Notes under the pieces: model-generated
Seen by the model: the letters and a program-made list of their open reading frames with translations, nothing else
Databases searched by the model: none
Told to the model about the DNA's origin: nothing
Assembly (NCBI RefSeq): GCF_030296055.1
Contig: NZ_AP027370.1
Coordinates: forward strand, 372,001 to 436,000
Length of the DNA stretch: 64,000 nucleotides
Direction: 5' to 3'
From: Hydrogenimonas cancrithermarum
GTDB taxonomy: Bacteria; Campylobacterota; Campylobacteria; Campylobacterales; Hydrogenimonadaceae
Made by a program: the position numbers and the translations under genes
In this document: one piece after another, positions 1 to 64,000 of the stretch
Layout: each line of letters starts with the position of its first letter
Numbering within the stretch: position 1 is the stretch's first letter

Positions 1-190
1 TTTGCACTTCAACAGGAGTCGATATGTAAACGGACTCGGTTGTCACCCTGCCTTTGAAAGAGATGGCCCAGTCTCGATGACATACCACCGTTCTATGCCC
101 TGTCGGTTTTACACTTTTCTGTTTCTATACCATGATGAGCCTCTTCTCTCCTGCATCCGGTTACCAGGATCCAGCGACTACATTTTAACG
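1..190. other. No assignable gene at left edge
   Basis: I see no convincing gene here. A plus frame ending in a stop near base 27 (last residues TGVDM) could be the tail of a gene that starts outside the window. A minus frame open to the left edge could be the beginning of a divergent gene with a GTG start. Neither has a recognisable motif. The open frame that runs through the whole stretch to base 241 covers the sigma promoter and is rich in Arg, His and Cys, so I treat it as chance. Confidence 0.4.
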
Positions 191-191
191 G

Positions 192-224
192 CCGGGGGAT
201 GTTTTGGAACAATAGCATCGTATA
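192..224 (+). promoter_or_regulatory. Candidate ECF-sigma autoregulated promoter
   Basis: The 14 bases CCGGGGGATGTTTT (192-205) are followed after 13 bases by CGTATA (219-224). The same 14 bases plus CGTATA, with a 12-base gap, recur at 4202-4233 ahead of the His/Gly-repeat gene. An upstream block plus a CGT-containing downstream block at -35/-10 spacing is typical of ECF promoters. The sigma start codon lies about 30 bases downstream. The motif pair is seen; assigning it to this sigma factor is inference. Confidence 0.6.
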
Positions 225-255
225 ATAGCATAGACGAATAGAAGGTAAAGGCTAT

Positions 256-810
256 ATGGAAATCGTGGATTCACAAATTCTTGACCGGCTCATCGATGGC
301 GACAAAAAGTGCTGGAACCGGTTTGTCGTAGAGTCGGCATCGCTGATCAGAGCCATGGTATACAAAACGATGTCTGCCTATACCACCGTGAATCCATCGG
401 AGGTCGATGATGCCGTGCAAAACGTCTATTTCAGACTTTTGAAAGATGATTGCAGGTTGCTCAAAAGCTACGACAGAGAGAAGGCATCGCTTTCAACCTG
501 GCTCGGGCTCATCAGCCGAAGCGTGACGATCGATCTGATTCGAAAAAGAAGAAACCATCTTTCGCTCGACGAAGATCTGGCATCACCGCAACAGCATGCA
601 ATTCCCACCGATGGCACCATCGATTTGCCCAAAGGGTTGCTTTCCGAAAGACAGGAGCTGATACTGCGCATGCTCTTCGACAAAGAGATGGGGCCGGATG
701 AAGTCGCGGATGTTTTAGGCGTAGAGATTCAAACCGTCCGTAGCGCGAAACACAAGGCAATCGAAAAACTGAGAAGATATTACGAGGCCACACATAAGGA
801 AAAATCATGA
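256..810 (+). CDS. ECF-type RNA polymerase sigma factor
   Basis: This 184-residue protein is the usual size for an extracytoplasmic-function sigma factor. The N-terminal half has the sigma-2 pattern (EVDDAVQNVYFRLLK, then STWLGLISRSVTIDLIRKRR). The C-terminal part has a sigma-4 helix-turn-helix (residues about 130-175, with EVADVLGVEIQTVRSAKHKA). It should direct RNA polymerase to a small regulon and be held by the membrane anti-sigma factor encoded next. ATG at 256 follows AAGG. Its stop overlaps the next start by ATGA. The promoter-like block upstream also lies before gene 4288, suggesting autoregulation. The inducing signal is not readable from the sequence. Confidence 0.9.
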   Translation: MEIVDSQILDRLIDGDKKCWNRFVVESASLIRAMVYKTMSAYTTVNPSEVDDAVQNVYFRLLKDDCRLLKSYDREKASLSTWLGLISRSVTIDLIRKRRNHLSLDEDLASPQQHAIPTDGTIDLPKGLLSERQELILRMLFDKEMGPDEVADVLGVEIQTVRSAKHKAIEKLRRYYEATHKEKS

Positions 811-1280
811 ATGAAAAAGCTCTCTGGGAAGCATTCAAAAACGACAAAAACGCCGTTTTGCAACAATGCCCCGACATCAACGACCTGGCCGCCTATATCG
901 ACAATCGGCTGAGCGACGATGAAAAGAAGAAGATGGAAGAGCACCTCAACAACTGTCCGAAGTGTCTGGAGAGTGTGCTTGCCATAAAGCAGTTGCAATA
1001 CGACATCCCCGCGCATCTGGAAGATATTTCCAAAGCACAGGCTCTTTTGGTTGCAAAATCTACCGCCAATGAACCTACAAAAAGGTTCCCCGCTTCATGG
1101 ATGGCCGCATCGGTGGTTTTCGTTCTGCTTTCGTTCGGCGGCTATGTCGCGGGAAAAGGCACCTATATGGCAACGGATGAGACACTGCAGGCTTTTTTGG
1201 AAAACGACTTGCAACCCATCGCTTCGGTTATGGGTGAAACTACGATACCTGACTTTTTCGAATTGGGAGAGATACAATGA
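807..1280 (+). CDS. Membrane zinc-finger anti-sigma factor
   Basis: This 157-residue protein has an N-terminal anti-sigma zinc-finger (ZAS-like) signature. It shows the H-x3-C-x2-C core in EEHLNNCPKC (about residues 46-55) with an extra upstream Cys in QQCPD. A single membrane helix follows at about residues 99-117 (WMAASVVFVLLSFGGYVAG), and the C-terminal tail of about 40 residues should be periplasmic. It would hold the co-encoded ECF sigma factor at the membrane until a periplasmic signal releases it. It overlaps sigma upstream and the CnrX-like gene downstream by ATGA, fixing the start and implying coupled translation. Confidence 0.85.
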   Translation: MNEKALWEAFKNDKNAVLQQCPDINDLAAYIDNRLSDDEKKKMEEHLNNCPKCLESVLAIKQLQYDIPAHLEDISKAQALLVAKSTANEPTKRFPASWMAASVVFVLLSFGGYVAGKGTYMATDETLQAFLENDLQPIASVMGETTIPDFFELGEIQ

Positions 1281-1756
1281 AAACGAAACTGCTTTTGATC
1301 CTTTTGGCGGCTTCACTGGGGTTCAATATTTTTTTCACCATCGGCTATTTCAGTGCCAAAAAGCATCTTGGCAAGGCAAAAACGTTTGAAGCGCGGGTTG
1401 CCCTGGCAGCCGAAAAACTCTCTCTCGATGAACGACAGAAAAATCAGCTCTTTTCGATCATTAAAACATCGCGCGAAAAAATACAGCAGCTGAAACGGGA
1501 TCAGAAAAAAACCGTACAGCTCTTCAAGTCGGAATTCGAAAAGTCGTCCCCCGATATCGAGAGACTCAAAAAGGCAATGCGTAAGATCGAGAACGAGCGA
1601 AAGCGGGTGCGAAGCGAAATCGCCGCACAATGGAAAACGTTCTTCGAATCACTCTCGGACAAACAGCGAAAGAGAGTCATGAACATGCTTGCCAGACATC
1701 CGGAACTCAGAAAAAGACTTCTGATACCCTCCATGGGAACAGACCGTGCGATTTGA
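1277..1756 (+). CDS. CnrX/CpxP-like periplasmic sensor (Metal_resist type)
   Basis: This is a 159-residue protein with an N-terminal hydrophobic anchor or signal (residues 5-26), then a long charged helical region. A segment LSLDERQKNQLFSIIK resembles the LTxxQ element of the Spy/CpxP and metal-resistance (CnrX/NccX/ZraP) families. In Cupriavidus CnrYXH, a membrane-anchored CnrX sits with an ECF sigma and an anti-sigma and senses Ni/Co. The same three parts are adjacent here, so a sensor role is a reasonable inference. A Spy-like chaperone is the alternative. No clear metal-ligand cluster is visible. It overlaps both neighbours (ATGA upstream, 11 bases downstream). Confidence 0.7.
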   Translation: MKTKLLLILLAASLGFNIFFTIGYFSAKKHLGKAKTFEARVALAAEKLSLDERQKNQLFSIIKTSREKIQQLKRDQKKTVQLFKSEFEKSSPDIERLKKAMRKIENERKRVRSEIAAQWKTFFESLSDKQRKRVMNMLARHPELRKRLLIPSMGTDRAI

Positions 1757-3014
1757 CGAAGCAAGACATCTGCTCAGCCGTACATCGTTCGGCATCCGTC
1801 CAGAAGATCTGACAACGATGCAAACTTTTTCATACGAAGAGGGGGTGGAAAGTCTACTCGACAAACATTATGATGCAACAGCGGTCGAAGCTCCGCAATG
1901 GATTGGTGAACCACTTTTAAAAAGACGCATCAAAGATCTTTCCCCGACAGAGCGTGCCGCACTCAGACAAAAACAGAGGAAGAAAGGCATCGAACTCAAA
2001 ATCTGGTGGTATGAACGCATGGTAACGGCGGAAGACCAGCTCAGGGAGTGGATGACACGTTTCTGGCACGGTCATTTCACATCCGAACTCAAAAAGGTCA
2101 AATGGCCCATTTTGATGTATCGCCAGAACGTCCTCTTTCGAAAACATGCTCTTGGAAATTTCGCCACGCTGCTGCATGCCGTAGCCAAAGACGGCGCGAT
2201 GATCATCTACCTCGATACGATCCGCAATAAAAAAGGGCATCCCAACGAAAATTTCGGCAGAGAGCTTCTGGAACTTTTCACGCTCGGAGAGGGGCACTAC
2301 AGCGAATCGGACATCAAAAACGCAGCCCGCGCTTTTAGCGGATGGAGCCTGAAACGCAGCAGCGGCGCATTCCGTTTTGTCGGGAAGAACCACGACGATG
2401 GAATAAAATATTTTTTGGGTCAGACGGGTCGTTTTGGCGGTGAAGAGATTATCGACATCATCCTCAAGCAGTACCAAACGGCCCGTTTTGTCTCGGGAAA
2501 GCTTTTCAAAGCCCTGGTCGGGAAAGAACCCGATCCGCTAACGGAAAAAGAGATCGCCGGCATCTTTTACGACAGCGGCTATGCCATCAAACCTCTGCTT
2601 CGTGCCATTCTTCTTTCCGATGCATTCAGAAACCCGAAAAACCGCGGCATGATGATCAAGTCTCCTGCGGAATTGATCGCCGGGACGATGCGTGCTTTCA
2701 ATCTCTCGCCAAAAACCCCAAAAAGAGTGGCAAGACTCGGGAAGATGCTCGGAGAGGACCTCTTCGATCCGCCCGGCGTCAAAGGCTATTTCGAAGGCGA
2801 AGCGTGGATCACAACCGCTTCGCTTCTGATGCGGATCAATCTGATGCATAACGCTGCCCGCCGGATACGAGACAAACTCCCTGCCGGGTACGAAAATGGC
2901 AATCGGCTCAAAGGGCTGCTTCTTCCGACAAATCCAGCAAAACCGTTTCCCTCCGGATCTGCCGAAAGTATCCTGGCGGCATGTCTGACGGACCCGGCCT
3001 ACCAGCTCAAATAG
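1746..3014 (+). CDS. DUF1800 family protein
   Basis: This is a 422-residue protein of the DUF1800 family. The N-terminus ARHLLSRTSFGI matches the family's typical opening, followed by EWMTRFWHGHFTS, a DGAMIIYLDT region and NENFGRELLELFTLGEGHY, a strongly conserved block. Family members are usually encoded beside DUF1501 proteins, as here, but their function is not established. The start is GTG at 1746, inside the preceding gene, so translation is probably coupled. No signal peptide or membrane helix is visible although its partner carries a Tat signal. It may travel with the partner or stay cytoplasmic. Confidence 0.85.
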   Translation: MRFDEARHLLSRTSFGIRPEDLTTMQTFSYEEGVESLLDKHYDATAVEAPQWIGEPLLKRRIKDLSPTERAALRQKQRKKGIELKIWWYERMVTAEDQLREWMTRFWHGHFTSELKKVKWPILMYRQNVLFRKHALGNFATLLHAVAKDGAMIIYLDTIRNKKGHPNENFGRELLELFTLGEGHYSESDIKNAARAFSGWSLKRSSGAFRFVGKNHDDGIKYFLGQTGRFGGEEIIDIILKQYQTARFVSGKLFKALVGKEPDPLTEKEIAGIFYDSGYAIKPLLRAILLSDAFRNPKNRGMMIKSPAELIAGTMRAFNLSPKTPKRVARLGKMLGEDLFDPPGVKGYFEGEAWITTASLLMRINLMHNAARRIRDKLPAGYENGNRLKGLLLPTNPAKPFPSGSAESILAACLTDPAYQLK

Positions 3015-3024
3015 GAGTAAAAAA

Positions 3025-4191
3025 ATGGATCGGAGAGATTTCATCAAACTGGGCACCACCGCCGCTTCTGCACTCTTTTTCAATTCTGCTCTGTTTGCCG
3101 ACGTGAAGAGAGACAACGAAAAAATTCTCATTCTTTTGGAACTCAAAGGCGGAAACGACGGTCTGAATACAATCGTACCGACAGGCAGCGAATATACGAT
3201 CTATCGGAACGTACGTCCGACACTCGCGCTGGATCGTACCGATATCCTTCCGCTCGACGCCAAATCGGGCATGCACCCATCGTTGCAGTCGCTCTATCCG
3301 TTGTGGAAATCGAAAACCATGGCCATTGTGCAAGGTGTCGGATACCCGGATCCGAACCGTTCGCATTTCAAATCGATCGCCATCTACAACACCGCCACTT
3401 CGGACAACCACACCCACAGAGGATGGATCGACCGAATATTCGAACCTATCAGACCGGATGAAGCCATTTTTGCACGAGGAATCGCAATGGGAAACCGTGA
3501 ACTCGGCCCACTATACGGAAAGAGGGTTCGGGCCGTCACGATGGACTCTCCCAAACGCTATTTAAAGCAGGCCCAAATCGTGGAGGCCATAGAAAAACGG
3601 ACATCTCATCCTATGCTCTCCCACATCATCGATATCGAAAACGAGATCGCAACCACTTCAAAAGCGCTTGAAAGCAGACTCCACGGGCACTGCAGCACGT
3701 TGACCGGTTTTCCCAAAACGAAACTCGGCCGCGATTTCAAACATATCGCACAACTGATCGCCTGCGGTGTCCGGACACCGGTCTATAAAGTGACGCACGA
3801 TGGATTCGACACCCACGTCAACCAAAAAGAGAAACACGGCCGACGGCTGAAGGAGTTTGCCGATGCCGTCGCATCGTTTGAAAATACGATGAAAACAATC
3901 GGTCGATGGAACGATGTCGTCGTCATGACCTACTCGGAATTCGGCCGTAGAGTTGCCGAAAACGGCGGCCGTGGAACGGACCATGGCACGGCATCTGTGC
4001 AGTTCGTTTTCGGCGGCAGCGTCAGGGGTGGATTCTACGGCAGAGAGCCCTCGCTCGAAAGACTCGACAAAAACGGCGATCTGATCTACACCACCGATTT
4101 CCGATCACTCTACAAAAACGTTGCGCTCCACTGCTTCGGCAAAACCCCCGATTTTCTCGCTTCCTACCCTTTTCTAAATATTTTTTCATGA
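3025..4191 (+). CDS. DUF1501 family protein, Tat-exported
   Basis: This 388-residue protein starts with a twin-arginine signal: DRRDFIKLG, then a hydrophobic stretch ending near SALFADV (about residue 26). It should be folded in the cytoplasm and exported by Tat. The family block YSEFGRRVAENGGRGTDHGT lies near residues 295-315. DUF1501 is distantly related to the alkaline phosphatase/sulfatase fold. Its substrate is unknown. It follows DUF1800 by 10 bases and is the last gene of the ECF operon. The pairing suggests the two proteins act together in the envelope. Confidence 0.85.
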   Translation: MDRRDFIKLGTTAASALFFNSALFADVKRDNEKILILLELKGGNDGLNTIVPTGSEYTIYRNVRPTLALDRTDILPLDAKSGMHPSLQSLYPLWKSKTMAIVQGVGYPDPNRSHFKSIAIYNTATSDNHTHRGWIDRIFEPIRPDEAIFARGIAMGNRELGPLYGKRVRAVTMDSPKRYLKQAQIVEAIEKRTSHPMLSHIIDIENEIATTSKALESRLHGHCSTLTGFPKTKLGRDFKHIAQLIACGVRTPVYKVTHDGFDTHVNQKEKHGRRLKEFADAVASFENTMKTIGRWNDVVVMTYSEFGRRVAENGGRGTDHGTASVQFVFGGSVRGGFYGREPSLERLDKNGDLIYTTDFRSLYKNVALHCFGKTPDFLASYPFLNIFS

Positions 4192-4201
4192 ATTTTTCCA
4201 A

Positions 4202-4233
4202 CCGGGGGATGTTTTCCATCTCCCGTACGTATA
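4202..4233 (+). promoter_or_regulatory. Second copy of the ECF promoter motif
   Basis: CCGGGGGATGTTTT (4202-4215) is followed after 12 bases by CGTATA (4228-4233). This matches the site at 192-224 in both blocks, while the sequence between the blocks differs. It starts 11 bases after the DUF1501 stop and lies about 55 bases before the start of the His/Gly-repeat gene. That makes the gene a likely direct target of the ECF sigma factor, transcribed separately from or in addition to the operon. Confidence 0.6.
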
Positions 4234-4287
4234 AAGAGTAAGAACCCATCGAAGATGGGATCTATCCAACACCCAAAGGAGAAAAAA

Positions 4288-4638
4288 ATGAAAACGACAA
4301 AACTTATGGCAGCGACCCTGGCGATCGGCGCATTGCTCTGTGCACCCTCTTTGATGGCAAAAGAGGGCAAGGTTCATGGCAAAGGAAGGGTTCATGGCAG
4401 CGGTGCCATTCACGGAACCGGCGTAGCCCATGGCAAAGGTGCGTTCAAAGGAAGCGGTACCGCCCACGGAAGCGGTGTTGTCATCTATCGCGGAAAAGAT
4501 GGGAAGATTCATCATAAACGAGGAACCGGTACCGTTTCGGGCAAAGGCATCGTCATCGGTAAAGGTACCGTCGCAGGAAAAGGCAAAGGTATCGGCAAAG
4601 GATGGGCAGCGGGAAAAGGCGGAGCCAAAGGCTTCTGA
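4288..4638 (+). CDS. Small secreted His/Gly/Lys-repeat protein
   Basis: This 116-residue protein has a clear signal peptide (residues 1-24, cleavage after SLMA). The rest is built on a six-residue period, x-H-G-x-G-x, with His at residues 30, 36, 42, 48 and 60 (Lys replaces it at 54). It then passes into GKG repeats. The mature chain is strongly basic, with almost no acidic residues after residue 26. I recognise no family. Regular His suggests metal binding; Gly and Lys could equally suit a matrix or polyanion-binding role. ATG at 4288 follows AAAGGAG, preferred over an in-frame ATG at 4255. A copy of the ECF promoter motif lies upstream and a strong hairpin downstream. Confidence 0.75.
   Translation: MKTTKLMAATLAIGALLCAPSLMAKEGKVHGKGRVHGSGAIHGTGVAHGKGAFKGSGTAHGSGVVIYRGKDGKIHHKRGTGTVSGKGIVIGKGTVAGKGKGIGKGWAAGKGGAKGF
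4372..4476 (+). repeat. In-gene tandem hexapeptide-coding repeat
   Basis: These 18-base units encode variants of V-H-G-K-G-R / V-H-G-S-G-A / I-H-G-T-G-V / A-H-G-K-G-A and so on. His codons are spaced exactly six codons apart, apart from one Lys substitution. Codons vary between units, so the repeat is old or selected at protein level rather than a fresh slippage array. Confidence 0.7.
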
Positions 4639-4672
4639 CCCTTCTATCAGCGATTTTAGCGAAAGAAGAAGC

Positions 4673-4693
4673 AAGCCGGGAAATTCCCGGCTT
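4673..4693. terminator. Bidirectional hairpin between convergent genes
   Basis: AAGCCGGGAA and TTCCCGGCTT form a 10-bp perfect stem around one base (in practice a shorter stem with a small loop). It sits between the convergent His/Gly-repeat gene and clpB. On the minus strand it is followed by a pyrimidine-rich run (GCTTCTTCTTTC), so it suits clpB termination best and could serve both genes. Confidence 0.75.
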
Positions 4694-4706
4694 CACTTTG
4701 TAGGTT

Positions 4707-7283
<2,577 letters not shown>

Positions 7284-7422
7284 TCGCAACTCCTTAAGTT
7301 TAATCTGTATGAACAAAGATGGTTTCAATCTTTACGCTAATCATAGCGAAACTTTAAAACTTGTTCTGCAACCTAAGTCACATTTCAGTTTTCAACGATC
7401 TTCATTCATCAAAAGTGTATGC

Positions 7423-7453
7423 ATTATATCAACTTTAGTGTATTGATGTCAAG
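7423..7453 (-). promoter_or_regulatory. clpB sigma-70 promoter with HAIR-like operator
   Basis: Reading on the minus strand, TTGACA (7452-7447) and TATAAT (7428-7423) are perfect consensus hexamers with an 18-base spacer. Overlapping them at 7433-7453 is CTTTAGT-N7-TGTCAAG. This fits the architecture of the HspR-binding HAIR element (CTTGAGT-N7-ACTCAAG) at 11 of 14 positions. HspR repression of clpB-type genes is known in Campylobacter and Helicobacter relatives; binding here is inference. Confidence 0.65.
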
Positions 7454-7551
7454 GTTGTTTATTGAAATATATAAATGTTTCTAAACTACACAATACAATC
7501 TATTGAAATGACGAGCTTTTTTTATTTATCCCTCTTTCAGTGTCAAATCAC

Positions 7552-7557
7552 TATAAT
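7552..7557 (+). promoter_or_regulatory. Probable -10 box of the ctpA-pur operon
   Basis: A perfect TATAAT lies 40 bases before the ctpA start in an AT-rich spacer divergent from clpB. No good -35 hexamer is visible. T-rich tracts upstream are in keeping with epsilonproteobacterial sigma-70 promoters, which often lack a conserved -35. Confidence 0.5.
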
Positions 7558-7596
7558 ATCTCCCACATATTTTATAGATTGCAACGGATCAAACAG

Positions 7597-8919
7597 ATGA
7601 AGAAAAAAAGAGGTTTTATCGCAGCGGGATTTCTCTCGACGGCAGCGGCGCTGACACTCATTGCGTCTCCCAACCTGTTCGCCAAAGGCGACGCCAACAC
7701 CACTGTATCGAAACTCGAAGCGCTCACCAAATTTACGCGGGTCATCGGTACCGTCGAAAAGTACTATGTCGACGACCTCACCATCAACGAAATCATCAAC
7801 AAGGCGATCAAAGGGCTCATGGCCAATCTCGATGCCCACTCCTCTTTCCTCGATGCCAAAAGTTTCAAAGAGATGAAGATCCAGACCAGTGGCGAATTCG
7901 GCGGCCTCGGAGTCACGGTCGGCATGCGTGACGGCGCACTCACTGTCATCGCACCGCTCGAAGGGACACCGGCATACAAAGCCGGGCTCAAAGCGGGTGA
8001 CATCATTCTCAAAATCAACGATAAATCGACGCTCAACATGACCTTGGACGAAGCGGTTTCGTTGATGCGTGGCAAACCGAAAACAAAAATCACACTGACA
8101 ATCGTCCGCAAAAACGAGCCGAAACCGATCGTCGTGACGATTATCCGCGACATAATCAAGATCCAATCCGTCTATACCAAGAAGGTCGGCAACGACATTC
8201 TCTACGTGCGCATCGTCTCCTTCGACAAAAAAGTGGTGAAGGACATCAAGAAAGCACTCGCGGACAACCCCAGTGCGAAAGGGCTCATCCTCGACCTGCG
8301 CAACAACCCCGGCGGTCTGCTCGACCAGGCTGTCGGTACGGTCGATCTCTTTGTCGACAAAGGCGTCATCGTTTCGCAGAAAGGGCGTGTCAAAGATGAA
8401 AACGAAATCTTTAAAGCACATGAAAAAGGGACCTACAGAAAGATTCCGATGGTCGTACTCGTCAATGGCGGGAGTGCCAGTGCCAGTGAAATCGTAAGCG
8501 GATCGTTACAGGATCACCGCCGCGCTGTCGTCATCGGTGAAAAGACCTTTGGTAAAGGCAGCGTTCAGATCATCATGCCGATCAACAAAACCGAAGCACT
8601 CCGTTTGACGATCGCACGCTATTATCTGCCCAGCGGCCGGACCATTCAGGCGGTTGGTGTAACACCCGACATCCTCGTACCATTCGGCAAAGTGACGGTC
8701 GAAGAGAATGCATTCTCGATCAAAGAGGCGGAACTCAAAAAACACCTCGAGAGCGAACTGGAAAAGATCGAGACGAAAGGTACCGATAGAACGAAAACGA
8801 AAAAATTGACACCGAAAAAAGAGAGAGTGATTACGAAAGAGGACCTTTACAACGACAACCAGCTCAAAGAGGGTGTGGACATTCTCAGAGCACTCATCAT
8901 TACACAGGAGAAGAAATGA
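7597..8919 (+). CDS. ctpA: Carboxy-terminal processing protease CtpA/Prc (S41)
   Basis: This 440-residue periplasmic serine protease has an N-terminal signal ([20 protein letters not shown], ending near FAKG). A PDZ domain lies at about residues 85-170 ([20 protein letters not shown], then [12 protein letters not shown]). The S41 core carries the Ser in [13 protein letters not shown] and the Lys in [11 protein letters not shown], the Ser-Lys dyad. It trims C-termini of envelope proteins. ATG 7597 was chosen over an upstream in-frame ATG because the signal peptide begins there; the ribosome site is weak. It ends in an ATGA overlap with purC, placing it first in a purine operon. Confidence 0.93.
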
Positions 8920-9635
8920 CCAAGAAAGAACTGCTTTACGAAGGCAAAGCGAAGCGTCTCTATACGACTGATGATCCGGAACTGTTGATTGCGGAGTTCA
9001 AGGACGACCTGACCGCGTTCAACGGAGAAAAGCACGATCAAGAAGCCGGCAAAGGTGCATTGAACAACAAAATAAGCACCGAACTTTTCAAACTGCTTGA
9101 AAGCGCTGGCATCCCGACCCATTTCGTCGATATGCCCGACGAAAATCACATGCTGGTCAAAAAAGTCGACATCATCCTGATCGAAGTCGTCGTCCGCAAT
9201 ATCGCCACCGGCAGCCTCACCAAACGTCTGGGGATCGAGGACGGTACGAAACTTCCGTTCACACTCGTCGAGTTTTATTACAAGCGTGACGACCTCGGCG
9301 ACCCGCTCATCAACGACGAGCACTGCATCATCCTCGACCTGGTAAAAAACGAAGGCGACCTCGAAGAGCTCAAACGCCTCGGACGCGAGATCAATACGAT
9401 CCTCAAAGCGTTTTTTGCCAAAAAAGGGCTCAATCTCGTCGACTTCAAAGTGGAATTCGGCTACGACAGTGAAGGCAAAATCATCCTCGCCGATGAGATC
9501 AGCCCCGACAGCTGCCGTTTCTGGGATATGGAGACCAACGAAAAACTGGACAAAGACCGTTTCCGCCAGGGACTCGGAAGTGTCAAAGTCGCCTATGAAG
9601 AAGTCCTTAAACGCATACTTGGAGAGAACAAATGA
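8916..9635 (+). CDS. purC: SAICAR synthetase PurC
   Basis: This 239-residue protein converts CAIR and aspartate to SAICAR in purine synthesis, using ATP. Family landmarks are the N-terminal [11 protein letters not shown], the [10 protein letters not shown] segment, VRNIATGSL, and the C-terminal [15 protein letters not shown]. Its length is normal for the bacterial monofunctional enzyme. It starts with an ATGA overlap on ctpA and ends with an ATGA overlap on purS, so the three pur genes and ctpA are probably one transcript. Confidence 0.97.
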
Positions 9636-9874
9636 AAGCAATCGTCAATGTCTACTTGAAAGAAGGGGTCCTCGATCCGCAAGGAAAAGCGGTTCACCAC
9701 GCACTCGGGGCACTCGGGTTCGAAGATGTAGAGAATGTCCGTGTCGGCAAACAGATCGTCCTGGATATCAAAGCCGACTCGATGAAAGCGGCGGAGAAAG
9801 AGGTCGAAAAGATGTGTGAAACACTGCTTGCCAATACCGTCATCGAAGACTACAGCATCGAGATCGTGCAATGA
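9632..9874 (+). CDS. purS: FGAM synthase subunit PurS
   Basis: This 80-residue small subunit of the PurL-PurQ-PurS phosphoribosylformylglycinamidine synthase has the PurS opening ([20 protein letters not shown]) and a [11 protein letters not shown] strand. It bridges PurL and PurQ and helps ammonia transfer. It overlaps purC and purQ by four bases on each side. No purL lies in the window, so the large subunit must be encoded elsewhere. Confidence 0.95.
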
Positions 9875-10542
9875 ACGTGACGGTTCTGCAGTTCCCCGGT
9901 ACCAACTGCGAGTTCGATACGAAGTACGCTTTCGAGCACCTTGAACAGCGGGTGACCATCGTATGGCACGAAGAGGAGATGATTCCTGCCAATACGGACC
10001 TCGTCGTCGTACCCGGCGGTTTCAGTTACGGCGATTACCTGCGCAGCGGTGCCATTGCACGTTTCAGTCCCATCATGAAGGCGGTCAAATCCTACGCGGA
10101 CAACGGCGGCTATGTGCTCGGCATCTGCAACGGTTTCCAGATTCTGCTCGAAAGTCATCTCCTGCCGGGCGCGATGAAGCGCAATGAAAACCTCCACTTC
10201 ATTTCGAAACATCAGTACCTCAAAGTGGAAAACAACGACAACCGTTTCCTTCGAAAGTGTGAAGTGGGCGAGCGGCTCAACATTCCCATCGCGCATGCTG
10301 AAGGCAACTACTTCATCGAAGAGGATGGTCTCAAAGCCCTCTACGACAATGGTCAGGTCCTTTTGACCTATTGTGACAGGGAAGGGAATCCGGAAAATCC
10401 GAACGGTTCGGTCGCGAATATCGCCGGTATCTGCAACAAAGAGAAGAACGTTTTCGGGCTGATGCCCCACCCCGAACGCGCGATGGAGACGATTTTGGGC
10501 TCTGCAGACGGTATCAGAATGCTCGAAGGGTTTCTGAGCTAA
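9871..10542 (+). CDS. purQ: FGAM synthase glutaminase subunit PurQ
   Basis: This 223-residue class I glutamine amidotransferase frees ammonia from glutamine for FGAM synthase. The start [13 protein letters not shown] is characteristic of PurQ. The nucleophile Cys is in GYVLGICNGFQILLES (about residue 90), and the His/Glu pair lies near the C-terminus in GLMPHPERAME. It ends in TAA immediately before the GTG of the next gene. Confidence 0.96.
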   Translation: MNVTVLQFPGTNCEFDTKYAFEHLEQRVTIVWHEEEMIPANTDLVVVPGGFSYGDYLRSGAIARFSPIMKAVKSYADNGGYVLGICNGFQILLESHLLPGAMKRNENLHFISKHQYLKVENNDNRFLRKCEVGERLNIPIAHAEGNYFIEEDGLKALYDNGQVLLTYCDREGNPENPNGSVANIAGICNKEKNVFGLMPHPERAMETILGSADGIRMLEGFLS

Positions 10543-11694
10543 GTGTTACGCTTTATCGTTTTATCACTCCTTCTTCTCGGTTCGGTCCTTTTTGCCGAAC
10601 CTTCCGTCTTCCCCGACTCGGAGCCTGACGACACCTCGTTTTTCATGCAGATGGAAGGGGGGAATTCCACTGACAGCGTCGAGGAGATAACGGAAGAAGA
10701 ATCTACAGAAAACTTGATCTATCTCGGTTTCGAAAAGCTTCCGAAGAAGCTCTATGTGGGAGAGATATTCCCTGTCACGCTGAAAGTCACCTCGCTTGTC
10801 AAAGACCGTCTCTATACTGTTACACTTGAAGATGGCAAAGATGTCATCCTGATCCAGGAACCCGAACTTATCGAACCCAAAGCGATCAACCATCTCACCT
10901 TCTATTTCAAAGCGACCGGTACCTCCCTCAAACTTCCGGATTTCGTCGTAAGCTACGAAGACGATCCAGAAAGAGTTTACCGTATTGAAGGGAATAAGAT
11001 CCGGGCTGTCCGGCTCAATCCTCCCCGGGATTTTTGCGGTGTACTGGCACAAAAGTTTTCTCTCGTCAACTATCAGGCATCGACCTATACAAAAGAGAGT
11101 AATATCCTCGCCCTTCAGCTCTCCGTTGCCTACGGCAACTATGACGATTTTCATCTGCCACGCTCCGCCAATCAGGGAATCGACTCATACAGCGGCGATC
11201 TGAACGACACCACACTCTTTTATTACGCTGTCTATCCCACCGAAGTCGAACAGGTCGAGTTCAGTTACTTCAATCTTTCCAAAAACAGATATGAAAAGTT
11301 CCAGGTACCCATTATCGTCAAACGCAGCAGTGTGAGTACCCAAAGCAATCTCGACCCGCAGGAGAGTGAATTTACCAAATTCAAAATAGCTGCGACCGCC
11401 ATGCTGATCTTTATCTGGCTCATTTTGTGGATGACGAGAAAGGGGTGGGTCTATCCGATCCTGATTCTTCTTGCGGCTGCATACCTACTCACCTATCTCA
11501 TACCGCTCAAAAGCGTATGCATACGGCCCGATACGACACTCTACCTGCTTCCTACCCCACAAAGTACACCGTTTATGCAGCTTTACGAACAGACCACGGC
11601 GAAAGAGATGAACAAAAACGGCGGATATACCAAAGTCCGACTGCCGAACAACACAATAGGATGGGTTAAAAATGAAGATCTTTGCACGTATTAG
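10543..11694 (+). CDS. Conserved envelope protein with C-terminal SH3-like domain
   Basis: This 383-residue protein has a signal peptide (residues 1-18), an acidic linker and a large beta-rich periplasmic region. Two adjacent membrane helices follow at about 284-300 and 303-325. The C-terminal segment after them resembles a bacterial SH3 domain (GGYTKVRLPNNTIGWVKNED). The same position, between purQ and plsC, is held by a periplasmic protein in Campylobacter (recalled as Cj0515). Function is unknown. It starts with GTG directly after the purQ stop, and plsC begins inside it with a 23-base overlap. Confidence 0.75.
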   Translation: MLRFIVLSLLLLGSVLFAEPSVFPDSEPDDTSFFMQMEGGNSTDSVEEITEEESTENLIYLGFEKLPKKLYVGEIFPVTLKVTSLVKDRLYTVTLEDGKDVILIQEPELIEPKAINHLTFYFKATGTSLKLPDFVVSYEDDPERVYRIEGNKIRAVRLNPPRDFCGVLAQKFSLVNYQASTYTKESNILALQLSVAYGNYDDFHLPRSANQGIDSYSGDLNDTTLFYYAVYPTEVEQVEFSYFNLSKNRYEKFQVPIIVKRSSVSTQSNLDPQESEFTKFKIAATAMLIFIWLILWMTRKGWVYPILILLAAAYLLTYLIPLKSVCIRPDTTLYLLPTPQSTPFMQLYEQTTAKEMNKNGGYTKVRLPNNTIGWVKNEDLCTY

Positions 11695-12379
11695 ATTCTA
11701 CTATTCCGCCTTGGTTATCTCGCTGATTGTGAGTGTGATGATAAAACTTCTCTACCTCTTTCCAAAATATAAAAGCCAAATCCTCCATTACGGCAACAAA
11801 ACCATGCTTGCATTGATGTTCGCCAAAGTCGAGACGGTCGGTAAGCCGGACGAACGGGCACAGCTCTATCTCATCAACCACCAGGGCATCGTAGACATCA
11901 TCACACTTGAAGCAATACTGAACAAAAATCTCAACTGGGTGGCCAAAAAAGAGCTTTTTGAAGTGCCATGGTTCGGTCTTCTTCTCAAAAACGCGGAGAT
12001 GATCGCCGTCGACCGCGAAGATAAGCGAGGCCTCATCAAGCTGATGAAGGATATCAAACATTCGATCGAGGATCTGCACCGGCCCGTCGCCATCTTTCCT
12101 GAAGGTACACGCGCCAAAGGACAGAAACTGCTCCCATTCAAAGAGGGAGCGAAGTTCGTCGCCGAAAAGTTCGGCCTGATCGTCCAGCCGGTGGTGATCG
12201 TCGGCAGCAAACGCGTTGTCAACGAACATGAGAAGACGTCGATCGGCGGAGATCTCAAAGTGATTTTCCTTCCCTCCATCGATGTCAAAAACGCACCGGA
12301 AAACTGGTACGACAAACTGCGTGAAGATATGCAGAGGAGAATCGACCAGGAACTCGAAACTCACACGATCAGCCGATAA
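11672..12379 (+). CDS. plsC: 1-acylglycerol-3-phosphate acyltransferase PlsC
   Basis: This 235-residue membrane acyltransferase makes phosphatidic acid from lysophosphatidic acid. The catalytic HX4D motif is in LINHQGIVDI (about residue 70), and the substrate-binding FPEGTR motif is near residue 147. An N-terminal hydrophobic helix lies at about residues 8-30. Its length is typical. It overlaps the preceding gene by 23 bases, which implies translational coupling. Confidence 0.93.
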   Translation: MKIFARIRFYYSALVISLIVSVMIKLLYLFPKYKSQILHYGNKTMLALMFAKVETVGKPDERAQLYLINHQGIVDIITLEAILNKNLNWVAKKELFEVPWFGLLLKNAEMIAVDREDKRGLIKLMKDIKHSIEDLHRPVAIFPEGTRAKGQKLLPFKEGAKFVAEKFGLIVQPVVIVGSKRVVNEHEKTSIGGDLKVIFLPSIDVKNAPENWYDKLREDMQRRIDQELETHTISR

Positions 12380-12391
12380 AGGAGAAACGGA

Positions 12392-12583
12392 ATGGACGGG
12401 AAAATCAGGAAGAATATACGCAGCGGTATGACGGTGGCCATTGTTTTGAAAGAGGACCAGAAGAGCGGTAGGCTCACAGATGGTGTCGTACGCGACATAC
12501 TGACAAAATCACCCAACCATCCCCACGGCATCAAGGTACGTCTCACCACTGGAGAGGTCGGCCGTGTCAAAAAAATCTACTAG
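12392..12583 (+). CDS. YwbE-family small protein (DUF2196)
   Basis: This 63-residue protein matches the YwbE family, with the motifs IRSGMTVAIVLKEDQ, SGRLTDGVV and HPHGIKVRL. The family is widespread and small, with no established function; it looks like a small beta-barrel that could bind nucleic acid. AAAGGAG stands just before the start. It is the last gene of the ctpA-pur-plsC run. Confidence 0.85.
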   Translation: MDGKIRKNIRSGMTVAIVLKEDQKSGRLTDGVVRDILTKSPNHPHGIKVRLTTGEVGRVKKIY

Positions 12584-12594
12584 TACCCGGAGAC

Positions 12595-12611
12595 GGTGCA
12601 AATCGTGCACC
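12595..12611. terminator. Weak hairpin between convergent genes
   Basis: GGTGCA and TGCACC form a six-bp stem with a five-base loop between the YwbE-like gene and the convergent minus-strand operon. There is no clear T tract on either side, so terminator activity is uncertain. Confidence 0.35.
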
Positions 12612-12627
12612 TCTATCCTCATGGTGA

Positions 12628-12831
12628 TCAACTGGATTTGTTCTCAGCTTCCATTGCATCTATTTCGGCACGGCAGGTTTTGATTTTCAATTTGATCTTC
12701 TCCATCTCCTCTTGTACGAACCCGGCATCGTAGTCGTTGTCGCACCACTCGAGTTCCTCTTTTTTCTTTCGGTATTTCACTTTTAGCTTCTCGATCATCG
12801 TTTCCAGCTCTTCCAACGTCGGTTTATCCAT
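12628..12831 (-). CDS. Small coiled-coil protein, unknown function
   Basis: This 67-residue, very charged protein shows heptad-like Leu/Ile spacing over most of its length (LEELETMIEKLKVKYRKK, then VQEEMEKIKLKIKTCRAEI). I do not recognise a family. It is the last gene of a minus-strand run, 19 bases after the ABC ATPase. Adaptor or scaffolding roles are possible but unsupported. Confidence 0.6.
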   Translation of the reverse strand: MDKPTLEELETMIEKLKVKYRKKKEELEWCDNDYDAGFVQEEMEKIKLKIKTCRAEIDAMEAENKSS

Positions 12832-12850
12832 ACAGAGGCTCCTTCTCTTC

Positions 12851-13426
12851 TTATAGTTCTACGACTCTGTCGCTGCACCATTTCGCAAGATCGCGGTCGT
12901 GCGTAATCATCAGGATACCTACCCGGTCCAGGGTTTCAAGCAGCAATCTCATGACATCGAGCTGAATGAGATTGTCGAGTGCCGATGTGGGTTCATCGGC
13001 AAGCAGAAGGCGGGGCTTCATCAAGAGTGCGCGCAGAATGGAAGCGCGCTGCAGCTGGCCGCCGGAGAGCTCATGCGGTCTCTTCTCGAGCAGTTCACGT
13101 GCAAAACCCATCTGCTCGCAAAGCTCATTCATCCCTTCCAAAGGGGCGACATCCGCTATCTGATTTTCAATGGTGTAGGTCGGATGAAACGAGCTGTAAG
13201 GGTCCTGGAAGACTTGTGAAAAAGGAGCTTTCTCGATCACGCCCGCCATCGGCTTGAGATTGCCTGCGATCAGTTCGAACAGTGTGCTCTTCCCGCTGCC
13301 GCTTGGACCGAGAATCGTAACGATCTCACCCGCATACAGTGTCAGTGAAAAATTTCGATACAGCAACTTCTCTTCGCTATAACCGAATGTCAGATCCTCG
13401 ATCTTCAAGACAACCTCTTTGGCCAT
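12851..13426 (-). CDS. Orphan ABC transporter ATP-binding protein
   Basis: This 191-residue ATPase is shorter than most. It has Walker A GPSGSGKS (about residue 38), Q-loop QVFQDPYSSFHP, signature LSGGQLQR, Walker B LLLADEPTSALD and the switch His in MITHDRD. The Q-loop and signature neighbourhood resembles the Opp/Dpp/Nik peptide and nickel ATPases (DppF/NikE side). No permease or binding protein is adjacent; it lies between proA and a small coiled-coil gene. The substrate cannot be assigned. Confidence 0.8.
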   Translation of the reverse strand: MAKEVVLKIEDLTFGYSEEKLLYRNFSLTLYAGEIVTILGPSGSGKSTLFELIAGNLKPMAGVIEKAPFSQVFQDPYSSFHPTYTIENQIADVAPLEGMNELCEQMGFARELLEKRPHELSGGQLQRASILRALLMKPRLLLADEPTSALDNLIQLDVMRLLLETLDRVGILMITHDRDLAKWCSDRVVEL

Positions 13427-13429
13427 GAT

Positions 13430-14665
13430 TTAGCGGATCTGCCCTTCCCCGTAAACTTTGTACTTGTAGGTCGTCAGATCGTTGATGCCCATCGGCCCGC
13501 GGGCGTGGAGTTTGTTGGTGCTGATGCCCACCTCGGCACCGAATCCAAAGGCCCCGCCGTCGGTAAAGCGGGTCGAGGCGTTGACATAGACACATGCCGC
13601 ATCGACTTCGTTCAGAAACTTTTCGGCCGCCCGATGATTGTTTGTCAAAATCGCTTCGGAGTGGCCCGATCCGTAGCGACGGATATGGGCGATCGCTTCG
13701 TCGACATCTTTGACCACTTTGATAGAGAGGGTATTGGCAAGGTATTCGGTATCGAAATCCTCTTCCGTGGCTGCATCGACGTCGATGATCTTTTGCGTCG
13801 CATCATCTCCGAGAAGCTTTGTCGACTCGGCATCGAACGCCGCTTTGAGTTTTGGAAGCATCTCTTTGGCGATCGCTTCGTCGACGATCAGCGTCTCCAT
13901 CGCGTTACAGACACCAGGGCGCTGACATTTGGCGTTTATCGCAATTTTGATCGCCTCGTCGAAGTCGGCATCTTTATGGATATAGGTGTGGCAGAGACCC
14001 TTGTCGTGTTTGACCACCGGTACTGTCGCGTTGTCGTTGACGAAGCGTATCAGCGCCTCACCGCCACGCGGTATGATGAGATCGACATACTTGTCCATTT
14101 TGATCAGCTTCGCCACCCCTTCGCGGCTACCGTCGGGAAGAAGGCTGATGAGTGCTTTTGGAAGGCCCTCCGCTTCGAGAGCCTTTTGAATCACTTTCGC
14201 TATCGCTTCATTGCTCTGCTGCGCCTCTTTACCGCCTTTGAGAATCGCGACATTGCCGCTTTTGAAACAGAGTGCCGCCGCATCGCTCGTAACGTTGGGG
14301 CGGGACTCGTAGATGATTCCGATGACACCGATCGGGATAGAGACTTTTTCGATGCGCAGACCGTTGTCGGTCACCCATCCCTCCAGTATGCGTCCCACCG
14401 GCTCTTTAAGAGCCGCAATTTCACGTACCGCCTGTGCCATCGCTTCGATACGGCTCTCATCGAGGTAGAGGCGATCCATCAAGGCAGAAGAGAGGTTATT
14501 GCGCTCTCCCTCTTCCATGTCGAACTTGTTATGTTCGATGATAAGTGCGCTGTTTTCTACGAGCGCATCTGCAATTTTGTTCAATACCCGGTTTTTCACC
14601 TCTCCGCTGAGCGTTGCCAGCGTCGATGCGGCGGCCTTGGCCTCTTTCAGGTAATTCTCCATCAT
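13430..14665 (-). CDS. proA: Glutamate-5-semialdehyde dehydrogenase ProA
   Basis: This 411-residue enzyme reduces gamma-glutamyl phosphate to the semialdehyde in proline synthesis using NADPH. It shows GVIGIIYESRPNVTSDA, a FKSGNVAILKGGKEA cofactor region and the catalytic Cys in RPGVCNAMETLIVD. ATG at 14665 overlaps the gpsA stop (ATGA) with AGGAGG just before it. A second ATG directly follows at 14662. No proB is in the window. Confidence 0.96.
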   Translation of the reverse strand: MMENYLKEAKAAASTLATLSGEVKNRVLNKIADALVENSALIIEHNKFDMEEGERNNLSSALMDRLYLDESRIEAMAQAVREIAALKEPVGRILEGWVTDNGLRIEKVSIPIGVIGIIYESRPNVTSDAAALCFKSGNVAILKGGKEAQQSNEAIAKVIQKALEAEGLPKALISLLPDGSREGVAKLIKMDKYVDLIIPRGGEALIRFVNDNATVPVVKHDKGLCHTYIHKDADFDEAIKIAINAKCQRPGVCNAMETLIVDEAIAKEMLPKLKAAFDAESTKLLGDDATQKIIDVDAATEEDFDTEYLANTLSIKVVKDVDEAIAHIRRYGSGHSEAILTNNHRAAEKFLNEVDAACVYVNASTRFTDGGAFGFGAEVGISTNKLHARGPMGINDLTTYKYKVYGEGQIR

Positions 14666-15561
14666 CTCCTCCTGTTGTTTAATAGATCTTTCAGACTCTC
14701 CATAGGGTCCTTGCCCTCCAAAATAGCGTAGACTTCATTCGCGATGGGCAGATAGATATCGTTTGTCTTTGCAATGGTATGAAGCGCTTTCGCCGTACCC
14801 ACCCCTTCGGCCACTTCACCGAGCTCTTCCAGAATTTCGTCGAGTGTTTTTCCCTCCGCAAGGCCCAGGCCGACACGAAAGTTTCGGGAGAGTTTACTGC
14901 TTGCCGTCAAAAAGAGGTCTCCCGCACCGCTGAGTGACAAAAAGGTCTCCTCGTTGGCACCGAATTCGCGTCCAAATCGCGCCATCTCGACAAGCCCTCG
15001 GGCGATAAGGCTCGCACGCGCGTTTTCACCAAGTTTCAAACCATCGCAAATTCCGCCGGCAATCGCAATGACATTTTTGTAGGCACCGCCTATTTCGGCA
15101 CCGATGACGTCGGTGCTCACATAGGTTTTGATGAAGTCGGGGAAAGCTTCGCTCCATGCCGTGGCCGCCAGCCGGTTATGGCTATTCAGGACAAGTGCCG
15201 TAGGCAGGCCTTCCATCACTTCCTTGGCGAATGACGGTCCGCTGAGATAGGTCAGATGGGTACGTGGTACGAATGCTTCATAAATTTCATTCAAAAAGGC
15301 TCCTGTTTCGGCCTCGATCCCTTTTGCGGCGACCAGGATGTTATGGTCTCCCATACCGTAATGTTTCCCAAGCCATTCGCGGACGGCCTGCGCGGGAATG
15401 GCCATGACGATATTTTCTATCTCCATCGCAGCATCGAGTGATACAAAACCTGGAATATCCCGTTCGGTTCTGGAGGTGATGACGACCTCGCATTTCTGAC
15501 GCAGTGCATACGCAAGCGCCTGTCCCCACTTTCCAGCACCGATTACAGCGATTTTTTTCAT
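14662..15561 (-). CDS. gpsA: Glycerol-3-phosphate dehydrogenase [NAD(P)+] GpsA
   Basis: This 299-residue enzyme makes sn-glycerol-3-phosphate from DHAP for phospholipid synthesis. It has an N-terminal Rossmann motif (KIAVIGAGKWGQALA), the LSGPSFAKEV segment, GAYKNVIAIAGGI with the catalytic Lys, and LSLSGAGDLFLT. It overlaps the RCK gene upstream and proA downstream by four bases each. Confidence 0.96.
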   Translation of the reverse strand: MKKIAVIGAGKWGQALAYALRQKCEVVITSRTERDIPGFVSLDAAMEIENIVMAIPAQAVREWLGKHYGMGDHNILVAAKGIEAETGAFLNEIYEAFVPRTHLTYLSGPSFAKEVMEGLPTALVLNSHNRLAATAWSEAFPDFIKTYVSTDVIGAEIGGAYKNVIAIAGGICDGLKLGENARASLIARGLVEMARFGREFGANEETFLSLSGAGDLFLTASSKLSRNFRVGLGLAEGKTLDEILEELGEVAEGVGTAKALHTIAKTNDIYLPIANEVYAILEGKDPMESLKDLLNNRRR

Positions 15562-16268
15562 TTTCTCTCCGTCAGCATGGTGTAAAACTTTTCAAGTGCC
15601 GTACTCTCGCCAAGCAGAACCAGGATATCTCCGGCATCGAATTTGTGGTTGATGCCCCGTGAAACGAAGATAAAATCTTCTCCAAGCTCTTTGTCCGTTA
15701 TCCCGATCAAAATCAGGCCATACTCCCTGAAATCGATCTCATATACATACTTGCTTTCCAGAAACGAGTTCGGCGGTATTTCGATCTCTTCGATACTGAT
15801 GCCGTTGTCGACATAGATGATCTCATCAAGCACGCGTGTCACCGCCGGGCGGGTGATGATATCCACGATCCTGTTGGCGCTCGACTCATAAAGATCGATC
15901 ACTTTGTCCGCACCGATAAATTTCAATTTCCGTGTATTCTCGGCCGATGTCGAAACGGAGATGATCGTCGAATCGGTCGAAATACTTTTGAGTGAAAGAA
16001 CCAGAAATATATTGAGCGACATGTCGTCCATGGAACAGAAGAGTATCTTTCCGTTGAGGCCGAGCTCTTCGAGCGCTGTATCGTCGGTCATATCGATATG
16101 AAAAGAGGTGACGACACCATCCTCCTTCGCCCTCTCTATCGCCTCCTCACGGCTGTCCGCAACGATGATGTTGGAAAAGTTGGCCGAAAGCATCTCATAG
16201 ACTCTGTGCCCGAGCTTGCCGTATCCGAAAAGGATGATTTCACGCGTTTCTTGATTTGAACCTAACAC
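15558..16268 (-). CDS. Free-standing RCK (TrkA-N/TrkA-C) regulatory subunit
   Basis: This 236-residue cytosolic protein has an N-terminal nucleotide-binding RCK fold (ILFGYGKLGHRVYEML, with IIVADSREEAIERA) at about residues 8-130. A TrkA-C-like domain at 145-232 ends in FDAGDILVLLGE. It has no membrane helix. The GTG start lies 29 bases inside the K+ channel gene, so it is probably translated with it. It may complete the channel's gating ring, or serve another K+ transporter not present here. Confidence 0.8.
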   Translation of the reverse strand: MLGSNQETREIILFGYGKLGHRVYEMLSANFSNIIVADSREEAIERAKEDGVVTSFHIDMTDDTALEELGLNGKILFCSMDDMSLNIFLVLSLKSISTDSTIISVSTSAENTRKLKFIGADKVIDLYESSANRIVDIITRPAVTRVLDEIIYVDNGISIEEIEIPPNSFLESKYVYEIDFREYGLILIGITDKELGEDFIFVSRGINHKFDAGDILVLLGESTALEKFYTMLTERK

Positions 16269-17835
16269 TTTGTTCCAACCTTCCCTTGAAATCCGCGATG
16301 CTTACACTGTAACCCATCACGACAAGTATATCACCTGCCTTGAGTATTGTCTCTTCAGCCGGATTGAAGATAATGTAATGGCTCTTTCTGTCACTGCTTT
16401 CCAACCGTTTCAATACGGCCAGAAGGACCAGCCTGTTGGAGGAAAAATCGAAATCGCCGACTGTCGCACCATCGAGAAACGAACCCAGTTTAATCTCCAC
16501 TTCATCGATGCGTGCCGTCCTTTTTTGGGTCAGAATCGCCTGTAACGCTTCGAAAGCGACCGGCTGGCCGATGTAGACAGCACCGAGGAGGCCCGCAATC
16601 TCTTCGGGCATGATCAGATGATTGGCACCTGCTAGTTTCAACTTTTTGGCGACACTCTTGTCACTGCAACGCGAAATAATCTCCACATCCTTGCAAAGGC
16701 TCCGGGCATTGATCGTGATAAAGACGTTGATAATGTCGTCGTGTGTGACACATATGACAGATTTTACATTGTCGCAAAGCTTCAGTTTCAGCAGCGTAGC
16801 GCTTTTCGTCGCATCGGCCCGCAGAACGTTGAAGCCGTCGAGCTCCGCTTTCTCCACTTTTGCGGGATCGAGCTCGATTACCAGAAAGTTTTCTCCTGCC
16901 TCCTGCAGCTTTTTCGAGACCAGCTGCCCGATCTTACCGTACCCGCACACGAGGTTGAGATTTCTTTTTTTCATGATCTGGTTCATGACGCGCGTCTCTT
17001 TGATTTCGGGAAGCTTTTCGCTGAATGCGGAAACGATGATCGATGTTAAAAATGAAATGGCCCCGATACCGGTAAGAATTATCAGCATCGAGACGGCGCG
17101 CCCTTCGGTCGTCACGGGTGCTATGTCACCGTAACCGACGGTCGTAATCGTGACGAGTGCCCAATAGACGGCATCGAAAAGACCTTCGATGTGGGGGTTG
17201 ATTCCGTTGCCTTCGAAGACGTAGATCATCACCGATGCGATCAGTGTAAAAAAGGCAAGCAGCGTCACAAGGGTATAGAGTTCGACCCTTTTGCTGCGGA
17301 GAATATCGAAAAACTGCAGAAGGCTTTTGCTGTAACGGAGCATCTTGAAAGCCCTGAAAAGGACAAAGACGCGAAGCACCCTGATTTCACGGTAACTCGG
17401 CAAAATGGCGACCAGATCGATAAGTGCCGGGACCGAAATGATGTAGGCCCATTTCTGCGCTGCGATCTCTTTAAAAACTTTGGAGAGTTTGAACGGCTTT
17501 TCGAAAAACTCCGACTCCTCGTACTCTGCGATAATCACTTTGTGCATGTCGTCATGCACCCATAGCCGCAAAAGATATTCGACGATGAAGATGCTCGTAA
17601 CGATATAGAGGTCGTAATAGTCAAGCCATGCCGCCACATGCTCACGCACGTCGATTACCAGAATGGTAACGCTCGAAAGAATAATAGCGACCATAAAAAG
17701 ATCGAAATATTTTTTGTAGGGATAGTCGTCGTTGTTCAGCAGATCGTTGAAAAAACGTTTGATCCGCTGATAGCGCGGCGCACTCTCCAGGAAATAGGAG
17801 AACGCGACGAGGTATTTGATCAGAAGTCGTTTCAA
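16240..17835 (-). CDS. Six-helix K+ channel with C-terminal RCK domain
   Basis: This 531-residue protein has about six membrane helices over residues 40-280. A basic S4-like segment ([19 protein letters not shown], about 148-166) is followed by the selectivity filter TTVGYGD near residue 236. The cytosolic part is an RCK domain starting [14 protein letters not shown] (about 297) and a TrkA-C-like end. It should be a K+-selective channel gated by a cytoplasmic ligand, possibly also voltage. Its start overlaps the gatB stop by ATGA. From memory, C. jejuni has gpsA next to gatB, so the channel pair looks inserted. Confidence 0.88.
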
Positions 17836-19271
17836 GAGTTCAGACGCTCTTTTAACAGTTGATTGACTTTGGCGGGATTCGCGGAGCCTTTCGAAGCCTT
17901 CATCACCTGTCCGACGAAGAAGCCGAAGAGTTTCTCTTTACCGCTTCTGTACTCATCGACTTTCTCCTGATTGTTCGCTAGCACTTCGTCGATGAGCGCG
18001 AGGATGGCACCGTCGTCGCTCACCTGCTTCAGCCCAAGTTTTTCGATCGCGTCGTCGACATCGGCACCAGGGTGTTCGAAGAGATAGTCGAGAACCTCTT
18101 TTCCAGCCTTTCCGCTGATCGTACTCTCTTCGATACGTTTGACGATCATGGCGAGCTGTTTGGCGGTGACAGGAGAGGTCTCGAGCGTCATACCGCCTTT
18201 GAGACGTCCTTGCAATTCGATCGTCAGCCACTTCGCCGCCTCTTTGGGATTGGCGCCTGCGTCGATCATCTCTTCGAAGAAACGCGCCATCTCCACTTCG
18301 GAGGTAATGACAACGGCATCGTACTCGCGAATACCGAAATCTTTGACATAACGTGCACGTTTGGCATCGGGCATCTCGGGGATATGCTTCGCCTCTTCGA
18401 TCATCTCTTCATCGAGAATGACCGGCAGAAGGTCGGGTTCAGGAAAGTAGCGATAATCGGCACTGTCCTCTTTACCGCGCATCGAGCGGGTTTCTCCTTT
18501 GACAGTGTCGAAAAGCCTGGTCTCTTGCCATACCTCTTCGTCGTATACACCGTCTTCCCAAGCCTCGATCTGACGCTCCACTTCATAACCGATTGCTTGA
18601 TGGATGAACCGGAAGCTGTTCATATTCTTGATCTCGACACGGGTGTAGAGCTTTTCATCCCCTTTGGGGCGGATCGAGACGTTGACGTCACAGCGGAACG
18701 ATCCCTCCTGCATATTCGCATCACTGATGCCGAGGTAGCGCACAATCGCATGCAGTTTCTTGAGGTAGCGTACCGCCTCGTCGGCGCTTCTCATATCGGG
18801 TTCGCTGACGATCTCTAGCAGCGGCGTACCGGCACGATTGAGATCGACCAGCGAATGGTCTCCTTCATGGGTATTTTTCCCGGCATCCTCTTCGAGATGG
18901 GCCCGGGTAATACCGATACGCTTCTGACTCCCGTCGTCGAAGTCGATCATCAAATGGCCGTTTTCGACGATCGGTATCTCGAACTGGCTGATCTGATATC
19001 CCTTCGGAAGGTCGGGGTAGAAGTAGTTTTTGCGGTTGAATACCGACTTCCTGTGAACCGTCGCGTCCACGGCGTTGCCAAACATCATCGCCTTCTTGAC
19101 AGCCTCTTTGTTCAAAACCGGAAGCGCACCGGGCAGGCCGAGACAGACCGGGCATGTATGCGTATTCTGCCGATCGGCAAAACTGGTGGCGCAGTTACAG
19201 AAAATTTTCGTTTTGGTGTTGAGCTGGACATGCACTTCCAACCCGATGATCACTTCGAACATATTGGACAT
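17832..19271 (-). CDS. gatB: Asp-tRNA(Asn)/Glu-tRNA(Gln) amidotransferase subunit B
   Basis: This 479-residue GatB of the GatCAB complex converts misacylated Glu-tRNA(Gln) and Asp-tRNA(Asn) to the amides. Landmarks are the opening [20 protein letters not shown], the zinc-type Cys pairs (FCNCA and [10 protein letters not shown]), [20 protein letters not shown], and the C-terminal YqeY-like tail ([16 protein letters not shown]). The first ATG at 19271 has AAGGAA upstream. GatA and GatC are not in the window. Confidence 0.97.
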
Positions 19272-19297
19272 ATTGGGGAGTTCCTTGAAAAATATTT

Positions 19298-19852
19298 TTA
19301 TTCTACAAAATAGCGTATCGACGCAAAACCGTCAGCTCCGGCACCTTCGACGGCCCCTATCTGTTCATCGGTCACGATGCCGCCAAGTGCGAAGAGTTTG
19401 ATAGATATTTTATCTTTAATTTCTTTTAACTTCTCTAAACCTTTCGGTTCCCCTTTGCCGGGCGTGGGGAATATGGGGCTGAATGTCACTGCATCGGCAC
19501 CCTCTTGCTCTGCTTCGACCGCTTCATCGAGTGTATGGGTACTGACGATCGTCCAGAGTCCGAGCGACTTCGCGTGGGAAATCCTGCCGAAGGCATTGGA
19601 GGGAAGATGGATCCCATCCGCCCCCAGCGATGCCGCCAGGCATTCGTCGGAATGAAGCAAAAATTTCGTTTCGGGAAAGTGCGGTTTGAGCGAGAGAAAA
19701 CTTCTGGCCAATGTTTCATAATCGGATGTCTGTTTGTCTCTCAAAACCACCATATCGATAGCGTGGAAGCGTAAAATCCGTTCGAGGAACCGACTGAAAA
19801 AAAGAGGATCCGAACTGTAATAGCTCGGATCAGTGATCGCGTAGCGCAGCAT
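19298..19852 (-). CDS. Thiamine-phosphate synthase family protein (ThiE/TenI-like)
   Basis: This is a 184-residue TIM-barrel protein with ThiE/TenI motifs: [33 protein letters not shown] and LFALGGIV. ThiE joins the pyrimidine and thiazole halves of thiamine; TenI relatives are thiazole tautomerases. The protein is shorter than typical ThiE and lacks its usual LRxK(D/E) phrasing in full, so the exact reaction is open. It overlaps the small membrane-protein gene upstream by 23 bases. Confidence 0.75.
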
Positions 19853-20120
19853 CGTCGAAAGACTCCAGCGAGACTTTGATCGATTCGAGGATCTTTGTCT
19901 GGCGCCTGAGTTCTCTCATCTTTTCAAACTGCAAGGCTGCGACTTCCAGCAAAACGACAAAGAGGAGGCCGAAAAGAGAACCGACAAGGGCGGCCATCAG
20001 TGCGATGACGATACCGAAAGGAAAAAAGGACCAGAAAAGAAAAGCGGCGCCGAGCAGGACAAGAGCCCAGGCGGCACCGAGAAGAAAGCTGATAATCGTT
20101 TCAGCGAGTGTCTGTCTCAA
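19830..20120 (-). CDS. Small two-helix membrane protein
   Basis: This 96-residue protein has two hydrophobic helices (about residues 8-30 and 34-62) and a charged C-terminal tail likely in the cytoplasm (EKMRELRRQTKILESIKVS). It lies 16 bases after atpB and overlaps the ThiE-like gene. A small membrane protein sits beside atpB in Campylobacter relatives as I recall. Function is unknown. Confidence 0.65.
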   Translation of the reverse strand: MRQTLAETIISFLLGAAWALVLLGAAFLFWSFFPFGIVIALMAALVGSLFGLLFVVLLEVAALQFEKMRELRRQTKILESIKVSLESFDDAALRDH

Positions 20121-20136
20121 AAAGCGCTCCGTAGGT

Positions 20137-20817
20137 TTACAGCGCTTCCTCTTCCAGCAATACGGCTCCTGCGAGATAGACGTAGGTCAAAATCATAAAG
20201 ATGAATGCCTGCAGAATCGCGGAAAATGTCAGAAGCAAAAATGCGGGAAGAGGCACGATCCACGGTGCAAGCATCAGAAGAACCCACAAAAAGAGGTCAT
20301 CACCCTTGATGTTACCGAAGAGTCGGAATGAAAGCGAGATGATACGCGAAATATGAGAGACGATCTCGATAGGGAACATGAGTGGAGCCAGCCACTTGAC
20401 CGGTCCCATAAAGTGGGCGAAATAATGTACGACACCATGTCGGCGAATACCTTCGAAGTTGTAGTAGATAAAGACAATGAGCGCCAGTGTCAGCGTCATG
20501 TTGATGTTGCCGGTCGGAGACTCGAAACCGGGAATGATACCCAGTACATTCGCGATGAAGACGATAATACCGATCGTCGCGACAAGCGGAAGATACTTTT
20601 TCGCATTCGTTTCACCGATGACGTCTCGTCCCATGGCAATGATACCCTGAAGATAAGCCTCCATGATATTCTGTGTTCCCGTCGGAACGAGCTTCAACGA
20701 TTTTGTGGCCATTTTCGCAAGCAGAAGTGCCAGAATGGCTGTCAGAAGTACATGTGTCGTGAAGATGAACCCATGTGAGTGGTTGAGGGCTCCAAAAAAG
20801 GTAAATACACCTTCCAT
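20137..20817 (-). CDS. atpB: F1Fo ATP synthase subunit a
   Basis: This 226-residue integral membrane subunit forms the proton half-channels of Fo. The essential Arg lies in the conserved [15 protein letters not shown] (about residues 165-179), and the last helices contain the [15 protein letters not shown] block. AAGGAAG precedes the start. As in other Campylobacterota it is separated from the other atp genes, none of which is in this window. Confidence 0.96.
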
Positions 20818-20863
20818 TCGTCTTCCTTTGATATAAATTTGTGCGATTTTAGCATAAGGTCCA

Positions 20864-21649
20864 TTAATCGGGCTTTAATACTCCTCTTATAACTCTGTTT
20901 TTTTCCTGTCCCAACCGGTAGAGTGCGAAATCGTACTTCACAGGATCTTCCGGACAAAATCTCTTGAGTGCCTGCGTCAACTCCACCGCCGCTTTCCAGT
21001 CATAGGTTTTCCGTTTCAACAGTCCGAGCGAACGGCCCACCTGAAACGTATGGGTATCGAGAGGAATGACGAGATCGGCTTTCGACACTTCGGTCCACAA
21101 CCCCAGATCGAGCGTATCCTTTCGGACCAGCCATCGAAGAAACATCATCCAGCGTTTGTAGGGACTTGTCGGCTTGCCGTTTTTCGGAATCGAGCCAACG
21201 AGAAAACGGTAGCCCCTGCTCTCGTATCGATTCAACATGCCGAAACGTTCGATCAATGAAAAAATACCATCGAGTACCTTCCGCTCTTTCTCATACCCTT
21301 TTAAAAAAGTCTCTTTCATTTCGCCCTGCCCCAGCCGGCTCAGCATCAAAAAGACCTGAATAACATCTTCCGTGGATTGAAAGCGGTAGTAACGGTTCGA
21401 AAGTTGTTTCCGTATCGTGGCTTCGTCACTGTCAAGAAGCGAAAAGTCGAGCGAGCGGAGAAACTTGACGATATTTTGCGCATTCCCGTACCCAAAAAGT
21501 GCGCAGAGCAGAATGGCCCGCGCATCTTCCAGCCCGCATGCCACCTGCAGGGGATCGGCGGCACCGCCGATCAGCTCGGCCGGATCGTTGCGCTTCGCCG
21601 CTTCGCTTTCGAGCCGATCACGCAAGCCGATAGAAACGTTTTCGTTCAC
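20864..21649 (-). CDS. TIGR02757-family protein (DUF2400)
   Basis: This 261-residue protein fits the TIGR02757/DUF2400 family. It has an N-terminal helical part with [15 protein letters not shown], and later [16 protein letters not shown] and [19 protein letters not shown] with [12 protein letters not shown] near the end. Weak resemblance to helix-hairpin-helix DNA glycosylases has been suggested for the family; its role is not known. The GTG start at 21649 lies inside the end of rpoN (32-base overlap). Confidence 0.8.
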
Positions 21650-22877
21650 TCGATCCTCCGATTTGCATCTGTTTACGGTACTTCGTAACGGTCCGTCTCA
21701 CCATCTTGACGCCAAATTTCGCCTCGATCATCTCGAGCAGTTTCTGATCGCTCAGCGGCTTGTTTCGATCTTCGCTCGCAATCGCTTCGGTAATGAACCG
21801 TTTGATCGAGGCGTTGCTCACCTCCTCGTCGATGCCGGCAGTGAAAAAACTCTTCATCGGAAAGATACCACGGTCACACATAAGGTATTTGTTGGCGATG
21901 GCACGGGAGATCGTGGAAGGATTGTGGTCGAACTCTTCGGCGATATCTTTGAGTTTCATCGGACGAATGTCGCCGCCGTGGAAAAAATCGTACTGAAATT
22001 CGACGATCATCAGCCCTATTTTGTAGAGTGTGGCCTTGCGCATCTGCAGTGCATCGATAAGATCGCGTGCCTCTTTGATCTTTTTGCGTACGAAAGCGTG
22101 GTCACATCCATCCTCTTCGATATGGATATCGGGATAAAAGGCATCGTTGATCGCGACGTCGATCCCCTCCGACGTCGTCGTGATGACGAGATCCGGAATA
22201 ATGGGAACGGAAGCTTCGAGCGTCTCGATGGCCGGCGGATTTTTGAATGTGCGGATCACCTTCAGCGCCGCTTCATAGTCGTTATGGCCCCGAAAGCGGC
22301 CAATGTTCTCGAAATCCTCCAGCATCTGTTCCACAAGCGAATAAATCGGCTCTTCAACCCCACTCTGACGCAGCTGAAAAAGCATCGCTTCGGGTGCGTT
22401 CAGCGCACCGACTCCCGGCGGATCGAGATAGGCAAAACGGTGTCGAATCTTTTCAACCTGCGACGATGAGATTCCGAACCTCTCGGCAATCGCTTCGATC
22501 TCACCTTCGAAGTACCCCTCCGAACCGATCTCTTCGATGAGCGCATAAGCGACCGATTCGCTGAGCGGCGTAGGGAAAAGGGGTGCGTTGATCTGTTCGT
22601 AAAGAAGTTCATAAATCGATTTTCGATGCACAGTCAGTGCTTCGATCGCTTCACTGCTCGAGGAACGGTCGCCATGGTAAAGGACCTTTTTGGTAAAAAT
22701 GGCGGAGAACTGCGACTCGAATCCGGAGCGGACTTCCATATAGGGATTCTCTTTTTCATACGCTTTGAGCTCTTCTTCGAGCTCTTCGAGGCCTGCCTGC
22801 AATATAGGGAGCCAACTGCGCAGAGTGTTTGAAAGTTTTGTCTTGGTCTGAACACTCTGGCTCTGACGGAGTCTCAC
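21618..22877 (-). CDS. rpoN: RNA polymerase sigma-54 factor RpoN
   Basis: This 419-residue protein has a Gln/Leu-rich region I (residues 1-45), a core-binding central region with repeated acidic helices, and a DNA-binding C-terminus with the RpoN box VRRTVTKYRKQM (about residues 398-409). In Campylobacterota sigma-54 controls mid-class flagellar genes. It needs an enhancer-binding ATPase, none of which is seen here. The start is GTG with AGGAGAGAAGGG upstream. It follows lptB in the same direction. Confidence 0.95.
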   Translation of the reverse strand: MRLRQSQSVQTKTKLSNTLRSWLPILQAGLEELEEELKAYEKENPYMEVRSGFESQFSAIFTKKVLYHGDRSSSSEAIEALTVHRKSIYELLYEQINAPLFPTPLSESVAYALIEEIGSEGYFEGEIEAIAERFGISSSQVEKIRHRFAYLDPPGVGALNAPEAMLFQLRQSGVEEPIYSLVEQMLEDFENIGRFRGHNDYEAALKVIRTFKNPPAIETLEASVPIIPDLVITTTSEGIDVAINDAFYPDIHIEEDGCDHAFVRKKIKEARDLIDALQMRKATLYKIGLMIVEFQYDFFHGGDIRPMKLKDIAEEFDHNPSTISRAIANKYLMCDRGIFPMKSFFTAGIDEEVSNASIKRFITEAIASEDRNKPLSDQKLLEMIEAKFGVKMVRRTVTKYRKQMQIGGSSERKRFYRLA

Positions 22878-22919
22878 GTTACCCTTCTCTCCTGGTGATT
22901 TCGTTCATTTCAAATGGCA

Positions 22920-23642
22920 TCATAAGGTAAAGTGTTCTCCCAGATAGTGCTTGATGACATCCGGGTTGGAAGCGATCTCTCCGGCACTCCCCTTCGCCAT
23001 CAGTTCACCCGATCGCATGACATAGGCTCGGTGGCAGATCCCCAGCGTCTCACGGACGTTGTGGTCGGTGATGAGGACGCCGATGTCGAGCTCCAGTAGC
23101 TGACGGATGACGTTTTGTATATCGATGACCGCGATGGGGTCGACCCCTGCAAAGGGTTCGTCGAGCAGCAGAAATTTCGGTTTGCTCACCAGTGCACGTG
23201 CGATCTCGGCACGCCGCCGCTCCCCGCCGCTGAGGCGGATCCCCTTGCGATGACGGATCGGCTCGATATTGAAGAGTTCCAGCAGATTCTCGATCCGTTT
23301 GTAGGCGCTCTTTTTATTCAGTTTCGCCGCTTCCGCCGCGATCAGCAGGTTCTCCTCGACCGTCAAGTCCTTGAAAATACTCGACTCCTGCGGAAGGTAA
23401 CCGATACCCAGACGCGAACGCACATGCAGCGGATCGCGCGTCACATCCATATCGTCGATATAGACGTTGCCGTCGGTGACACCGATGAGCCCGCAAATCA
23501 TATAAAAGGTCGTCGTCTTGCCCGCTCCATTGGGCCCCAGAAGCCCTACGACCTCTTTGGTGTTGAGTTCCAGAGAAACACCTTTGACAATCGGTGTTTT
23601 TTTGATCGTTTTGACCAGATTTTCGGCGCGAAGACTATGCAT
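22920..23642 (-). CDS. lptB: LPS export ABC ATPase LptB
   Basis: This 240-residue ATPase powers lipopolysaccharide extraction from the inner membrane with LptFG. It has Walker A GPNGAGKT, the Q-loop GYLPQESSIFKDL typical of LptB, signature LSGGERRRAEIARAL, Walker B LLLDEPFAGVDP and the switch His in ITDHNVRETL. I set the start at ATG 23642 (MHSLRAENL), which overlaps tsaE by 8 bases; the open frame extends further upstream but without family similarity. Confidence 0.95.
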   Translation of the reverse strand: MHSLRAENLVKTIKKTPIVKGVSLELNTKEVVGLLGPNGAGKTTTFYMICGLIGVTDGNVYIDDMDVTRDPLHVRSRLGIGYLPQESSIFKDLTVEENLLIAAEAAKLNKKSAYKRIENLLELFNIEPIRHRKGIRLSGGERRRAEIARALVSKPKFLLLDEPFAGVDPIAVIDIQNVIRQLLELDIGVLITDHNVRETLGICHRAYVMRSGELMAKGSAGEIASNPDVIKHYLGEHFTL

Positions 23643-24054
23643 CGGTTTCAACCTTGTATAGGCGAGATCCCTCTTTGGGGGTAATTTCGATAACGGCGAC
23701 ATTGAAACCGTGGGAGCGCAGCAGTTTCTCCAGTGCCTCATCGCCCCACTCCACAAGGTGCCATCCCGGCGCTTCGAGACTCTCGAGTAGCCCCATCGCC
23801 AGAAACTTCTCGTTCGGGCACTGATAGAGATCGTAGTGAGCGATGCCGTTGTCGTAAACCTGCTGAATCGAGAAAGTGGGCGAGGTAACCCTGCTCGAGC
23901 ACCCTTTCGCCTCGGCAAGGGCTTTTGTCAATGTCGTCTTTCCGGATGCCAGATCTCCACGCAAAAAGATGACGGCATCTTCCGGGAGCATCGCTTCGAT
24001 CTGCGCTGCCGCTTCGTCGAGATTTTCGAGTGATGCTTCGATGATTTTCGTCAT
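23635..24054 (-). CDS. tsaE: tRNA t6A biosynthesis ATPase TsaE
   Basis: This 139-residue P-loop protein works with TsaD and TsaB to form N6-threonylcarbamoyl-A37 in tRNA. Walker A is GDLASGKTTLTKALA (about residues 33-47), followed by VTSPTFSIQQVY and HYDLYQ, then LVEWGDE, all typical of TsaE. It overlaps trpD upstream by ATGA and lptB downstream. Confidence 0.94.
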   Translation of the reverse strand: MTKIIEASLENLDEAAAQIEAMLPEDAVIFLRGDLASGKTTLTKALAEAKGCSSRVTSPTFSIQQVYDNGIAHYDLYQCPNEKFLAMGLLESLEAPGWHLVEWGDEALEKLLRSHGFNVAVIEITPKEGSRLYKVETDA

Positions 24055-25034
24055 AATGCGTTGGAAACCTCCACGATTTTTTTCAGCGCCGCTTCGGCAC
24101 GTCCCGAGTCGATCGTCTCTTCGGCGATCTGCAAGCCATCCTGAAAATCGCGTGCTTTGCCGTCCACGATCAATGCGGCCGCCGCATTGACAAGGACGAT
24201 ATCGCGTTTCGGCCCCCTCTCTTCTCCCGAAAGAATCGATGCGGTGATTTTTGCATTTTCGGCCGCATCACCCCCTCGGATCGCCTCCATCGGTGCCCGC
24301 TCGATCCCGAAGTCCAGCGGATCGATCTCCATCTTTTTCAAATCTCCCGCCTCCAGCATCTCGGCGACACTCCTGTCGCTGACGGAGATCTCGTCGAGGC
24401 CATCGCGGCTGCTGACGACCATCGCCCGTTCGGTTCCGAGTTTCTTGAGCGCTTCCGCCATTTTTGAAACGAATGAGGGGTCGAAGACACCGATCAGCTG
24501 TTTTCTGACATCTGCCGGATTGCTGAGCGGTCCCAGGATGTTGAAGATGGTACGATGCGGAATCGATTTGCGGATTGGCATGACGAACTTCATCGCCGGA
24601 TGATGATGAATGGCGAAGATGAAGGTGAAACCGCACGCTTCGAGCATCTTGACCTGCTGTTCTGGCGAGAGATCCAAACGGATTCCCAGATGCTCCAGCA
24701 TGTCGGCACTTCCCGACTTGCTGGTGATGGAACGATTGCCGTGCTTGGCCACATAACACCCCGCTCCCGCAAGCAGCAGCGAAACGGTCGAGGAGATATT
24801 GAAACTGCCGCTTTTGTCGCCACCTGTCCCGCAGTTGTCGATCAGCTTCTCGCGAAGATCTTCGGGCACCGGAAGTTTGATCGCATGCGAGCGCATCACC
24901 TCCGCCGCCGCCGCGATCTCATCGGCACTCTCGCCCCGCTCGGCCATTTCAACCAGGAGCCTTCTCGCCTCCTCTTCCGCCATTTCGCCGCGAAAAAGAT
25001 GTTCGAAGGCTACTTTTGTCTCCTCGTATGTCAT
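24051..25034 (-). CDS. trpD: Anthranilate phosphoribosyltransferase TrpD
   Basis: This 327-residue enzyme attaches anthranilate to PRPP in tryptophan synthesis. It has the PRPP loop DNCGTGGDKSGSFNISS, KHGNRSITSKSGSADMLE, and FIFAIHHHPAMKFVMPIRKS. It is a stand-alone trpD with no other trp gene nearby, placed between an S4-domain gene and tsaE with ATGA overlaps on both sides. Confidence 0.95.
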   Translation of the reverse strand: MTYEETKVAFEHLFRGEMAEEEARRLLVEMAERGESADEIAAAAEVMRSHAIKLPVPEDLREKLIDNCGTGGDKSGSFNISSTVSLLLAGAGCYVAKHGNRSITSKSGSADMLEHLGIRLDLSPEQQVKMLEACGFTFIFAIHHHPAMKFVMPIRKSIPHRTIFNILGPLSNPADVRKQLIGVFDPSFVSKMAEALKKLGTERAMVVSSRDGLDEISVSDRSVAEMLEAGDLKKMEIDPLDFGIERAPMEAIRGGDAAENAKITASILSGEERGPKRDIVLVNAAAALIVDGKARDFQDGLQIAEETIDSGRAEAALKKIVEVSNAL

Positions 25035-25279
25035 GCGATCTCCTCCACATACTCATCCTTCGCGCTTTTTGGGATGGTTTTCGTTGTCGGGATTTTGAGT
25101 ACCCTGTACTCTTTCGTGCCTTTGAGGTAGCGTATTTCGATCACGTCGCCCACTTTGACCTCTTTGCTCGGCTTCGCCTGGACACCGTTGATAAAAACGA
25201 CACCGCTTTTGACCATATCCTGCGCGATGGTTCTGCGTTTGACGAGGTTGACGCTACTCAAATATTTATCGATTCTCAA
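25031..25279 (-). CDS. S4-domain RNA-binding protein (Hsp15/RqcP-like)
   Basis: This 82-residue protein is almost entirely an S4 RNA-binding domain: MRIDKYLSSVNLVKRRTIA, then SGVVFINGVQAKPSKEVKVG and DVIEIRY. Small stand-alone S4 proteins of this kind include Hsp15 and RqcP, which bind stalled 50S subunits; which one this resembles more cannot be judged by eye. Translation probably starts at TTG (25279) with GGAG upstream. It heads the trpD-tsaE-lptB-rpoN run. Confidence 0.85.
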   Translation of the reverse strand: MRIDKYLSSVNLVKRRTIAQDMVKSGVVFINGVQAKPSKEVKVGDVIEIRYLKGTKEYRVLKIPTTKTIPKSAKDEYVEEIA

Positions 25280-25324
25280 AAGCTCTCCAAATTTTCTTTT
25301 TATTTTATCGACTCGATGATTAAA

Positions 25325-27979
25325 TTAAAGTTTCGGCCGCCATCTCATCCACTCTTTTTCCGCTTCGTTGTAAAGTTTGAAACGCGCACCCTCTTCGACA
25401 ACCTCATCCGGTGCATCCGGTACGGCCATACCGATACCGCCCTGAATCATCGTCGCGAGTGTCTCCGTCTGCACTTTTACGCCCAGAAGGCTCACTTCCA
25501 TGCCCAGTGCTCCCGCCATATAGAAGCGGGCATTCTTTCGAACCAAATGGGCATAACGGGGAGCGATATAGCAGCCGACAGAGACATGGGTCGCATCGTC
25601 ACTCAGGGCAAAGCTCTCGACTTCGCCGATCTCCACCTGACGGTAGAGTACCGGCGATCCTCTCTTCAGACTGCTTTTCCTGTCTGCGATCAGTTCGATG
25701 CGAAGGCCATCTTCTCCATAGGTTCGCGGCGGCGGAGTTTCCGAAAGGACGAAAGCGTCGCTTCGTGCCATTTCCCGTCCCGGCAGCAGAGCGATCGCAG
25801 GCCCCATGACAACGGCTGAAGGGTTTTGAACCCCACCGACACCCAATTCGAAATTCCGGAGCCAGAAAATCGTATCGCTGTGCAGAAGATGATTCGATCG
25901 TTTCTCGATCAAAACGGTGGCCTTGACCATATTCCCTTCCAGAAGCACCTTCTCGACCCTGCCAATCCTTATATTCTTGTACAACAAGGGGCTCCCTTTT
26001 TTTATTTCACCGCCATCCCTCATCCAGAGCACGAAACGATCGTACTTCCTCGCGATCTCTTGCTCCTCATCGTAAATGTCGAAACAGTGCCCCGCATCGA
26101 CGGCAGAAGCATTCGGATCGGGTGTTTCAAAGCTCAGACCACCCCGTATCATACTCTCGAGCGTTCCCGTTTCGATCTTGATATCGGGAAACGCCATCTC
26201 GAAAGAGAGGCCACTGACATTTTGGAACCGCGTGGAGGCGTTGATCTTCCCTGCAAACGCTCTGTCGATATAGAGCTTGACATCGATCATGTCTTTTTCC
26301 GGAAGATAGTCGTACGCGACCACCTCTCCCGCTTTGAGTTTTCTATATAGAACCGGTGCACCTTCGTTCAGTGCATCCAACTCTTTCATCAGAACATGGA
26401 AAAAGGTGCCTCCCGATACGAGGTAACGCGCCTTTTCATACGCTGCGAAATCTTCGTAGAGCACGAAACTGCTCTTGCTTCCACCGCTCACGCCTACGGG
26501 GGTTTCGAGTACGATGCCTCCTTTTACCATAGTTTCGAACGATCCACTGTCGAAACGGATGCGGTGCATCGAAACATCGAGCTCGACCCCGCTTCGCACA
26601 TAGAACATCGAAGAGTCGTTGACAAAATCGGCATATTTCGGTGCGATGACGGCATCGATCTCGACACGCTCGCTCTTTTTTCCGAATCGAACCGACTCGA
26701 TTTTGCCAATTGCGATATTGCGATAGAAGACCGTCGTCCCCGCTCTGACAGATTCTGCCCGTTTGGCCAGGAGCCGGATGTGCCTGCCTTTCAACGGCAT
26801 CGGTTCATCGTGCAGAATGAAGCGGGAAGCGACAGGTGCACCTATCTTTGCGGTATCGAATGTAATATAGGGGCCGCTGGCGATGGCACTCAGCCCTTTG
26901 ATCCCGTCGAAACCGATCTTTGGACGGACGATTCTGAACCATGCCGCCTCGTTGGCCAGAAGTCGGAACGATTGGTCGAGCCTGATCGTAAAAAGCGTCT
27001 TCTCTTTTTGGGCATCGTATCGTACATCGAGAATTTCACCCACTTCGAACCCTCGGTAGTAGATATGCGAGAGTTCCGGATCGATATTGTAGGCTTCATC
27101 GGCCGTGAGCGTGATGAGATCTTCCTCCATTCTCGAAGCAAGCCGTGAGTCGTAGAGCCTGAAAGATGCCTCGGAGGTGGCGGGTTTCGCTTTGTCGGGC
27201 GAACTGAACGCGATGCCGCCCGCGAGCAAAGAGGCGATCGAGTCGAAACGGACCTTCACGCCCGAAAGGGAAGCTTTGACATCGATGCCGCTCACCTTCC
27301 AGAAACGGCTCTTCTGTTTGACCAGGCTTCTATACTGATCTTCGATAAAGAGGGTATAAACCACATCGCCGCCAACCAGCCGTTTGTCGATGACTTTGCC
27401 GACGACAAAATGGTTGAAAAGAACCGGTGCGTTGATACTGACACTCCCTTTTTCGGCTCTCAATGTCAGATAGAACCCCTTGTCGTATCGTTTCGGAGGA
27501 TATTTCGTATCACCTTCGAAACGATAGGCTTTCGGCAATCTCAAAATCTTCTCTTTGCTTACGGCCGCGGGATAAAGGTCGACATAGACACCGCTTATGA
27601 TCGTATCCAGCCCAGAAATTTCGGTCATGGAAACATGGGGCTCGACTTTTATGAAATGTGTTCCCTTGCGTGCGACCAAGGCGACCGCATCCGGATCGAC
27701 CGTTATCGTCACGTCCACTTTGAAAAGATCGTTCCTATCGACCGTGACACCGGAAACACGGCCTATTTTGATCCCTTTGTAAAGAAGCGGGGTCTTGTCG
27801 ACTTCCAGACCGTTGCCATTTTCGAAGACCACGACGACATCGGTACCCATTTCGGCATAGTGCTTGTAGATCAGCCATGCCGTCATGCCGAGTGCCACAA
27901 GAGGAATCAGCCATACCAGCCAGAGGGTTCCCCTCCCCTTTTGAACCGCATGGGGAATCTCGTGTTTCGTATCGTTCAT
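25325..27979 (-). CDS. LetB/PqiB-like protein with seven MCE domains
   Basis: This 884-residue protein is anchored by one N-terminal helix (about residues 19-40) and continues in the periplasm as a chain of MCE (MlaD) domains. I count seven by the recurring pattern of two strands ending LLYKGIKIGRV, VLFNHFVVGKV, IYYRGFEVGEI, VFYRNIAIGKI, VLYRKLKAGEV, LLYKNIRIGRV and VLYRQVEIGEV. Seven domains and this length match E. coli LetB (YebT), which forms a lipid tunnel across the periplasm; PqiB has three. It follows the two LetA half genes by 16 bases. Confidence 0.88.
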   Translation of the reverse strand: MNDTKHEIPHAVQKGRGTLWLVWLIPLVALGMTAWLIYKHYAEMGTDVVVVFENGNGLEVDKTPLLYKGIKIGRVSGVTVDRNDLFKVDVTITVDPDAVALVARKGTHFIKVEPHVSMTEISGLDTIISGVYVDLYPAAVSKEKILRLPKAYRFEGDTKYPPKRYDKGFYLTLRAEKGSVSINAPVLFNHFVVGKVIDKRLVGGDVVYTLFIEDQYRSLVKQKSRFWKVSGIDVKASLSGVKVRFDSIASLLAGGIAFSSPDKAKPATSEASFRLYDSRLASRMEEDLITLTADEAYNIDPELSHIYYRGFEVGEILDVRYDAQKEKTLFTIRLDQSFRLLANEAAWFRIVRPKIGFDGIKGLSAIASGPYITFDTAKIGAPVASRFILHDEPMPLKGRHIRLLAKRAESVRAGTTVFYRNIAIGKIESVRFGKKSERVEIDAVIAPKYADFVNDSSMFYVRSGVELDVSMHRIRFDSGSFETMVKGGIVLETPVGVSGGSKSSFVLYEDFAAYEKARYLVSGGTFFHVLMKELDALNEGAPVLYRKLKAGEVVAYDYLPEKDMIDVKLYIDRAFAGKINASTRFQNVSGLSFEMAFPDIKIETGTLESMIRGGLSFETPDPNASAVDAGHCFDIYDEEQEIARKYDRFVLWMRDGGEIKKGSPLLYKNIRIGRVEKVLLEGNMVKATVLIEKRSNHLLHSDTIFWLRNFELGVGGVQNPSAVVMGPAIALLPGREMARSDAFVLSETPPPRTYGEDGLRIELIADRKSSLKRGSPVLYRQVEIGEVESFALSDDATHVSVGCYIAPRYAHLVRKNARFYMAGALGMEVSLLGVKVQTETLATMIQGGIGMAVPDAPDEVVEEGARFKLYNEAEKEWMRWRPKL

Positions 27980-27995
27980 CGATGCGCCCTCACTT

Positions 27996-28610
27996 TCATG
28001 TTTGATTTTGCGTATCGAACATCAGACGTGTGTCGAAACTCTCCGTCGCCAGCATCGTCATGATGACGACCATCGCAAACGCGATTGCCGCCGGTCCGGT
28101 GACGATGGTCGCCAACCCTTTGAACTGCACCAGCCCGACCATCAGTGCTACCACGAAGATATCGAGCATCGACCATTTTCCGATAAAGTGTATGACCCGG
28201 TAGAGCCTGAGGCCAAAACGTGCCCGTTCGTGCCATTTGAAATGTACGATCAGCAGAAGATAGATCAGGACCGTCACCTTGAATACAGGGACGAAGACAC
28301 TCGCGACGAAAATCACCAGTGCGATCCCGTAAGAGCCGCTTTGAAAAAAGTAGATGATTCCATCCATGATCGTAGCCGGATCTTTTCCGACAAACGAAAT
28401 GACGATCATCATCGGCAACAGATTCGCCGGAACGAGAAAAATCATCGAAGCGATGGAAAAACTCCAGCTCAATGCGATGGCATGCGGCCTTCGCTGATGC
28501 AGAGCACTGCCGCACCGTCCACATGTTCTACAAGAGAGCGGATGGAGCTTTCGGCAATGCAGACAGAGAACCTTTCCGGCTTCGATATCAGTCAGCCAGC
28601 GCATCGTCAT
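27996..28610 (-). CDS. LetA/PqiA C-terminal-half protein
   Basis: This 204-residue membrane protein starts with a four-Cys zinc motif (LCLHCRKLHPLSCRTCGRCG). About four hydrophobic helices and the PqiA-type sequence PANLLPMMIV follow, then FKVTVLIYLL and GKWSMLDIFVVALMVGL. It corresponds to the second half of LetA/PqiA, which in E. coli is one polypeptide with two such halves. ATG 28610 was chosen because it begins just before the zinc motif and overlaps the first-half gene by 23 bases. With the partner it should feed lipids to the seven-MCE protein. Confidence 0.82.
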   Translation of the reverse strand: MTMRWLTDIEAGKVLCLHCRKLHPLSCRTCGRCGSALHQRRPHAIALSWSFSIASMIFLVPANLLPMMIVISFVGKDPATIMDGIIYFFQSGSYGIALVIFVASVFVPVFKVTVLIYLLLIVHFKWHERARFGLRLYRVIHFIGKWSMLDIFVVALMVGLVQFKGLATIVTGPAAIAFAMVVIMTMLATESFDTRLMFDTQNQT

Positions 28611-29184
28611 CCCATATATCGTCGGGATTGAACCAGACGGTCGTAATGTAGAACGTGATGAAGAAGAAGACAAAGATGAAAAGTCCGAACCCGACATGAA
28701 GCGTCGCCATCTTGTGAAGCTTTACGATCGCCACGATGATACTGATCAGATATACCTCAACCATGCCCCACCTTCTTGCTGTCTCGTAAATCCTGTAATA
28801 GAGTGCCACTCTTTGTGGCTTGTAGCCCATTTTCAGTGGAACGAGAATCATGAGAAGCAGGGCCATCATCCCCATCGGTATCGCAAAAGCCGTGAGCATG
28901 GTAAAGATGGCGATCATCGTATAGCCGTCTTGGTAGAGTTGCCAAAGAACTTCGACCAGTGTGGCGGAAGATTCTACCCCCATGATGTTGAGCGACAAGA
29001 TAGGCAGGAATGTGAGAGGAATGGCCAGCAACAGCGTCGTGAAAGCCATTACGATGATATGGGAGAAGGGTTGCCCTCGCCTGTGAAGGAGCATTTTACA
29101 GCGAGGACAGTGGTAATGTGAAAAATCGAGACGTTGTGGAATATCGATGACAATACCACACTCCGGACATGCCGTCTTTTTCAT
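28588..29184 (-). CDS. LetA/PqiA N-terminal-half protein
   Basis: This 198-residue membrane protein has an N-terminal zinc ribbon (ACPECG, then YHCPRCK). Four hydrophobic helices follow, with the PqiA-type block LTFLPILSLNIMG and RRWGMVEVYLISIIVAIVKL. It is the first half of a split LetA. I set the start at ATG 29184 next to the zinc motif because a TATAAT box on the same strand lies at 29223-29218, inside the longer open frame. Confidence 0.82.
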   Translation of the reverse strand: MKKTACPECGIVIDIPQRLDFSHYHCPRCKMLLHRRGQPFSHIIVMAFTTLLLAIPLTFLPILSLNIMGVESSATLVEVLWQLYQDGYTMIAIFTMLTAFAIPMGMMALLLMILVPLKMGYKPQRVALYYRIYETARRWGMVEVYLISIIVAIVKLHKMATLHVGFGLFIFVFFFITFYITTVWFNPDDIWDDDALAD

Positions 29185-29217
29185 TCGTGATCGACCAATC
29201 TTATTGAAGTTGGATAA

Positions 29218-29223
29218 ATTATA
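29218..29223 (-). promoter_or_regulatory. Probable -10 box of the letAB-type operon
   Basis: TATAAT reads on the minus strand, about 34 bases before the chosen start of the first LetA half. A loose TTGAAA lies 15 bases further upstream. The region is a divergent spacer with the STAS-MlaE gene on the other strand. Confidence 0.45.
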
Positions 29224-29308
29224 CTCCATATCAATGAATTTCAACAAATTTCCTCATTTAGAGCGTTTCAAAAACAGCTCTAATCCAATCTTCGGTAGAA
29301 TACTTTTT

Positions 29309-30445
29309 ATGAGAGATGAAACATACGTTCGTATCAAAATGGAGAGAAATCGGGCTATACTCTTTTTTTCGGGCCGCTGGCAAATCGATTTTCTCGACAG
29401 AATCGAAGCTCAGCTCCATCGACTGGAACCGAAACTCGAAGGAGTGGAGTCGATCGTCCTGGACCTTGGCGGCATCGAATCGATCGATACGGGTTCCATG
29501 GTTTTTTTCATCTCGGCCCGGGAACGGTTGAAGCGCGGAAGGAAGCTCTTCGTTCGTCATGTCCCTGCGGAGTTTTGCAGGATGTTCCGGCTCGTTAAAC
29601 GTTTTACGCACCCCGTCGCTCTCCCGTATGTACGCCCTTATGAAAAAGTGCTCAACCTCATTGCGGACATCGGCAAATCGAGTGCCGATATGTTGCAGGA
29701 TTTTCTGCTCTTTCTCAATTTTCTCGGACAATCGACGGTCGCGGCATTCCACATGACGATGCATCCTTCCACTTTTCGGTTCAAAGAGACGGCAACCAAT
29801 ATCTACAAAGCCGGCACCACCGCCCTGCCCATCATCGCCCTCAGCATTTTTCTCGTCGGTATCGTCATCGCCTTCCAAAGCGCGGTTCAGTTACAGAAAT
29901 ACGGGGCCAATATCTTTATCGTCGAGATGATCGGTATCTCGATTCCGAGGGAACTCGCGCCGCTCATTACCGCCATCATCGTTGCAGGGCGCAGCGGCTC
30001 CTCTTACACGGCACAGATCGGTGTCATGAAAATCACCGAAGAGATCGATGCGATGAAGACGATGGGTTTCGAAATTTTCCGTTTTGTCGTGCTTCCGCGG
30101 ATGATCGCGATGATGATCGCCCTGCCGCTTCTTATCTTTTTCGCCGATATCGTCGGTATCTACGGCGGCCTTCTCGTCGCGAAGGTCCAGCTCGACATCA
30201 CGCCTGCACAGTTTCTCGAACGTCTCCATGAAGAGGTGGATGTCCGACACTATCTCGTCGGCCTCTTCAAAGGGCCCTTCTTCGCTTTCATCATCGCGGC
30301 TATCGGGTGTTTCAGAGGGTTCCAGGTCTCAGGCAACACAGAGAGTATCGGCCGCTACACGACGATCAGCGTCGTCAATTCCATCTTCCTCGTCATCGCG
30401 ATGGATGCCATCTTTTCGGTCATCTTTACGGAGCTCGACATATGA
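29309..30445 (+). CDS. MlaE-type ABC permease with N-terminal STAS domain
   Basis: This protein has about 378 residues. The first third is a STAS-like domain (ESIVLDLGGIESIDTGSMVF, about residues 45-64). The rest is an MlaE permease, with FKETATNIYKAGTTALPIIA, PRELAPLITAIIVAGRSGS and EEIDAMKTMGFEIFRFVVLP, plus five to six helices. In E. coli the STAS subunit (MlaB) is a separate protein; here it is fused. The start is uncertain: ATG 29309 fits the domain start but has no clear ribosome site, and ATG 29234 is an alternative. Confidence 0.85.
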   Translation: MRDETYVRIKMERNRAILFFSGRWQIDFLDRIEAQLHRLEPKLEGVESIVLDLGGIESIDTGSMVFFISARERLKRGRKLFVRHVPAEFCRMFRLVKRFTHPVALPYVRPYEKVLNLIADIGKSSADMLQDFLLFLNFLGQSTVAAFHMTMHPSTFRFKETATNIYKAGTTALPIIALSIFLVGIVIAFQSAVQLQKYGANIFIVEMIGISIPRELAPLITAIIVAGRSGSSYTAQIGVMKITEEIDAMKTMGFEIFRFVVLPRMIAMMIALPLLIFFADIVGIYGGLLVAKVQLDITPAQFLERLHEEVDVRHYLVGLFKGPFFAFIIAAIGCFRGFQVSGNTESIGRYTTISVVNSIFLVIAMDAIFSVIFTELDI

Positions 30446-30570
30446 CGCTTCTATGTCGCAAAAAAAATCTGTCGATAAAGGCCATAATGGTTTCTCTCGC
30501 CAAAGTCGAAGCTTCAGTGAAAGGGATCTCTTTTGGAACTTCAACTCGAGGGGGAGGAGTGATGTCATGA
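30442..30570 (+). CDS. Possible 42-residue ORF between mlaE and mlaF
   Basis: This short open frame begins in an ATGA overlap with the permease stop and ends in an ATGA overlap with the ATPase start. It fills a gap that is unusually long for this operon. The peptide is basic (MTLLCRKKNLSIKAIM and onward) and resembles nothing I know. It may be a real small protein or only a coupling device; chance is a serious alternative. Confidence 0.3.
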   Translation: MTLLCRKKNLSIKAIMVSLAKVEASVKGISFGTSTRGGGVMS

Positions 30571-31343
30571 AACGTGAAATCATCGTTATGCGCGGTATCG
30601 AAACACGTTTCGGCACCAAAGTGGTGCACGAGGATGTCAATCTGACGATTTACGAGGGAGAGATCTACGGCCTTCTGGGAGGAAGCGGCTCGGGCAAAAC
30701 GACCCTTCTTCGCGAAATGATCATGCTTCTACGCCCTTCCAAAGGATTCGTGAAGGTCCTCGGATACGATCTGTCCCGGATCACGCGCGCAGAAGCGCAA
30801 AAGCTGCGCAGCGAATGGGGTGTCCTTTTCCAGTTCGGCGCACTCTTCACATCGCTTACGGTGGCCGAAAACATCGCGGTCTGGCTCAGAGAGTACACCG
30901 ATCTTTCCGAGGATACGATCCGAAAGATCATCCTTTCGAAACTCGACATGGTAGGCCTTTCACCGGATGTCGGAAAACTCTATCCCAGTGAATTGAGCGG
31001 TGGTATGATCAAACGTGCCGCCTTGGCACGTGCCCTGGTGATGGACCCCAAGCTTCTCTTTCTCGATGAGCCCACATCGGGCCTCGATCCGGTCAGTGCC
31101 GAAGCTTTCGACGACCTCGTGACCGATTTGAGAGAACTGCTCGGTCTTACCATCGTCATGGTCACCCACGATATCGATACGATTTTCAATGTGGTCGACC
31201 GTATGGCGATCCTCGGTGACAGACATGTGGTCGCCGAAGGCTCCCTGAAAGAGATCCTGCAAACCGATCACCCTTTCATTCGCCAGTTTTTCGGTGGAAA
31301 CCGTGCAAAAGCGCGTATCAAAGTTATGGAGATGGAGGCATAA
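30567..31343 (+). CDS. MlaF-type ABC ATPase
   Basis: This 258-residue ATPase partners the MlaE-type permease. It has Walker A GGSGSGKT, the MlaF-like Q-loop GVLFQFGALFTSLTVAENI, signature LSGGMIKRAALARAL, Walker B LLFLDEPTSGLDPVS and the switch region MVTHDIDT. The C-terminus HPFIRQFFGG parallels the MlaF tail. GGGGAGGAG precedes ATG 30567. An upstream-extended frame exists but has no similarity. Confidence 0.92.
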   Translation: MKREIIVMRGIETRFGTKVVHEDVNLTIYEGEIYGLLGGSGSGKTTLLREMIMLLRPSKGFVKVLGYDLSRITRAEAQKLRSEWGVLFQFGALFTSLTVAENIAVWLREYTDLSEDTIRKIILSKLDMVGLSPDVGKLYPSELSGGMIKRAALARALVMDPKLLFLDEPTSGLDPVSAEAFDDLVTDLRELLGLTIVMVTHDIDTIFNVVDRMAILGDRHVVAEGSLKEILQTDHPFIRQFFGGNRAKARIKVMEMEA

Positions 31344-32311
31344 TGGAAAGCAAAACCAACTATATCGCTGTAGGTCTCTTCATACTTCTTCTCGGGGCTG
31401 GCGCCATCGCCTTCGCTCTCTGGATGGGAAACTACAACAGCAAAAAAGAGTTTGTCTACTACTATACATACATGAAAGAGTCGGTTGCAGGCCTGCCGCC
31501 TGATGGCTCGGTCAAATATATGGGGGTCGATATCGGGAAAGTCAAAGAGATTCATGTCGATCCCAAAGATCCGACGCGCATTCGGCTGCTCCTGCGGATT
31601 CCAAAAGATTTTCCGATCCGGGAAGGGATGTACACAACACTCAAATTCACGGGAATTACTGGTATCGCCTACATCGAAATCATTGGAGGGGAGAAAGGCG
31701 CACCCATCATCAAAGCCAAAAGAGGAGAGATACCCGTCATCCCATCGAAACCGTCGACCCTGGCACAGCTTGGAACATCCGTGACCGACATCGCCGAGCA
31801 GATTACCAAGGCGCTCGACAGACTCAGCCGGGCCTTCAGCGAGGAGAATATGCATCACATCAACAACACCCTCACCAACATCGACACCTCTTCGGAAACA
31901 CTCACACATATTCTGAGCCCCTCCAACGCTAAAAAGATCGAGAAGCTGCTCGCCAATCTCGAAAATGCATCCGAAAAGATCGGCAAGCTCTACGAAACGG
32001 TCGATCTGATCCGTTCGACGACGAAAGGGCTCGGAGAAGAAGGCAATGCGACACTGCTTGCGATCCGGGAGAGTGCCGAATCGTTCAAATCGCTCAACCT
32101 GACGCTGAAGCGACGGCTCGAGGAGGGAGATCTCAATGTCCGGCATCTGCTGCAGCAGACACTTGCACAGAGCAATGCACTGATGCGTGCGACACAATCG
32201 TTGATCTACCAGCTGCAAGAAGATGCGGAAGCGTTGAAAAACAGTCCCAGAGACCTCTTTTTCAAAGAGGCCGAACCGCTGCTCGGACCGGGCGAAAAGG
32301 AGATAAGATGA
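31343..32311 (+). CDS. MlaD-type single-MCE protein
   Basis: This 322-residue protein is anchored by an N-terminal helix (residues 8-28), with one MCE domain at about 35-110 (VAGLPPDGSVKYMGVDIGKV). A long helical tail at about 140-300 (repeated ALDRL, NTLTNI and LANLENASEKI segments) could form a needle or coiled coil reaching through the periplasm. It should bind lipid for the MlaEF transporter. It shares one base with the mlaF stop and overlaps the lipoprotein gene by ATGA. Confidence 0.9.
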   Translation: MESKTNYIAVGLFILLLGAGAIAFALWMGNYNSKKEFVYYYTYMKESVAGLPPDGSVKYMGVDIGKVKEIHVDPKDPTRIRLLLRIPKDFPIREGMYTTLKFTGITGIAYIEIIGGEKGAPIIKAKRGEIPVIPSKPSTLAQLGTSVTDIAEQITKALDRLSRAFSEENMHHINNTLTNIDTSSETLTHILSPSNAKKIEKLLANLENASEKIGKLYETVDLIRSTTKGLGEEGNATLLAIRESAESFKSLNLTLKRRLEEGDLNVRHLLQQTLAQSNALMRATQSLIYQLQEDAEALKNSPRDLFFKEAEPLLGPGEKEIR

Positions 32312-32901
32312 AGTGGAGTATCGTTCTTGCCTCACTGCTGCTGCTTGGCGGATGTTCCATCAAAAGGGTTCCTTCCCCTATGACCTATACACTGAATCAG
32401 GAGACGCCTGCTCTCACGAGATTACGGCTCGAAAACCCCAGATTCGATACGATTCGGCTGGCATTCAACCATTCGACCAAACTATCCGAAAGTTCGACAC
32501 TCTATTATCGAAAAGCGGGTTATTTGCATCAACCGTACGCCTACAGCCGATGGTACGACAGTGTCGATTCGATGCTCGAAAACAAACTTCTTTATGCGTT
32601 GCGTCAAAGCAATATAGCCAGAACCGTCCTGCCTGCCGCAACCCATGCGGATACGGAGATGGTTCTGGAGATCTCTCTTATCAATTTCGTTCACGATTTT
32701 TCCAAAGGCACACCATCCAAAGGCGTCGTCCGAATGATCGCCACATTGATTGAAAACAGAAACGGGAAAACAGTCGCTTCCGAAACGTTCGAAGCGGCCG
32801 TACCAGCCCTCTCCGAAGATGCCAAAGGGGGTGTCGCCGCACTCAACCGTGCGACGGACGAAGTGGTTGTTTCTCTTATAATGTGGCTCGAAGCAGACTG
32901 A
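32308..32901 (+). CDS. ABC-type transport auxiliary lipoprotein (PqiC-like)
   Basis: This 197-residue lipoprotein has lipobox LLLGGC with Cys at residue 16. The body resembles the ABC_trans_aux/PqiC family, with YYRKAGYLHQPYAYSRWYDS and a late DTEMVLEISLINFVHDF strand. Such lipoproteins sit at the outer membrane as partners of MCE proteins. It ends the Mla-like operon. Its stop codon abuts the stop codon of the convergent ubiD gene, leaving no spacer. Confidence 0.82.
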   Translation: MKWSIVLASLLLLGGCSIKRVPSPMTYTLNQETPALTRLRLENPRFDTIRLAFNHSTKLSESSTLYYRKAGYLHQPYAYSRWYDSVDSMLENKLLYALRQSNIARTVLPAATHADTEMVLEISLINFVHDFSKGTPSKGVVRMIATLIENRNGKTVASETFEAAVPALSEDAKGGVAALNRATDEVVVSLIMWLEAD

Positions 32902-34722
32902 TCAGAGATAGAATTTTTTGACAAAAGCATCATCGATGTCGATGATACCCCGTGCCTTTAGATCTTCCAAAACTTTCGGATCGCAAAATACGTCGCCGGG
33001 CCACTCTCTGGTGTAGCCGTCACGTTCATTTTTGTTGGTCGCATCGAGCATGATGACCGGTTCTTTACGGACATCACGCAGGGCATCGATATTGTTGGCA
33101 ACCCGCCAGACGAGCATATAGGGGTTGTCGATATCGTTGCACGCTGCATCGACGACGACGACAAGCTTGAGATGGGTATGAAGCGCTTTGAGATCGTCGA
33201 AAAGTTCCTGAACGCTGCGCTCTTTTTCATATGCAACGACACAGACGGGGGTTTTCGTATGGACGAAGTACTGTTTCACCCCTCTCACGTTTTTGTCTAT
33301 CGTCTGCATGGCATTCAGCAGTTTCGCATCGTCGATCGGCTCTTTCACACCGTCCGCCACCTCGCCGCCTGTGCAATCGAGGCCAAGTTTTCCGCCCACA
33401 AGTGTCTCGGGGCTGGAATGGTCGAGCGCATCGACGATCCCTTCCGTGATCAACATGTTCTTCGCATCGACGCGATTGAGAATGTGCTCGGTGATCTTCT
33501 CGTATTCGGTCAGGTTCGGCGCATCTTTTCCGACGAAGATGGCATGCTTTACGAAACTCATCTGCCCTACGCCCCAAAAAGCATGCATGAACTGTTTCGC
33601 ATGTCCTTTGTAATGCGTCTCCATCTTCGCCAGGATCAGGTTGTGGAAGACTCCGTTTTCGGGCATATGATAGTCGATGAGATCGGGGGCCGTGGTTTTG
33701 AGCAGCGGCAGGAAGATACGTTCCGTTCCCCATCCCATATATTTATCCTCGAGAGGAGGTTTACCGACAACGGTCGCCTGATAGACTGGATTCTCCTTCA
33801 TCGTGATCGCCGTCACTTCCATCACGGGGTACGGCTCTTTGAGCGTATAGTAGCCGGTATGGTCACCGAACGGCCCTTCGATCTCCAGTTTGTTCGGATC
33901 GACGACACCCTCGATCACGATATCGGCATCCTCCGGGATCCAGATATCGTTGGTGATCGATTTGACCAGCCGCGCCGGTTCGTTGCGGACAAAGCCGTAT
34001 AGAAGCATCTCGAAGATGCCGTAAGGCAGTGGTGCCTGTCCGCACCAGATGTAGAGCGGGTCACCGCCGATCGCGACGGAAACGGGCATCATCTTGCCGG
34101 CATCCCTGTACTGGTCGAAAAAGTGGCTGGCATCTTTGTGGATCTGCCAGTGCATCCCGAGACGGTTTTTGTCGTACTGCTGCAAGCGGTACATTCCCAA
34201 ATTCTGCATTTTGCCGTCGATCGATCGTGTATAGACCTGCCCCATCGTGATGAACGGTCCCCCGTCTTCACTCCATGTCTTGAGGATCGGAAGTTCATCC
34301 AGATCGACTTGTGACGCGGTTTTGATGATCTGCTGGCAGAGCCCTTTTTGCTTTTGACGCTTCGGAAAGACATTTTTCAGGGCAAAGAGTTTCGGTACGA
34401 GCGAAAGCTTCTCCATCAGCCCCTGCGGCGGCTTCATATGCATCAGCGCTTCGATCTCTTCGGCAATCTCATCGGGATGGCGTCCGAAAATCTTCTCCGT
34501 CACTTCGAAGTCGGCGAACATATTCATCACCACAGGCATCTCGTATTCGATCCCTTTTTCACGATTGACCGGTTTTTTGAAAAGCAGCACCTTGGAATCG
34601 CGCTTTTTCACTTCGACATACGCCACGTGCGCCATTTCGAGATTGACATCGCAGGGCTCCTCGATGACCCGAAGGTCCCCATCCTTTTCCAACCGTTCCA
34701 ACCATTCCTGCATTGTCGCCAT
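32902..34722 (-). CDS. ubiD: UbiD-family decarboxylase
   Basis: This 606-residue protein belongs to the prenyl-FMN-dependent UbiD family. It has GGDPLYIWCGQAPLP, EGPFGDHTGYYTLKEPYPVM (the conserved region near the cofactor) and GWGTERIFLPLLK. Campylobacterota make menaquinone by the futalosine route, so this member may act on a naphthoate precursor (MqnL-like) rather than in ubiquinone synthesis; that is inference. It is the last gene of the hem cluster, starting right after the hemC stop. The flavin prenyltransferase UbiX is not nearby. Confidence 0.88.
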   Translation of the reverse strand: MATMQEWLERLEKDGDLRVIEEPCDVNLEMAHVAYVEVKKRDSKVLLFKKPVNREKGIEYEMPVVMNMFADFEVTEKIFGRHPDEIAEEIEALMHMKPPQGLMEKLSLVPKLFALKNVFPKRQKQKGLCQQIIKTASQVDLDELPILKTWSEDGGPFITMGQVYTRSIDGKMQNLGMYRLQQYDKNRLGMHWQIHKDASHFFDQYRDAGKMMPVSVAIGGDPLYIWCGQAPLPYGIFEMLLYGFVRNEPARLVKSITNDIWIPEDADIVIEGVVDPNKLEIEGPFGDHTGYYTLKEPYPVMEVTAITMKENPVYQATVVGKPPLEDKYMGWGTERIFLPLLKTTAPDLIDYHMPENGVFHNLILAKMETHYKGHAKQFMHAFWGVGQMSFVKHAIFVGKDAPNLTEYEKITEHILNRVDAKNMLITEGIVDALDHSSPETLVGGKLGLDCTGGEVADGVKEPIDDAKLLNAMQTIDKNVRGVKQYFVHTKTPVCVVAYEKERSVQELFDDLKALHTHLKLVVVVDAACNDIDNPYMLVWRVANNIDALRDVRKEPVIMLDATNKNERDGYTREWPGDVFCDPKVLEDLKARGIIDIDDAFVKKFYL

Positions 34723-35679
34723 TTAAAACCTTTCGCACCGCTCCTCTTTGAACGCCATCGATTCGGCACGGGCCAAAAGCTCTTTTGCACCCTGGGCAAC
34801 CATATCGTCCGCGAGTTCCCTACCGAGATTTTCGGCCTTCTCTTTCGGTGCTTCGATCCGCTCCTGCAGGATTTCGGTTCCGTCCGGCAATCCCACCATC
34901 GCACGCACCAGCACACGCTCTTCATAGACCTTCGCATTGACGGCGATCGGCACCTGGCAGCTCCCCTCCAGACGAGCCACGAAATCGCGTTCGATCTTTG
35001 CGGCCAAAGCGGAATCCGGATCGTTGAGCGTTTCGGCGATCTTCGCGACCTCCGGGTCGTCGACGATCTCGATACCGAGCGACGCCTGCCCGGATGGCGG
35101 GATCATCACCTCGTCGCTGATCGGATCGTGAAACGGCACACTCTCGAGCAGTCCAAGGCGTTTCATTCCGACGTATGCCAGAATGATCGCGTCATACTCG
35201 CCGTCGGCCAATTTGCGTAGACGCGTATTGACATTGCCACGCAGATTTTTGATCGTCAGGTCCGGACGGATGGCACGCAGCTGCATCTGTCGGCGAAGGC
35301 TTGTCGTACCGACGACGGCACCTTCGGGTAGCGCTTCGATATTTTCATATTTATGGGAAAGGAAAACGTCACGAATGTCGTCACGCTTCGTGATGGCTGC
35401 CAGCCGAAGCCCTTCGGGCAGTTCCGTCGGGACATCTTTGAGACTGTGTACCGCCAGATGGGCGTCACCGGCGAGCATCACCTCTTCTATCTCTTTGGTG
35501 AAGAGCCCCTTGCCGCCGATAAGTGCGAGCGGTTTGTCCAAAATTTTGTCACCCGTTGCGGTTATTACCGAAAACTCGATGGTCATATCCGGAAAACGCT
35601 TTTCGAGTTCTCCTTTGACATATTCCGCCTGCCACATCGCAAGCTGACTTCCGCGGGTCGCTATGATCAGTTTATCCAT
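34723..35679 (-). CDS. hemC: Hydroxymethylbilane synthase HemC
   Basis: This 318-residue porphobilinogen deaminase has the opening IIATRGSQLAMWQAEYVK, the DVPTELPEGLRLAAI block, and VVGTTSLRRQMQL with the Arg residues that bind the growing chain. The dipyrromethane-anchoring Cys is in RLEGSCQVPIAV (about residue 240). It catalyses the third common step of heme synthesis. It is co-directional with hemA upstream. Confidence 0.97.
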   Translation of the reverse strand: MDKLIIATRGSQLAMWQAEYVKGELEKRFPDMTIEFSVITATGDKILDKPLALIGGKGLFTKEIEEVMLAGDAHLAVHSLKDVPTELPEGLRLAAITKRDDIRDVFLSHKYENIEALPEGAVVGTTSLRRQMQLRAIRPDLTIKNLRGNVNTRLRKLADGEYDAIILAYVGMKRLGLLESVPFHDPISDEVMIPPSGQASLGIEIVDDPEVAKIAETLNDPDSALAAKIERDFVARLEGSCQVPIAVNAKVYEERVLVRAMVGLPDGTEILQERIEAPKEKAENLGRELADDMVAQGAKELLARAESMAFKEERCERF

Positions 35680-35682
35680 GTT

Positions 35683-36525
35683 CTATTTCTTTTCGATGAA
35701 TTTTTTGTATTTCTCACGGGTAATATCTTTTTTACCGTCGACGAAGATGGTCGGCGTACCGGTAACGAGAAGTTTTCGTGCCGTTATACGGTCTTTCCCG
35801 AGCTTTTTATCGATCCACGGCTGATGAATCTGTTTCGGCGACAATCTATAACCCGTCTTTTCCGCCACGATTTCCAATATTTTCTCTTCATCTTCGATAT
35901 GGGGATCGATATCGATCCGATACATCTTGTCGATGATTTCGTTTTTCCCATCTTTTTGGGCCACTTCCATCACACGGACCAGCGTAGCGGATGCGGGATG
36001 AATCGCCTGAAGAGGCAAGTGGTAGTAATAAAGTGCCATCCGTTCGGGATTCTCCTTGACCGCTTTTAGAAGTTCGGGCACATACATTCGACAGAAAGGA
36101 CAAAGCGGATCGGAAAAGAGAATCAGTTTGTGAGGTGCATCGGGGCTGCCGTAAAGCAGATGGGATGGGTCGTAGATATCCTTCGGTAGTTTCGGCTGTA
36201 TCATGGAGCGCACATCCCGTCCCGTTTTTCGGTCGACCAGTTCGGATGTGATCAGGTTTTTGCTCACGAAAAGAATATCTTCGAAATGAATACGCCGCGT
36301 CTCTTTGCCCCGCGTCAGATTGATATCGAGCCCGATCACGTAGGCCGACCACCCTTTGATACCGGGGATAGGGAGTTTCTCCTCCACCGTCGCACTGTTG
36401 ATTTTCACCTGCGGATTTCTGCTCAGTTTCTTTTTGACATAATCGATCACATCACTCTCGCCGCCGGCAAATACCAGACTACTTGCGATCATCATGATGC
36501 TCAATGATTTCAACATCGATGACAT
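35683..36525 (-). CDS. DsbC/DsbG-like periplasmic thiol:disulfide protein
   Basis: This 280-residue protein has a signal peptide (ending near LVFAGG). An N-terminal domain of about 100 residues could dimerise. A thioredoxin-fold domain carries the CPFC active site in LILFSDPLCPFCRMYVPELL and the cis-Pro in LLVTGTPTIFVDGKK. It is likely a disulfide isomerase or reductase. ATG 36525 has AAGGAGAG upstream, preferred over an ATG 39 bases earlier. It overlaps fxsA by 47 bases and sits between fxsA and hemC, which are neighbours in C. jejuni as I recall. Confidence 0.82.
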   Translation of the reverse strand: MSSMLKSLSIMMIASSLVFAGGESDVIDYVKKKLSRNPQVKINSATVEEKLPIPGIKGWSAYVIGLDINLTRGKETRRIHFEDILFVSKNLITSELVDRKTGRDVRSMIQPKLPKDIYDPSHLLYGSPDAPHKLILFSDPLCPFCRMYVPELLKAVKENPERMALYYYHLPLQAIHPASATLVRVMEVAQKDGKNEIIDKMYRIDIDPHIEDEEKILEIVAEKTGYRLSPKQIHQPWIDKKLGKDRITARKLLVTGTPTIFVDGKKDITREKYKKFIEKK

Positions 36526-36910
36526 CACACTCTCCTTCTTCTTGAAATGGTTTGGTTTGGACATTGCTCTTCATTCTCTCTTTTTTGACAAGTTTGGCCG
36601 CGAGCAGGTTGGTAAAGACCCCGAACTGCAGAAGGATGCCGATAATATCGGTCAAAAAACCGGGAACGATTAGAAGCAGCGCTCCGATAAGCGCAGCCAT
36701 ATTCTGTTTCTGAAAAGTTTCGGGACCGATATCGCCTTCCGCCATCGCCCGCATATTTTCGAAAAAAGTATAACGGAAGTTGGTTAACAGAAGCAAACCG
36801 GCAACGGCGCTGCCGATCACTTCTACAAAAGTCCAGAAAGGGCCGAGGGCCGAAGATATCTCGACCGAAACGAAAATTTCGAGAAAAAGGTAGACGAGGA
36901 AATAGATCAT
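36479..36910 (-). CDS. fxsA: FxsA-family membrane protein
   Basis: This 143-residue protein has three to four hydrophobic segments and the FxsA pattern ([20 protein letters not shown], later [20 protein letters not shown]). The C-terminal tail is charged and cytoplasmic. E. coli FxsA overproduction relieves T7 exclusion by F; its normal role is unknown. It overlaps proS by ATGA. Confidence 0.85.
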
Positions 36911-38670
36911 TTCACTTTTTCCGCGATTTTCCCGACGACATGGTCGAGCGCAACAACCTCTTTTTGCAACGACGTACGCTCGATCAGTTCCACCTGGCCA
37001 TCGGAGAGCTTTTTCCCGACCACGACGGCATAGGGAAAGCCGATCAGTTCGAAATCTTTCATCTTGAAACCAAAGCGTTCGGCCCGGTCGTCGAGAAGCA
37101 CGTCGATACCCTTTTCCTTCAACGCTTTATAGATCTTTTCGCCCGCTTCTCTTTGTGCATCGTCCTTGACGTTTCCGACGACGACCACCACCTCGAACGG
37201 TGCGACGGAGAGAGGCCAGATCGACCCTTTTTCGTCGTGGTGCTGTTCGATGACAGCCGCGAGAAGCCGGCTGACGCCGATACCGTATGTCCCCATCACA
37301 AAGGGTCTGCTCTTGCCGTTTTGGTCAAGAAACTCCGCTTTGAGAGGTTCGGAGTAGCGGGTCCCGAGCTGGAAGATATGCCCCACTTCGATCCCTTTCG
37401 TATAGGTGAGCCTGCCGCCACACTTCGTACACACATCACCCTCCTGTGTCTGCGCGAGATCGGCGAACTTAAGCTCTTTCAGCACACCGAGATCGGCACC
37501 CACGATATGGTAATCTTTTTCATTTGCACCGCAAATCATGTTTTTGGCACCTTCGAGTCCTGTGTCGAAAACCATCGTCAGGTTCGGATGGGCGCGCTCT
37601 TCGTGAAACGGCGGAGCGCCTTCGACCACGCCTGCGTTGCGTATCAGCTCGATCGGCCCCATGAATCCGGGTACCAGGCCGGCCGCTTCGAGCTCCTCTT
37701 CCGTCACGTCGGCAAGTTCGTTCGCACCGACACTGTTCGCGGCCTTGACCTCCTGCAGTTCGTCGCTTCCGCGCAGGAAGAAGAGGACGATTTCACTTTT
37801 CCCCTCGTCGTAGAGCGCTTTTTTCGCGACCGTTTTGACCAGGTAGTAGGGGTCGACATAGAAAAACTTGGCGAGATCCTCGATCGTTTTGACATCCGGC
37901 GTATGGAAACGGTTCAGATCGGCTTCAGGTGCCTCGGCCGGCGCTGTGGGTTGTTTGCGCTTCGCCGCTTCGATATTGGCCGCATAGTCACACCCTTCGC
38001 AGACGACGATCGTATCTTCTCCGCTGTCGGCAAGAACCATGAACTCTTTGCTTCCCTCGCCCCCTATGGCACCGCTGTCGGCTTCGACGACACGGAAGTC
38101 GAGTCCCATCCGGGTGAAGATTTTCCGATAGGTCGCTTCCATCAGCTCGAACTCACGCACCATGTCCTCTCTGTCGGCATGGAAACTGTAGCCATCCTTC
38201 ATGATGAATTCGCGTCCACGCATCAGCCCGAAGCGTGGCCTCGCCTCGTCGCGGAATTTGAGATTGATCTGATAGAGATTCATCGGAAGCTGCTTGTAAC
38301 TGTTGATAAACTGTTTCGCCAGCTCCACCATCATCTCTTCATGGGTCGGACCGAGAACGAATTCGTTGCCTTTCCGGTCTTCGAAACGCAAAAGCTCCGA
38401 ACCATATTTCTCATAACGTCCGCTCCTCTTCCAAAGCTCCGCAGGGGTGACGAACCCGAGCTGCACCTCCTGGCATCCGACATTGTCGAGCTCCTCTTTG
38501 ATGATAGCACGTACCTTGTCGAGCACTTTTTTCCCAAGAGGAAGAAAGTCGTAAATGCCGCTGGCCACCTGATAGATGAAACCACCGCGTACCAGATAGA
38601 TGTGGCTCGGCAAAACCGCATCTTTGGGCGCCTCTTTGAGTGTCGGGATCAAGAGTTTGGAAAACCTCAT
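36907..38670 (-). CDS. proS: Prolyl-tRNA synthetase
   Basis: This 587-residue class II synthetase is of the bacterial type with an editing insertion (about residues 225-400). It opens with [18 protein letters not shown]. Motif 2 lies around [20 protein letters not shown] and motif 3 in [25 protein letters not shown] 38670 was chosen because the family N-terminus begins there. The bases around it repeat exactly at the hemA stop, so ancestrally proS probably started in an ATGA overlap with hemA. Confidence 0.96.
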
Positions 38671-38810
38671 CGTACATCGTCCTTCGCATTGATTGAAACG
38701 CTCCGAAGGCAAAGCCTACGAAGCTGCGTTAACACTGCGTTCGCTTCAGCAGCGGGCTCACGCGCAGCCAAGCCGCACTTCTTTGTTTCGCTCATCGTAC
38801 ATCGTCCTTC
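38666..38810. repeat. 125-bp insertion-like unit with 20-bp direct repeats
   Basis: The 20 bases CTCATCGTACATCGTCCTTC occur at 38666-38685 and again, identical, at 38791-38810, giving a period of 125. The second copy covers the hemA stop; the first covers the proS start. The 105 bases between (38686-38790) contain short inverted pieces such as AGGC-AAA-GCCT and GAAGC with GCTTC. The simplest reading is an element inserted at the hemA/proS overlap that duplicated its target, or a partial tandem duplication. Confidence 0.7.
38667..38795 (-). CDS. Possible 42-residue ORF made by the hemA-proS insertion
   Basis: Read on the minus strand, the insertion encodes an open frame that starts in an ATGA overlap with the hemA stop. 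It ends with the same KDDVR-stop as hemA, overlapping the proS ATG. Translational coupling from hemA to proS is therefore kept across the insertion. The peptide ([18 protein letters not shown] onward) has no family I know. It may be translated without having a function. Confidence 0.35.
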
Positions 38811-40099
38811 ATAATAAATTCACACTTGTATTTGTCCATCATCTTCACGTCGGTTTCGGTTTTGAAGATATACTTCATCGCTTCGATAATCGTATCGGCG
38901 CGCGGCTGTTCCGCCACTTCGCGAAGCTGCTTGGTAGGGGTATGCAGAAATTTGTTGAACGCGTTATGCACGAGCTTCTCGACATTTTTCTGCGTCTGAG
39001 GCGGGATGAACCCCTTCTTCACCGCCCGCTCAATCTCCGCCATCGCCGCTCTTTTTGCCTGTTCACGGATATCTTTGATCAAGGGGTCGATCATCAGCGA
39101 CTGCAGCCATTTGAAAAACTCCATCGTGAAGCGGCCGACGATCTCGTAGGCTTTCCGTGCATGCTCCTGACGCAAAGCGAGGTTGTTGTTGACCGTCTCC
39201 TGCAAATCGTCGACGGCGTAAATATGGACGCGGCTGTCGCTGATGACGTCGATATCCCGTGGAACGGCCAGATCGAACCAGTGGCGCTCGAACGTCGTCT
39301 CCTCGACCATTTCGTCGGTGATGATGGGCTCCGTGGCCGCCGTCGCGGTAAAGAGAAGACGGTATCGGTTTACAAACTCCGTCAGTGCCTCGAACGGTTC
39401 CACATCGATCCTGCCGCCGACCTCTTCGGCGATCTTTTTCGCTTTTTCAGCCGTCCGGTTGAAGAGGATGACATTGCAGCCATTCGCGACGAGATGCTTC
39501 GTAACGATTTCGCTCATCTCCCCCGCGCCGACGACGAGACCCGTAAAACCTCCGAGATTGCCCCCCATGACATGCTTTGCCTGAGCCACGGCTGCCCCCG
39601 CGACAGAGACCGGGCTTTTGGAGATATCGGTGGAGTTTCGCACTTCGGCCGCGCACTTGAAAGCGAAATGGATAAGACGCGAAAGTTTCTGGGCACAAAA
39701 ACCGTTTTCATAGGCGAACCGGAACGCATCTTTGAGCTGCCCCGCGATCTGCGTTTCACCAACGACCAGACTGTCGAGCGACGCGGCGACGGCGAAGACG
39801 TGGTGAACCGCCCCCTCGTCCTCGTAGACATCCGCACGCCCCTCGAGCTCCTCCACACTCAAACCGCTGTGGCGATGGAGCGTCATGAAAATCGAACCGA
39901 GTGCCATCGAGGGATTGGAGGTACTGACGATAAACTCCACACGATTGCAGGTCGACAGAAGGATCGCTTCGTTCACCCCATGGGTCTGAAGCACCTCTTC
40001 GAGCGCTCTTTTTTTCGCCTCCTCGTCGGAAAAAGCGAGTTTTTCGCGTACAACGATATCGGTGTTCTTGTGCGAGAAACTGACCACGAGATACTGCAT
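38792..40099 (-). CDS. hemA: Glutamyl-tRNA reductase HemA
   Basis: This 435-residue enzyme is the first in the C5 route to 5-aminolevulinate. The catalytic Cys is in LLSTCNRVEF (about residue 51). The region SLVVGETQIAGQLKDA is the family signature, and an NADPH-binding fold begins at GLVVGAGEMSEIV (about 185). It shares one base with the upstream prenyltransferase stop. Its own stop lies in the 20-bp repeat described at 38666-38810. Confidence 0.97.
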   Translation of the reverse strand: MQYLVVSFSHKNTDIVVREKLAFSDEEAKKRALEEVLQTHGVNEAILLSTCNRVEFIVSTSNPSMALGSIFMTLHRHSGLSVEELEGRADVYEDEGAVHHVFAVAASLDSLVVGETQIAGQLKDAFRFAYENGFCAQKLSRLIHFAFKCAAEVRNSTDISKSPVSVAGAAVAQAKHVMGGNLGGFTGLVVGAGEMSEIVTKHLVANGCNVILFNRTAEKAKKIAEEVGGRIDVEPFEALTEFVNRYRLLFTATAATEPIITDEMVEETTFERHWFDLAVPRDIDVISDSRVHIYAVDDLQETVNNNLALRQEHARKAYEIVGRFTMEFFKWLQSLMIDPLIKDIREQAKRAAMAEIERAVKKGFIPPQTQKNVEKLVHNAFNKFLHTPTKQLREVAEQPRADTIIEAMKYIFKTETDVKMMDKYKCEFIMKDDVR

Positions 40100-40995
40100 C
40101 AGAAATCCCTCTCGATCATCGCTTCGACGATCTCGGCGAGCGCCTCTTCGTTTTCACCGCGCATCAGTGCAACGGCCTCTTCACCAAGCTCTCTGGCATG
40201 AAAATAGGCCTTTCTCAACGCACCCGTCTCCTCCATCATCGTGCGGATCCAGTTTTTCCGCTCTTCATCGAGCGTTCTGCCATGAAACGAAACGAGCTTC
40301 TCTTTGCCCGTCTCGTCGAGCGCTTCGTAGAGGTAGATATACGGCAGTGTCGTTTTCCCCTCTTCCAGATCGTGCATCGCCGGTTTTCCCAGCTGTTCGG
40401 AACTTTGTGTAATGTCGAGGATATCGTCGATGATCTGAAAAGCGATACCGAGATTGCGGCCGTAAACGGCATAGATCTTCTCGTCTTTTCCAGCCAGAAG
40501 CGCCGCGGATGCCGCCGTCGCTTCGATGAGTGCCGCCGTCTTTTGATAGATCATCCGCATATAGGCGTCGAGATCTGGGTTGAACCTGTCGGAGAGCCTT
40601 ACATCCATCAATTCGCCGATACTCAATTGCGTGACGGCCCCCGCCACGATTTTGGCGATTTTTTCGTCGAAACCGACAAGCTCTTCGAACCCTTTGGAGT
40701 AGAGAATATCCCCCATCATTACCGCCTGCTTGCTCCCCTCGGTAGCATTGAGCGATGCGACACCCCGGCGCGTCTGTGCATCGTCGATCACATCGTCGTG
40801 CAGAAGGCTTGCCGCATGGATCATTTCGATCACCGCTGCGAGTCTGACCGCTTCGGGGACTGCATGTGCAACTTTCAATACAAGCTTCGCCCGCAGACGC
40901 TTGCCGTGCGGAAGCGATGCAAAAAGTTTGACGATCTCTTCGTTTTCAAGTTCTCCGATAAAGCGGCGCATCTGCCGTTCGACCTGTTCAAGCAT
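40099..40995 (-). CDS. Polyprenyl diphosphate synthase (trans type)
   Basis: This 298-residue protein has the two Asp-rich motifs of trans-prenyltransferases: LLHDDVIDDAQTRRG (about residue 65) and FQIIDDILDI (about 188), plus LPHGKRLRAKL near the start. It likely makes the long isoprenoid tail of menaquinone (IspB/HepT type), in keeping with ubiD and the heme genes in the same operon. Chain length cannot be told with confidence by eye. Confidence 0.9.
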   Translation of the reverse strand: MLEQVERQMRRFIGELENEEIVKLFASLPHGKRLRAKLVLKVAHAVPEAVRLAAVIEMIHAASLLHDDVIDDAQTRRGVASLNATEGSKQAVMMGDILYSKGFEELVGFDEKIAKIVAGAVTQLSIGELMDVRLSDRFNPDLDAYMRMIYQKTAALIEATAASAALLAGKDEKIYAVYGRNLGIAFQIIDDILDITQSSEQLGKPAMHDLEEGKTTLPYIYLYEALDETGKEKLVSFHGRTLDEERKNWIRTMMEETGALRKAYFHARELGEEAVALMRGENEEALAEIVEAMIERDF

Positions 40996-41000
40996 TGCCT

Positions 41001-41429
41001 CTATTTCCCTCGCTCATACAAAATTTCACTCTTGCCGTAACTCTTGATCAAAAGATCGAAATAGGCCTCTTTTCTCTTTGCGTCGTACGCTTTGAATACC
41101 AAAAGCGCATAGGGGTTCTCCCCCTCCTTCGGCGACGCATCGTTCGGCTTTGAAAAAAGATCGATCCTGAAGCTGTCGAGCCGATATTTCGCGTACAAAA
41201 GCGGCTGGAAACGGCGGGAATCGTAAGCCACGTGCATCACGAGGCCCCCGTTTTGGTAAAGGGTCCAGCGAAAAGCGAGCGTATGCTCCTTCTCTTCCTC
41301 ATAGACCGCAACCTTCTGGATCTGGTCTTTTTTCAAAACGAACGTTTCGAAATGGTCCCACCCTTCCTTCGTGCCCCCGAAGAGGAGCAAAGGAGAGAGC
41401 AGAAGTATCGAAAAGAGCGTTCTATTCAT
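41001..41429 (-). CDS. Exported protein of unknown function
   Basis: This 142-residue protein has a signal peptide (MNRTLFSILLLSPLLLFGG). The mature part is beta-rich with alternating aromatics (FRWTLYQNGGLVMHVAYDSR) and no recognised motif. An exported protein occupies the same place beside the prenyltransferase in C. jejuni (recalled as Cj0540). It overlaps the DUF2018 gene by 8 bases. Confidence 0.7.
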   Translation of the reverse strand: MNRTLFSILLLSPLLLFGGTKEGWDHFETFVLKKDQIQKVAVYEEEKEHTLAFRWTLYQNGGLVMHVAYDSRRFQPLLYAKYRLDSFRIDLFSKPNDASPKEGENPYALLVFKAYDAKRKEAYFDLLIKSYGKSEILYERGK

Positions 41430-41703
41430 TCTGTGTCAGAATGTTCGCCGTCAATTCGATATATTTACTTGTTTTACACTCATCCAGTTCGGCCGACTGC
41501 GAAAAGGTACGTGTCTGGATCTCGCGTTCCATCGCCTCTTCGCCCATCTGCTCTTCGAGCATCATCTCCAAAAGACACATCCGCTCCACCATACGGTCGA
41601 GTTCGAGTTCTACCAGATTGCGGTTGGCATTGTAGACAATATCGAAAAACTTCTTTTTCGGCGAACCACCTGAAAAAATATCCTCTTCATCTTCAAACAA
41701 CAT
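41422..41703 (-). CDS. DUF2018 family small protein
   Basis: This 93-residue acidic helical protein matches the Campylobacterota-specific DUF2018 family, with FFDIVYNANRNLVELELDRM and ERMCLLEMMLEEQ. I recall the H. pylori member (HP0242) as a knotted helical dimer of unknown role. AGGGGGA precedes the start. It is the first gene of the prenyltransferase-hem-ubiD operon, with an extended -10 promoter upstream. Confidence 0.75.
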   Translation of the reverse strand: MLFEDEEDIFSGGSPKKKFFDIVYNANRNLVELELDRMVERMCLLEMMLEEQMGEEAMEREIQTRTFSQSAELDECKTSKYIELTANILTQNE

Positions 41704-41746
41704 CGTCGTTTCCCCCTATATACAGAATTCAGAATTAAAAATGCCT

Positions 41747-41755
41747 ATTATACCA
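41747..41755 (-). promoter_or_regulatory. Extended -10 promoter of the DUF2018-hem operon
   Basis: On the minus strand the sequence reads TGGTATAAT, a perfect TATAAT with a TGn extension, about 45 bases before the DUF2018 start. No good -35 is visible, which an extended -10 can tolerate. The 135-base spacer between the EAL gene and DUF2018 otherwise shows nothing clear. Confidence 0.6.
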
Positions 41756-41838
41756 CCGTTTTCTTAGAACTGACGTTACACTGCCATCCGTCAAACGAGA
41801 ACGCATTGGATGCCATCTTTGAACGGAGAAAAAGTGAG

Positions 41839-43788
41839 TCACTTGGCGCCGCCACCCTTTTCAATCTCTTCCAGGGGCTTCGGCTCGTCGATATAATATC
41901 CCTGGATAATGTCGACACCAAGACGCTCCACCGTCTCGTAGATCATCTCGTTGCTGATGAACTCGGCCACGGTTTTGACCCCGAGTTTTTTCGCGAACAA
42001 GACGATCGTTTCGACGACGACCTGTATATTCTTGTCGGTATGAATATTTTTGATGAGCGAACCGTCGATCTTGATATAGTCCACTTTCAGTTTTACCAGA
42101 TAGGCGAAATTGGAGTATCCCGTACCGAAATCGTCGATGGCGATTTGACACCCCATCTCTTTCATCGCCTCTACAAACGTCTCAACTTCGGGATAAAGCT
42201 CGATATTTTCACTCTCCAGAAGTTCGAAAACGATGCGGTTGGTTACATGATAGTGTTCGATTCTCTCTTTGATAAACGCCACCGTCTCTTCGTTCAGGAT
42301 ATCTTCGACGGAGAGGTTGATCGAAAAAGTCACATCCTTTTTATCGGCGAAGAAGGCGCAACTCTCTTCGACGATCCGCCGCGTCATCGCCGGGTAGTGA
42401 TGGGTCTTTTGCGCAAGTGAAAGAAAAAACGAAGGCGGAACGACCGTGCCGTCCTCCGTGACGAGGCGCATCAACATCTCATACCCTTTGATCCTCTTTT
42501 TTCCGAGATCGTAGAGCGGCTGCGCATAGGGGTGGATACGCCCCTCGGCCAATGCTCTTTTAATCTCGCTCACCCAGTGGATATTCTCGCGGAAATTCTT
42601 CTCCATATTCCACTCCGAAGAGAAGATCATCAACGGTTTCCGCGCTTTTTTCGCCATTTTGTAGGCCATGTCCGCCTGTACGATCGTGGGAGGAAACTCT
42701 ATCGTCGCCCCGATCGTGACGCGCAGGTCGATCAGTGTATCTTCGTAGAAGTATCTCTCCATTTCGATCGAATCCCTGACCTCTTTGATGAACTGCATCG
42801 CATCGCCGGCCGTGAACGCCTCTTTTTTAAGGACGACATACTCATCCGCCGATGTACGATAGACTTTGTCGAAATCCAGCTTCTCCAATTTCCGGGCGAA
42901 CTGTTTCAAAACCTGGTCCCCCGCATCGTTACCGTAAAGATCGTTGATCTCCGTGAAATCGTCAATATTCACGATCGCCAGCAGTGCGGTATCGACCTGC
43001 AAAAGATCGTCCATCAGCGCCTTGCGGTTGGGAAGATCCGTCAGTGCATCGGTATAGAGCTGTTTCCAGAGCTCCGCCGTTTTCTCCTCGACTTTTTCAT
43101 AGAGGATCTGGTTCATATTCCTCTGAAGATCCGTATAGGCACGGATATTCTTCTGCATCTTTTCGATCGCTTTTTCGATCTGCCTTATCTCACGTTCCCG
43201 GCTCTTCTCCCTAAAGACAACCGGATGTTTCACGTCGTAATTCGCCAGCGACGTGGCAAGCTTTTTAAGCGGTTTGAGACGTTTTCTGATCAGATAGACG
43301 AGCCCGAAATACATAAGCGCGAGCAGGGAGAGAAAAAGAAGAAGCATGCGGGTCAGTTCACGGGACATCTGCTGATAATGGAGGCTCGAATAGTAGAGTT
43401 CGAGCATCGCCATTCTCTCTTTGCCGTCCGGAGCGAAAACGGGGACCTCGACACGGAAAATCTCTCCGCTGGCATTCTCCTCTTCCGTTTTCACCGAATG
43501 GATCACTTTTCCGTTTCGTTTGAGAAAAACCGAGACGATATCTTTTTGCGTCATGATCTGATTCAGCGTCTCTTCGAGCCTGTCCTCCATTCCGAGATAA
43601 AGGTTCAAGCCGATCTGAGGGGCGAACATCTTCGCGATCAGCTCCGCTTTCTCTTTCTCGATGTCGAACAGAATCTTTTTACCGATATTTCCAAGGACAA
43701 AAAAGATGGAAAGGAGGGCGATGATGCCTCCGACCACGACATAGAGTGTGAGTGTCGATGTCAGCGATCTGTCAATTCGTTTGAACAT
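41839..43788 (-). CDS. YfiN-like membrane protein: degenerate GGDEF plus EAL
   Basis: This 649-residue protein has a membrane helix at about 10-35 and a periplasmic region of about 105 residues that looks like CHASE8 (EDRLEETLNQIMTQKDIVSV). A second helix (about 140-165) and HAMP follow. The GGDEF domain's signature is TSADEY instead of GGDEF, with no RxxD inhibitory site, so it is probably not a cyclase. The EAL domain keeps its catalytic set: E in GYEMLMRL, N in FSINLSV, FELLESE, IDDFGTGYS, the K of YIKIDG and VAEF. A c-di-GMP phosphodiesterase is the likely output. It starts inside the YfiR-like gene with AAGG upstream. Confidence 0.88.
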   Translation of the reverse strand: MFKRIDRSLTSTLTLYVVVGGIIALLSIFFVLGNIGKKILFDIEKEKAELIAKMFAPQIGLNLYLGMEDRLEETLNQIMTQKDIVSVFLKRNGKVIHSVKTEEENASGEIFRVEVPVFAPDGKERMAMLELYYSSLHYQQMSRELTRMLLLFLSLLALMYFGLVYLIRKRLKPLKKLATSLANYDVKHPVVFREKSREREIRQIEKAIEKMQKNIRAYTDLQRNMNQILYEKVEEKTAELWKQLYTDALTDLPNRKALMDDLLQVDTALLAIVNIDDFTEINDLYGNDAGDQVLKQFARKLEKLDFDKVYRTSADEYVVLKKEAFTAGDAMQFIKEVRDSIEMERYFYEDTLIDLRVTIGATIEFPPTIVQADMAYKMAKKARKPLMIFSSEWNMEKNFRENIHWVSEIKRALAEGRIHPYAQPLYDLGKKRIKGYEMLMRLVTEDGTVVPPSFFLSLAQKTHHYPAMTRRIVEESCAFFADKKDVTFSINLSVEDILNEETVAFIKERIEHYHVTNRIVFELLESENIELYPEVETFVEAMKEMGCQIAIDDFGTGYSNFAYLVKLKVDYIKIDGSLIKNIHTDKNIQVVVETIVLFAKKLGVKTVAEFISNEMIYETVERLGVDIIQGYYIDEPKPLEEIEKGGGAK

Positions 43789-44320
43789 CCATGAACCTTG
43801 CAATACTGTAGAGTGTCGAACTGAATCTCGGCCCTTTTTTCAGTGCGTCGCGATTGAGATAGATGACGGTGGAACGCTCGATCGTCAGGGCCAGAAGCGC
43901 CCCCGATTCCAAGTCGTTGAAATCATAGACAAAAACGGGGATTTTTTTCGAACTCCCTATCTCGACCGCATGTTTGAGTGATGTATCGTCCGCTTTCAGG
44001 AGATAGAGCGCATCGGTTCTATCCAGACGATCCAACGCTTCGTAAGAGGCCATTCTCACGACAAAACGGTACTCACCGATTCTGTGGTCGTGATAATGCT
44101 CTATCTTCCGAACGATTTTACGTGCCACAGCTTCATCTTCAGGCATATAGACGATGGTCAGAACCAAAGGCTTCTCTTTCTCTTTATTGTGAAGAAGCCC
44201 TTCTTGCAACATCAGAAGTTTTGGATAGATCCTGCTTTGGGCATCGATCAATAGGTCGTTGTAATCGTATCCCCACAGCGTCTGGATGAGAAGCAGGATA
44301 AACATAGAACGCCGCATCAA
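43772..44320 (-). CDS. YfiR-like periplasmic regulator (DUF4154)
   Basis: This 182-residue protein has a short signal peptide (residues 1-17). The body fits YfiR/DUF4154: alternating strands (LVLTIVYMPEDEAVARKIV, YRFVVRMAS, ALYLLKA) and the family ending VIYLNRDALKKGPRFSSTL, which corresponds to the N-x-x-A-x4-L-x-hydrophobic-S-S stretch of YfiR. In Pseudomonas, YfiR binds the periplasmic domain of the cyclase YfiN and represses it. Here the next gene encodes a YfiN-like protein, so the same contact is likely. It overlaps the receptor gene by four bases. Confidence 0.7.
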   Translation of the reverse strand: MMRRSMFILLLIQTLWGYDYNDLLIDAQSRIYPKLLMLQEGLLHNKEKEKPLVLTIVYMPEDEAVARKIVRKIEHYHDHRIGEYRFVVRMASYEALDRLDRTDALYLLKADDTSLKHAVEIGSSKKIPVFVYDFNDLESGALLALTIERSTVIYLNRDALKKGPRFSSTLYSIARFMDVQTN

Positions 44321-46338
44321 AAGCCCTTCGTCAAAGTGACAATGATTTTGCGACCTTCTTGAATAAAATCTTCATCGTAATTATAGGGAGGGGAAGGATA
44401 CTTCACGGTCGCATCGAAAAGATTCTTCACAGACAACCGGAGTGTGAGATCGTTGGCATGAGCGTACCCGAATGTCATGTCGAGCGTCGCATAGGAATCA
44501 AGCTTCTCTCTGTAGTCGTACGTCGTGCGCTCCTTGCTGCCCACATATTTTCCAATCAGCGAAAAGTCGAAGGATTTATCGAACTGATGGATGTAATACC
44601 CTTTTGCCATATGCCTGGCACTATCGGACAGTGGATGGGATCCATTCTCTTTACCGTAAACGTAGGAGTAGTTGGCGTAAAGCGTATCGTGGAGTCCCAA
44701 CGGTGCTCTGAACTCGAATTCGAACCCGTAAATATTGGTTTCGGAGCTGTTTAGATATATGTTGTCGTCATTGACATTGTCGATTTGATCACTGTTTTGC
44801 AGATAGAAAAGATTCAGTTGCAAAAAAGCGTCGACGCTGAATTTATGGATATAGGCGAGTTCGAAGGCGTTCACCACTTCCGGGTCGAGGTCGGGGTTTC
44901 CGATGCGGGCATGGTTGTTGATGGTGAAAAGTTCCTGCCAGGAAGGGGAGCGGCTCGAACGGCTGTAGATCGCTTTGTAGATATTTTTTCCATCCTGCTG
45001 ATAGACAGCTGAAACCCGGGGATTGATCTCTGTCGAGATATCGGAAACTTTTTCGATGTTCAGACCGATCTGAAAAGACAAGGCATCGTCGTACTGGATC
45101 CTGTCCTGAAAGAAGAGGCGATAGGTATGCTGGCTCGAATTTGGTTCGATAAATGGTCGCGATTCCGAATAGTCGACAATCCCCGTTCCCGTCGATCTGT
45201 CTGTCGTTTTCGTGACGACTTTGTAGATCTCCGAATAATCGACATAGTACCCCATATTCAACCGGTGCCCCTCCAGCCCATCATATTCGGCATAAGCGGT
45301 TTGATAGAATTTTCTTATTTTCGCGACATGCTCTCCATAGAAACCGTTCTCGTATTCTATGCCGCCGGCGACGAAACCGGGAGGAATCAGTCTCGAAGAA
45401 CTTTTGAATGCACTATCTTTCCAACCTGCTTTGACAAAAGCCCGCCACTCGTCCCAAAAGGGGTGATAGGAGATTTCGGCATAAGACAGAGGGAATTTGG
45501 CATGGTCATCTTTCGGCGGAAGCGCACCGTTGATCCCATAGGCACTGCCGCGCTCGTTGTAAAGCGTTCGGGCACGCAGTGTCACATCTTCGTAGTCGAG
45601 CTGTATGCCCAGTGAATAGTTTCTCATCCATAGTGGTGCCTCCCCGCGTTTGGAGAGTGCGGCATTGAGAGGGTCATGGGAGAGTGCATCGGGGCCTGCG
45701 GGAAGCATTTTGTCATCTTTTTGATAATAAAAATCGGTAAATAGATTGAACGATTCGCCTTTGTACGCTTTTGTAAATCCACCCATCACGTAGCCATAAC
45801 CGCCGGCTTTCGCAACCACTCTGTCGGATGACGTTTCATCGTCGGTGGAATGCTCGGCATAGGTGATGACACGTATCGACCCGGCATAGGCGTTGTAACC
45901 GTCGCTGACGCTTCCCGGGCCGCGTGTCACTTCGATCCGCTTGATCATCTCGATCGGCATCGAAAGAAACGAACCGTAACTGTCGAAAAGTATATCGTTG
46001 ACTTCGACACCGTCGACGAAAAGTTTGCTCTGGCCATAGGCATAAGGGTTGGATCCTCTGAAAACCGCGCGCTTGTTGTCCAAGTTGTCGGTGGCCATGT
46101 CGACACCCGGAACCAACTCCAGCGCTTCCTGAAGATTTGAAACACCGATTTTTTCGAGATCTTTGCCTGAAAACACCGTCACGATATAGGGCTGATACGA
46201 CTCGTTCATTTTGACCGATTCGGCAAGCATCCCGACTCTCTTCATATCCTTTATGAGTTCCTGTGCCAAACCAGGAAGATCTTCGGAAGCCAAAAGCGGA
46301 AAACCCGCTAGAAGTACGGAAAGTATCACCCTTTTCAC
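44317..46338 (-). CDS. TonB-dependent outer-membrane receptor
   Basis: This 673-residue protein has a signal peptide (ending LLASEDL). A plug domain at about residues 45-165 includes LQEALELVPGVDM, FRGSNPYAYGQSKLFVDGVE and IKRIEVTRGPGSVSDGYNAY. A 22-strand-type barrel ends in the terminal aromatic motif VTLTKGF. I see no clear TonB box. The substrate is unknown; nothing nearby suggests siderophore uptake. Its place between an acyl-signal-type synthase and a YfiR-like protein hints at sensing rather than only nutrition. It overlaps both neighbours by four bases. Confidence 0.9.
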   Translation of the reverse strand: MKRVILSVLLAGFPLLASEDLPGLAQELIKDMKRVGMLAESVKMNESYQPYIVTVFSGKDLEKIGVSNLQEALELVPGVDMATDNLDNKRAVFRGSNPYAYGQSKLFVDGVEVNDILFDSYGSFLSMPIEMIKRIEVTRGPGSVSDGYNAYAGSIRVITYAEHSTDDETSSDRVVAKAGGYGYVMGGFTKAYKGESFNLFTDFYYQKDDKMLPAGPDALSHDPLNAALSKRGEAPLWMRNYSLGIQLDYEDVTLRARTLYNERGSAYGINGALPPKDDHAKFPLSYAEISYHPFWDEWRAFVKAGWKDSAFKSSSRLIPPGFVAGGIEYENGFYGEHVAKIRKFYQTAYAEYDGLEGHRLNMGYYVDYSEIYKVVTKTTDRSTGTGIVDYSESRPFIEPNSSQHTYRLFFQDRIQYDDALSFQIGLNIEKVSDISTEINPRVSAVYQQDGKNIYKAIYSRSSRSPSWQELFTINNHARIGNPDLDPEVVNAFELAYIHKFSVDAFLQLNLFYLQNSDQIDNVNDDNIYLNSSETNIYGFEFEFRAPLGLHDTLYANYSYVYGKENGSHPLSDSARHMAKGYYIHQFDKSFDFSLIGKYVGSKERTTYDYREKLDSYATLDMTFGYAHANDLTLRLSVKNLFDATVKYPSPPYNYDEDFIQEGRKIIVTLTKGF

Positions 46339-46916
46339 AATGTTGCCATCCCTTCACAAAGATCTCTGTTCGCTTCTCTCAACTGATCGGTCGACAGGAG
46401 TACGGGAAAGCGTTCTTTGCCGGCATAAAAAGCACTTTCCCCGATTATTTCATAGGGGAATCTATAGCGCTGCAGAAGGCGATAGAAGCGATCCTCCAAC
46501 GACCCCATCGTATATTTCAGCCCAAGCTCCTTCATTTTATGACATAACATGATTTTAAACCTGGTAAAAATTTCCCTGCTCGCTTTCAAATTTCGACAAT
46601 CGGGGCGAATGAATATACGTGAAATCTCTCCGAGATTCTGCGGATCGAGATCGAACGGGCTCAAATCGACATCCAGTGCATTCTGTGTAGGGTATCCGAC
46701 GGGAGAGTGGTGGATAAGCCGAACGCACGAAGCAACCGCTCCTTTTTCGTCGAATGCAGCGAAATGGACGGCATAGGGGTCATATTCATCATTTTCGATC
46801 CCTTCAGGATAATCGTCCTTTTTATAGACGTTCAACTCTTCGCACGCGATGAAATATCTGAAACGGTATATTTTTTCCAAAAGTTTTTCATCGTGTACTT
46901 CAACAAACTGAAACAT
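46335..46916 (-). CDS. LuxI/N-acyl amino acid synthase-like acyltransferase
   Basis: This 193-residue protein has the LuxI-type fold signature. It has Arg18/Arg20 with Phe22 in the first helix, then YPEGIENDEYDPYAVHFAAF with Asp43 and Asp46, Arg66 in CVRLI, and Glu97 with Arg100 in GEISRIFIRP. Their spacing matches the conserved D, D, R, E, R of LuxI/EsaI enzymes. The wording is closest to the PEP-CTERM/exosortase-associated acyltransferases and N-acyl amino acid synthases. It probably joins an acyl chain from acyl-ACP to an amino compound; the product is unknown. It is the first gene of the receptor-YfiR-EAL unit, overlapping the receptor by ATGA. Confidence 0.75.
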   Translation of the reverse strand: MFQFVEVHDEKLLEKIYRFRYFIACEELNVYKKDDYPEGIENDEYDPYAVHFAAFDEKGAVASCVRLIHHSPVGYPTQNALDVDLSPFDLDPQNLGEISRIFIRPDCRNLKASREIFTRFKIMLCHKMKELGLKYTMGSLEDRFYRLLQRYRFPYEIIGESAFYAGKERFPVLLSTDQLREANRDLCEGMATL

Positions 46917-47006
46917 TCTCCCCTCTTCCGATTTATTTGATTTATTATCCCAAAAAACAGCTTAGTTTCGTTCATTTAAATCGACAAATAAACAATATTT
47001 TTTAAC
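46917..47006. promoter_or_regulatory. AT-rich spacer before the acyltransferase unit
   Basis: This 90-base, AT-rich gap separates the end of the RND gene from the start of the acyltransferase on the same strand. It is the largest spacer in this stretch, so a promoter is likely here. On the minus strand GGGATAATAA is the best -10 guess and GGAAGAGGGGAG supplies a ribosome site. I see no hairpin with a T tract. Confidence 0.35.
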
Positions 47007-50000
47007 TTATGTGGACTTGACTCGATAAAGTATGGAAAACATGACCGGAACATAATAGAGATTCAGTATCGTCGCCCAGATCAGGCCGAAACCGAGCGTC
47101 ACCGCCATCGGCTGAAGAATCAAGGCCTGGCCGGAAGCGAAAAACATCAGCGATGAAAGGCCCAGAACCGTCGTCAACGACGTTAGAAGAATCGGACGAA
47201 GCCGAAGTTTTGCACGCTCCAGAAGTTCATCGAGATTTCGCGTATGTTTGATGAAATCGATCATGATCAACCCATCGTTGACGACAACGCCTGAAAGCCC
47301 CACGATTCCGATGAGACTCGGCATCGTCAGGTTGATTCCCATCACCATATGCCCGACCAGTACCCCGAGAATGGAGAGCGGAATGGTCGAAAGGGTAATG
47401 AGTGGCAGTGTCACCGAATCGAACATCCAGACCAGTGCTACGAAAATCAGGAAAATCGCGATGATCGCCGACTGGATGATCTCCCGCTTGACGGTTCTGT
47501 TCTCTTTCTCTTCGCCTTTGATATCGACGGATATCCCCTCTTTTTCGAGCGCTCCAAAAACCGGCGCGAGCCGATCCATCACTTCGCCTGAAGTGATCAA
47601 CTTTTTGTTCAAAGAGGCGTAAACCGTACTGACGCGTCTGCCGTCGACCTTGAAAATTTTCGCGAAACTCTTTCTGCGTTCGATCTCGACGATATCGGCC
47701 AGTTTCACCCACACCGGTTTCCCGGGAACCTGAAGTTCGAACCGTTCGAACCGCTCCAGACTCTCTTTGTCGATATCCTGCAACCTTATACGCACAAGCC
47801 CCTCGTCGTTGAACATCTTGCCGTACTCCCCTTCGAGGAAAAAGGGCTGCAGCGCCTGTGTCAGCGCCCCTTCCGTGAACCCGAGCCGCTGGCCGTAACG
47901 GTTGATGCGCAATTTCAGCTCGTCTTCCCCCGGCTTGGCGTCATCGGTGATATTTTCGACCCCTTCGATCTTTGCAAGTGCGGCTTCGACCTCTTTTAGT
48001 GCATTCGTCACCTTCTCTTGCGGACCGCCCAACGAGAGCTCGATATCGCTCTTGACGATTCCCGCCTGCGGAACGATGACATTGAGCTCTTTGAAAAGCG
48101 GCCCGTAGGCATCGCGTTTCCTCCTCAACGGTTCGACAAGTTTCTGGATCTGTGCCGCCACCTCCTGCGCCGAGCGGCGACGCATCATGTCACTGTCGTC
48201 ATACTCCGGACTCAAATAGGGATTGAGATATTTGTCGAAGAAGTTTTGTGGAACCGGTTCGTGGAGATTGACGAAAACATGAAAGAGGTTGTCGGCGTGT
48301 TCGCCTTTGTTGTTGCTGTCGAGCTTGAGACCTATCACCGCCGTGATCGACGAGACATCCTCTTTGGAAAGGTTCTCGAACAGTACCTTTTCGAGCCGGG
48401 AAACAATCTTTTCGTTGTCTTCCAGGTCATTGTTGATATCGACTTCACCGTTGACATAGATCTGCGTCGTATCGAACTCCGGAAAGAGCTGAAAACGGCT
48501 CTGTTTCGCCAATATCCACGTCGCGAACACGATTGCACCGACCATCAGGGGGAGCGTAACATATTTGTGACGGATCAGCGGCCGGAGGATGGTTCGGTAA
48601 ATTCGGTAGTTATTCTCCCAGAAGCGCTGCGTAAACCCCATCTCTTTGGTAGGTTTGAGCATATCTTTCGCATGCAGAGGAAGAAAATAGAACGCCTCGA
48701 AAAGCGAACTGAGCAGCAGAATCGTGATCATCACCGGCAGTACCTTGATGAACTCCCCCAGTTTGCCACTGAGCATCAGAAGCGGCAGGAAAGCGAAGAC
48801 CGTCGTCATCGTCGCCGTCAATACGGCCGGAAACATCTCCACCGATCCTTTGATCGCAGCCTTTTTAGGCTCCATTCCCTCCTCGATATAGCGGTAGATG
48901 TTCTCCGCCACGACGATCGCTTCGTCCACCAGCATCCCCAGCGCGATCAACGCGCCGAGCAACGTCAGCATATTGAGGCTGTACCCCAGAATCTCCGAGG
49001 CCACGAGCCCGATCATGAAACTGACCGGAATACCGATCGCCACGACGAGTGCGATACGGGCATTGACGAAGAGCAGCATCGACAGAAAGACGAGCCCCAG
49101 CCCGAAGATGATGTTCGAAACGACGGTATTGAGACGGTTTTTGATCCAAACCGAGGTATCGGTATAGACATCGAACGTAAATTCGGGATACCTCTCCTCG
49201 TACGCTCGCAGAAGCCGTCGTATCTCTTTGGAGAGGGCGATCGCATTCCCCTCTTCCGATTTACTTACCGAAATGGAGACATTCTTGATCCCGTTGAAGT
49301 GAGAAATCTCCGTCGGCTCACTCAGCTGAAATTTCACCTCGGCGATATCTTTGAGTAAGATCGTTTTCCCGTCGATATGCAGCAATGTCTCTTCGAGTGC
49401 TTTGGCCTCTTTCTCCCCGTTGATCGTGCTGATAAAGAGATGGTTACCCCGCTGTTTGACGGCACCGATCGGAAAGATCGAAGCGATCTGCGAAAGTGTA
49501 TTGACGACAGAACGCTTCGACAGGCCCAGCGCATCCACCTTTTCACTGTCGATAAAGATGTCGAGCTCGTCGTCGGCATCGCCGTAGATGACGATATCGC
49601 TCAGATCTTTGAAATTGGACAAATCGCTCTTGATCGCATCGGCGACTCTAAGAAGCTCTTTTTTCGGCTTTTGTGCCGCCACGGCGATGATGACGAGCGG
49701 AAAGTTCCGCTTGGCGATCTTCGCGATCGGCTCATCCATATCGGAAGGGAGGTCGCGCCGGATATTGGAGAGGATATCTTTGGCATCGTTTAGCGTCAGG
49801 TCGGGATCGTTCCCGGGCTTGATGTCGGCACCGATCGAAAAAGAGCCGTTTTTTATAACCGACTCGATCGTATCGATTTCACTCAGGTTTTTCAGGCCGT
49901 CTTCGATCGTGTGGACCGCCATCTTGTCCAGTAGGTCGGCGCTCGCCCCCGTATAGTGTCCCGTGATCGTCACCCGGTCGAGATTGCCCGGCGGAAAGAT

Positions 50001-50111
50001 CTCTTTGGGAATGTTGATGTAGGCGAAAATGGAGAGGACAAAGAGAAAGATCAGGAAAATGTGGTTGAGAATCGGCTTTTCGATCGCGAATCGTATAAAT
50101 TTTTCAATCAT
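47007..50111 (-). CDS. RND-family inner-membrane transporter
   Basis: This 1034-residue protein has the AcrB/MexF layout: one N-terminal helix, a large periplasmic loop, a bundle of helices (with LGALIALGMLVDEAIVVAEN carrying the Asp of the proton relay), a second loop and a second bundle ending near residue 1030. Early sequence (FPPGNLDRVTITGHYTGASA) is typical. No membrane-fusion protein or outer-membrane channel gene is adjacent. The substrate is unknown. It follows the FtsL-like gene. Confidence 0.92.
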   Translation of the reverse strand: MIEKFIRFAIEKPILNHIFLIFLFVLSIFAYINIPKEIFPPGNLDRVTITGHYTGASADLLDKMAVHTIEDGLKNLSEIDTIESVIKNGSFSIGADIKPGNDPDLTLNDAKDILSNIRRDLPSDMDEPIAKIAKRNFPLVIIAVAAQKPKKELLRVADAIKSDLSNFKDLSDIVIYGDADDELDIFIDSEKVDALGLSKRSVVNTLSQIASIFPIGAVKQRGNHLFISTINGEKEAKALEETLLHIDGKTILLKDIAEVKFQLSEPTEISHFNGIKNVSISVSKSEEGNAIALSKEIRRLLRAYEERYPEFTFDVYTDTSVWIKNRLNTVVSNIIFGLGLVFLSMLLFVNARIALVVAIGIPVSFMIGLVASEILGYSLNMLTLLGALIALGMLVDEAIVVAENIYRYIEEGMEPKKAAIKGSVEMFPAVLTATMTTVFAFLPLLMLSGKLGEFIKVLPVMITILLLSSLFEAFYFLPLHAKDMLKPTKEMGFTQRFWENNYRIYRTILRPLIRHKYVTLPLMVGAIVFATWILAKQSRFQLFPEFDTTQIYVNGEVDINNDLEDNEKIVSRLEKVLFENLSKEDVSSITAVIGLKLDSNNKGEHADNLFHVFVNLHEPVPQNFFDKYLNPYLSPEYDDSDMMRRRSAQEVAAQIQKLVEPLRRKRDAYGPLFKELNVIVPQAGIVKSDIELSLGGPQEKVTNALKEVEAALAKIEGVENITDDAKPGEDELKLRINRYGQRLGFTEGALTQALQPFFLEGEYGKMFNDEGLVRIRLQDIDKESLERFERFELQVPGKPVWVKLADIVEIERRKSFAKIFKVDGRRVSTVYASLNKKLITSGEVMDRLAPVFGALEKEGISVDIKGEEKENRTVKREIIQSAIIAIFLIFVALVWMFDSVTLPLITLSTIPLSILGVLVGHMVMGINLTMPSLIGIVGLSGVVVNDGLIMIDFIKHTRNLDELLERAKLRLRPILLTSLTTVLGLSSLMFFASGQALILQPMAVTLGFGLIWATILNLYYVPVMFSILYRVKST

Positions 50112-50123
50112 GGGTCAGAAACT

Positions 50124-50411
50124 TTAAAAGAGGGTATCGAGAATCTGGTTTTTCACCTTCAGCCCTTCGACTTTTCGGCTGAGAAGTTTGTTCTCTTCAA
50201 GAAGCGCCCCGTACTCCGTCTCGAGACGGTCGATGGCACGGCTTTGATAGTAGATCGAATTTCTCAAATAGATCTTCGGCAGTAAAAGGAGGAGTGCGAT
50301 GAAAATAGAGATGATGACCAAGAGTAAAAACTGCCAGTCCGCCGTGCCGTCGTAAACGGTCTCGTCTATACTATCGGCAAGCTGCTGTTTCTCTTTAATC
50401 CTTTCACTCAC
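50124..50411 (-). CDS. FtsL-like single-pass coiled-coil protein
   Basis: This 95-residue bitopic protein has a short cytoplasmic tail, one membrane helix (about residues 27-46, FLLLVIISIFIALLLLLPKI) and a periplasmic coiled coil (IDRLETEYGALLEENKLLSR). Position directly after rsmH (mraW), with a four-base overlap, and this layout match divisome FtsL. Sequence conservation in FtsL is poor, so the call rests on context and architecture. Confidence 0.65.
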   Translation of the reverse strand: MSERIKEKQQLADSIDETVYDGTADWQFLLLVIISIFIALLLLLPKIYLRNSIYYQSRAIDRLETEYGALLEENKLLSRKVEGLKVKNQILDTLF

Positions 50412-51343
50412 GACATCTCTCCGAAAAATTGAAAACAGCGCAGTTTCGCACTTCTGCTTCTGGGATTTTCCCTGACTTCATCGGCTGAAGCGACAAAAGG
50501 CTTTCGGCTGAGCGCTCTGCCCAGGGCATGGTCGTTACCACACGTGCATCGAAACGCTTCCGGCGGACAGATGCAAGAGGTGCTCCACGCTTTGAAACGC
50601 TGTTTGACGAGCCTGTCTTCGAGCGAATGAAAAGTGATGAGCCCGACGACGGCCCCACGGGGCGGTTGCGCCTCCAGCGCATCCAAAAGCCTGACGATTT
50701 CGCCAAGTTCGTCGTTCACTTCGATGCGGATCGCCTGAAAGAGTGCCGTTGCGGGATTGTTTTTTCCCCGTTTCGGAATGACGCGTCCTAAAATCTCCGA
50801 GAGTTCGATACCGCTTTCGATCGGCTTTTTCGCCCGTGCATCGACGATGGCTTTCGCCGCCTTGCGCCAGGCCCTTTCCTCCCCAAACTCCCTGAAAATG
50901 CGCTCCAACTCATGCTGAGGATAGGTGTTGACCACATCGTATGCATTCAACTCCCCTTCCGGATTCATCCGCATATCGAGGTTTTCGGAGAGAAAACTGA
51001 ATCCCCGCTCCTTTTTGTCCAGCTGCAGCGACGAGACGCCGAAGTCCGCGAGAATTCCGCAAACCGGAAGGTTCAACAACTGCGGCAGCAGGTCGGAAAA
51101 TCTCCCCCGCCGCGCTTCGAACCGCTCTGCGAACCGTGCCAGACGCTTCGAGGCGAATGCGATCGCCTCGGGGTCCTGATCTATTCCGATCAGGCGGATA
51201 TCGGGGAACTTTTTCAAAATCGCCTCGCTGTGGCCCCCGTATCCAAGCGTACAGTCGATGAAAACACCCTCTTTCGGCATCGCCTCGAAACAGTCGAGAA
51301 CTTCATGCAAAAGTACGGGAATATGTGGGGTTTTTTCGTTCAT
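50408..51343 (-). CDS. rsmH: 16S rRNA m4C1402 methyltransferase RsmH
   Basis: This 311-residue SAM-dependent methyltransferase has the opening HIPVLLHEVLDCF, the SAM motif DCTLGYGGHSEAIL, GILADFGVSSLQLDKKERGF and the C-terminal ITFHSLEDRLVKQRF. It methylates C1402 in the ribosomal P site region. It has an FtsL-like gene downstream, as is usual in dcw clusters. Confidence 0.96.
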   Translation of the reverse strand: MNEKTPHIPVLLHEVLDCFEAMPKEGVFIDCTLGYGGHSEAILKKFPDIRLIGIDQDPEAIAFASKRLARFAERFEARRGRFSDLLPQLLNLPVCGILADFGVSSLQLDKKERGFSFLSENLDMRMNPEGELNAYDVVNTYPQHELERIFREFGEERAWRKAAKAIVDARAKKPIESGIELSEILGRVIPKRGKNNPATALFQAIRIEVNDELGEIVRLLDALEAQPPRGAVVGLITFHSLEDRLVKQRFKAWSTSCICPPEAFRCTCGNDHALGRALSRKPFVASADEVRENPRSRSAKLRCFQFFGEMS

Positions 51344-51377
51344 TTCACCTCGGAGTTTTTGATGAATTATATCCTAT

Positions 51378-52094
51378 TTAGAGCATCTGTTTGAGCGTCT
51401 TGGCATTCTGTACCGCAAACCCGCCGAAGTCGTTGTTAAAATAGACGAAAATATCTTTCAGCGTGCGTGAAGCCTCTTTCAGCCTCTCGGCCCACATCGA
51501 CAACGTCGCATCGTCGTAGCTGCCCCCGTATCGCCCAGTCGGGCCGTGAAAACGGATATAGCCGAAATCGGCTGTCATCTCGAAGGGGGTCTCTCTCTTT
51601 CCGAAATCGTTGATACAGAGTGCCACGTTGTAGCTTTTTAGCAGATTGAAAACATCGTCCGTCAGCCAGCTTGCGTGACGAAACTCGACGGTATAGCGGT
51701 ATCCGGAAGGCAGAATCTCAAGAAAATCCCGCAGCAGCGGAAGATCGAGATGCAAGGAAGGAGGCAGCTGAAAGAGGATCGAAGCGAGTTTGGGTTTGAG
51801 CGGTTTGACGAGATGAAGATAGCGGTAGAGCTCCTCTTTGACATCCGAAAGCTTTCGGTAATGGGTGATCCCGCGGTAGGCTTTCAGAGAAAAAAGAAAC
51901 GCTTCCGGCGACATCTGCGCCCAATGCTCGGTTGTTTTGAGGCGCGGAAGATGGTAGAACGTGCTGTTGAGCTCAACCGTATCGAAATGCTTCATGTAAA
52001 ACTCGAAAAAATGGCTCTTCGCAAGGCTCTCGGGATAGAAAAGACCACGCCAGTGTTCATAGTAGAACCCTGACGTTCCGACATGGATACTCAT
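51378..52094 (-). CDS. DUF72 family protein
   Basis: This 238-residue TIM-barrel-like protein matches DUF72: HVGTSGFYYEHWRGLFYPE, FDTVELNSTFYHLP, FSLKAYRGITH, the EFRHASW segment, and IRFHGPTGRYGGSY near the end, then FVYFNNDFGGFAVQNA. The biochemical role of the family is unknown. It overlaps bioA by ATGA and precedes rsmH. Confidence 0.88.
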   Translation of the reverse strand: MSIHVGTSGFYYEHWRGLFYPESLAKSHFFEFYMKHFDTVELNSTFYHLPRLKTTEHWAQMSPEAFLFSLKAYRGITHYRKLSDVKEELYRYLHLVKPLKPKLASILFQLPPSLHLDLPLLRDFLEILPSGYRYTVEFRHASWLTDDVFNLLKSYNVALCINDFGKRETPFEMTADFGYIRFHGPTGRYGGSYDDATLSMWAERLKEASRTLKDIFVYFNNDFGGFAVQNAKTLKQML

Positions 52095-53386
52095 AGCGAT
52101 TTCACCGCGTCATATGTTGTCTGGATCATATGGCGCATTTCTTCATATGAAATAATATAAGGAGGCATGAAGTAGAGCACGTTGCCCAGAGGACGAACGA
52201 ATACGCCATGCTTCAGGCAATAATCGAAAATTTTCAGGTTGACCCGCTCCTGCGGTGGATACCCTTTCAGCTCCACGGCCGCGATCATGCCGGTCTGACG
52301 TACCTCTTCGACGTTGTCGAGTGCTTCAAACGGCTTCAGAAACTCCGCCATCCACTGCGCTTTCTCACGGTTTTGCCCGATCACGTTTTCGTTTTCGAAA
52401 ATATCCAACACGGCGTTTGCACAGGCGCATCCGAGCGGATTGCCCGTATAGCTATGCGAATGGAGAAAGGCTTTGTACTCGAGATAATCACAATAGAAAG
52501 CGCCGTAGATCTCGTCGGACGTGAGTACGACGGCAAGCGGCATATAACCACCGGTCAACCCTTTCGACAGGCACATGAAATCGGGCGTTATTCCGGCCTG
52601 CTCACAGGCGAACATCGTACCGGTCCGGCCGAAACCGACGGCGATCTCGTCGGCGATAAAATGGATGCCATGACGTTCACAGAGCGTCTTTGCCAGCCGA
52701 AGATAAACGGGATGGTACATATGCATGTTTCCGGCACACTGCACCAGCGGTTCGAGGATCATCGCAGAAATCTCGCTCCCTCTCTCACGCAGAAGCGTTT
52801 CGAGCGCATCCGCCGCTTTGTGTGCAGCCGCTTCGCTCCTGTCTTCGGGTACCGGGGTCTGGATGGAACGGATCAGAATGGGTTCGTACGTCTTTTTGTA
52901 GAGTTCCACGTCTCCGACCGAAAGTGCTCCGATCGTCTCGCCATGGTAACTGTTGCTTAACGAGAGAAACAGTGGACGCGTCTCGCCGTTGTTGAGATGG
53001 GCGTGATAACTCATTTTCAACGCCACTTCGACCGCACTCGAACCGTTGTCGGCGAAAAAGAGTCTGTTCAGCGTACCCGGCGCGATTGCACAGAGCCTTT
53101 CGGCAAGCCTCACGGCTGGTTCATGGGTGAACCCTGCCAAAAGTACATGCTCAAGTGTCCGGGCCTGTTCGGACAGTTTTCCGGAAATGTATGGGTTGGC
53201 ATGCCCGAAAAGATTGACCCACCAGCTGCTGATGCCGTCGATGTATCGATTCCCTTCGAAATCTTCGAGCCACACGCCTTGGGCTGATTTAACGGGAACG
53301 ACGGGAAGGGTCTCGTGATCTTTCATCTGTGTGCATGGGTGCCAGATATGTGCCAGGTCCCGTGCCGTCATCTCACTGTTTTTCAT
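52091..53386 (-). CDS. bioA: Adenosylmethionine-8-amino-7-oxononanoate aminotransferase
   Basis: This 431-residue class III PLP aminotransferase of biotin synthesis opens with LAHIWHPCTQMKDH. It has YIDGISSWWVNLFGHANP, DNGSSAVEVALKMSYH, and the PLP Lys in FMCLSKGLTGGYMPLA (about residue 268). BioA uses SAM as amino donor. No other bio gene is in the window. AAGGAAAGAG precedes the start. Confidence 0.96.
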   Translation of the reverse strand: MKNSEMTARDLAHIWHPCTQMKDHETLPVVPVKSAQGVWLEDFEGNRYIDGISSWWVNLFGHANPYISGKLSEQARTLEHVLLAGFTHEPAVRLAERLCAIAPGTLNRLFFADNGSSAVEVALKMSYHAHLNNGETRPLFLSLSNSYHGETIGALSVGDVELYKKTYEPILIRSIQTPVPEDRSEAAAHKAADALETLLRERGSEISAMILEPLVQCAGNMHMYHPVYLRLAKTLCERHGIHFIADEIAVGFGRTGTMFACEQAGITPDFMCLSKGLTGGYMPLAVVLTSDEIYGAFYCDYLEYKAFLHSHSYTGNPLGCACANAVLDIFENENVIGQNREKAQWMAEFLKPFEALDNVEEVRQTGMIAAVELKGYPPQERVNLKIFDYCLKHGVFVRPLGNVLYFMPPYIISYEEMRHMIQTTYDAVKSL

Positions 53387-53571
53387 TCTCTTTCCTTATA
53401 AAATTGTCAATAGATGTCAACTTTTCTGACACTTTGTAAATAATCGTGAAAATATCGGTAAATTCGGCTCTAACGCACCAAATTTAAACCGGAATTAATT
53501 TCGAATTCAATAAAATCATTAAAGCAATTATAGCGCATCTGCATGCGTAACTCTCTTTAGCAAGGCCTTTC
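53387..53571. promoter_or_regulatory. Divergent bioA / ppiD-ftsAZ spacer
   Basis: This 185-base AT-rich spacer lies between divergent genes. On the plus strand TAAAAT (53511-53516) is a fair -10 for ppiD-ftsA-ftsZ, without a clear -35. On the minus strand TTGACA occurs twice, at 53410-53405 and 53420-53415, ten bases apart, close to the bioA start. This could be a promoter element or a protein-binding site, but no matching -10 at good spacing is seen. Confidence 0.35.
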
Positions 53572-55044
53572 ATGATCAGCTGGATGCAAAAACACAGAAA
53601 ATATCTTGTCATAACGATTTGGATCAGCACCATCGCATTCGTAGGTGCCGGTTTCGTCGGATGGGGAACCTACCAGTACGGCGGCAAGAGCAACAATGTC
53701 GCGAAAGTCGGCGACGTACCTGTCACGATGCAGGAGTTTCAGACGGCCTATGGGAATGTCTATCAACAGTACAACCAGGCGATGGGTGGCAAACTCGACG
53801 AAGCAACGGCCAAAAAGATGGGACTTCAGAAGCAGGTTCTTCAATCGCTCATCTATCAGGCGCTGCTCAAGAATTTCGCCAAAGAGCACAATATCGTCGT
53901 CAGCGACGAAGAGGTACAGCAGGCGATTCTCAATATCCCGGCTTTTCAGAAAAACGGCAGATTCGACAAATCGACCTATATCGCCGTTCTGCAAAGCATG
54001 CGCATGAAACCCAAGACTTTCGAGGCAAACCTCAAAAACGAAATTTTGCTGAACAAGACGCTTTCGCTCCTCAATCCCGGCATGGCACCGCTGGAGCTCG
54101 AAGCATTCGGATCCGCCATCTTCATGGCGGACAGATTGCGCTACAAAGTCTTCAGCGCCGAAGAGATCCAGGTCAGTTTCAGTGACGATGAATTGAAGCG
54201 CTACTGGGAAGAGCACAAGTCGGACTATATGACACCCAAACGTTACAAACTGGCAATTCTTTGGATTACTCCTTCGACTGAGCTTCCCGAAGAGCCTGCG
54301 ATCGAAAGTTTCTACAAGGAGCACCGTACCGACTTCACCGACAGTGAAGGAAAGATACTCCCACTTGAAAAAGTGCGTGAAGAGGTTGTAGAGAAACTCC
54401 GCCTCAAAACTTCTAAGAAAGCTGCGCAGCTGGCGTATATCGACCTGAAAAAGGGTAAAAAAGCGGCAGAAGAGGAGAAAACGGTCGATGCCGGCGACAC
54501 GATTTTTCCTGCCGAGGTATGGGAAGAGATCGAAGGGGCGCTACCTGGCACCGTCTTGAAACCCAAAATCGTAGGAGGGCGTTACGCCGTCATCAAAGTC
54601 ATCGAAACGATTCTTCCACAACCCAAATCTTTCGAAAAGGCCTACGACGATGTCAAAGTGGACTATCTGTCAAAAAAACGGTTGGAACTTTTGCAAAAGA
54701 TGGCGGAAAAAGCGAGTGCACAGCTTGATGATGCGCAACTTTCCGACTATGTGACGCGTGACAGTGTTGACAAGCTTCCACCGCTTACAAAGGAGGAGGC
54801 TGCGGCATTCCTTCAGAAGCTCTTCTCGACAAACAGACCAAATGGAGCGATACTGCTTGACAACAAAGCTGTCAGTTACTCAATAGTGGAACAGAAGTTG
54901 CTTAATTCTGACAAGCTGGAACAGCATAAAACGTTCATCGAAGAGAATGCGAAAAAGATGAAGTCGAATCTGCTGCAAAGCAACCTGATCGATCGCCTGC
55001 AGCAGAAATATACGATTGAAATATATCTAAAGGAAACCGAGTGA
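53572..55044 (+). CDS. PpiD-like membrane-anchored periplasmic chaperone
   Basis: This 490-residue protein has a short cytoplasmic start, one membrane helix (about residues 11-31) and a SurA/PpiD-type N-terminal chaperone domain (VAKVGDVPVTMQEFQTAYGN, VSDEEVQQAILNIPAFQKNG). A long C-terminal part is weakly like the parvulin region but lacks an obvious full isomerase domain. It should help fold secreted proteins as they leave Sec. AAGG precedes ATG 53572. A PpiD-like gene precedes ftsA in Campylobacter too, as I recall. Confidence 0.85.
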   Translation: MISWMQKHRKYLVITIWISTIAFVGAGFVGWGTYQYGGKSNNVAKVGDVPVTMQEFQTAYGNVYQQYNQAMGGKLDEATAKKMGLQKQVLQSLIYQALLKNFAKEHNIVVSDEEVQQAILNIPAFQKNGRFDKSTYIAVLQSMRMKPKTFEANLKNEILLNKTLSLLNPGMAPLELEAFGSAIFMADRLRYKVFSAEEIQVSFSDDELKRYWEEHKSDYMTPKRYKLAILWITPSTELPEEPAIESFYKEHRTDFTDSEGKILPLEKVREEVVEKLRLKTSKKAAQLAYIDLKKGKKAAEEEKTVDAGDTIFPAEVWEEIEGALPGTVLKPKIVGGRYAVIKVIETILPQPKSFEKAYDDVKVDYLSKKRLELLQKMAEKASAQLDDAQLSDYVTRDSVDKLPPLTKEEAAAFLQKLFSTNRPNGAILLDNKAVSYSIVEQKLLNSDKLEQHKTFIEENAKKMKSNLLQSNLIDRLQQKYTIEIYLKETE

Positions 55045-56408
55045 GCAGACCACTCCTTGCCATTGACATCGGATCGAGCAAAATCAGTGTCGTTATCGCG
55101 GAACAGAAAAACGATACGATTCATGTCATAGGTTCGGGTGTCGCGAAATCTCAGGGCGTTCGCAAAGGTACCATCACCAACATCGAGCTCACATCCCGTT
55201 CGATCCGTCAGGCACTCGGCGACGCCAAACGGGTCGCCGGCACCGTCGCCTCGAAAGCGATCATCTCCATCTCGGGCGCCTATACACGTTCGATCAACAG
55301 TTCCGGGATCGTCAACATCCCGCAACAGGAGATCGGGATCAAAGAGATCAACCGTGTCATGCAGACGGCACTCTACAACGCCAACATTCCCAACGAGTAC
55401 GAGGTGCTGCATGTTCTTCCCTACAACTTCAAAGTGGACGAGCAGGAGTTCATAGAAGACCCGTTCGGGATGAATGCAAGCCGCCTCGAGGTTGACACCC
55501 ACATTATCACGACACAGAAATCGAACCTGAGCAATCTCAAAAAATCGGTCAAGTCAGCGGGAATCGATATCGAAAATGTTGTCCTTTCGGGTTACGCCTC
55601 TGCGATCTCCGTGCTCAACGAAGATGAAAAAGAGCTCGGTGTCTGTGTTATCGATATGGGCGGCTCCACCTGCGAAATGGTGATACACTCTGGAAACTCG
55701 ATCCGATTCAACTCTTTTCTGGCCGTCGGTTCGAACCACATCACCAACGACCTTTCGATGGCGCTGCATACACCGCTCAATGTCGCCGAAAAGATAAAGC
55801 TCGAATATGGGTCGTTGAAAACGCCATCCAACGAGCTGATCGAGATCCCCGTCATCGGAGACGAGAACGAAAACCACGAAATCTCTCTTGAAATAGTCTA
55901 CAACGTCATTCAGGCACGCGTGCAGGAGACACTGATGATTCTGGCCAAAGAGCTGGAAAAGAGCAATCTGAAAGAGCAGATCGGTGCTGGGATCGTGCTG
56001 ACAGGTGGCATGACCAAACTCGAAGGAATCAGGGAATTGGCAATGGCGATCTTCGACAATATGCCGGTGCGTATCGCCAGGCCACGCCACGTAGAAGGCG
56101 ATTTCGAACCGCTCGACGATCCGGCTTTCGCAACGGTTATGGGCCTTTTGGAGTACGGAGCCGGTGCCTATACACAGTATGAAATCGACTCGAACCGGAA
56201 AATGCTTCATAAAAAAGAACCTGTTACATCCGACGAGGGAGATATGCACGACATTTCGCTGACCTCGAAGGATAAAGAGCCCCTCGACCAGAACCTGAAA
56301 AACGGCGATATCAAGCAGACGCTGGCCCAGGTCGCCCAGGAAGAGAACAGAGAGAGCATAGGACAAAAGATAAAGAAACTGTGGCACTGGATGACACAGA
56401 TATTTTAA
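55041..56408 (+). CDS. ftsA: Cell division protein FtsA
   Basis: This 455-residue actin-like ATPase ties FtsZ to the membrane. It has phosphate-1 LLAIDIGSSKISVVIAEQ, the 1C/SHS2 region KAIISISGAYTRSINSSG, phosphate-2 VCVIDMGGSTCEMVI and the adenosine motif GAGIVLTGGMTKLEG. The C-terminus KIKKLWHWMTQIF is an amphipathic membrane-targeting helix. The start is GTG in a GTGA overlap with the preceding stop. Confidence 0.97.
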   Translation: MSRPLLAIDIGSSKISVVIAEQKNDTIHVIGSGVAKSQGVRKGTITNIELTSRSIRQALGDAKRVAGTVASKAIISISGAYTRSINSSGIVNIPQQEIGIKEINRVMQTALYNANIPNEYEVLHVLPYNFKVDEQEFIEDPFGMNASRLEVDTHIITTQKSNLSNLKKSVKSAGIDIENVVLSGYASAISVLNEDEKELGVCVIDMGGSTCEMVIHSGNSIRFNSFLAVGSNHITNDLSMALHTPLNVAEKIKLEYGSLKTPSNELIEIPVIGDENENHEISLEIVYNVIQARVQETLMILAKELEKSNLKEQIGAGIVLTGGMTKLEGIRELAMAIFDNMPVRIARPRHVEGDFEPLDDPAFATVMGLLEYGAGAYTQYEIDSNRKMLHKKEPVTSDEGDMHDISLTSKDKEPLDQNLKNGDIKQTLAQVAQEENRESIGQKIKKLWHWMTQIF

Positions 56409-56434
56409 AAATTATTTCGTGAGAGGAGTGAAGA

Positions 56435-57592
56435 GTGAGCAACAGATTTTCAATTGAAGAGTCCCCTACCATTACCGGTGCAAAAATCAAAGCCATCGGT
56501 GTCGGAGGTGGCGGCGGAAACATGATCAACCATATGATTCATCAGGGAATCGGCGGAATCGATCTTATCGTCGCGAATACCGATGCACAGGCACTCGAAA
56601 CCTCCAAAGCGCCCTACAAAATACAGCTTGGAGAAAAATTGACGAAAGGTCTCGGCGCCGGGATGAAGCCGGAGATCGGCCAGGAGTCGGCACTCGAGAG
56701 TTTCGAAACGATCAAAGAGGTACTTTCGGGTGCCGATATCGTCTTTGTCTCTTCCGGGCTCGGCGGGGGTACCGGTACCGGTGCAGCCCCCATTATCGCT
56801 CAGGCGGCCAAAGAGGCGGGAGCATTGACGGTGGCCGTCGTGACCAAACCATTTCGTTTTGAAGGCCGAAAGCGGATGAAACTGGCGGAAAGCGGCCTCG
56901 AACAGCTGAAAAAAGAGAGCGATTCCATCATTGTCATCCCCAATGAGAAGCTTCTGAGCATCGTCGACAAAAACCTCGGCATCAAAGAGAGCTTCAAAAT
57001 GGTCGACAACATTCTCGCCCGTGCCGTCAGCGGCATCAGCAACGTCATTCTCTCACGTGGCGAACACGATATCAACCTCGACTTCGCCGATGTCAATACC
57101 GTCATGAGCCATCGCGGCCTGGCACTGATGGGTGTAGGAGAAGCGACCGGGCCGAGCGCAGCATACGAAGCGATCAAGAATGCGATCGAATCTCCGCTGC
57201 TCGACAACATGGACATCAAAGGGGCGATGGGCGTCCTCGTCCACTTCCATATCCATCCGGACTATCCTATCCTCGAGATCAGCGAAGCGATGGGGATCGT
57301 CGAAGACAATGCGGATGAAGACGCTCATGTCATCTTCGGTACCACAACCGACGAGAACATGTCACCGGATGAAGTGAAGATCACGATCGTCGCGACTGGC
57401 TTCGAAAGTGCTGAAAATTTCCAGAACGATGAAGAGAAGAAAGAGACGAAAAAACAACAGATCACACTGATGCAGCCGGAAAACAGCGAGCCCTCCATTC
57501 CCGCCAGCACGCCCCGCGTCAAAGTCGTCGGCGGGTACGACAATGAAGAGATCCTCGATATCCCGACCTGGATGCGAAACCAGATGGATTAA
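56435..57592 (+). CDS. ftsZ: Cell division GTPase FtsZ
   Basis: This 385-residue tubulin homologue has a start [17 protein letters not shown], the GTP-binding signature [14 protein letters not shown] (about residues 108-121), and the T7-type region [11 protein letters not shown]. The conserved C-terminal peptide [13 protein letters not shown] binds FtsA. It starts at GTG 56435 with GAGAGGAG upstream, 26 bases after ftsA. Confidence 0.98.
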
Positions 57593-57626
57593 AGCCAGGC
57601 GGCTCACTCTCTCACACTGCGACCAA

Positions 57627-57645
57627 CTCCACTTTGGTGGTGGAG
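57627..57645. terminator. Hairpin after ftsZ
   Basis: CTCCAC and GTGGAG form a six-bp stem with a seven-base loop, flanked by further outer pairing (GGCGG near 57600 with CCGCC near 57662). It lies between ftsZ and the convergent ABC ATPase gene. There is no T tract, so the call rests on position and pairing. Confidence 0.4.
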
Positions 57646-57668
57646 CTGATCGTGGCTAAACCGCCCTC

Positions 57669-58427
57669 TCACCTCTCCTGAAACTGAATGGGACCTTCAC
57701 TTTTACCATCCAGAAACTGTCTTACATAGGGGTTCGTCGTATGTTTGAAATGTTCGGCATCCCCCGTTTCGATAATCTTCCCGTCATAAAGCATCGCAAA
57801 CCAGTCGCCCGCTTTGAAACTCTCTTTTATATCGTGTGAAATCAAAATGGATGTAACGCCGAGCGTCTTTTTAAGATGGACGATCATCTGGGAAATGAGG
57901 TCACTTGTAATAGGGTCGAGCCCGCTTGTCGGTTCATCATAGAGAATAATTTCCGGATTGAGTGCGATGGTGCGTGCCAGACCGACACGTTTGCGCATTC
58001 CACCGCTCAGTTCGTCGGGGAAGAGTTCGAGAACCTCTTTGGGTTTGAGTGCAACCATCTCCAGGCGCTCGATGACCCGTTCTCGTATCTCCTCTTCGCT
58101 CATATCGGTATGCTCGCGAAGCGGAAAGGCGACATTCTCGTAAACATTCATGCTGTCAAAGAGTGCCCCGCTTTGAAAGAGGAATCCGACTTTCTTCCGG
58201 ATACGGCGAATCTGCTCCTCGTCGGCATGGCTTATCTCCTCGCCTTCGATCCATATCTCACCCTCGTCAGGCTTCAAAAGCCCTACGATATGTTTGATAA
58301 TCGTCGACTTTCCTCCACCGGAAAGTCCGAGTATCACCGTCGTTTTCCCCTTCGGGATGGTCAAGTCGACCCCTTTGAGAACCTCTTTGGGACCGAACCG
58401 TTTCTTCAAACCTTTGATCTCGATCAT
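57669..58427 (-). CDS. Second MlaF-like ABC ATPase, without permease
   Basis: This 252-residue ATPase is of the MlaF class, with Walker A GLSGGGKS, Q-loop KVGFLFQSGALFDSMNVYEN, signature LSGGMRKRVGLAR and Walker B IILYDEPTSGLDPI. It ends with NPYVRQFLDGKSEGPI, closely like the regulatory tail of E. coli MlaF. It differs clearly from the ATPase at 30567-31343. No permease or MCE gene is next to it. It lies 19 bases after a DUF4149 membrane-protein gene, so its permease must be elsewhere. Confidence 0.88.
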   Translation of the reverse strand: MIEIKGLKKRFGPKEVLKGVDLTIPKGKTTVILGLSGGGKSTIIKHIVGLLKPDEGEIWIEGEEISHADEEQIRRIRKKVGFLFQSGALFDSMNVYENVAFPLREHTDMSEEEIRERVIERLEMVALKPKEVLELFPDELSGGMRKRVGLARTIALNPEIILYDEPTSGLDPITSDLISQMIVHLKKTLGVTSILISHDIKESFKAGDWFAMLYDGKIIETGDAEHFKHTTNPYVRQFLDGKSEGPIQFQER

Positions 58428-58446
58428 TCTATGTCACACCTTCGTG

Positions 58447-58968
58447 TCAGACGATCTTTCTGTAAAGATACCGCCCCAGTAATAGCGCCAATGCTACCAC
58501 AAAGATCTTGAAATCCCACTCAGACATCATATGGGCTTTCTGGAAAAGTTCGTTCTCCAGGATCGATTCCCCCTGCTTTTGGAACTCGACGATCTGAGGC
58601 GTATAGTAGAAGGTAAACATAAAACCTGTCCAGACTGTGACGAAAGCACTGTAGAATGTGATCTGATCGCGGTAAAAACGCAAAAAGTGATACCCCTCCA
58701 CAACGAGAATCGCGATACAGGTGGCATTGACGAGCCAGTTGCTCTTCAGGAATATCTTCGTCATGATGATCCCCTCCTGATAATGGGTGAGAACGCCACC
58801 TCCGAGAAGATCATCGGCATGAAAAATGACGGGAGCCGCAAAAACTCCGGCGCAGAGCCCCACCCCGAGCGTCATTCCCAGAAGCATCAGATAGGGAATC
58901 CAAAGTTTTTTCGGCATGGATAGCTCGATAGATGATTTCGGCGGCTGTTGTCTCTGACCTGGTTGCAT
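58447..58968 (-). CDS. DUF4149-like four-helix membrane protein
   Basis: This 173-residue protein has a short polar N-terminus and four hydrophobic segments (about residues 24-47, 81-98, 102-121 and 150-168). Overall it looks like the DUF4149 (TMEM205-like) family, with VFAAPVIFHA near the first helix and FMFTFYYTP in the third. The function is unknown. A TATAAA box on the minus strand (58998-58993) and GGAG give it a plausible promoter and ribosome site. Confidence 0.65.
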   Translation of the reverse strand: MQPGQRQQPPKSSIELSMPKKLWIPYLMLLGMTLGVGLCAGVFAAPVIFHADDLLGGGVLTHYQEGIIMTKIFLKSNWLVNATCIAILVVEGYHFLRFYRDQITFYSAFVTVWTGFMFTFYYTPQIVEFQKQGESILENELFQKAHMMSEWDFKIFVVALALLLGRYLYRKIV

Positions 58969-59040
58969 AACTACTCCATTTTTTGTAAAAAGTTTATATC
59001 AGTCCATCATACGTATAGAAAGCGAAGCGTTTTGGGGACA

Positions 59041-59865
59041 CTACTCGCCACTCATACGCACGTAGAATCCACGATCGAGTCCGGCGAGATCCCGGTAAAA
59101 CTTCGGTTCCGGCAGGTGCTGTTCTGCACAGAACTCTACGATAGGATGACGTTGATCGTACCCCATTTCACAAACGAGATGCGGCACGTTTCGCGTTTTC
59201 GCCGTCAAGATGATACGTTGTAGCAGCTCGTCACCGCAGACTCCGCCAATCAACGCATTTTCCGGTTCATAGCGAAGTGAATGGGGAAGCATATACCTTT
59301 CGCCGATATAGGGCGGATTGGAGACGATCATCTCCGGCACCGTCTCGATGCCCTCGAGCAGATCGGCCTGCCGCAGTTCGATACGATCTTCCAGCCCGTA
59401 ACGAACCACATTCTTCCTGGCATAGGCGAGCGCTTTTTCGGAGATATCGGTCGCGACGATCCGAAGCTCCGGAAACATTTTTGCCAGCATAATACTCACG
59501 GCACCGCTTCCGACACCGATTTCACAGATATTCGTCAAACGATACTTCCCGACGATCTTCGCCGCCATATCGACCAGCAGTTCCGTTTCCGGACGTGCGA
59601 TCAACACGCCCGGCCCCACTTCGAGCTGCAGGTCATAAAAAGAGACTCTGCCCGTGATATATTCGATCGGTTCGCTTTTGCACCGGCGCTCGACCAGCGC
59701 GAAGTAACCCTTCGGGTCTTCCATCTTCCGGTCACTGTGCATATGAAGCCACACACGCTCTCTGCCCAGATGCTCCGACATCAATATTTCGGCTTCGAGC
59801 CTCGGTCTATCTGCAACGGAAGCAAGCGTTACAGCGCCTTCACGCAGCGCCTCCTCGATTGTCAT
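59041..59865 (-). CDS. prmC: Release factor glutamine methyltransferase PrmC
   Basis: This 274-residue SAM-dependent enzyme methylates the Gln of the GGQ motif in RF1 and RF2. Landmarks are YITGRVSFYDLQLEVGPGVL, ARPETELLVD, the SAM motif ICEIGVGSGAVSIMLA, and catalytic NPPYIGERY. I chose ATG 59865 because it overlaps the preceding stop (ATGA) and follows AAGGCGAG. An in-frame GTG lies nine bases upstream. Confidence 0.93.
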   Translation of the reverse strand: MTIEEALREGAVTLASVADRPRLEAEILMSEHLGRERVWLHMHSDRKMEDPKGYFALVERRCKSEPIEYITGRVSFYDLQLEVGPGVLIARPETELLVDMAAKIVGKYRLTNICEIGVGSGAVSIMLAKMFPELRIVATDISEKALAYARKNVVRYGLEDRIELRQADLLEGIETVPEMIVSNPPYIGERYMLPHSLRYEPENALIGGVCGDELLQRIILTAKTRNVPHLVCEMGYDQRHPIVEFCAEQHLPEPKFYRDLAGLDRGFYVRMSGE

Positions 59866-61112
59866 ACGCTGCACTCGCCTTTGAGCGCTTCATCCTCTTT
59901 TTCGTCATAGACACTTTTGTCGCCCAACGCCTTGAGCCGTTCGATCACCGGAGGATGGGAGTGGTAGAAAAAGATCGTCAGTTTGTGCGCTTTCGGGAAA
60001 CTCTTGTTCTCGTCGACCAGTTTTTTCAGTGCGGAGACGAGATCGCCGCTGTTGCCGTGGATCTGCGTAGCGTACCTGTCCGCCTCATACTCGTTGTGCC
60101 GGCTCACAAAACTCATGATCGGCATAAAGATAAACATAAATACAGAAATCAGCAGCATAAAGAGTACCATGATCATCGCAGGGGTCTCTCTGACACCCAG
60201 TTCCATAAAGAGGCTTGTTGGCATATGGCCGAAAATATAAAATCCCACAAAAAGAATGCCGCCGAGCATCGCGATGTTTTTGTATATATCGTGATGCTTA
60301 AAATGGCCCAGTTCATGTCCCAACACCGCCAACAGCTCGTTGTCGTTCAGCTTGTCGAGAAGGGTATCGAAAAGAACGACCCGTTTGCTCTTTCCAAGCC
60401 CCCCGAAATAGGCGTTGAGCCTGGCGTCACGCTTGCTGGCATCGACGACATAGACCCCTTCGCTCTCGAATCCGCTCTTTTCAAGCAGTTGTCTGATCTT
60501 CTCGTTCAGCTCCTCGTCTTCGAGCGGTGTAAACTTGTTGAAAATCGGTGCGATGACCGTCGGGTAGAGAAGGTTCAACAAAACGATAACGGCAAAGACC
60601 AGAAGGAAGCTGAAGAACCACCACATCGGTACGTTTATAATGATCCATGCGATGGCGGCACTGAGCAGTGACGCAAAAACGAGTGTCAGGAGACTGCCTT
60701 TCATCTGGTCCTTTATAAAGAGTTCCGGCGAGGAGTGGTTGAACTTGAACCGTTCGTCGATAACGAAAGTTTTATAGATCGAAAACGGAAGCTCCACGAT
60801 GTAGTTGACGATCAGAAACAGGTCGACCGCGATGACGGCCTGCAAAATGGGGTCCATGTTCCATGTCATCGTATCGAGCCAGCGGATACCCCATGAAAGC
60901 CAGAAAACGAAAAGAGCGTACTCCACCAACGTTTCCACGATCTTGAGACGCTCGTTGGAGATAAGATAGCGCGCCGACTTGATCCAGCTGCTCGGCTTCA
61001 TCAGTACGGGCGGCATATCTTTCGCCCTCGCGACATAACCGATCTGCATCACACTTATATAGACTTTGATCAATACATACAAAAAGAAAATTATGGAGAG
61101 TGCTTCGACCAT
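59862..61112 (-). CDS. M48-family zinc metalloprotease (Ste24-like)
   Basis: This 416-residue membrane protease has several helices and the zinc motif LAVLGHELGHFKHHD (HExxH, about residue 280). A downstream Glu lies in NEYEADRYA, and VYVVDASKRDARLNAYFGG is typical of CAAX prenyl protease 1/Ste24 relatives. It probably takes part in membrane or envelope protein quality control. ATG 61112 has AAGGA seven bases upstream, favouring it over the ATG 15 bases earlier. It is followed by prmC in an ATGA overlap. Confidence 0.9.
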   Translation of the reverse strand: MVEALSIIFFLYVLIKVYISVMQIGYVARAKDMPPVLMKPSSWIKSARYLISNERLKIVETLVEYALFVFWLSWGIRWLDTMTWNMDPILQAVIAVDLFLIVNYIVELPFSIYKTFVIDERFKFNHSSPELFIKDQMKGSLLTLVFASLLSAAIAWIIINVPMWWFFSFLLVFAVIVLLNLLYPTVIAPIFNKFTPLEDEELNEKIRQLLEKSGFESEGVYVVDASKRDARLNAYFGGLGKSKRVVLFDTLLDKLNDNELLAVLGHELGHFKHHDIYKNIAMLGGILFVGFYIFGHMPTSLFMELGVRETPAMIMVLFMLLISVFMFIFMPIMSFVSRHNEYEADRYATQIHGNSGDLVSALKKLVDENKSFPKAHKLTIFFYHSHPPVIERLKALGDKSVYDEKEDEALKGECSV

Positions 61113-61177
61113 ACGAGAGTCCTTCATTTACTGCCTGTAGAGTCTGTCAGGGTCAGTGAATTATTCAAATTAGGTGG

Positions 61178-61205
61178 ATTATAGCCAAGATAGGTTAAAA
61201 TCCAA
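61178..61205 (-). promoter_or_regulatory. Probable promoter of the M48 protease-prmC unit
   Basis: On the minus strand, TTGGAT (61205-61200) and a perfect TATAAT (61183-61178) stand 16 bases apart, about 65 bases before the protease start. The spacer is divergent with the ABC-F gene, for which I see AAGGAA before the start but no confident promoter. Confidence 0.5.
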
Positions 61206-61249
61206 TTCCTAAATATCAATCTAAATAGAGTATGTAAGAAAAGGAACCT

Positions 61250-63193
61250 ATGGCGCTAGTAGACCTCCTCGACGTCGACAAACAGTTCGAATCGCAAATC
61301 ATTTTCGAAGGGATCAATTTCCATATCGATGCCTATGAACGCATCGTGATCGTCGGCCGTAACGGCAGCGGCAAATCGACACTGATGAAGATCGTCAGCG
61401 GCGAAATAGAACCGGACGCCGGGAAACGGATTGTAAGACAGGGTATCAAGATCGAAATGCTCGAGCAGCAGCCGGTCTTCGATGCGGGCCTGACCGTACG
61501 CGACGCCATCGAACGGGAGCTCACAGAGATTCAGGAAGCCAAAAGCAGATACGAAGATATCTCCGCCCGGCTGGCCGAAGATTTCGAGAACAGGACACTG
61601 CTCGAAGAGCATGCGAAACTGACGGCGTTTCTCGACTTTCACAATGCATGGAACCTCGACGACAAAATAGAGCGGATTCTCAAAGAGTTCGACCTCAAAG
61701 CTTATGAGGAGCGCCCCGTCAATCTGCTTAGCGGAGGCGAACAGCGGCGTGTGGCGCTTGCGTCACTGCTCCTGAAAAAGCCCGATATCCTCCTGCTGGA
61801 CGAACCGACCAACCACCTCGATGTCTACATGGTCGAATTTCTCGAAGAGCTGCTGCTCAAAGAGAAGTTCACACTTCTACTCATCTCGCACGATCGTTAC
61901 TTCATCGACCGTATCGCCACCCGCACCGTCGAGATCGACGACCACAAACTGCGCAGTTTCAAGGGGGGATACGAGAGCTATCTTCAGCAAAAAGAGGCAC
62001 TGCTCCACGCGATGCACAAAGAGCACGAGACGCTGCTGAAGCTGCTCAAGTCGGAAGAGGAGTGGCTACGCCGCGGTGTGAAAGCGCGTCTCAAACGCAA
62101 CGAAGGGCGGAAGAAACGGGTGCTCGAGATGCGTGAACAGGCGAAGAAAAACCCTTCTGTCATCCGCAAGATCAAACTCGAACTCGAACGGGAAAAACAC
62201 CATTTCAACAGAGAGGAGAGCGTCAGCCGAAAAAAGGTTCTCTTCGAGATCGAACATCTCGAAAAACGCCTCGGCGACAAACTGCTGATCCACAACTTCT
62301 CCAACCGCATCCTCCAAAAAGACCGCATCGCCGTCGTCGGAAAGAACGGAAGCGGAAAATCGACGCTTCTAAAACTTCTTCTTGGACGCGAAAAACCGGA
62401 TGCCGGTGTCATTAAACGGGGCGATTTCACGATCGGCTACTTCGACCAGCACCGTGAAATGCTCGACGACGACAAAAACCTCATCGAAACCTTCTGCCCC
62501 TTCGGCGGAGACCGTGTCGATGTGCAGGGAAAGAACATGCACGTCTACGGCTATCTCAAAAACTTCCTCTTCCCCAAAGAGTATCTCGACAAGAAAATCG
62601 GGGTCCTTAGCGGCGGGGAGAAGAACCGTGTCGCACTGGCACTTCTATTTACCAAAAAAGTGGACTGCCTCATCCTCGACGAACCGACCAACGACCTCGA
62701 TATCCCGACCATCAATATCCTCGAAGAGTACCTTCTCAATTTCCCGGGCGCACTCATCTTCGTCAGCCACGACCGCTACTTCGTCGACAAGATCGCCAAG
62801 AAACTTTTCATCTTCAAAGGACACGGTATCGTCGAAGAGAGCTACCAGCCCTACTCCGAATTCCTCGCCATCGAAAAGGAGCTGAACAGCCTCGCACAGT
62901 TCGAGCATGAGATCGAGATGGAAAAAGAGAAACCGAAAGCCGAGCCGGTGAAGAAGAGAAAAAAGAAACTCAGCTACAACGAACAGCGTGAACTGGAATC
63001 GTTGCCCGAAGAGATCGACGCGCTCGAAAACCGTATCGCTGAGCTGAACGAATGCCTCGCCAACCCCGACTGCTACCAGGAAAAAGGTATTCAGAACCTA
63101 ACGGATGAGCTGGACGGGCTGGAGATCGAATACAATCTAAAGGCGGACAGGTATCTGGAACTTTTGGAGTTGCAGGAGGAGTTGGAAGGGTGA
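61250..63193 (+). CDS. ABC-F family ATPase (Uup-like)
   Basis: This 647-residue soluble protein has two ABC domains and no membrane part. It has Walker A GRNGSGKS (about residue 37) with signature LLSGGEQRRVAL, and a second Walker A GKNGSGKS (about 364) with VLSGGEKNRVAL. It also has a linker between the domains rich in Lys/Arg, and a C-terminal coiled coil (about 575-645) like that of Uup. ABC-F proteins act on the ribosome. The C-terminal coil makes Uup the nearest named relative. Confidence 0.9.
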   Translation: MALVDLLDVDKQFESQIIFEGINFHIDAYERIVIVGRNGSGKSTLMKIVSGEIEPDAGKRIVRQGIKIEMLEQQPVFDAGLTVRDAIERELTEIQEAKSRYEDISARLAEDFENRTLLEEHAKLTAFLDFHNAWNLDDKIERILKEFDLKAYEERPVNLLSGGEQRRVALASLLLKKPDILLLDEPTNHLDVYMVEFLEELLLKEKFTLLLISHDRYFIDRIATRTVEIDDHKLRSFKGGYESYLQQKEALLHAMHKEHETLLKLLKSEEEWLRRGVKARLKRNEGRKKRVLEMREQAKKNPSVIRKIKLELEREKHHFNREESVSRKKVLFEIEHLEKRLGDKLLIHNFSNRILQKDRIAVVGKNGSGKSTLLKLLLGREKPDAGVIKRGDFTIGYFDQHREMLDDDKNLIETFCPFGGDRVDVQGKNMHVYGYLKNFLFPKEYLDKKIGVLSGGEKNRVALALLFTKKVDCLILDEPTNDLDIPTINILEEYLLNFPGALIFVSHDRYFVDKIAKKLFIFKGHGIVEESYQPYSEFLAIEKELNSLAQFEHEIEMEKEKPKAEPVKKRKKKLSYNEQRELESLPEEIDALENRIAELNECLANPDCYQEKGIQNLTDELDGLEIEYNLKADRYLELLELQEELEG

Positions 63194-63221
63194 TGTTGTA
63201 TTTTGCAAAAAGGAAAGTTCG

Positions 63222-63539
63222 ATGAATTTAGAAACGGTCGAAAATTTGATCCACCACGAGCCGGGTGTGTTGCTCTACTTCTGGGGCGAACACTGCAACG
63301 TCTGCCACGCCCTGCAGCCCAAGCTCTTCGAGGCGTTCGACCAGAACTTTCCGAAAATCGAAAAGATCGCCATCGACGTGGGCGAGCACGCCGACATCGC
63401 GGCCCATTTCGGTGTTTTTTCGATCCCGACAGCCATCGTTTTTCTCGGTGGCAAGGAGTTCGCGAGGGTAAGCCGGAACGTCAGTATTCCCGCACTGGTA
63501 GAACGGATAGAGCGCCCATATTCCATCCTTCTTTCATGA
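63222..63539 (+). CDS. Thioredoxin-like protein
   Basis: This 105-residue single thioredoxin fold has an active site CNVC in LLYFWGEHCNVCHALQ (about residues 26-29 of the fold) and the cis-Pro in FSIPTAIVFLGGKE. It has no signal peptide, so it should be cytoplasmic. The CxxC differs from the usual CGPC, so the redox partner is unclear. It follows the ABC-F gene by 28 bases. Confidence 0.85.
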   Translation: MNLETVENLIHHEPGVLLYFWGEHCNVCHALQPKLFEAFDQNFPKIEKIAIDVGEHADIAAHFGVFSIPTAIVFLGGKEFARVSRNVSIPALVERIERPYSILLS

Positions 63540-63549
63540 AAATTTCAAC

Positions 63550-64000
63550 TCAATGGGAATTTCGGATCCATCTCTTTTCGAACGTTTCGACAGGAAGCGG
63601 TTTCGAAAAGTAGAAACCCTGGACAGCGTCACACCCTACCGATCGCAGAAGCCGTACCTGCGCTTCCGTCTCGACCCCTTCCGCAACGATCTCCAGGCCC
63701 AGCGTATGCCCCATGGCGATGATCGTCTCGACGATCGCCTTGTCGTTGGGATTTTTCGTAATATCCTGTACGAAACTTCTGTCGATCTTCAGCTTGTCCA
63801 CTTCCAGCATCTTCAGGTGACTCAGCGAAGAGTATCCCGTCCCGAAATCGTCGATCGAAAGTTTGAAGCCAAGTGACTTGAGGGCTTTGATCAGCAGATG
63901 GGCGTGCCTCTCGTCTTCTATCAGAATATCTTCCGTCAGCTCCAGCTCTATGAGGCGGCAAAGTTCGCCATATCGGCGATGCAGCGACTCCATATCGGCA
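63550..64000 (-). CDS. EAL-domain protein, C-terminal part (cut by window edge)
   Basis: The visible 150 residues are the C-terminal two thirds of an EAL domain. They include LIELELTEDI (catalytic Glu), SIDDFGTGYSSLSHL, the Lys of VDKLKIDRSF, EIVAEGVET and AVQGFYFSKPLP. All expected catalytic residues in this part are intact, so it is probably an active c-di-GMP phosphodiesterase. The frame is open through the window end, so upstream domains cannot be seen. Confidence 0.9.
   Translation of the reverse strand, partial: ADMESLHRRYGELCRLIELELTEDILIEDERHAHLLIKALKSLGFKLSIDDFGTGYSSLSHLKMLEVDKLKIDRSFVQDITKNPNDKAIVETIIAMGHTLGLEIVAEGVETEAQVRLLRSVGCDAVQGFYFSKPLPVETFEKRWIRNSH

Follow-up and report, generated by a model that had tools for sequence, protein, structure and literature searches.

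An ECF sigma factor operon with DUF1800 and DUF1501 genes in Hydrogenimonas cancrithermarum: a candidate envelope stress switch

Genes and features of the locus

We analyzed a 64,000-nucleotide stretch of the Hydrogenimonas cancrithermarum genome, here called the window. Six genes, all on the + strand and at the positions given in an earlier note on this DNA, are found together with two copies of a promoter-like motif:

194..225, + strand: promoter-like motif of the sigma operon, GGGGGATGTTTT-N13-CGTATAA, ~30 bases upstream of the sigma start codon
256..810, + strand: ECF sigma factor (184 aa); TIGR02937 56.5 bits (cut-off 42.9)
807..1280, + strand: anti-sigma factor (157 aa); zf-HC2 33.8 bits (cut-off 22.2), HxxxCxxC followed by a hydrophobic stretch
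1277..1756, + strand: candidate periplasmic sensor (159 aa) of the Spy/CpxP/CnrX superfamily; LTXXQ 25.0 bits (cut-off 24.3)
1746..3014, + strand: DUF1800 protein (422 aa), GTG start, without an export signal of its own; 350.5 bits (cut-off 26.1)
3025..4191, + strand: DUF1501 protein (388 aa) with twin-arginine signal RRDFIK; 101.4 bits (cut-off 27)
4204..4234, + strand: the promoter-like motif again, as GGGGGATGTTTT-N12-CGTATAA, in the gap between the DUF1501 gene and HG
4288..4638, + strand: HG, a secreted Gly/His/Lys-rich protein (116 aa) with six-residue periodicity

The sigma and anti-sigma genes overlap by 4 bases, as do the anti-sigma and sensor genes; between sensor and DUF1800 the overlap is 11 bases. 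Taken with the family scores, these overlaps bear out the earlier proposal that an ECF sigma factor, an anti-sigma factor and a sensor are encoded together. The scores and coordinates also agree with the six-gene layout described there (the overlapping trio, DUF1800, DUF1501 and a His-rich protein), and the placing of DUF1800 (PF08811) and DUF1501 (PF07394) as operon partners downstream of the trio is upheld by scores above the cut-offs and by the recurrence of the order elsewhere.

The sigma factor contains regions 2 and 4 only (Sigma70_r2 31.4 bits, Sigma70_r4 35.4 bits, both above their cut-offs), placing it in group 4 of the sigma-70 family, the ECF sigma factors. It is 63% identical to the sigma factor of a related complete genome, G016, and 39-43% identical to those of ten proteobacterial loci. 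Relatives occur in 7 of 397 genomes of the phylum, its own included, the other six matching only residues ~101-177, and in 13 plasmid records at 24-32% identity. No relevant open-access literature was found on the ECF group or on Reyranella sigma factors. The anti-sigma factor (P0002) has the features of a zinc-binding anti-sigma factor, with an N-terminal domain that includes HLNNCPKC at residues 46-53 in addition to its zf-HC2 score. After the zinc domain comes a single hydrophobic stretch, which we took by eye to be a membrane helix. The HxxxCxxC motif is shared by the anti-sigma factors encoded in the window and in G016 and is absent from the ten proteobacterial operon relatives.

HG scored above the cut-off for no Pfam or NCBIfam family. 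Its mature part of ~90 residues has 7-9 histidines. HG was found in 4 of 60 genomes (the window's own and relatives), whereas no relative was seen in the 80 sampled DUF1800 loci or, besides its own, in the 397 phylum genomes, among which G003, G008 and G016 are not listed. In G016 and G008 the gene lies tail to tail with that of a CusA/CzcA-family heavy-metal pump. A search of solved structures gave one low-complexity match to HG (0.0073), which we set aside.

The promoter-like motif and the spread of the gene order

The pattern GGGATGTT-N13..18-CGTATAA occurs at only two sites in the whole 2.38 Mb genome, upstream of the sigma gene and upstream of HG. The reversed genome, used as a control, contained none, and ~0.02 sites would be expected by chance from base composition for a looser form of the pattern. 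Across the 60 genomes a near-identical pattern gave five sites, each upstream of a sigma or HG gene: it precedes the sigma gene of G016 and is kept upstream of HG in both G003 and G016. The HG promoter of G008 could not be read because the contig begins 16 bases upstream of the gene. G016 has exactly two sites, and its pump gene carries no copy. Thus, the earlier suggestion that HG belongs to the same regulon as the sigma operon gains weight from HG having its own, conserved copy of the operon's motif, and co-regulation of the two is supported at the level of sequence. The putative regulon is defined by just two sites in one genome.

In G016 the sigma, anti-sigma, sensor and HG genes are kept and the DUF1800/DUF1501 pair is lost. 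A remnant of the DUF1800 start remains, indicating that the pair was formerly present there, and its loss indicates that the switch can do without it. G003 has DUF1800, DUF1501, HG and the HG motif, and no sigma match; its contig begins 124 bases upstream of DUF1800, and the partial frame at that end was not recognized as a sensor.

We used profile searches over all open reading frames of 80 sampled DUF1800 loci, 70 of which have at least 2.5 kb of upstream sequence. In 10 of the 70 loci a sigma gene, an intervening membrane-protein reading frame, a sensor gene and DUF1800 follow in the same order. Because the anti-sigma profile matched only 3 of the 80 loci, the other intervening frames were identified by position. 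All ten loci are proteobacterial, mostly from Reyranella-type Alphaproteobacteria, and DUF1501 comes next in each except L042 and L077, where none was found before the contig end. A sigma gene of this kind is absent from the remaining 60. Judged from these comparisons, the five-gene order exceeds chance, since it recurs in unrelated genomes and is accompanied by a shared, rare promoter-like motif.

The full motif pattern had no match in the 80 loci. GGGGGATGTT alone matched once, 59 bases upstream of the L057 sigma gene, where the -10 region differs. The upstream regions of other Reyranella-type loci resemble one another and are unlike the motif. In a DUF1800 tree of 83 rows, built by a quick method, sigma-linked rows fall in three areas: the window with G003, a Reyranella clade, and L035 with L037. 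Some labels are uncertain, as G003 and L103, marked as having no sigma gene, are cut upstream, and L037 and L047, marked as ECF, show only the sensor. With its deep forks open as well, the tree shows neither one origin nor several.

Predicted fold and export of the DUF1800 and DUF1501 proteins

No assigned function for DUF1800 or DUF1501 was found in the accessible portions of the open-access literature. The two families lie side by side with a bacterial chitin synthase in loci for which a shared operon was predicted (PMC5122149). As far as the available text of that paper goes, those loci resemble the window in having the same adjacent families and a twin-arginine signal on DUF1501; they differ in their partners, a chitin synthase and a sugar epimerase, with no sigma factor or sensor described. 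Among the matches listed from a scan of bacterial and archaeal genomes, 587 of 592 stretches encode DUF1800 relatives.

An AlphaFold2 model of the DUF1501 protein (pLDDT 92) aligned by VIA-align with the phosphodiesterase 7cba over 243 residues (Z 18.2, rmsd 3.4), and its Foldseek matches include LtaS, EptC, YejM and sulfatases. Residues D45, S113, H114, D262, H264, E305, D319 and H320 are invariant in 42 alignment rows. All of these but E305 stand in the order expected of alkaline phosphatase superfamily members, which are characterized by a two-metal site and a Ser/Thr/formylglycine nucleophile. A search of solved structures gave no match to the DUF1501 sequence at E 0.1; the model predicts that DUF1501 is an enzyme of this superfamily. 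It would share the fold, the invariant Asp and His residues and the Ser with NPP phosphodiesterases, LtaS, EptC and sulfatases, and differ from them in being paired with DUF1800. For DUF1800, Foldseek gave no match at E 0.001. The eight best VIA-align rows for this protein were all phycobilisome proteins, linkers where titled, at Z scores of 4.2-5.3, below the trusted level.

The DUF1501 N terminus, MDRRDFIKLGTTAASALFF, has the arginine pair and following hydrophobic stretch of a twin-arginine signal, and R3 and R4 are conserved in at least 90% of the 42 rows, although the curated Tat models scored under their cut-offs. We classified signals at 77 of the 80 loci. In nine of these, fewer than 18 residues precede the DUF1800 domain, and in all nine DUF1501 carries an RR pair; this includes L096, assigned by eye because the classifier labeled its DUF1501 'no_hydrophobic' despite a MNRRDFLQYAS start. 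Conversely, DUF1501 has only 3 residues ahead of its domain at six loci, of which five have an RR-bearing DUF1800 and one is contig-cut. (The L046 DUF1501 comes from an overlong reading frame, and L103 is contig-cut.) No locus lacked both signals, compared with ~0.7 expected under independence, a difference that is not significant. This reciprocal absence of export signals suggests that the two proteins may be exported together as a complex.

The sensor, the signal and a proposed switch

The sensor candidate has an N-terminal hydrophobic anchor and is strongly basic, with one His and no Cys in its mature part. It passes the CpxP/Spy family model PF07813 (LTXXQ) and falls slightly below the Metal_resist cut-off of 29.2 bits (27.8 bits), which the G016 sensor exceeds (43.1 bits). 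Weak relatives (5.9e-4 to 8.5e-4) were found in four of the 397 phylum genomes which, with its own, makes five at E 1e-3; none was found on plasmids. A profile of 12 sensors matched Spy best (4.8e-10), ahead of CnrX (1.3e-4) and CpxP (2.8e-4). By this comparison Spy is the closest known protein and CnrX is a distant member of the superfamily. CnrX-type sensors hold metal in their periplasmic domain at a site built on His. None of the 12 mature sensors has HxxxH or any Cys, and His is limited to one in the window and none in G016. In the printed alignment the histidine of CnrX ILHEAV and the VHVFEM stretch stand opposite non-ligand profile residues; Met123 is a metal-binding residue of CnrX (PMC7689651). 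We therefore rejected the reading of a CnrX-type metal sensor on ligand content and profile comparison, and the earlier description of the protein as 'CnrX-like', in the sense of a metal sensor, is not supported.

The claim that the genes form the same trio as the Cupriavidus metallidurans CnrYXH system stands in part. Both operons encode an ECF sigma factor, a membrane anti-sigma factor and a periplasmic helical sensor of one superfamily, and the window operon is apparently autoregulated as well. The similarity does not extend to the sensor type, to the anti-sigma factor, which carries a zinc-finger domain in the window (CnrY is not known to have one), or to the gene order, which is sigma, anti-sigma, sensor here and cnrYXH in PMC4803752. 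The putative targets differ too, being DUF1800/DUF1501 and HG rather than an adjacent RND pump; even in G016 the neighboring pump gene is convergent and without a motif. Spy and CpxP, likewise basic helical proteins, act beside a two-component system, whereas the window sensor has a membrane anchor and shares its operon with genes for an ECF sigma factor and its anti-sigma factor.

We favor, at a probability of about 0.55, an envelope-stress switch built on an ECF sigma factor that controls its own operon and has a very small regulon; its outputs would be DUF1800/DUF1501 and HG. The genes, their order, the motif and its distribution, the superfamily assignments and the reciprocity of the export signals are seen in the sequence. 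How the promoters, the anti-sigma factor and the sensor work, whether a complex forms, what the inducing signal is and what DUF1501 catalyzes are inferred, as follows. At rest, the membrane anti-sigma factor would bind sigma, a state maintained by the Spy/CpxP-like periplasmic sensor. The sensor would be titrated by its ligand, most probably envelope material that is misfolded or anionic, and sigma would thereby be freed. It would then read two GGGGATGTT-N13..18-CGTATAA promoters, those of its own five-gene operon and of HG. DUF1800 and DUF1501 would leave the cell folded and bound to each other, sharing a single twin-arginine signal. Outside, DUF1501 may be a metal-dependent enzyme for phosphate or sulfate esters of the envelope or of the extracellular matrix, and HG may be a secreted repeat protein of the cell surface. 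The closeness of the sensor to Spy speaks for this reading, and a divergent OmpR within 2.5 kb at half of the 70 loci (35) points to an envelope link elsewhere. Counting against this reading are the 60 loci without a sigma gene, the loss of the pair in G016, and the missing sigma match in G003.

A metal signal would fit equally well with the CusA/CzcA pump gene that adjoins HG in both G016 and G008. The switch might then respond to metal ions as CnrYXH does, with the sensor or the anti-sigma zinc site binding metal, the HG histidines binding or buffering it, and the DUF pair serving as a metalloenzyme module. The Metal_resist score of the G016 sensor, the histidine content of HG and the HxxxCxxC motif all point this way. 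However, the sensors lack the expected ligands and the G016 pump gene has no motif copy, making a metal response somewhat unlikely. The same HxxxCxxC domain could instead mean that redox or thiol stress is sensed directly by the anti-sigma factor, in the manner of RsrA-type proteins, the Spy-like protein being just a chaperone made from the operon. The RsrA model TIGR03988 does match P0002 (1.1e-5), at 25.5 bits against a cut-off of 62.5, and one chain in structure entry 3hug is matched by the anti-sigma profile (4.7e-4). Since the ten proteobacterial relatives keep the arrangement without HxxxCxxC, and all ten keep the sensor, we regard this as improbable.

Least probable, in our view, is that chance or shared transfer made these genes neighbors and that DUF1800/DUF1501 are not functional outputs of sigma. 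The persistence of the sigma trio and HG without the pair in G016 would agree with this, as would the 60 loci that have no sigma gene. It is opposed by the recurrence of the order in the window and distant Proteobacteria, by the overlapping or close spacing of the window genes, and by the DUF1800 remnant in G016.

Extending the envelope stress reading, we tentatively propose, as a possibility that falls short of even odds, that DUF1800 and DUF1501 are the two parts of a single exported enzyme, which would pass the membrane in folded form with one twin-arginine signal, borne by either partner according to lineage. As an envelope-stress output it would be wired, here and in Reyranella-type bacteria, to an ECF sigma factor with a Spy-like sensor, and in Betaproteobacteria to an adjacent OmpR/EnvZ. 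In this genus the sigma factor would have been extended to HG, a lineage-specific secreted Gly/His hexapeptide-repeat protein that would by now be the most constant of its targets. Both DUF families are widespread yet uncharacterized, and a stress switch offers a concrete route to their role: the compact regulon, its recognizable promoter, the predicted fold and the predicted co-export make their function testable by standard experiments, and the sister genome provides a clean natural deletion of the pair.

Operon layout and a shared promoter-like motif

The system in the window varies the known ECF/anti-sigma/periplasmic-sensor switch in a new way, with the uncharacterised DUF1800 and DUF1501 proteins and HG, a predicted secreted Gly/His-rich repeat protein, as its probable outputs. 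Its promoter-like motif has been defined, an enzyme superfamily is predicted for DUF1501, and the proposed co-export can be tested. The six genes that the earlier note had described are present on the + strand, and family scans placed the ECF sigma factor, the zf-HC2 anti-sigma factor, an LTXXQ-superfamily protein (the candidate sensor) and, as that note had claimed for the downstream genes, DUF1800 and DUF1501 over their cut-offs. The Metal_resist score of the sensor was just below cut-off, and no family passed its cut-off for HG.

Features of the sigma operon and the HG gene (motifs from sequence comparison, without the leading CC)
194-225, promoter-like motif of the sigma operon
256-810, + strand, ECF sigma factor
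807-1280, + strand, anti-sigma factor
1277-1756, + strand, sensor
1746-3014, + strand, DUF1800
3025-4191, + strand, DUF1501
4204-4234, promoter-like motif of HG
4288-4638, + strand, HG

Each overlap within the sigma/anti-sigma/sensor trio is 4 bases long, and the sensor gene shares 11 bases with DUF1800; gaps of 10 and 96 bases separate DUF1800 from DUF1501 and DUF1501 from the HG start. One flank is, by eye, a reverse-strand block of rnpA, yidD, yidC, jag and mnmE-like ORFs, and the other is a convergent clpB-like gene. The genes present would fit Campylobacterota, probably Hydrogenimonas.

The same stretch, CCGGGGGATGTTTT followed after 12-13 bases by CGTATAA, precedes both the sigma operon and HG. 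Over the full 2.38 Mb of the genome, this strict pattern matched at these two sites only, as did the looser GGGATGTT-N13..18-CGTATAA, for which ~0.02 matches were expected; a reversed-pattern control gave zero. When the window genome was searched together with 59 relatives (60 in all), GGGGATGTT-N13..18-CGTATAA had five matches, and its control had none. Two were in the window genome, one was upstream of HG in G003, and two were in G016, before a sigma gene (63% identity to the window sigma) and before HG; the motif search by itself thus pointed to these G016 genes. The claim that HG shares a regulon with the sigma operon is thus well supported by a predicted common motif kept in relatives. 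In 80 DUF1800 loci, GGGGGATGTT occurred once, 59 bases upstream of the sigma gene of Reyranella sp. CPCC 100927 (L057:4139), and on this resemblance the -35 element may be kept across phyla.

Distribution of HG and of the operon

By profile search, four of the 60 genomes carry HG (G000, G003, G008, G016), and no relatives were found outside these four among 397 phylum genomes, the 80 DUF1800 loci and the 60-genome set. The G003, G008 and G016 proteins are 63-83% identical to window HG; between the window and G003, identity is 83% for HG, 59% for DUF1800 and 55% for DUF1501. HG has a signal-like N terminus and 27-30 Gly in ~90 residues with 7-9 His (three proteins); its sequence has a pronounced periodicity of six, the window protein having 23 Gly-Gly pairs at lag 6. 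In the complete G016 genome, sigma, anti-sigma, sensor and the first ten or so codons of DUF1800 run directly into the second motif and HG, an arrangement that reads as a deletion of the DUF1800/DUF1501 pair. Of the sigma factor's predicted targets, HG thus appears the most constant, while the DUF pair can be lost. The G003 contig begins 124 bases before DUF1800; no sigma gene was found in G003, and the open frame upstream of DUF1800 was not recognised as a sensor. The G008 HG promoter is unreadable because its contig starts 16 bases upstream of the gene.

A DUF1800 profile was run against 84,980 species genomes, and the best 80 of the 587 stretches confirmed, the nearest relatives only, were taken as loci, 70 of them with at least 2.5 kb upstream of DUF1800. 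Sigma, a membrane-protein ORF, sensor and DUF1800 stand in the same order in 10 of these 70 (sigma identity to the window's 39-43%), from Reyranella, Rhodospirillales and Alphaproteobacteria, with L050 and L069 placed only as Proteobacteria. DUF1501 is next in eight; the other two (L042, L077) end inside DUF1800 or within ~50 bases of it. Two further loci (L037, L047) have the sensor and end before the sigma position. The proteobacterial anti-sigmas align with the window's and lack HxxxCxxC, which is present in 2 of 12 rows (window and G016).

In Betaproteobacteria another regulator takes the same position: in 35 of the 70 loci (again from the best 80 of 587; within L041-L109), a divergent OmpR gene lies within 2.5 kb of DUF1800. 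The one OmpR member tested was over the NCBIfam cut-off; its neighbour scored best as EnvZ, yet below cut-off. Being a single inherited arrangement, this amounts to one line of evidence. Seventeen of the 35 encode, in between, a small protein whose N-terminal part is hydrophobic and which carries a [MLI]-[ST]-[PA]-[ED]-[EQ]-[RQ] motif; none of the five scanned is a Pfam LTXXQ member, and that of L058 has EF hands.

The sensor and metal as a signal

The proposed CnrX-like metal sensing fared less well. A profile of 12 sensors matched Spy first (4.8e-10), then CnrX (1.3e-4), NccX (1.8e-4) and CpxP (2.8e-4), and the analogy is weak. The mature sensors have 0-4 His and no Cys (a single His in the window sensor, with 34 Lys/Arg vs 17 Asp/Glu). 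A CnrX-type metal sensor fails as a candidate, since HxxxH is absent from all 12 mature parts and the CnrX histidines seen in the alignment face non-ligand residues. By analogy, the released-sigma logic of CnrYXH, as described in passages of PMC4803752 and PMC7689651, would be a fair model for the switch mechanism. Metal is a possible signal by another route, because HG lies tail to tail with a pump over the CusA/CzcA-family cut-off in G016 and G008, beside adaptor-like and outer-membrane-factor-like genes (L125:6897-12291, L138:392-5850).

DUF1800 and DUF1501 as outputs

In the main text of 5.39 million open-access journal papers, DUF1800 is named in 4, DUF1501 in 10 and both in 2; no paper connecting these two families with an ECF sigma factor was found there. 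In PMC5122149 the pair adjoins bacterial chitin synthases and a functional link is proposed; the passages concerned of PMC3597751 and PMC7563939 name DUF1800 only in tables.

The AlphaFold2 model of DUF1501 (mean pLDDT 92) gave sulfatases, LtaS, EptC and YejM as best Foldseek matches; in VIA-align a snake-venom phosphodiesterase came first (Z 18.2, rmsd 3.4 over 243 residues), with nucleotide phosphodiesterases and alkaline phosphatases next. All 42 rows keep D45, S113, H114, D262, H264, E305, D319 and H320 unchanged. No solved structure related by sequence was found for DUF1501 or DUF1800, and the DUF1800 model (pLDDT 94) had no confident relative by Foldseek or VIA-align. Its eight best VIA-align rows were all phycobilisome proteins (Z 4.2-5.3; linker domains where named), a weak but consistent likeness.

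Window DUF1501 begins MDRRDFIK, and no export signal was found on window DUF1800. In nine of 77 DUF1800/DUF1501 loci the DUF1800 domain is preceded by fewer than 18 residues, and all nine have an RR signal on DUF1501 (L096 by eye). Six have 3 residues before the DUF1501 domain, five of these with an RR signal on DUF1800; in the sixth (L103), DUF1800 is cut by the contig start. No locus lacks a signal on both proteins, and this reciprocity is suggestive rather than statistical because only ~0.7 such loci are expected under independence. The simplest reading would be a folded DUF1800-DUF1501 complex exported on one signal.

On a Thermus thermophilus plasmid (L032:1000-3005), an IS982 transposase interrupts the DUF1800 gene, which DUF1501 immediately follows. 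Several pairs occur in tandem or within one genome (L020, L021 and the Thiotrichaceae locus L113; G049), which suggests repeated duplication. The window genome has three more DUF1501 genes (L022:3395-6439 and L023:3931-10267; C1 ~27.4-30.4 kb and 1,878.9-1,885.3 kb), each after a gene for a lipoprotein-like protein of ~540-550 aa with no Pfam hit; these proteins may be another type of partner for DUF1501.

Follow-up and report, generated by a model that had tools for sequence, protein, structure and literature searches.

In the RpfF/RpfC/RpfG (DSF) system, a self-made acyl signal leads to c-di-GMP breakdown through a crotonase-type synthase, a histidine kinase sensor and an HD-GYP enzyme. In the ScrABC system of Vibrio parahaemolyticus, the product of the synthase ScrA binds the periplasmic binding protein ScrB, and the membrane GGDEF-EAL enzyme ScrC is switched to phosphodiesterase (PMC11315295). 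Acyltransferases of the NAS group (N-acyl amino acid synthases) are widespread, and it is unclear what their products do in the physiology of the cell; two of them, Nas343 and Nas354, are fused to a PilZ-like c-di-GMP domain (PMC4897644).

We analysed a 64,000-nucleotide stretch of the Hydrogenimonas cancrithermarum genome (NZ_AP027370.1, positions 372,001 to 436,000; the window). Its minus strand carries a four-gene unit (46916-41839; Table 1). Neighbouring ORFs share 4, 4 and 17 bases, as the initial annotation had stated and the ORF coordinates bear out; the 17-base overlap assumes the ATG start of the last gene at 43788, and a longer ORF with a TTG start begins at 43803. The leader of the unit contains a good ribosome-binding site (GGAAGAGGGGAG). 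A promoter scan of the leader found no consensus promoter, and the promoter and terminator scans gave sites no commoner than in shuffled sequence. The RND pump gene adjoins the unit in no genomes but those of Hydrogenimonas and its nearest relatives, and it was therefore left out of the unit.

Table 1. Features of the four-gene unit and its upstream neighbour (positions in the window).
Feature	Position	Strand	Basis or remark
Acyltransferase (NAS), gene 1	46335..46916	-	Pfam FeeM and Acetyltransf_5, AF2 model, invariant residues
TonB-dependent receptor (TBDT), gene 2, 673 aa	44317..46338	-	Pfam Plug and barrel
YfiR-fold periplasmic protein, gene 3, about 180 aa	43772..44320	-	AF2 fold, remote homology
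Membrane GGDEF-EAL c-di-GMP enzyme, gene 4, 649 aa	41839..43788	-	Pfam EAL and GGDEF
90-base leader between the RND pump gene and the acyltransferase gene	46917..47006	-	Sequence
RND pump gene	47007-50111		Directly upstream of the unit

The distribution of the unit was surveyed in Campylobacterota, using a 298-genome class sample and, as an independent set, GTDB contigs. In the class sample, the order NAS-TBDT-YfiR-EAL was observed in 13-14 genomes besides the Hydrogenimonas window. In the GTDB contigs, 31 of the 32 evaluable loci from other Campylobacterota have a TBDT of this family as the gene directly downstream of NAS, and nearly all of these 31 have YfiR-like and EAL genes next, where the contig allows. 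The conserved neighbourhood on which the initial annotation depended does exist. The NAS loci come from Hydrogenimonas, Sulfurimonas, Nitratiruptor and Arcobacteraceae. Their outer flanks belong to unrelated families (13 upstream, 16 downstream), and this diversity indicates that the four genes move or persist together. Since it recurs phylum-wide with unrelated flanks, the arrangement is not due to chance. The conserved neighbours of the unit include no exporter. Plasmid records contained a single weak match to the acyltransferase (Rhizobium, 27%) and none to the YfiR-like protein.

The NAS-type cassettes form one clade (support 100/99) in the trees of TBDT and of YfiR. TBDT-YfiR cassettes that are related but have a histidine kinase, a cyclase or another GGDEF-EAL protein as output fall outside this clade and have no NAS. 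The NAS-type clade is represented in 17 of the 19 genomes with NAS as opposed to 3 of the 279 others, counts uncorrected for relatedness. The cassette occurs without NAS in G129, G133 and G279. Most NAS-less cassettes are nested inside the NAS clade and one retains a NAS remnant, so that NAS loss is the simplest reading. Two Arcobacteraceae-related genomes (G292 and G298) have NAS and a methyltransferase gene on one contig and TBDT-YfiR-EAL on another; in their closest relative, L123, all five genes are together, and both the NAS and the TBDT trees group the three. Thus in G292 and G298 NAS has moved away and TBDT-YfiR-EAL was kept, which is co-retention without linkage. The link between synthase and receptor is strengthened by the clade-specific co-inheritance and by these two genomes, where the genes are unlinked yet both kept. 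At three loci NAS is adjoined by a SAM-dependent carboxyl-methyltransferase-like gene, which suggests a tailored small molecule.

The product of gene 1 exceeds the Pfam cut-offs for FeeM (30.0 bits, cut-off 27) and Acetyltransf_5 (35.2, cut-off 22.4), and stays under that of the LuxI-type AHL synthase model Autoind_synth (PF00765; 19.8 bits, cut-off 24). Its NCBIfam TIGR03694 score of 77.2 bits is under the cut-off of 112; this model is matched by 19 of its 19 relatives. The AF2 model (pLDDT 94.4) is similar to TofI (Z 19.3), LasI (Z 18.4) and FeeM (2g0b_D; Z 17.8, rmsd 2.6 A, 166 residues); as the AHL synthases score only slightly above FeeM, the fold does not discriminate between them. Positions R20, E41, D43, D46, P76, E97, S99, R100 and R108 are invariant among the 19 relatives, R66 is nearly so, and E97 aligns with the ELSR motif of LasI. 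The initial annotation had described a LuxI-fold acyltransferase with D43, D46, R66, E97 and R100; these residues are present and conserved in relatives, and the fold was matched. The LuxI signature has the form R-x3-F-x2-[KRQ]-x2-W ... E-x-D-x-[FY]-D. When the NAS members were tested for it, none had its F and W positions, and the ExDxYD part was kept. Membership of gene 1 in the LuxI/FeeM acyltransferase group is supported. A link of this unit to exosortase was rejected, as exosortase is missing from 21 of the 24 genomes tested; the one exosortase-family match in the Hydrogenimonas genome (C1:1002197-1002589) is unlinked to the unit. A second NAS copy in the same genome lies without a cassette between recD2 and dapD, and NAS without the cassette is also found in G074.

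Gene 2 encodes a TonB-dependent receptor, as had been proposed: both the Plug (PF07715, 65 bits) and the barrel (PF00593, 121 bits; a 22-strand barrel model) are over the Pfam cut-offs. No STN or extra N-terminal signalling domain was found in it. Among solved chains, CirA and BtuB are the nearest in sequence, with most of the similarity in the plug, and the receptor sequence reveals no ligand. The score of the receptor (P0002) with NF053590 (TonB_dep_TOL0244) is 93 bits, far under the cut-off of 645. TonB genes are located elsewhere in the same genome. By ORFs and Pfam, a gene for YfiB, an OmpA-like outer-membrane lipoprotein, is absent from the four genes, and the receptor fills the outer-membrane slot, in agreement with the suggestion that it replaces YfiB.

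The product of gene 3 has a predicted signal peptide. It contains no cysteine, and therefore no disulfide control, unlike YfiBNR. On its own it matches nothing in Pfam or NCBIfam significantly, DUF4154/YfiR-HmsC (PF13689) included. The best match of its AlphaFold2 model (mean pLDDT 92.4) is P. aeruginosa YfiR (4zhu_B; Z 15.2, rmsd 2.8 A, 142 residues), nearly tied with a Rhodothermus substrate-binding protein (5z6v, Z 14.4); Foldseek gives E 2.5e-6 to 4yn9_B. A profile search of the PDB by sequence returned no YfiR, so the match came only from the fold search. DUF4154/YfiR-HmsC is matched by 10 of the 31 aligned relatives (best 7.5e-8); within the NAS clade the matches are those of L063 and L073, both under the cut-off. 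The earlier term "YfiR-like" is right at the level of fold, and the YfiR identity of gene 3 depends on fold together with remote homology.

The product of gene 4 consists of a transmembrane segment (TM), a periplasmic region, a second TM, a HAMP-like region, a degenerate GGDEF domain (motif SADEY) and an EAL domain, with EAL (212 bits) and GGDEF (54 bits) over the Pfam cut-offs. The metal- and substrate-binding residues of the EAL domain, assigned by the RocR spacing (E437, N491, E522, D552, D553, K573, E609, Q629), are invariant in 19 relatives. With its EAL active site intact, the gene 4 product is predicted to be a phosphodiesterase of c-di-GMP; since its GGDEF half is degenerate, c-di-GMP breakdown rather than synthesis is the likely output. 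It had been called YfiN-like with an EAL domain. The TM-periplasm-TM-HAMP-GGDEF layout and the EAL domain were recovered; however, the periplasmic part alone matches YfiN weakly (E 0.0013, 17.6 bits, cut-off 325) and no CHASE8 was found in it, and the likeness to YfiN is thus confined to the layout.

From the gene unit, its conservation, the clade-specific co-inheritance, the folds, the intact EAL site and the degenerate GGDEF, we infer a circuit of synthase, receptor and relay by which an acyl product of the cell's own making controls a c-di-GMP phosphodiesterase (probability about 0.5), including the nature of the product, its recognition as a ligand by the receptor, the receptor-YfiR-EAL relay and the sign of control. 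From acyl-ACP (or acyl-CoA) and an amine, for which an amino acid is the likeliest candidate, the acyltransferase would make an N-acyl product, which would exit the cell and be bound, perhaps imported, by the adjoining receptor. The occupied receptor would signal to the YfiR-fold protein, and the latter would act on the periplasmic domain of the gene 4 product and alter its phosphodiesterase activity. The breakdown of c-di-GMP would then be set by the acyl product of the cell itself or its kin. By analogy with ScrABC, and by release from YfiR inhibition, the ligand may be expected to raise this activity. On the other hand, long-chain N-acyl amino acids are amphiphilic, and the need for a TonB-dependent receptor is not obvious; besides, NAS occurs without the cassette, and the cassette without NAS. 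We tentatively suggest, at somewhat short of even odds, that this is the first acyl-signal circuit in Campylobacterota, with a TBDT that senses a self-made N-acyl compound and controls c-di-GMP breakdown via a YfiR-fold adaptor. A search of one literature library found no paper joining YfiR, TonB-dependent receptors and GGDEF/EAL.

One possibility is that the receptor and the YfiR-fold protein sense an exogenous compound (a siderophore, a cobamide or similar) and control c-di-GMP, whereas the NAS product is not the ligand but a surfactant-like N-acyl amino acid or aminolipid, an operon output made together with the lowering of c-di-GMP that serves surface movement or dispersal. Indeed, N-acyltyrosines from NAS enzymes are surface-active (PMC4897644), the nearest solved relatives of the receptor are CirA and BtuB, and the separate occurrences of NAS and of the receptor cassette point the same way. 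The cassettes with histidine-kinase or cyclase outputs do without NAS, and the front end can therefore sense something else. However, NAS is the first gene and is tied to a single receptor/YfiR clade, as expected under receptor-product co-evolution, and an output gene would be more often expected elsewhere, under the c-di-GMP regulon. We consider this explanation unlikely, though likelier than the two that follow.

It is improbable that gene 1 is a true AHL synthase and the unit a quorum-sensing system with a surface receptor instead of LuxR, and this reading is disfavoured. The top fold matches are AHL synthases and the acidic and basic residues of LuxI (ExDxYD, R66, E97, R100) are kept, but the lead over FeeM is small, the F/W positions of the signature are missing, and FeeM, not Autoind_synth, is over its cut-off. 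Moreover, the passage of AHLs through membranes does not usually require a TonB receptor. We likewise doubt strongly that the acyltransferase makes a precursor of an amino-acid-containing membrane lipid or acylates a receptor substrate, the YfiR-EAL pair monitoring the state of the envelope. Systems of the YfiR type are known to react to the state of the envelope, and some members are weakly similar to the ornithine N-acyltransferases OlsB; however, the OlsB scores are far under the cut-offs, the window protein itself has no significant one, and the unit contains no conserved partner of the OlsA kind.

Campylobacterota are dominant at vents and sulfidic interfaces. The circuit with a self-made acyl product would let them tie biofilm and motility decisions to their own signal. 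As a class of sensing of self or kin, it would read the signal at the outer membrane, with no need for the signal ever to enter the cell, and it would provide a ligand for a TonB receptor whose role is sensing, not iron or vitamins. Kept together at many unrelated genome places, the unit looks like a new circuit of this kind. As there is a genetic link from NAS to a candidate receptor and to a defined output, the question of product function becomes directly testable. The TBDT-YfiR pair appears to serve as a modular front end for sensing, which is coupled to a kinase, a cyclase or a phosphodiesterase in different cassettes.

Among known systems, YfiBNR (TpbB) of Pseudomonas aeruginosa also has a YfiR fold beside a membrane protein with the TM-periplasm-TM-HAMP-GGDEF layout. 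However, here the TonB-dependent receptor stands in the place of YfiB, an acyltransferase is added, and the output is EAL with a degenerate GGDEF instead of a diguanylate cyclase with YfiN/CHASE8. The receptor and YfiR front end is shared with the receptor/YfiR-like/sensor-kinase triads of NCBIfam (NF053590, NF053592 HK_near_YfiR_like; at the annotation level), which have a kinase output and no acyltransferase, as opposed to the phosphodiesterase and acyltransferase of this unit. Triad-type cassettes are present in related genomes, and one gene 4 relative has a weak NF053592 match. NAS enzymes (FeeM, NasY-type, and the PEP-CTERM/exosortase-associated TIGR03694) agree with gene 1 in fold and conserved residues, although the TIGR03694 type is exosortase-linked, whereas here the link is to receptor and EAL genes. 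RpfF/RpfC/RpfG is alike in logic and has nothing homologous to the Campylobacterota unit. In ScrABC, as here, the synthase of a small molecule, a relay in the periplasm and a GGDEF-EAL protein of the membrane share one operon (PMC11315295). On the other hand, ScrABC has no outer-membrane receptor; its synthase ScrA is an aminotransferase, where gene 1 encodes a GNAT-type acyltransferase, and its relay ScrB is a solute-binding protein, where gene 3 has a YfiR fold. By analogy, the Campylobacterota unit may work like ScrABC, and we claim no shared ancestry of synthase or relay. Finally, in Nas343 and Nas354 NAS is tied to c-di-GMP independently (PMC4897644).

The four minus-strand genes of the initial annotation, overlapping in order by 4, 4 and 17 bases, are borne out by the open reading frames. 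A strong ribosome-binding site precedes the acyltransferase gene (N-acyl amino acid synthase type, NAS), and a 90-base gap separates this gene from an RND efflux pump gene on its 5' side. The pump gene lies directly upstream of the unit in Hydrogenimonas and near relatives (loci L053, L054, L116), and is a possible lineage-specific exporter. The genome containing the window has 2.38 Mb.

Features of the unit and of related loci (window positions, unless prefixed by a locus, L, or genome, G; G000 contains the window)
Feature	Position	Strand	Remark
Acyltransferase (NAS, gene 1)	46335-46916	-	ORF
TonB-dependent receptor (TBDT, gene 2)	44317-46338	-	ORF
YfiR-like protein (gene 3)	43772-44320	-	ORF
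GGDEF-EAL protein (EAL, gene 4)	41839-43788	-	ORF
RND efflux pump	47007-50111	-	
Second acyltransferase	L085:7589-8179 (G000:C1:123588-124151)		same family, 44% identical
Acyltransferase of G074	L078:7638-8201		
NAS remnant of G254	L059:5374-5586		broken
Methyltransferase	L123:6178-7065		64-74% identical among the three
Methyltransferase	L079:6457-7344		
Methyltransferase	L125:7105-7992		
EAL gene in two frames	L055:8211-10160		
EAL gene in two frames	L096:6988-8934		
PF09721 match	L090 (G000:C1:1002197-1002589)		38.8 bits

Within one phylum, Campylobacterota, we searched 298 genomes of the class for the acyltransferase, found in 20 genomes (once as a 38-residue fragment), and for the YfiR-like protein, found in 30. 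The window and 13-14 other genomes, from at least three families, share the order NAS-TBDT-YfiR-EAL; the EAL gene is divergent in one further locus (L073). GTDB contigs, scanned separately with an acyltransferase profile, yielded 33 loci in Hydrogenimonas (closest to the window's), Sulfurimonas, Nitratiruptor, Arcobacteraceae and other Campylobacterales, partly from the same genomes as the class sample (L095=L053, L106=L058, L111=L060). Among the 32 loci free of truncation by a contig end, 31 have the receptor gene immediately after NAS, and nearly all loci reaching far enough hold all four genes. The genes flanking the unit belong to 13 families on the upstream side and 16 on the downstream side, so that inherited chromosome order alone does not explain it. 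The conserved neighbourhood that the initial annotation proposed to seek is thus present amid varied flanks. ORF starts in relatives were set mechanically, and MAG loci may contain assembly errors. In two loci the EAL gene occupies two frames, by frameshift or sequencing error.

The acyltransferase exceeds the Pfam cut-offs of FeeM and Acetyltransf_5; Autoind_synth is under its Pfam cut-off, and the TIGR03694 match (77 bits) is under the cut-off of 112. The predicted model (pLDDT 94.4) matches TofI (Z 19.3), LasI (18.4) and FeeM (17.8), and resembles AHL synthases and FeeM about equally. Positions R20, E41, D43, D46, E97, S99 and R100 are unchanged across 19 relatives. By alignment with LasI, the invariant acidic and basic residues are the set used by LuxI enzymes, and the LuxI-type pattern noticed initially holds at D43, D46, E97 and R100. 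The F and W positions of what we take to be the LuxI signature are missing from every member checked. The second acyltransferase of this family in the genome lies between recD2 and dapD; in a same-genus relative (G074), which lacks the receptor cassette, an acyltransferase gene occupies the same position.

The receptor has an ordinary TonB plug and barrel (Pfam), its nearest solved chains being CirA and BtuB, through the plug; TonB itself is encoded elsewhere in the genome. The YfiR-like protein has no significant Pfam or NCBIfam match. Its confidently predicted model (pLDDT 92.4) matches YfiR with Z 15.2 over 142 residues, consistent with its first assignment, and Rhodothermus and ABC-type binding proteins come close behind. 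Of the 31 relatives in the alignment, 10 match DUF4154; two of these belong to NAS cassettes and score under the cut-off. Unlike Pseudomonas YfiR, the window's protein has no cysteine, and therefore the disulfide features of the former are unavailable to it. Gene 4 matches EAL strongly and GGDEF weakly. The eight catalytic positions of EAL do not vary between it and its relatives, and phosphodiesterase activity is predicted for it. The GGDEF signature reads SADEY in the window's protein; most relatives have SGDEF there and a few have GGDEF, and relatives may retain residual cyclase activity. The original label was "YfiN-like"; the periplasmic part resembles YfiN weakly.

In the receptor and YfiR-like trees the NAS-type cassettes form one clade (support 100/99), found in 17 of 19 NAS genomes versus 3 of 279 others (counts not corrected for phylogeny). 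It stands apart from other TBDT-YfiR cassettes of the class, which lack NAS and have as output a histidine kinase (L075, L081, L082), a cyclase (L080, L083, L087, L088) or a GGDEF-EAL protein (L074, L086), as if the TBDT-YfiR pair were a modular outer-membrane sensor. The placement of L065 and L073, on long branches, is unsure. In loci of the Arcobacteraceae type, the gene immediately before the acyltransferase encodes a SAM-dependent methyltransferase (TIGR00027; similar to leucine carboxyl methyltransferases), which may cap the acyl product.

For these parts, present and conserved with the described folds and active-site residues, the best-supported account is a circuit in which the acyltransferase would make an acyl product, the outer-membrane receptor would recognise it, and the YfiR-fold protein would relay to the membrane phosphodiesterase, whose activity the ligand may raise. 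In the main rival account the receptor responds to another compound, and the acyl product serves as an output, for instance a surfactant; cassettes without NAS and NAS genes without a cassette leave room for this account. Most NAS-less members lie inside the NAS-type clade. The simplest reading is that they arose by NAS loss, since G254 keeps a NAS remnant just before its TBDT-YfiR-EAL cassette, which is intact, and NAS-less G129 is sister, on short branches, to a NAS-bearing locus. In G292 and G298 a methyltransferase-NAS pair and TBDT-YfiR-EAL lie on separate contigs; in their close relative L123 all five genes stand in a row, and both the NAS and TBDT trees group the three. This is the most telling observation: co-retention without linkage points to a common function more strongly than neighbouring position does, though two cases are few.

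The TBDT-YfiR front end is already recognised at the annotation level, since NCBIfam names a TonB receptor family (NF053590) and a "YfiR-like protein-associated" kinase (NF053592). We found no paper describing NAS with TBDT, YfiR and EAL genes in a searched literature with few subscription journals. NAS enzymes are known, and a link between them and exosortase systems is described for other bacteria (PMC11072679, citing Craig et al. 2011), whereas no exosortase was found in 21 of the 24 Campylobacterota genomes tested. The window's genome has an exosortase/archaeosortase-family match, unlinked to the acyltransferases. Independently of this unit, Nas343 and Nas354, NAS enzymes fused to PilZ (PMC4897644), tie the family to c-di-GMP. 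The closest functional precedent is ScrABC of Vibrio parahaemolyticus, where ScrA makes the S-signal and periplasmic ScrB, on binding this signal, switches ScrC to phosphodiesterase activity (PMC11315295). The unit would belong to this type of operon, which combines a synthase and a relay with a c-di-GMP enzyme; its synthase and its relay would be new to the type, and it has a receptor in the outer membrane.
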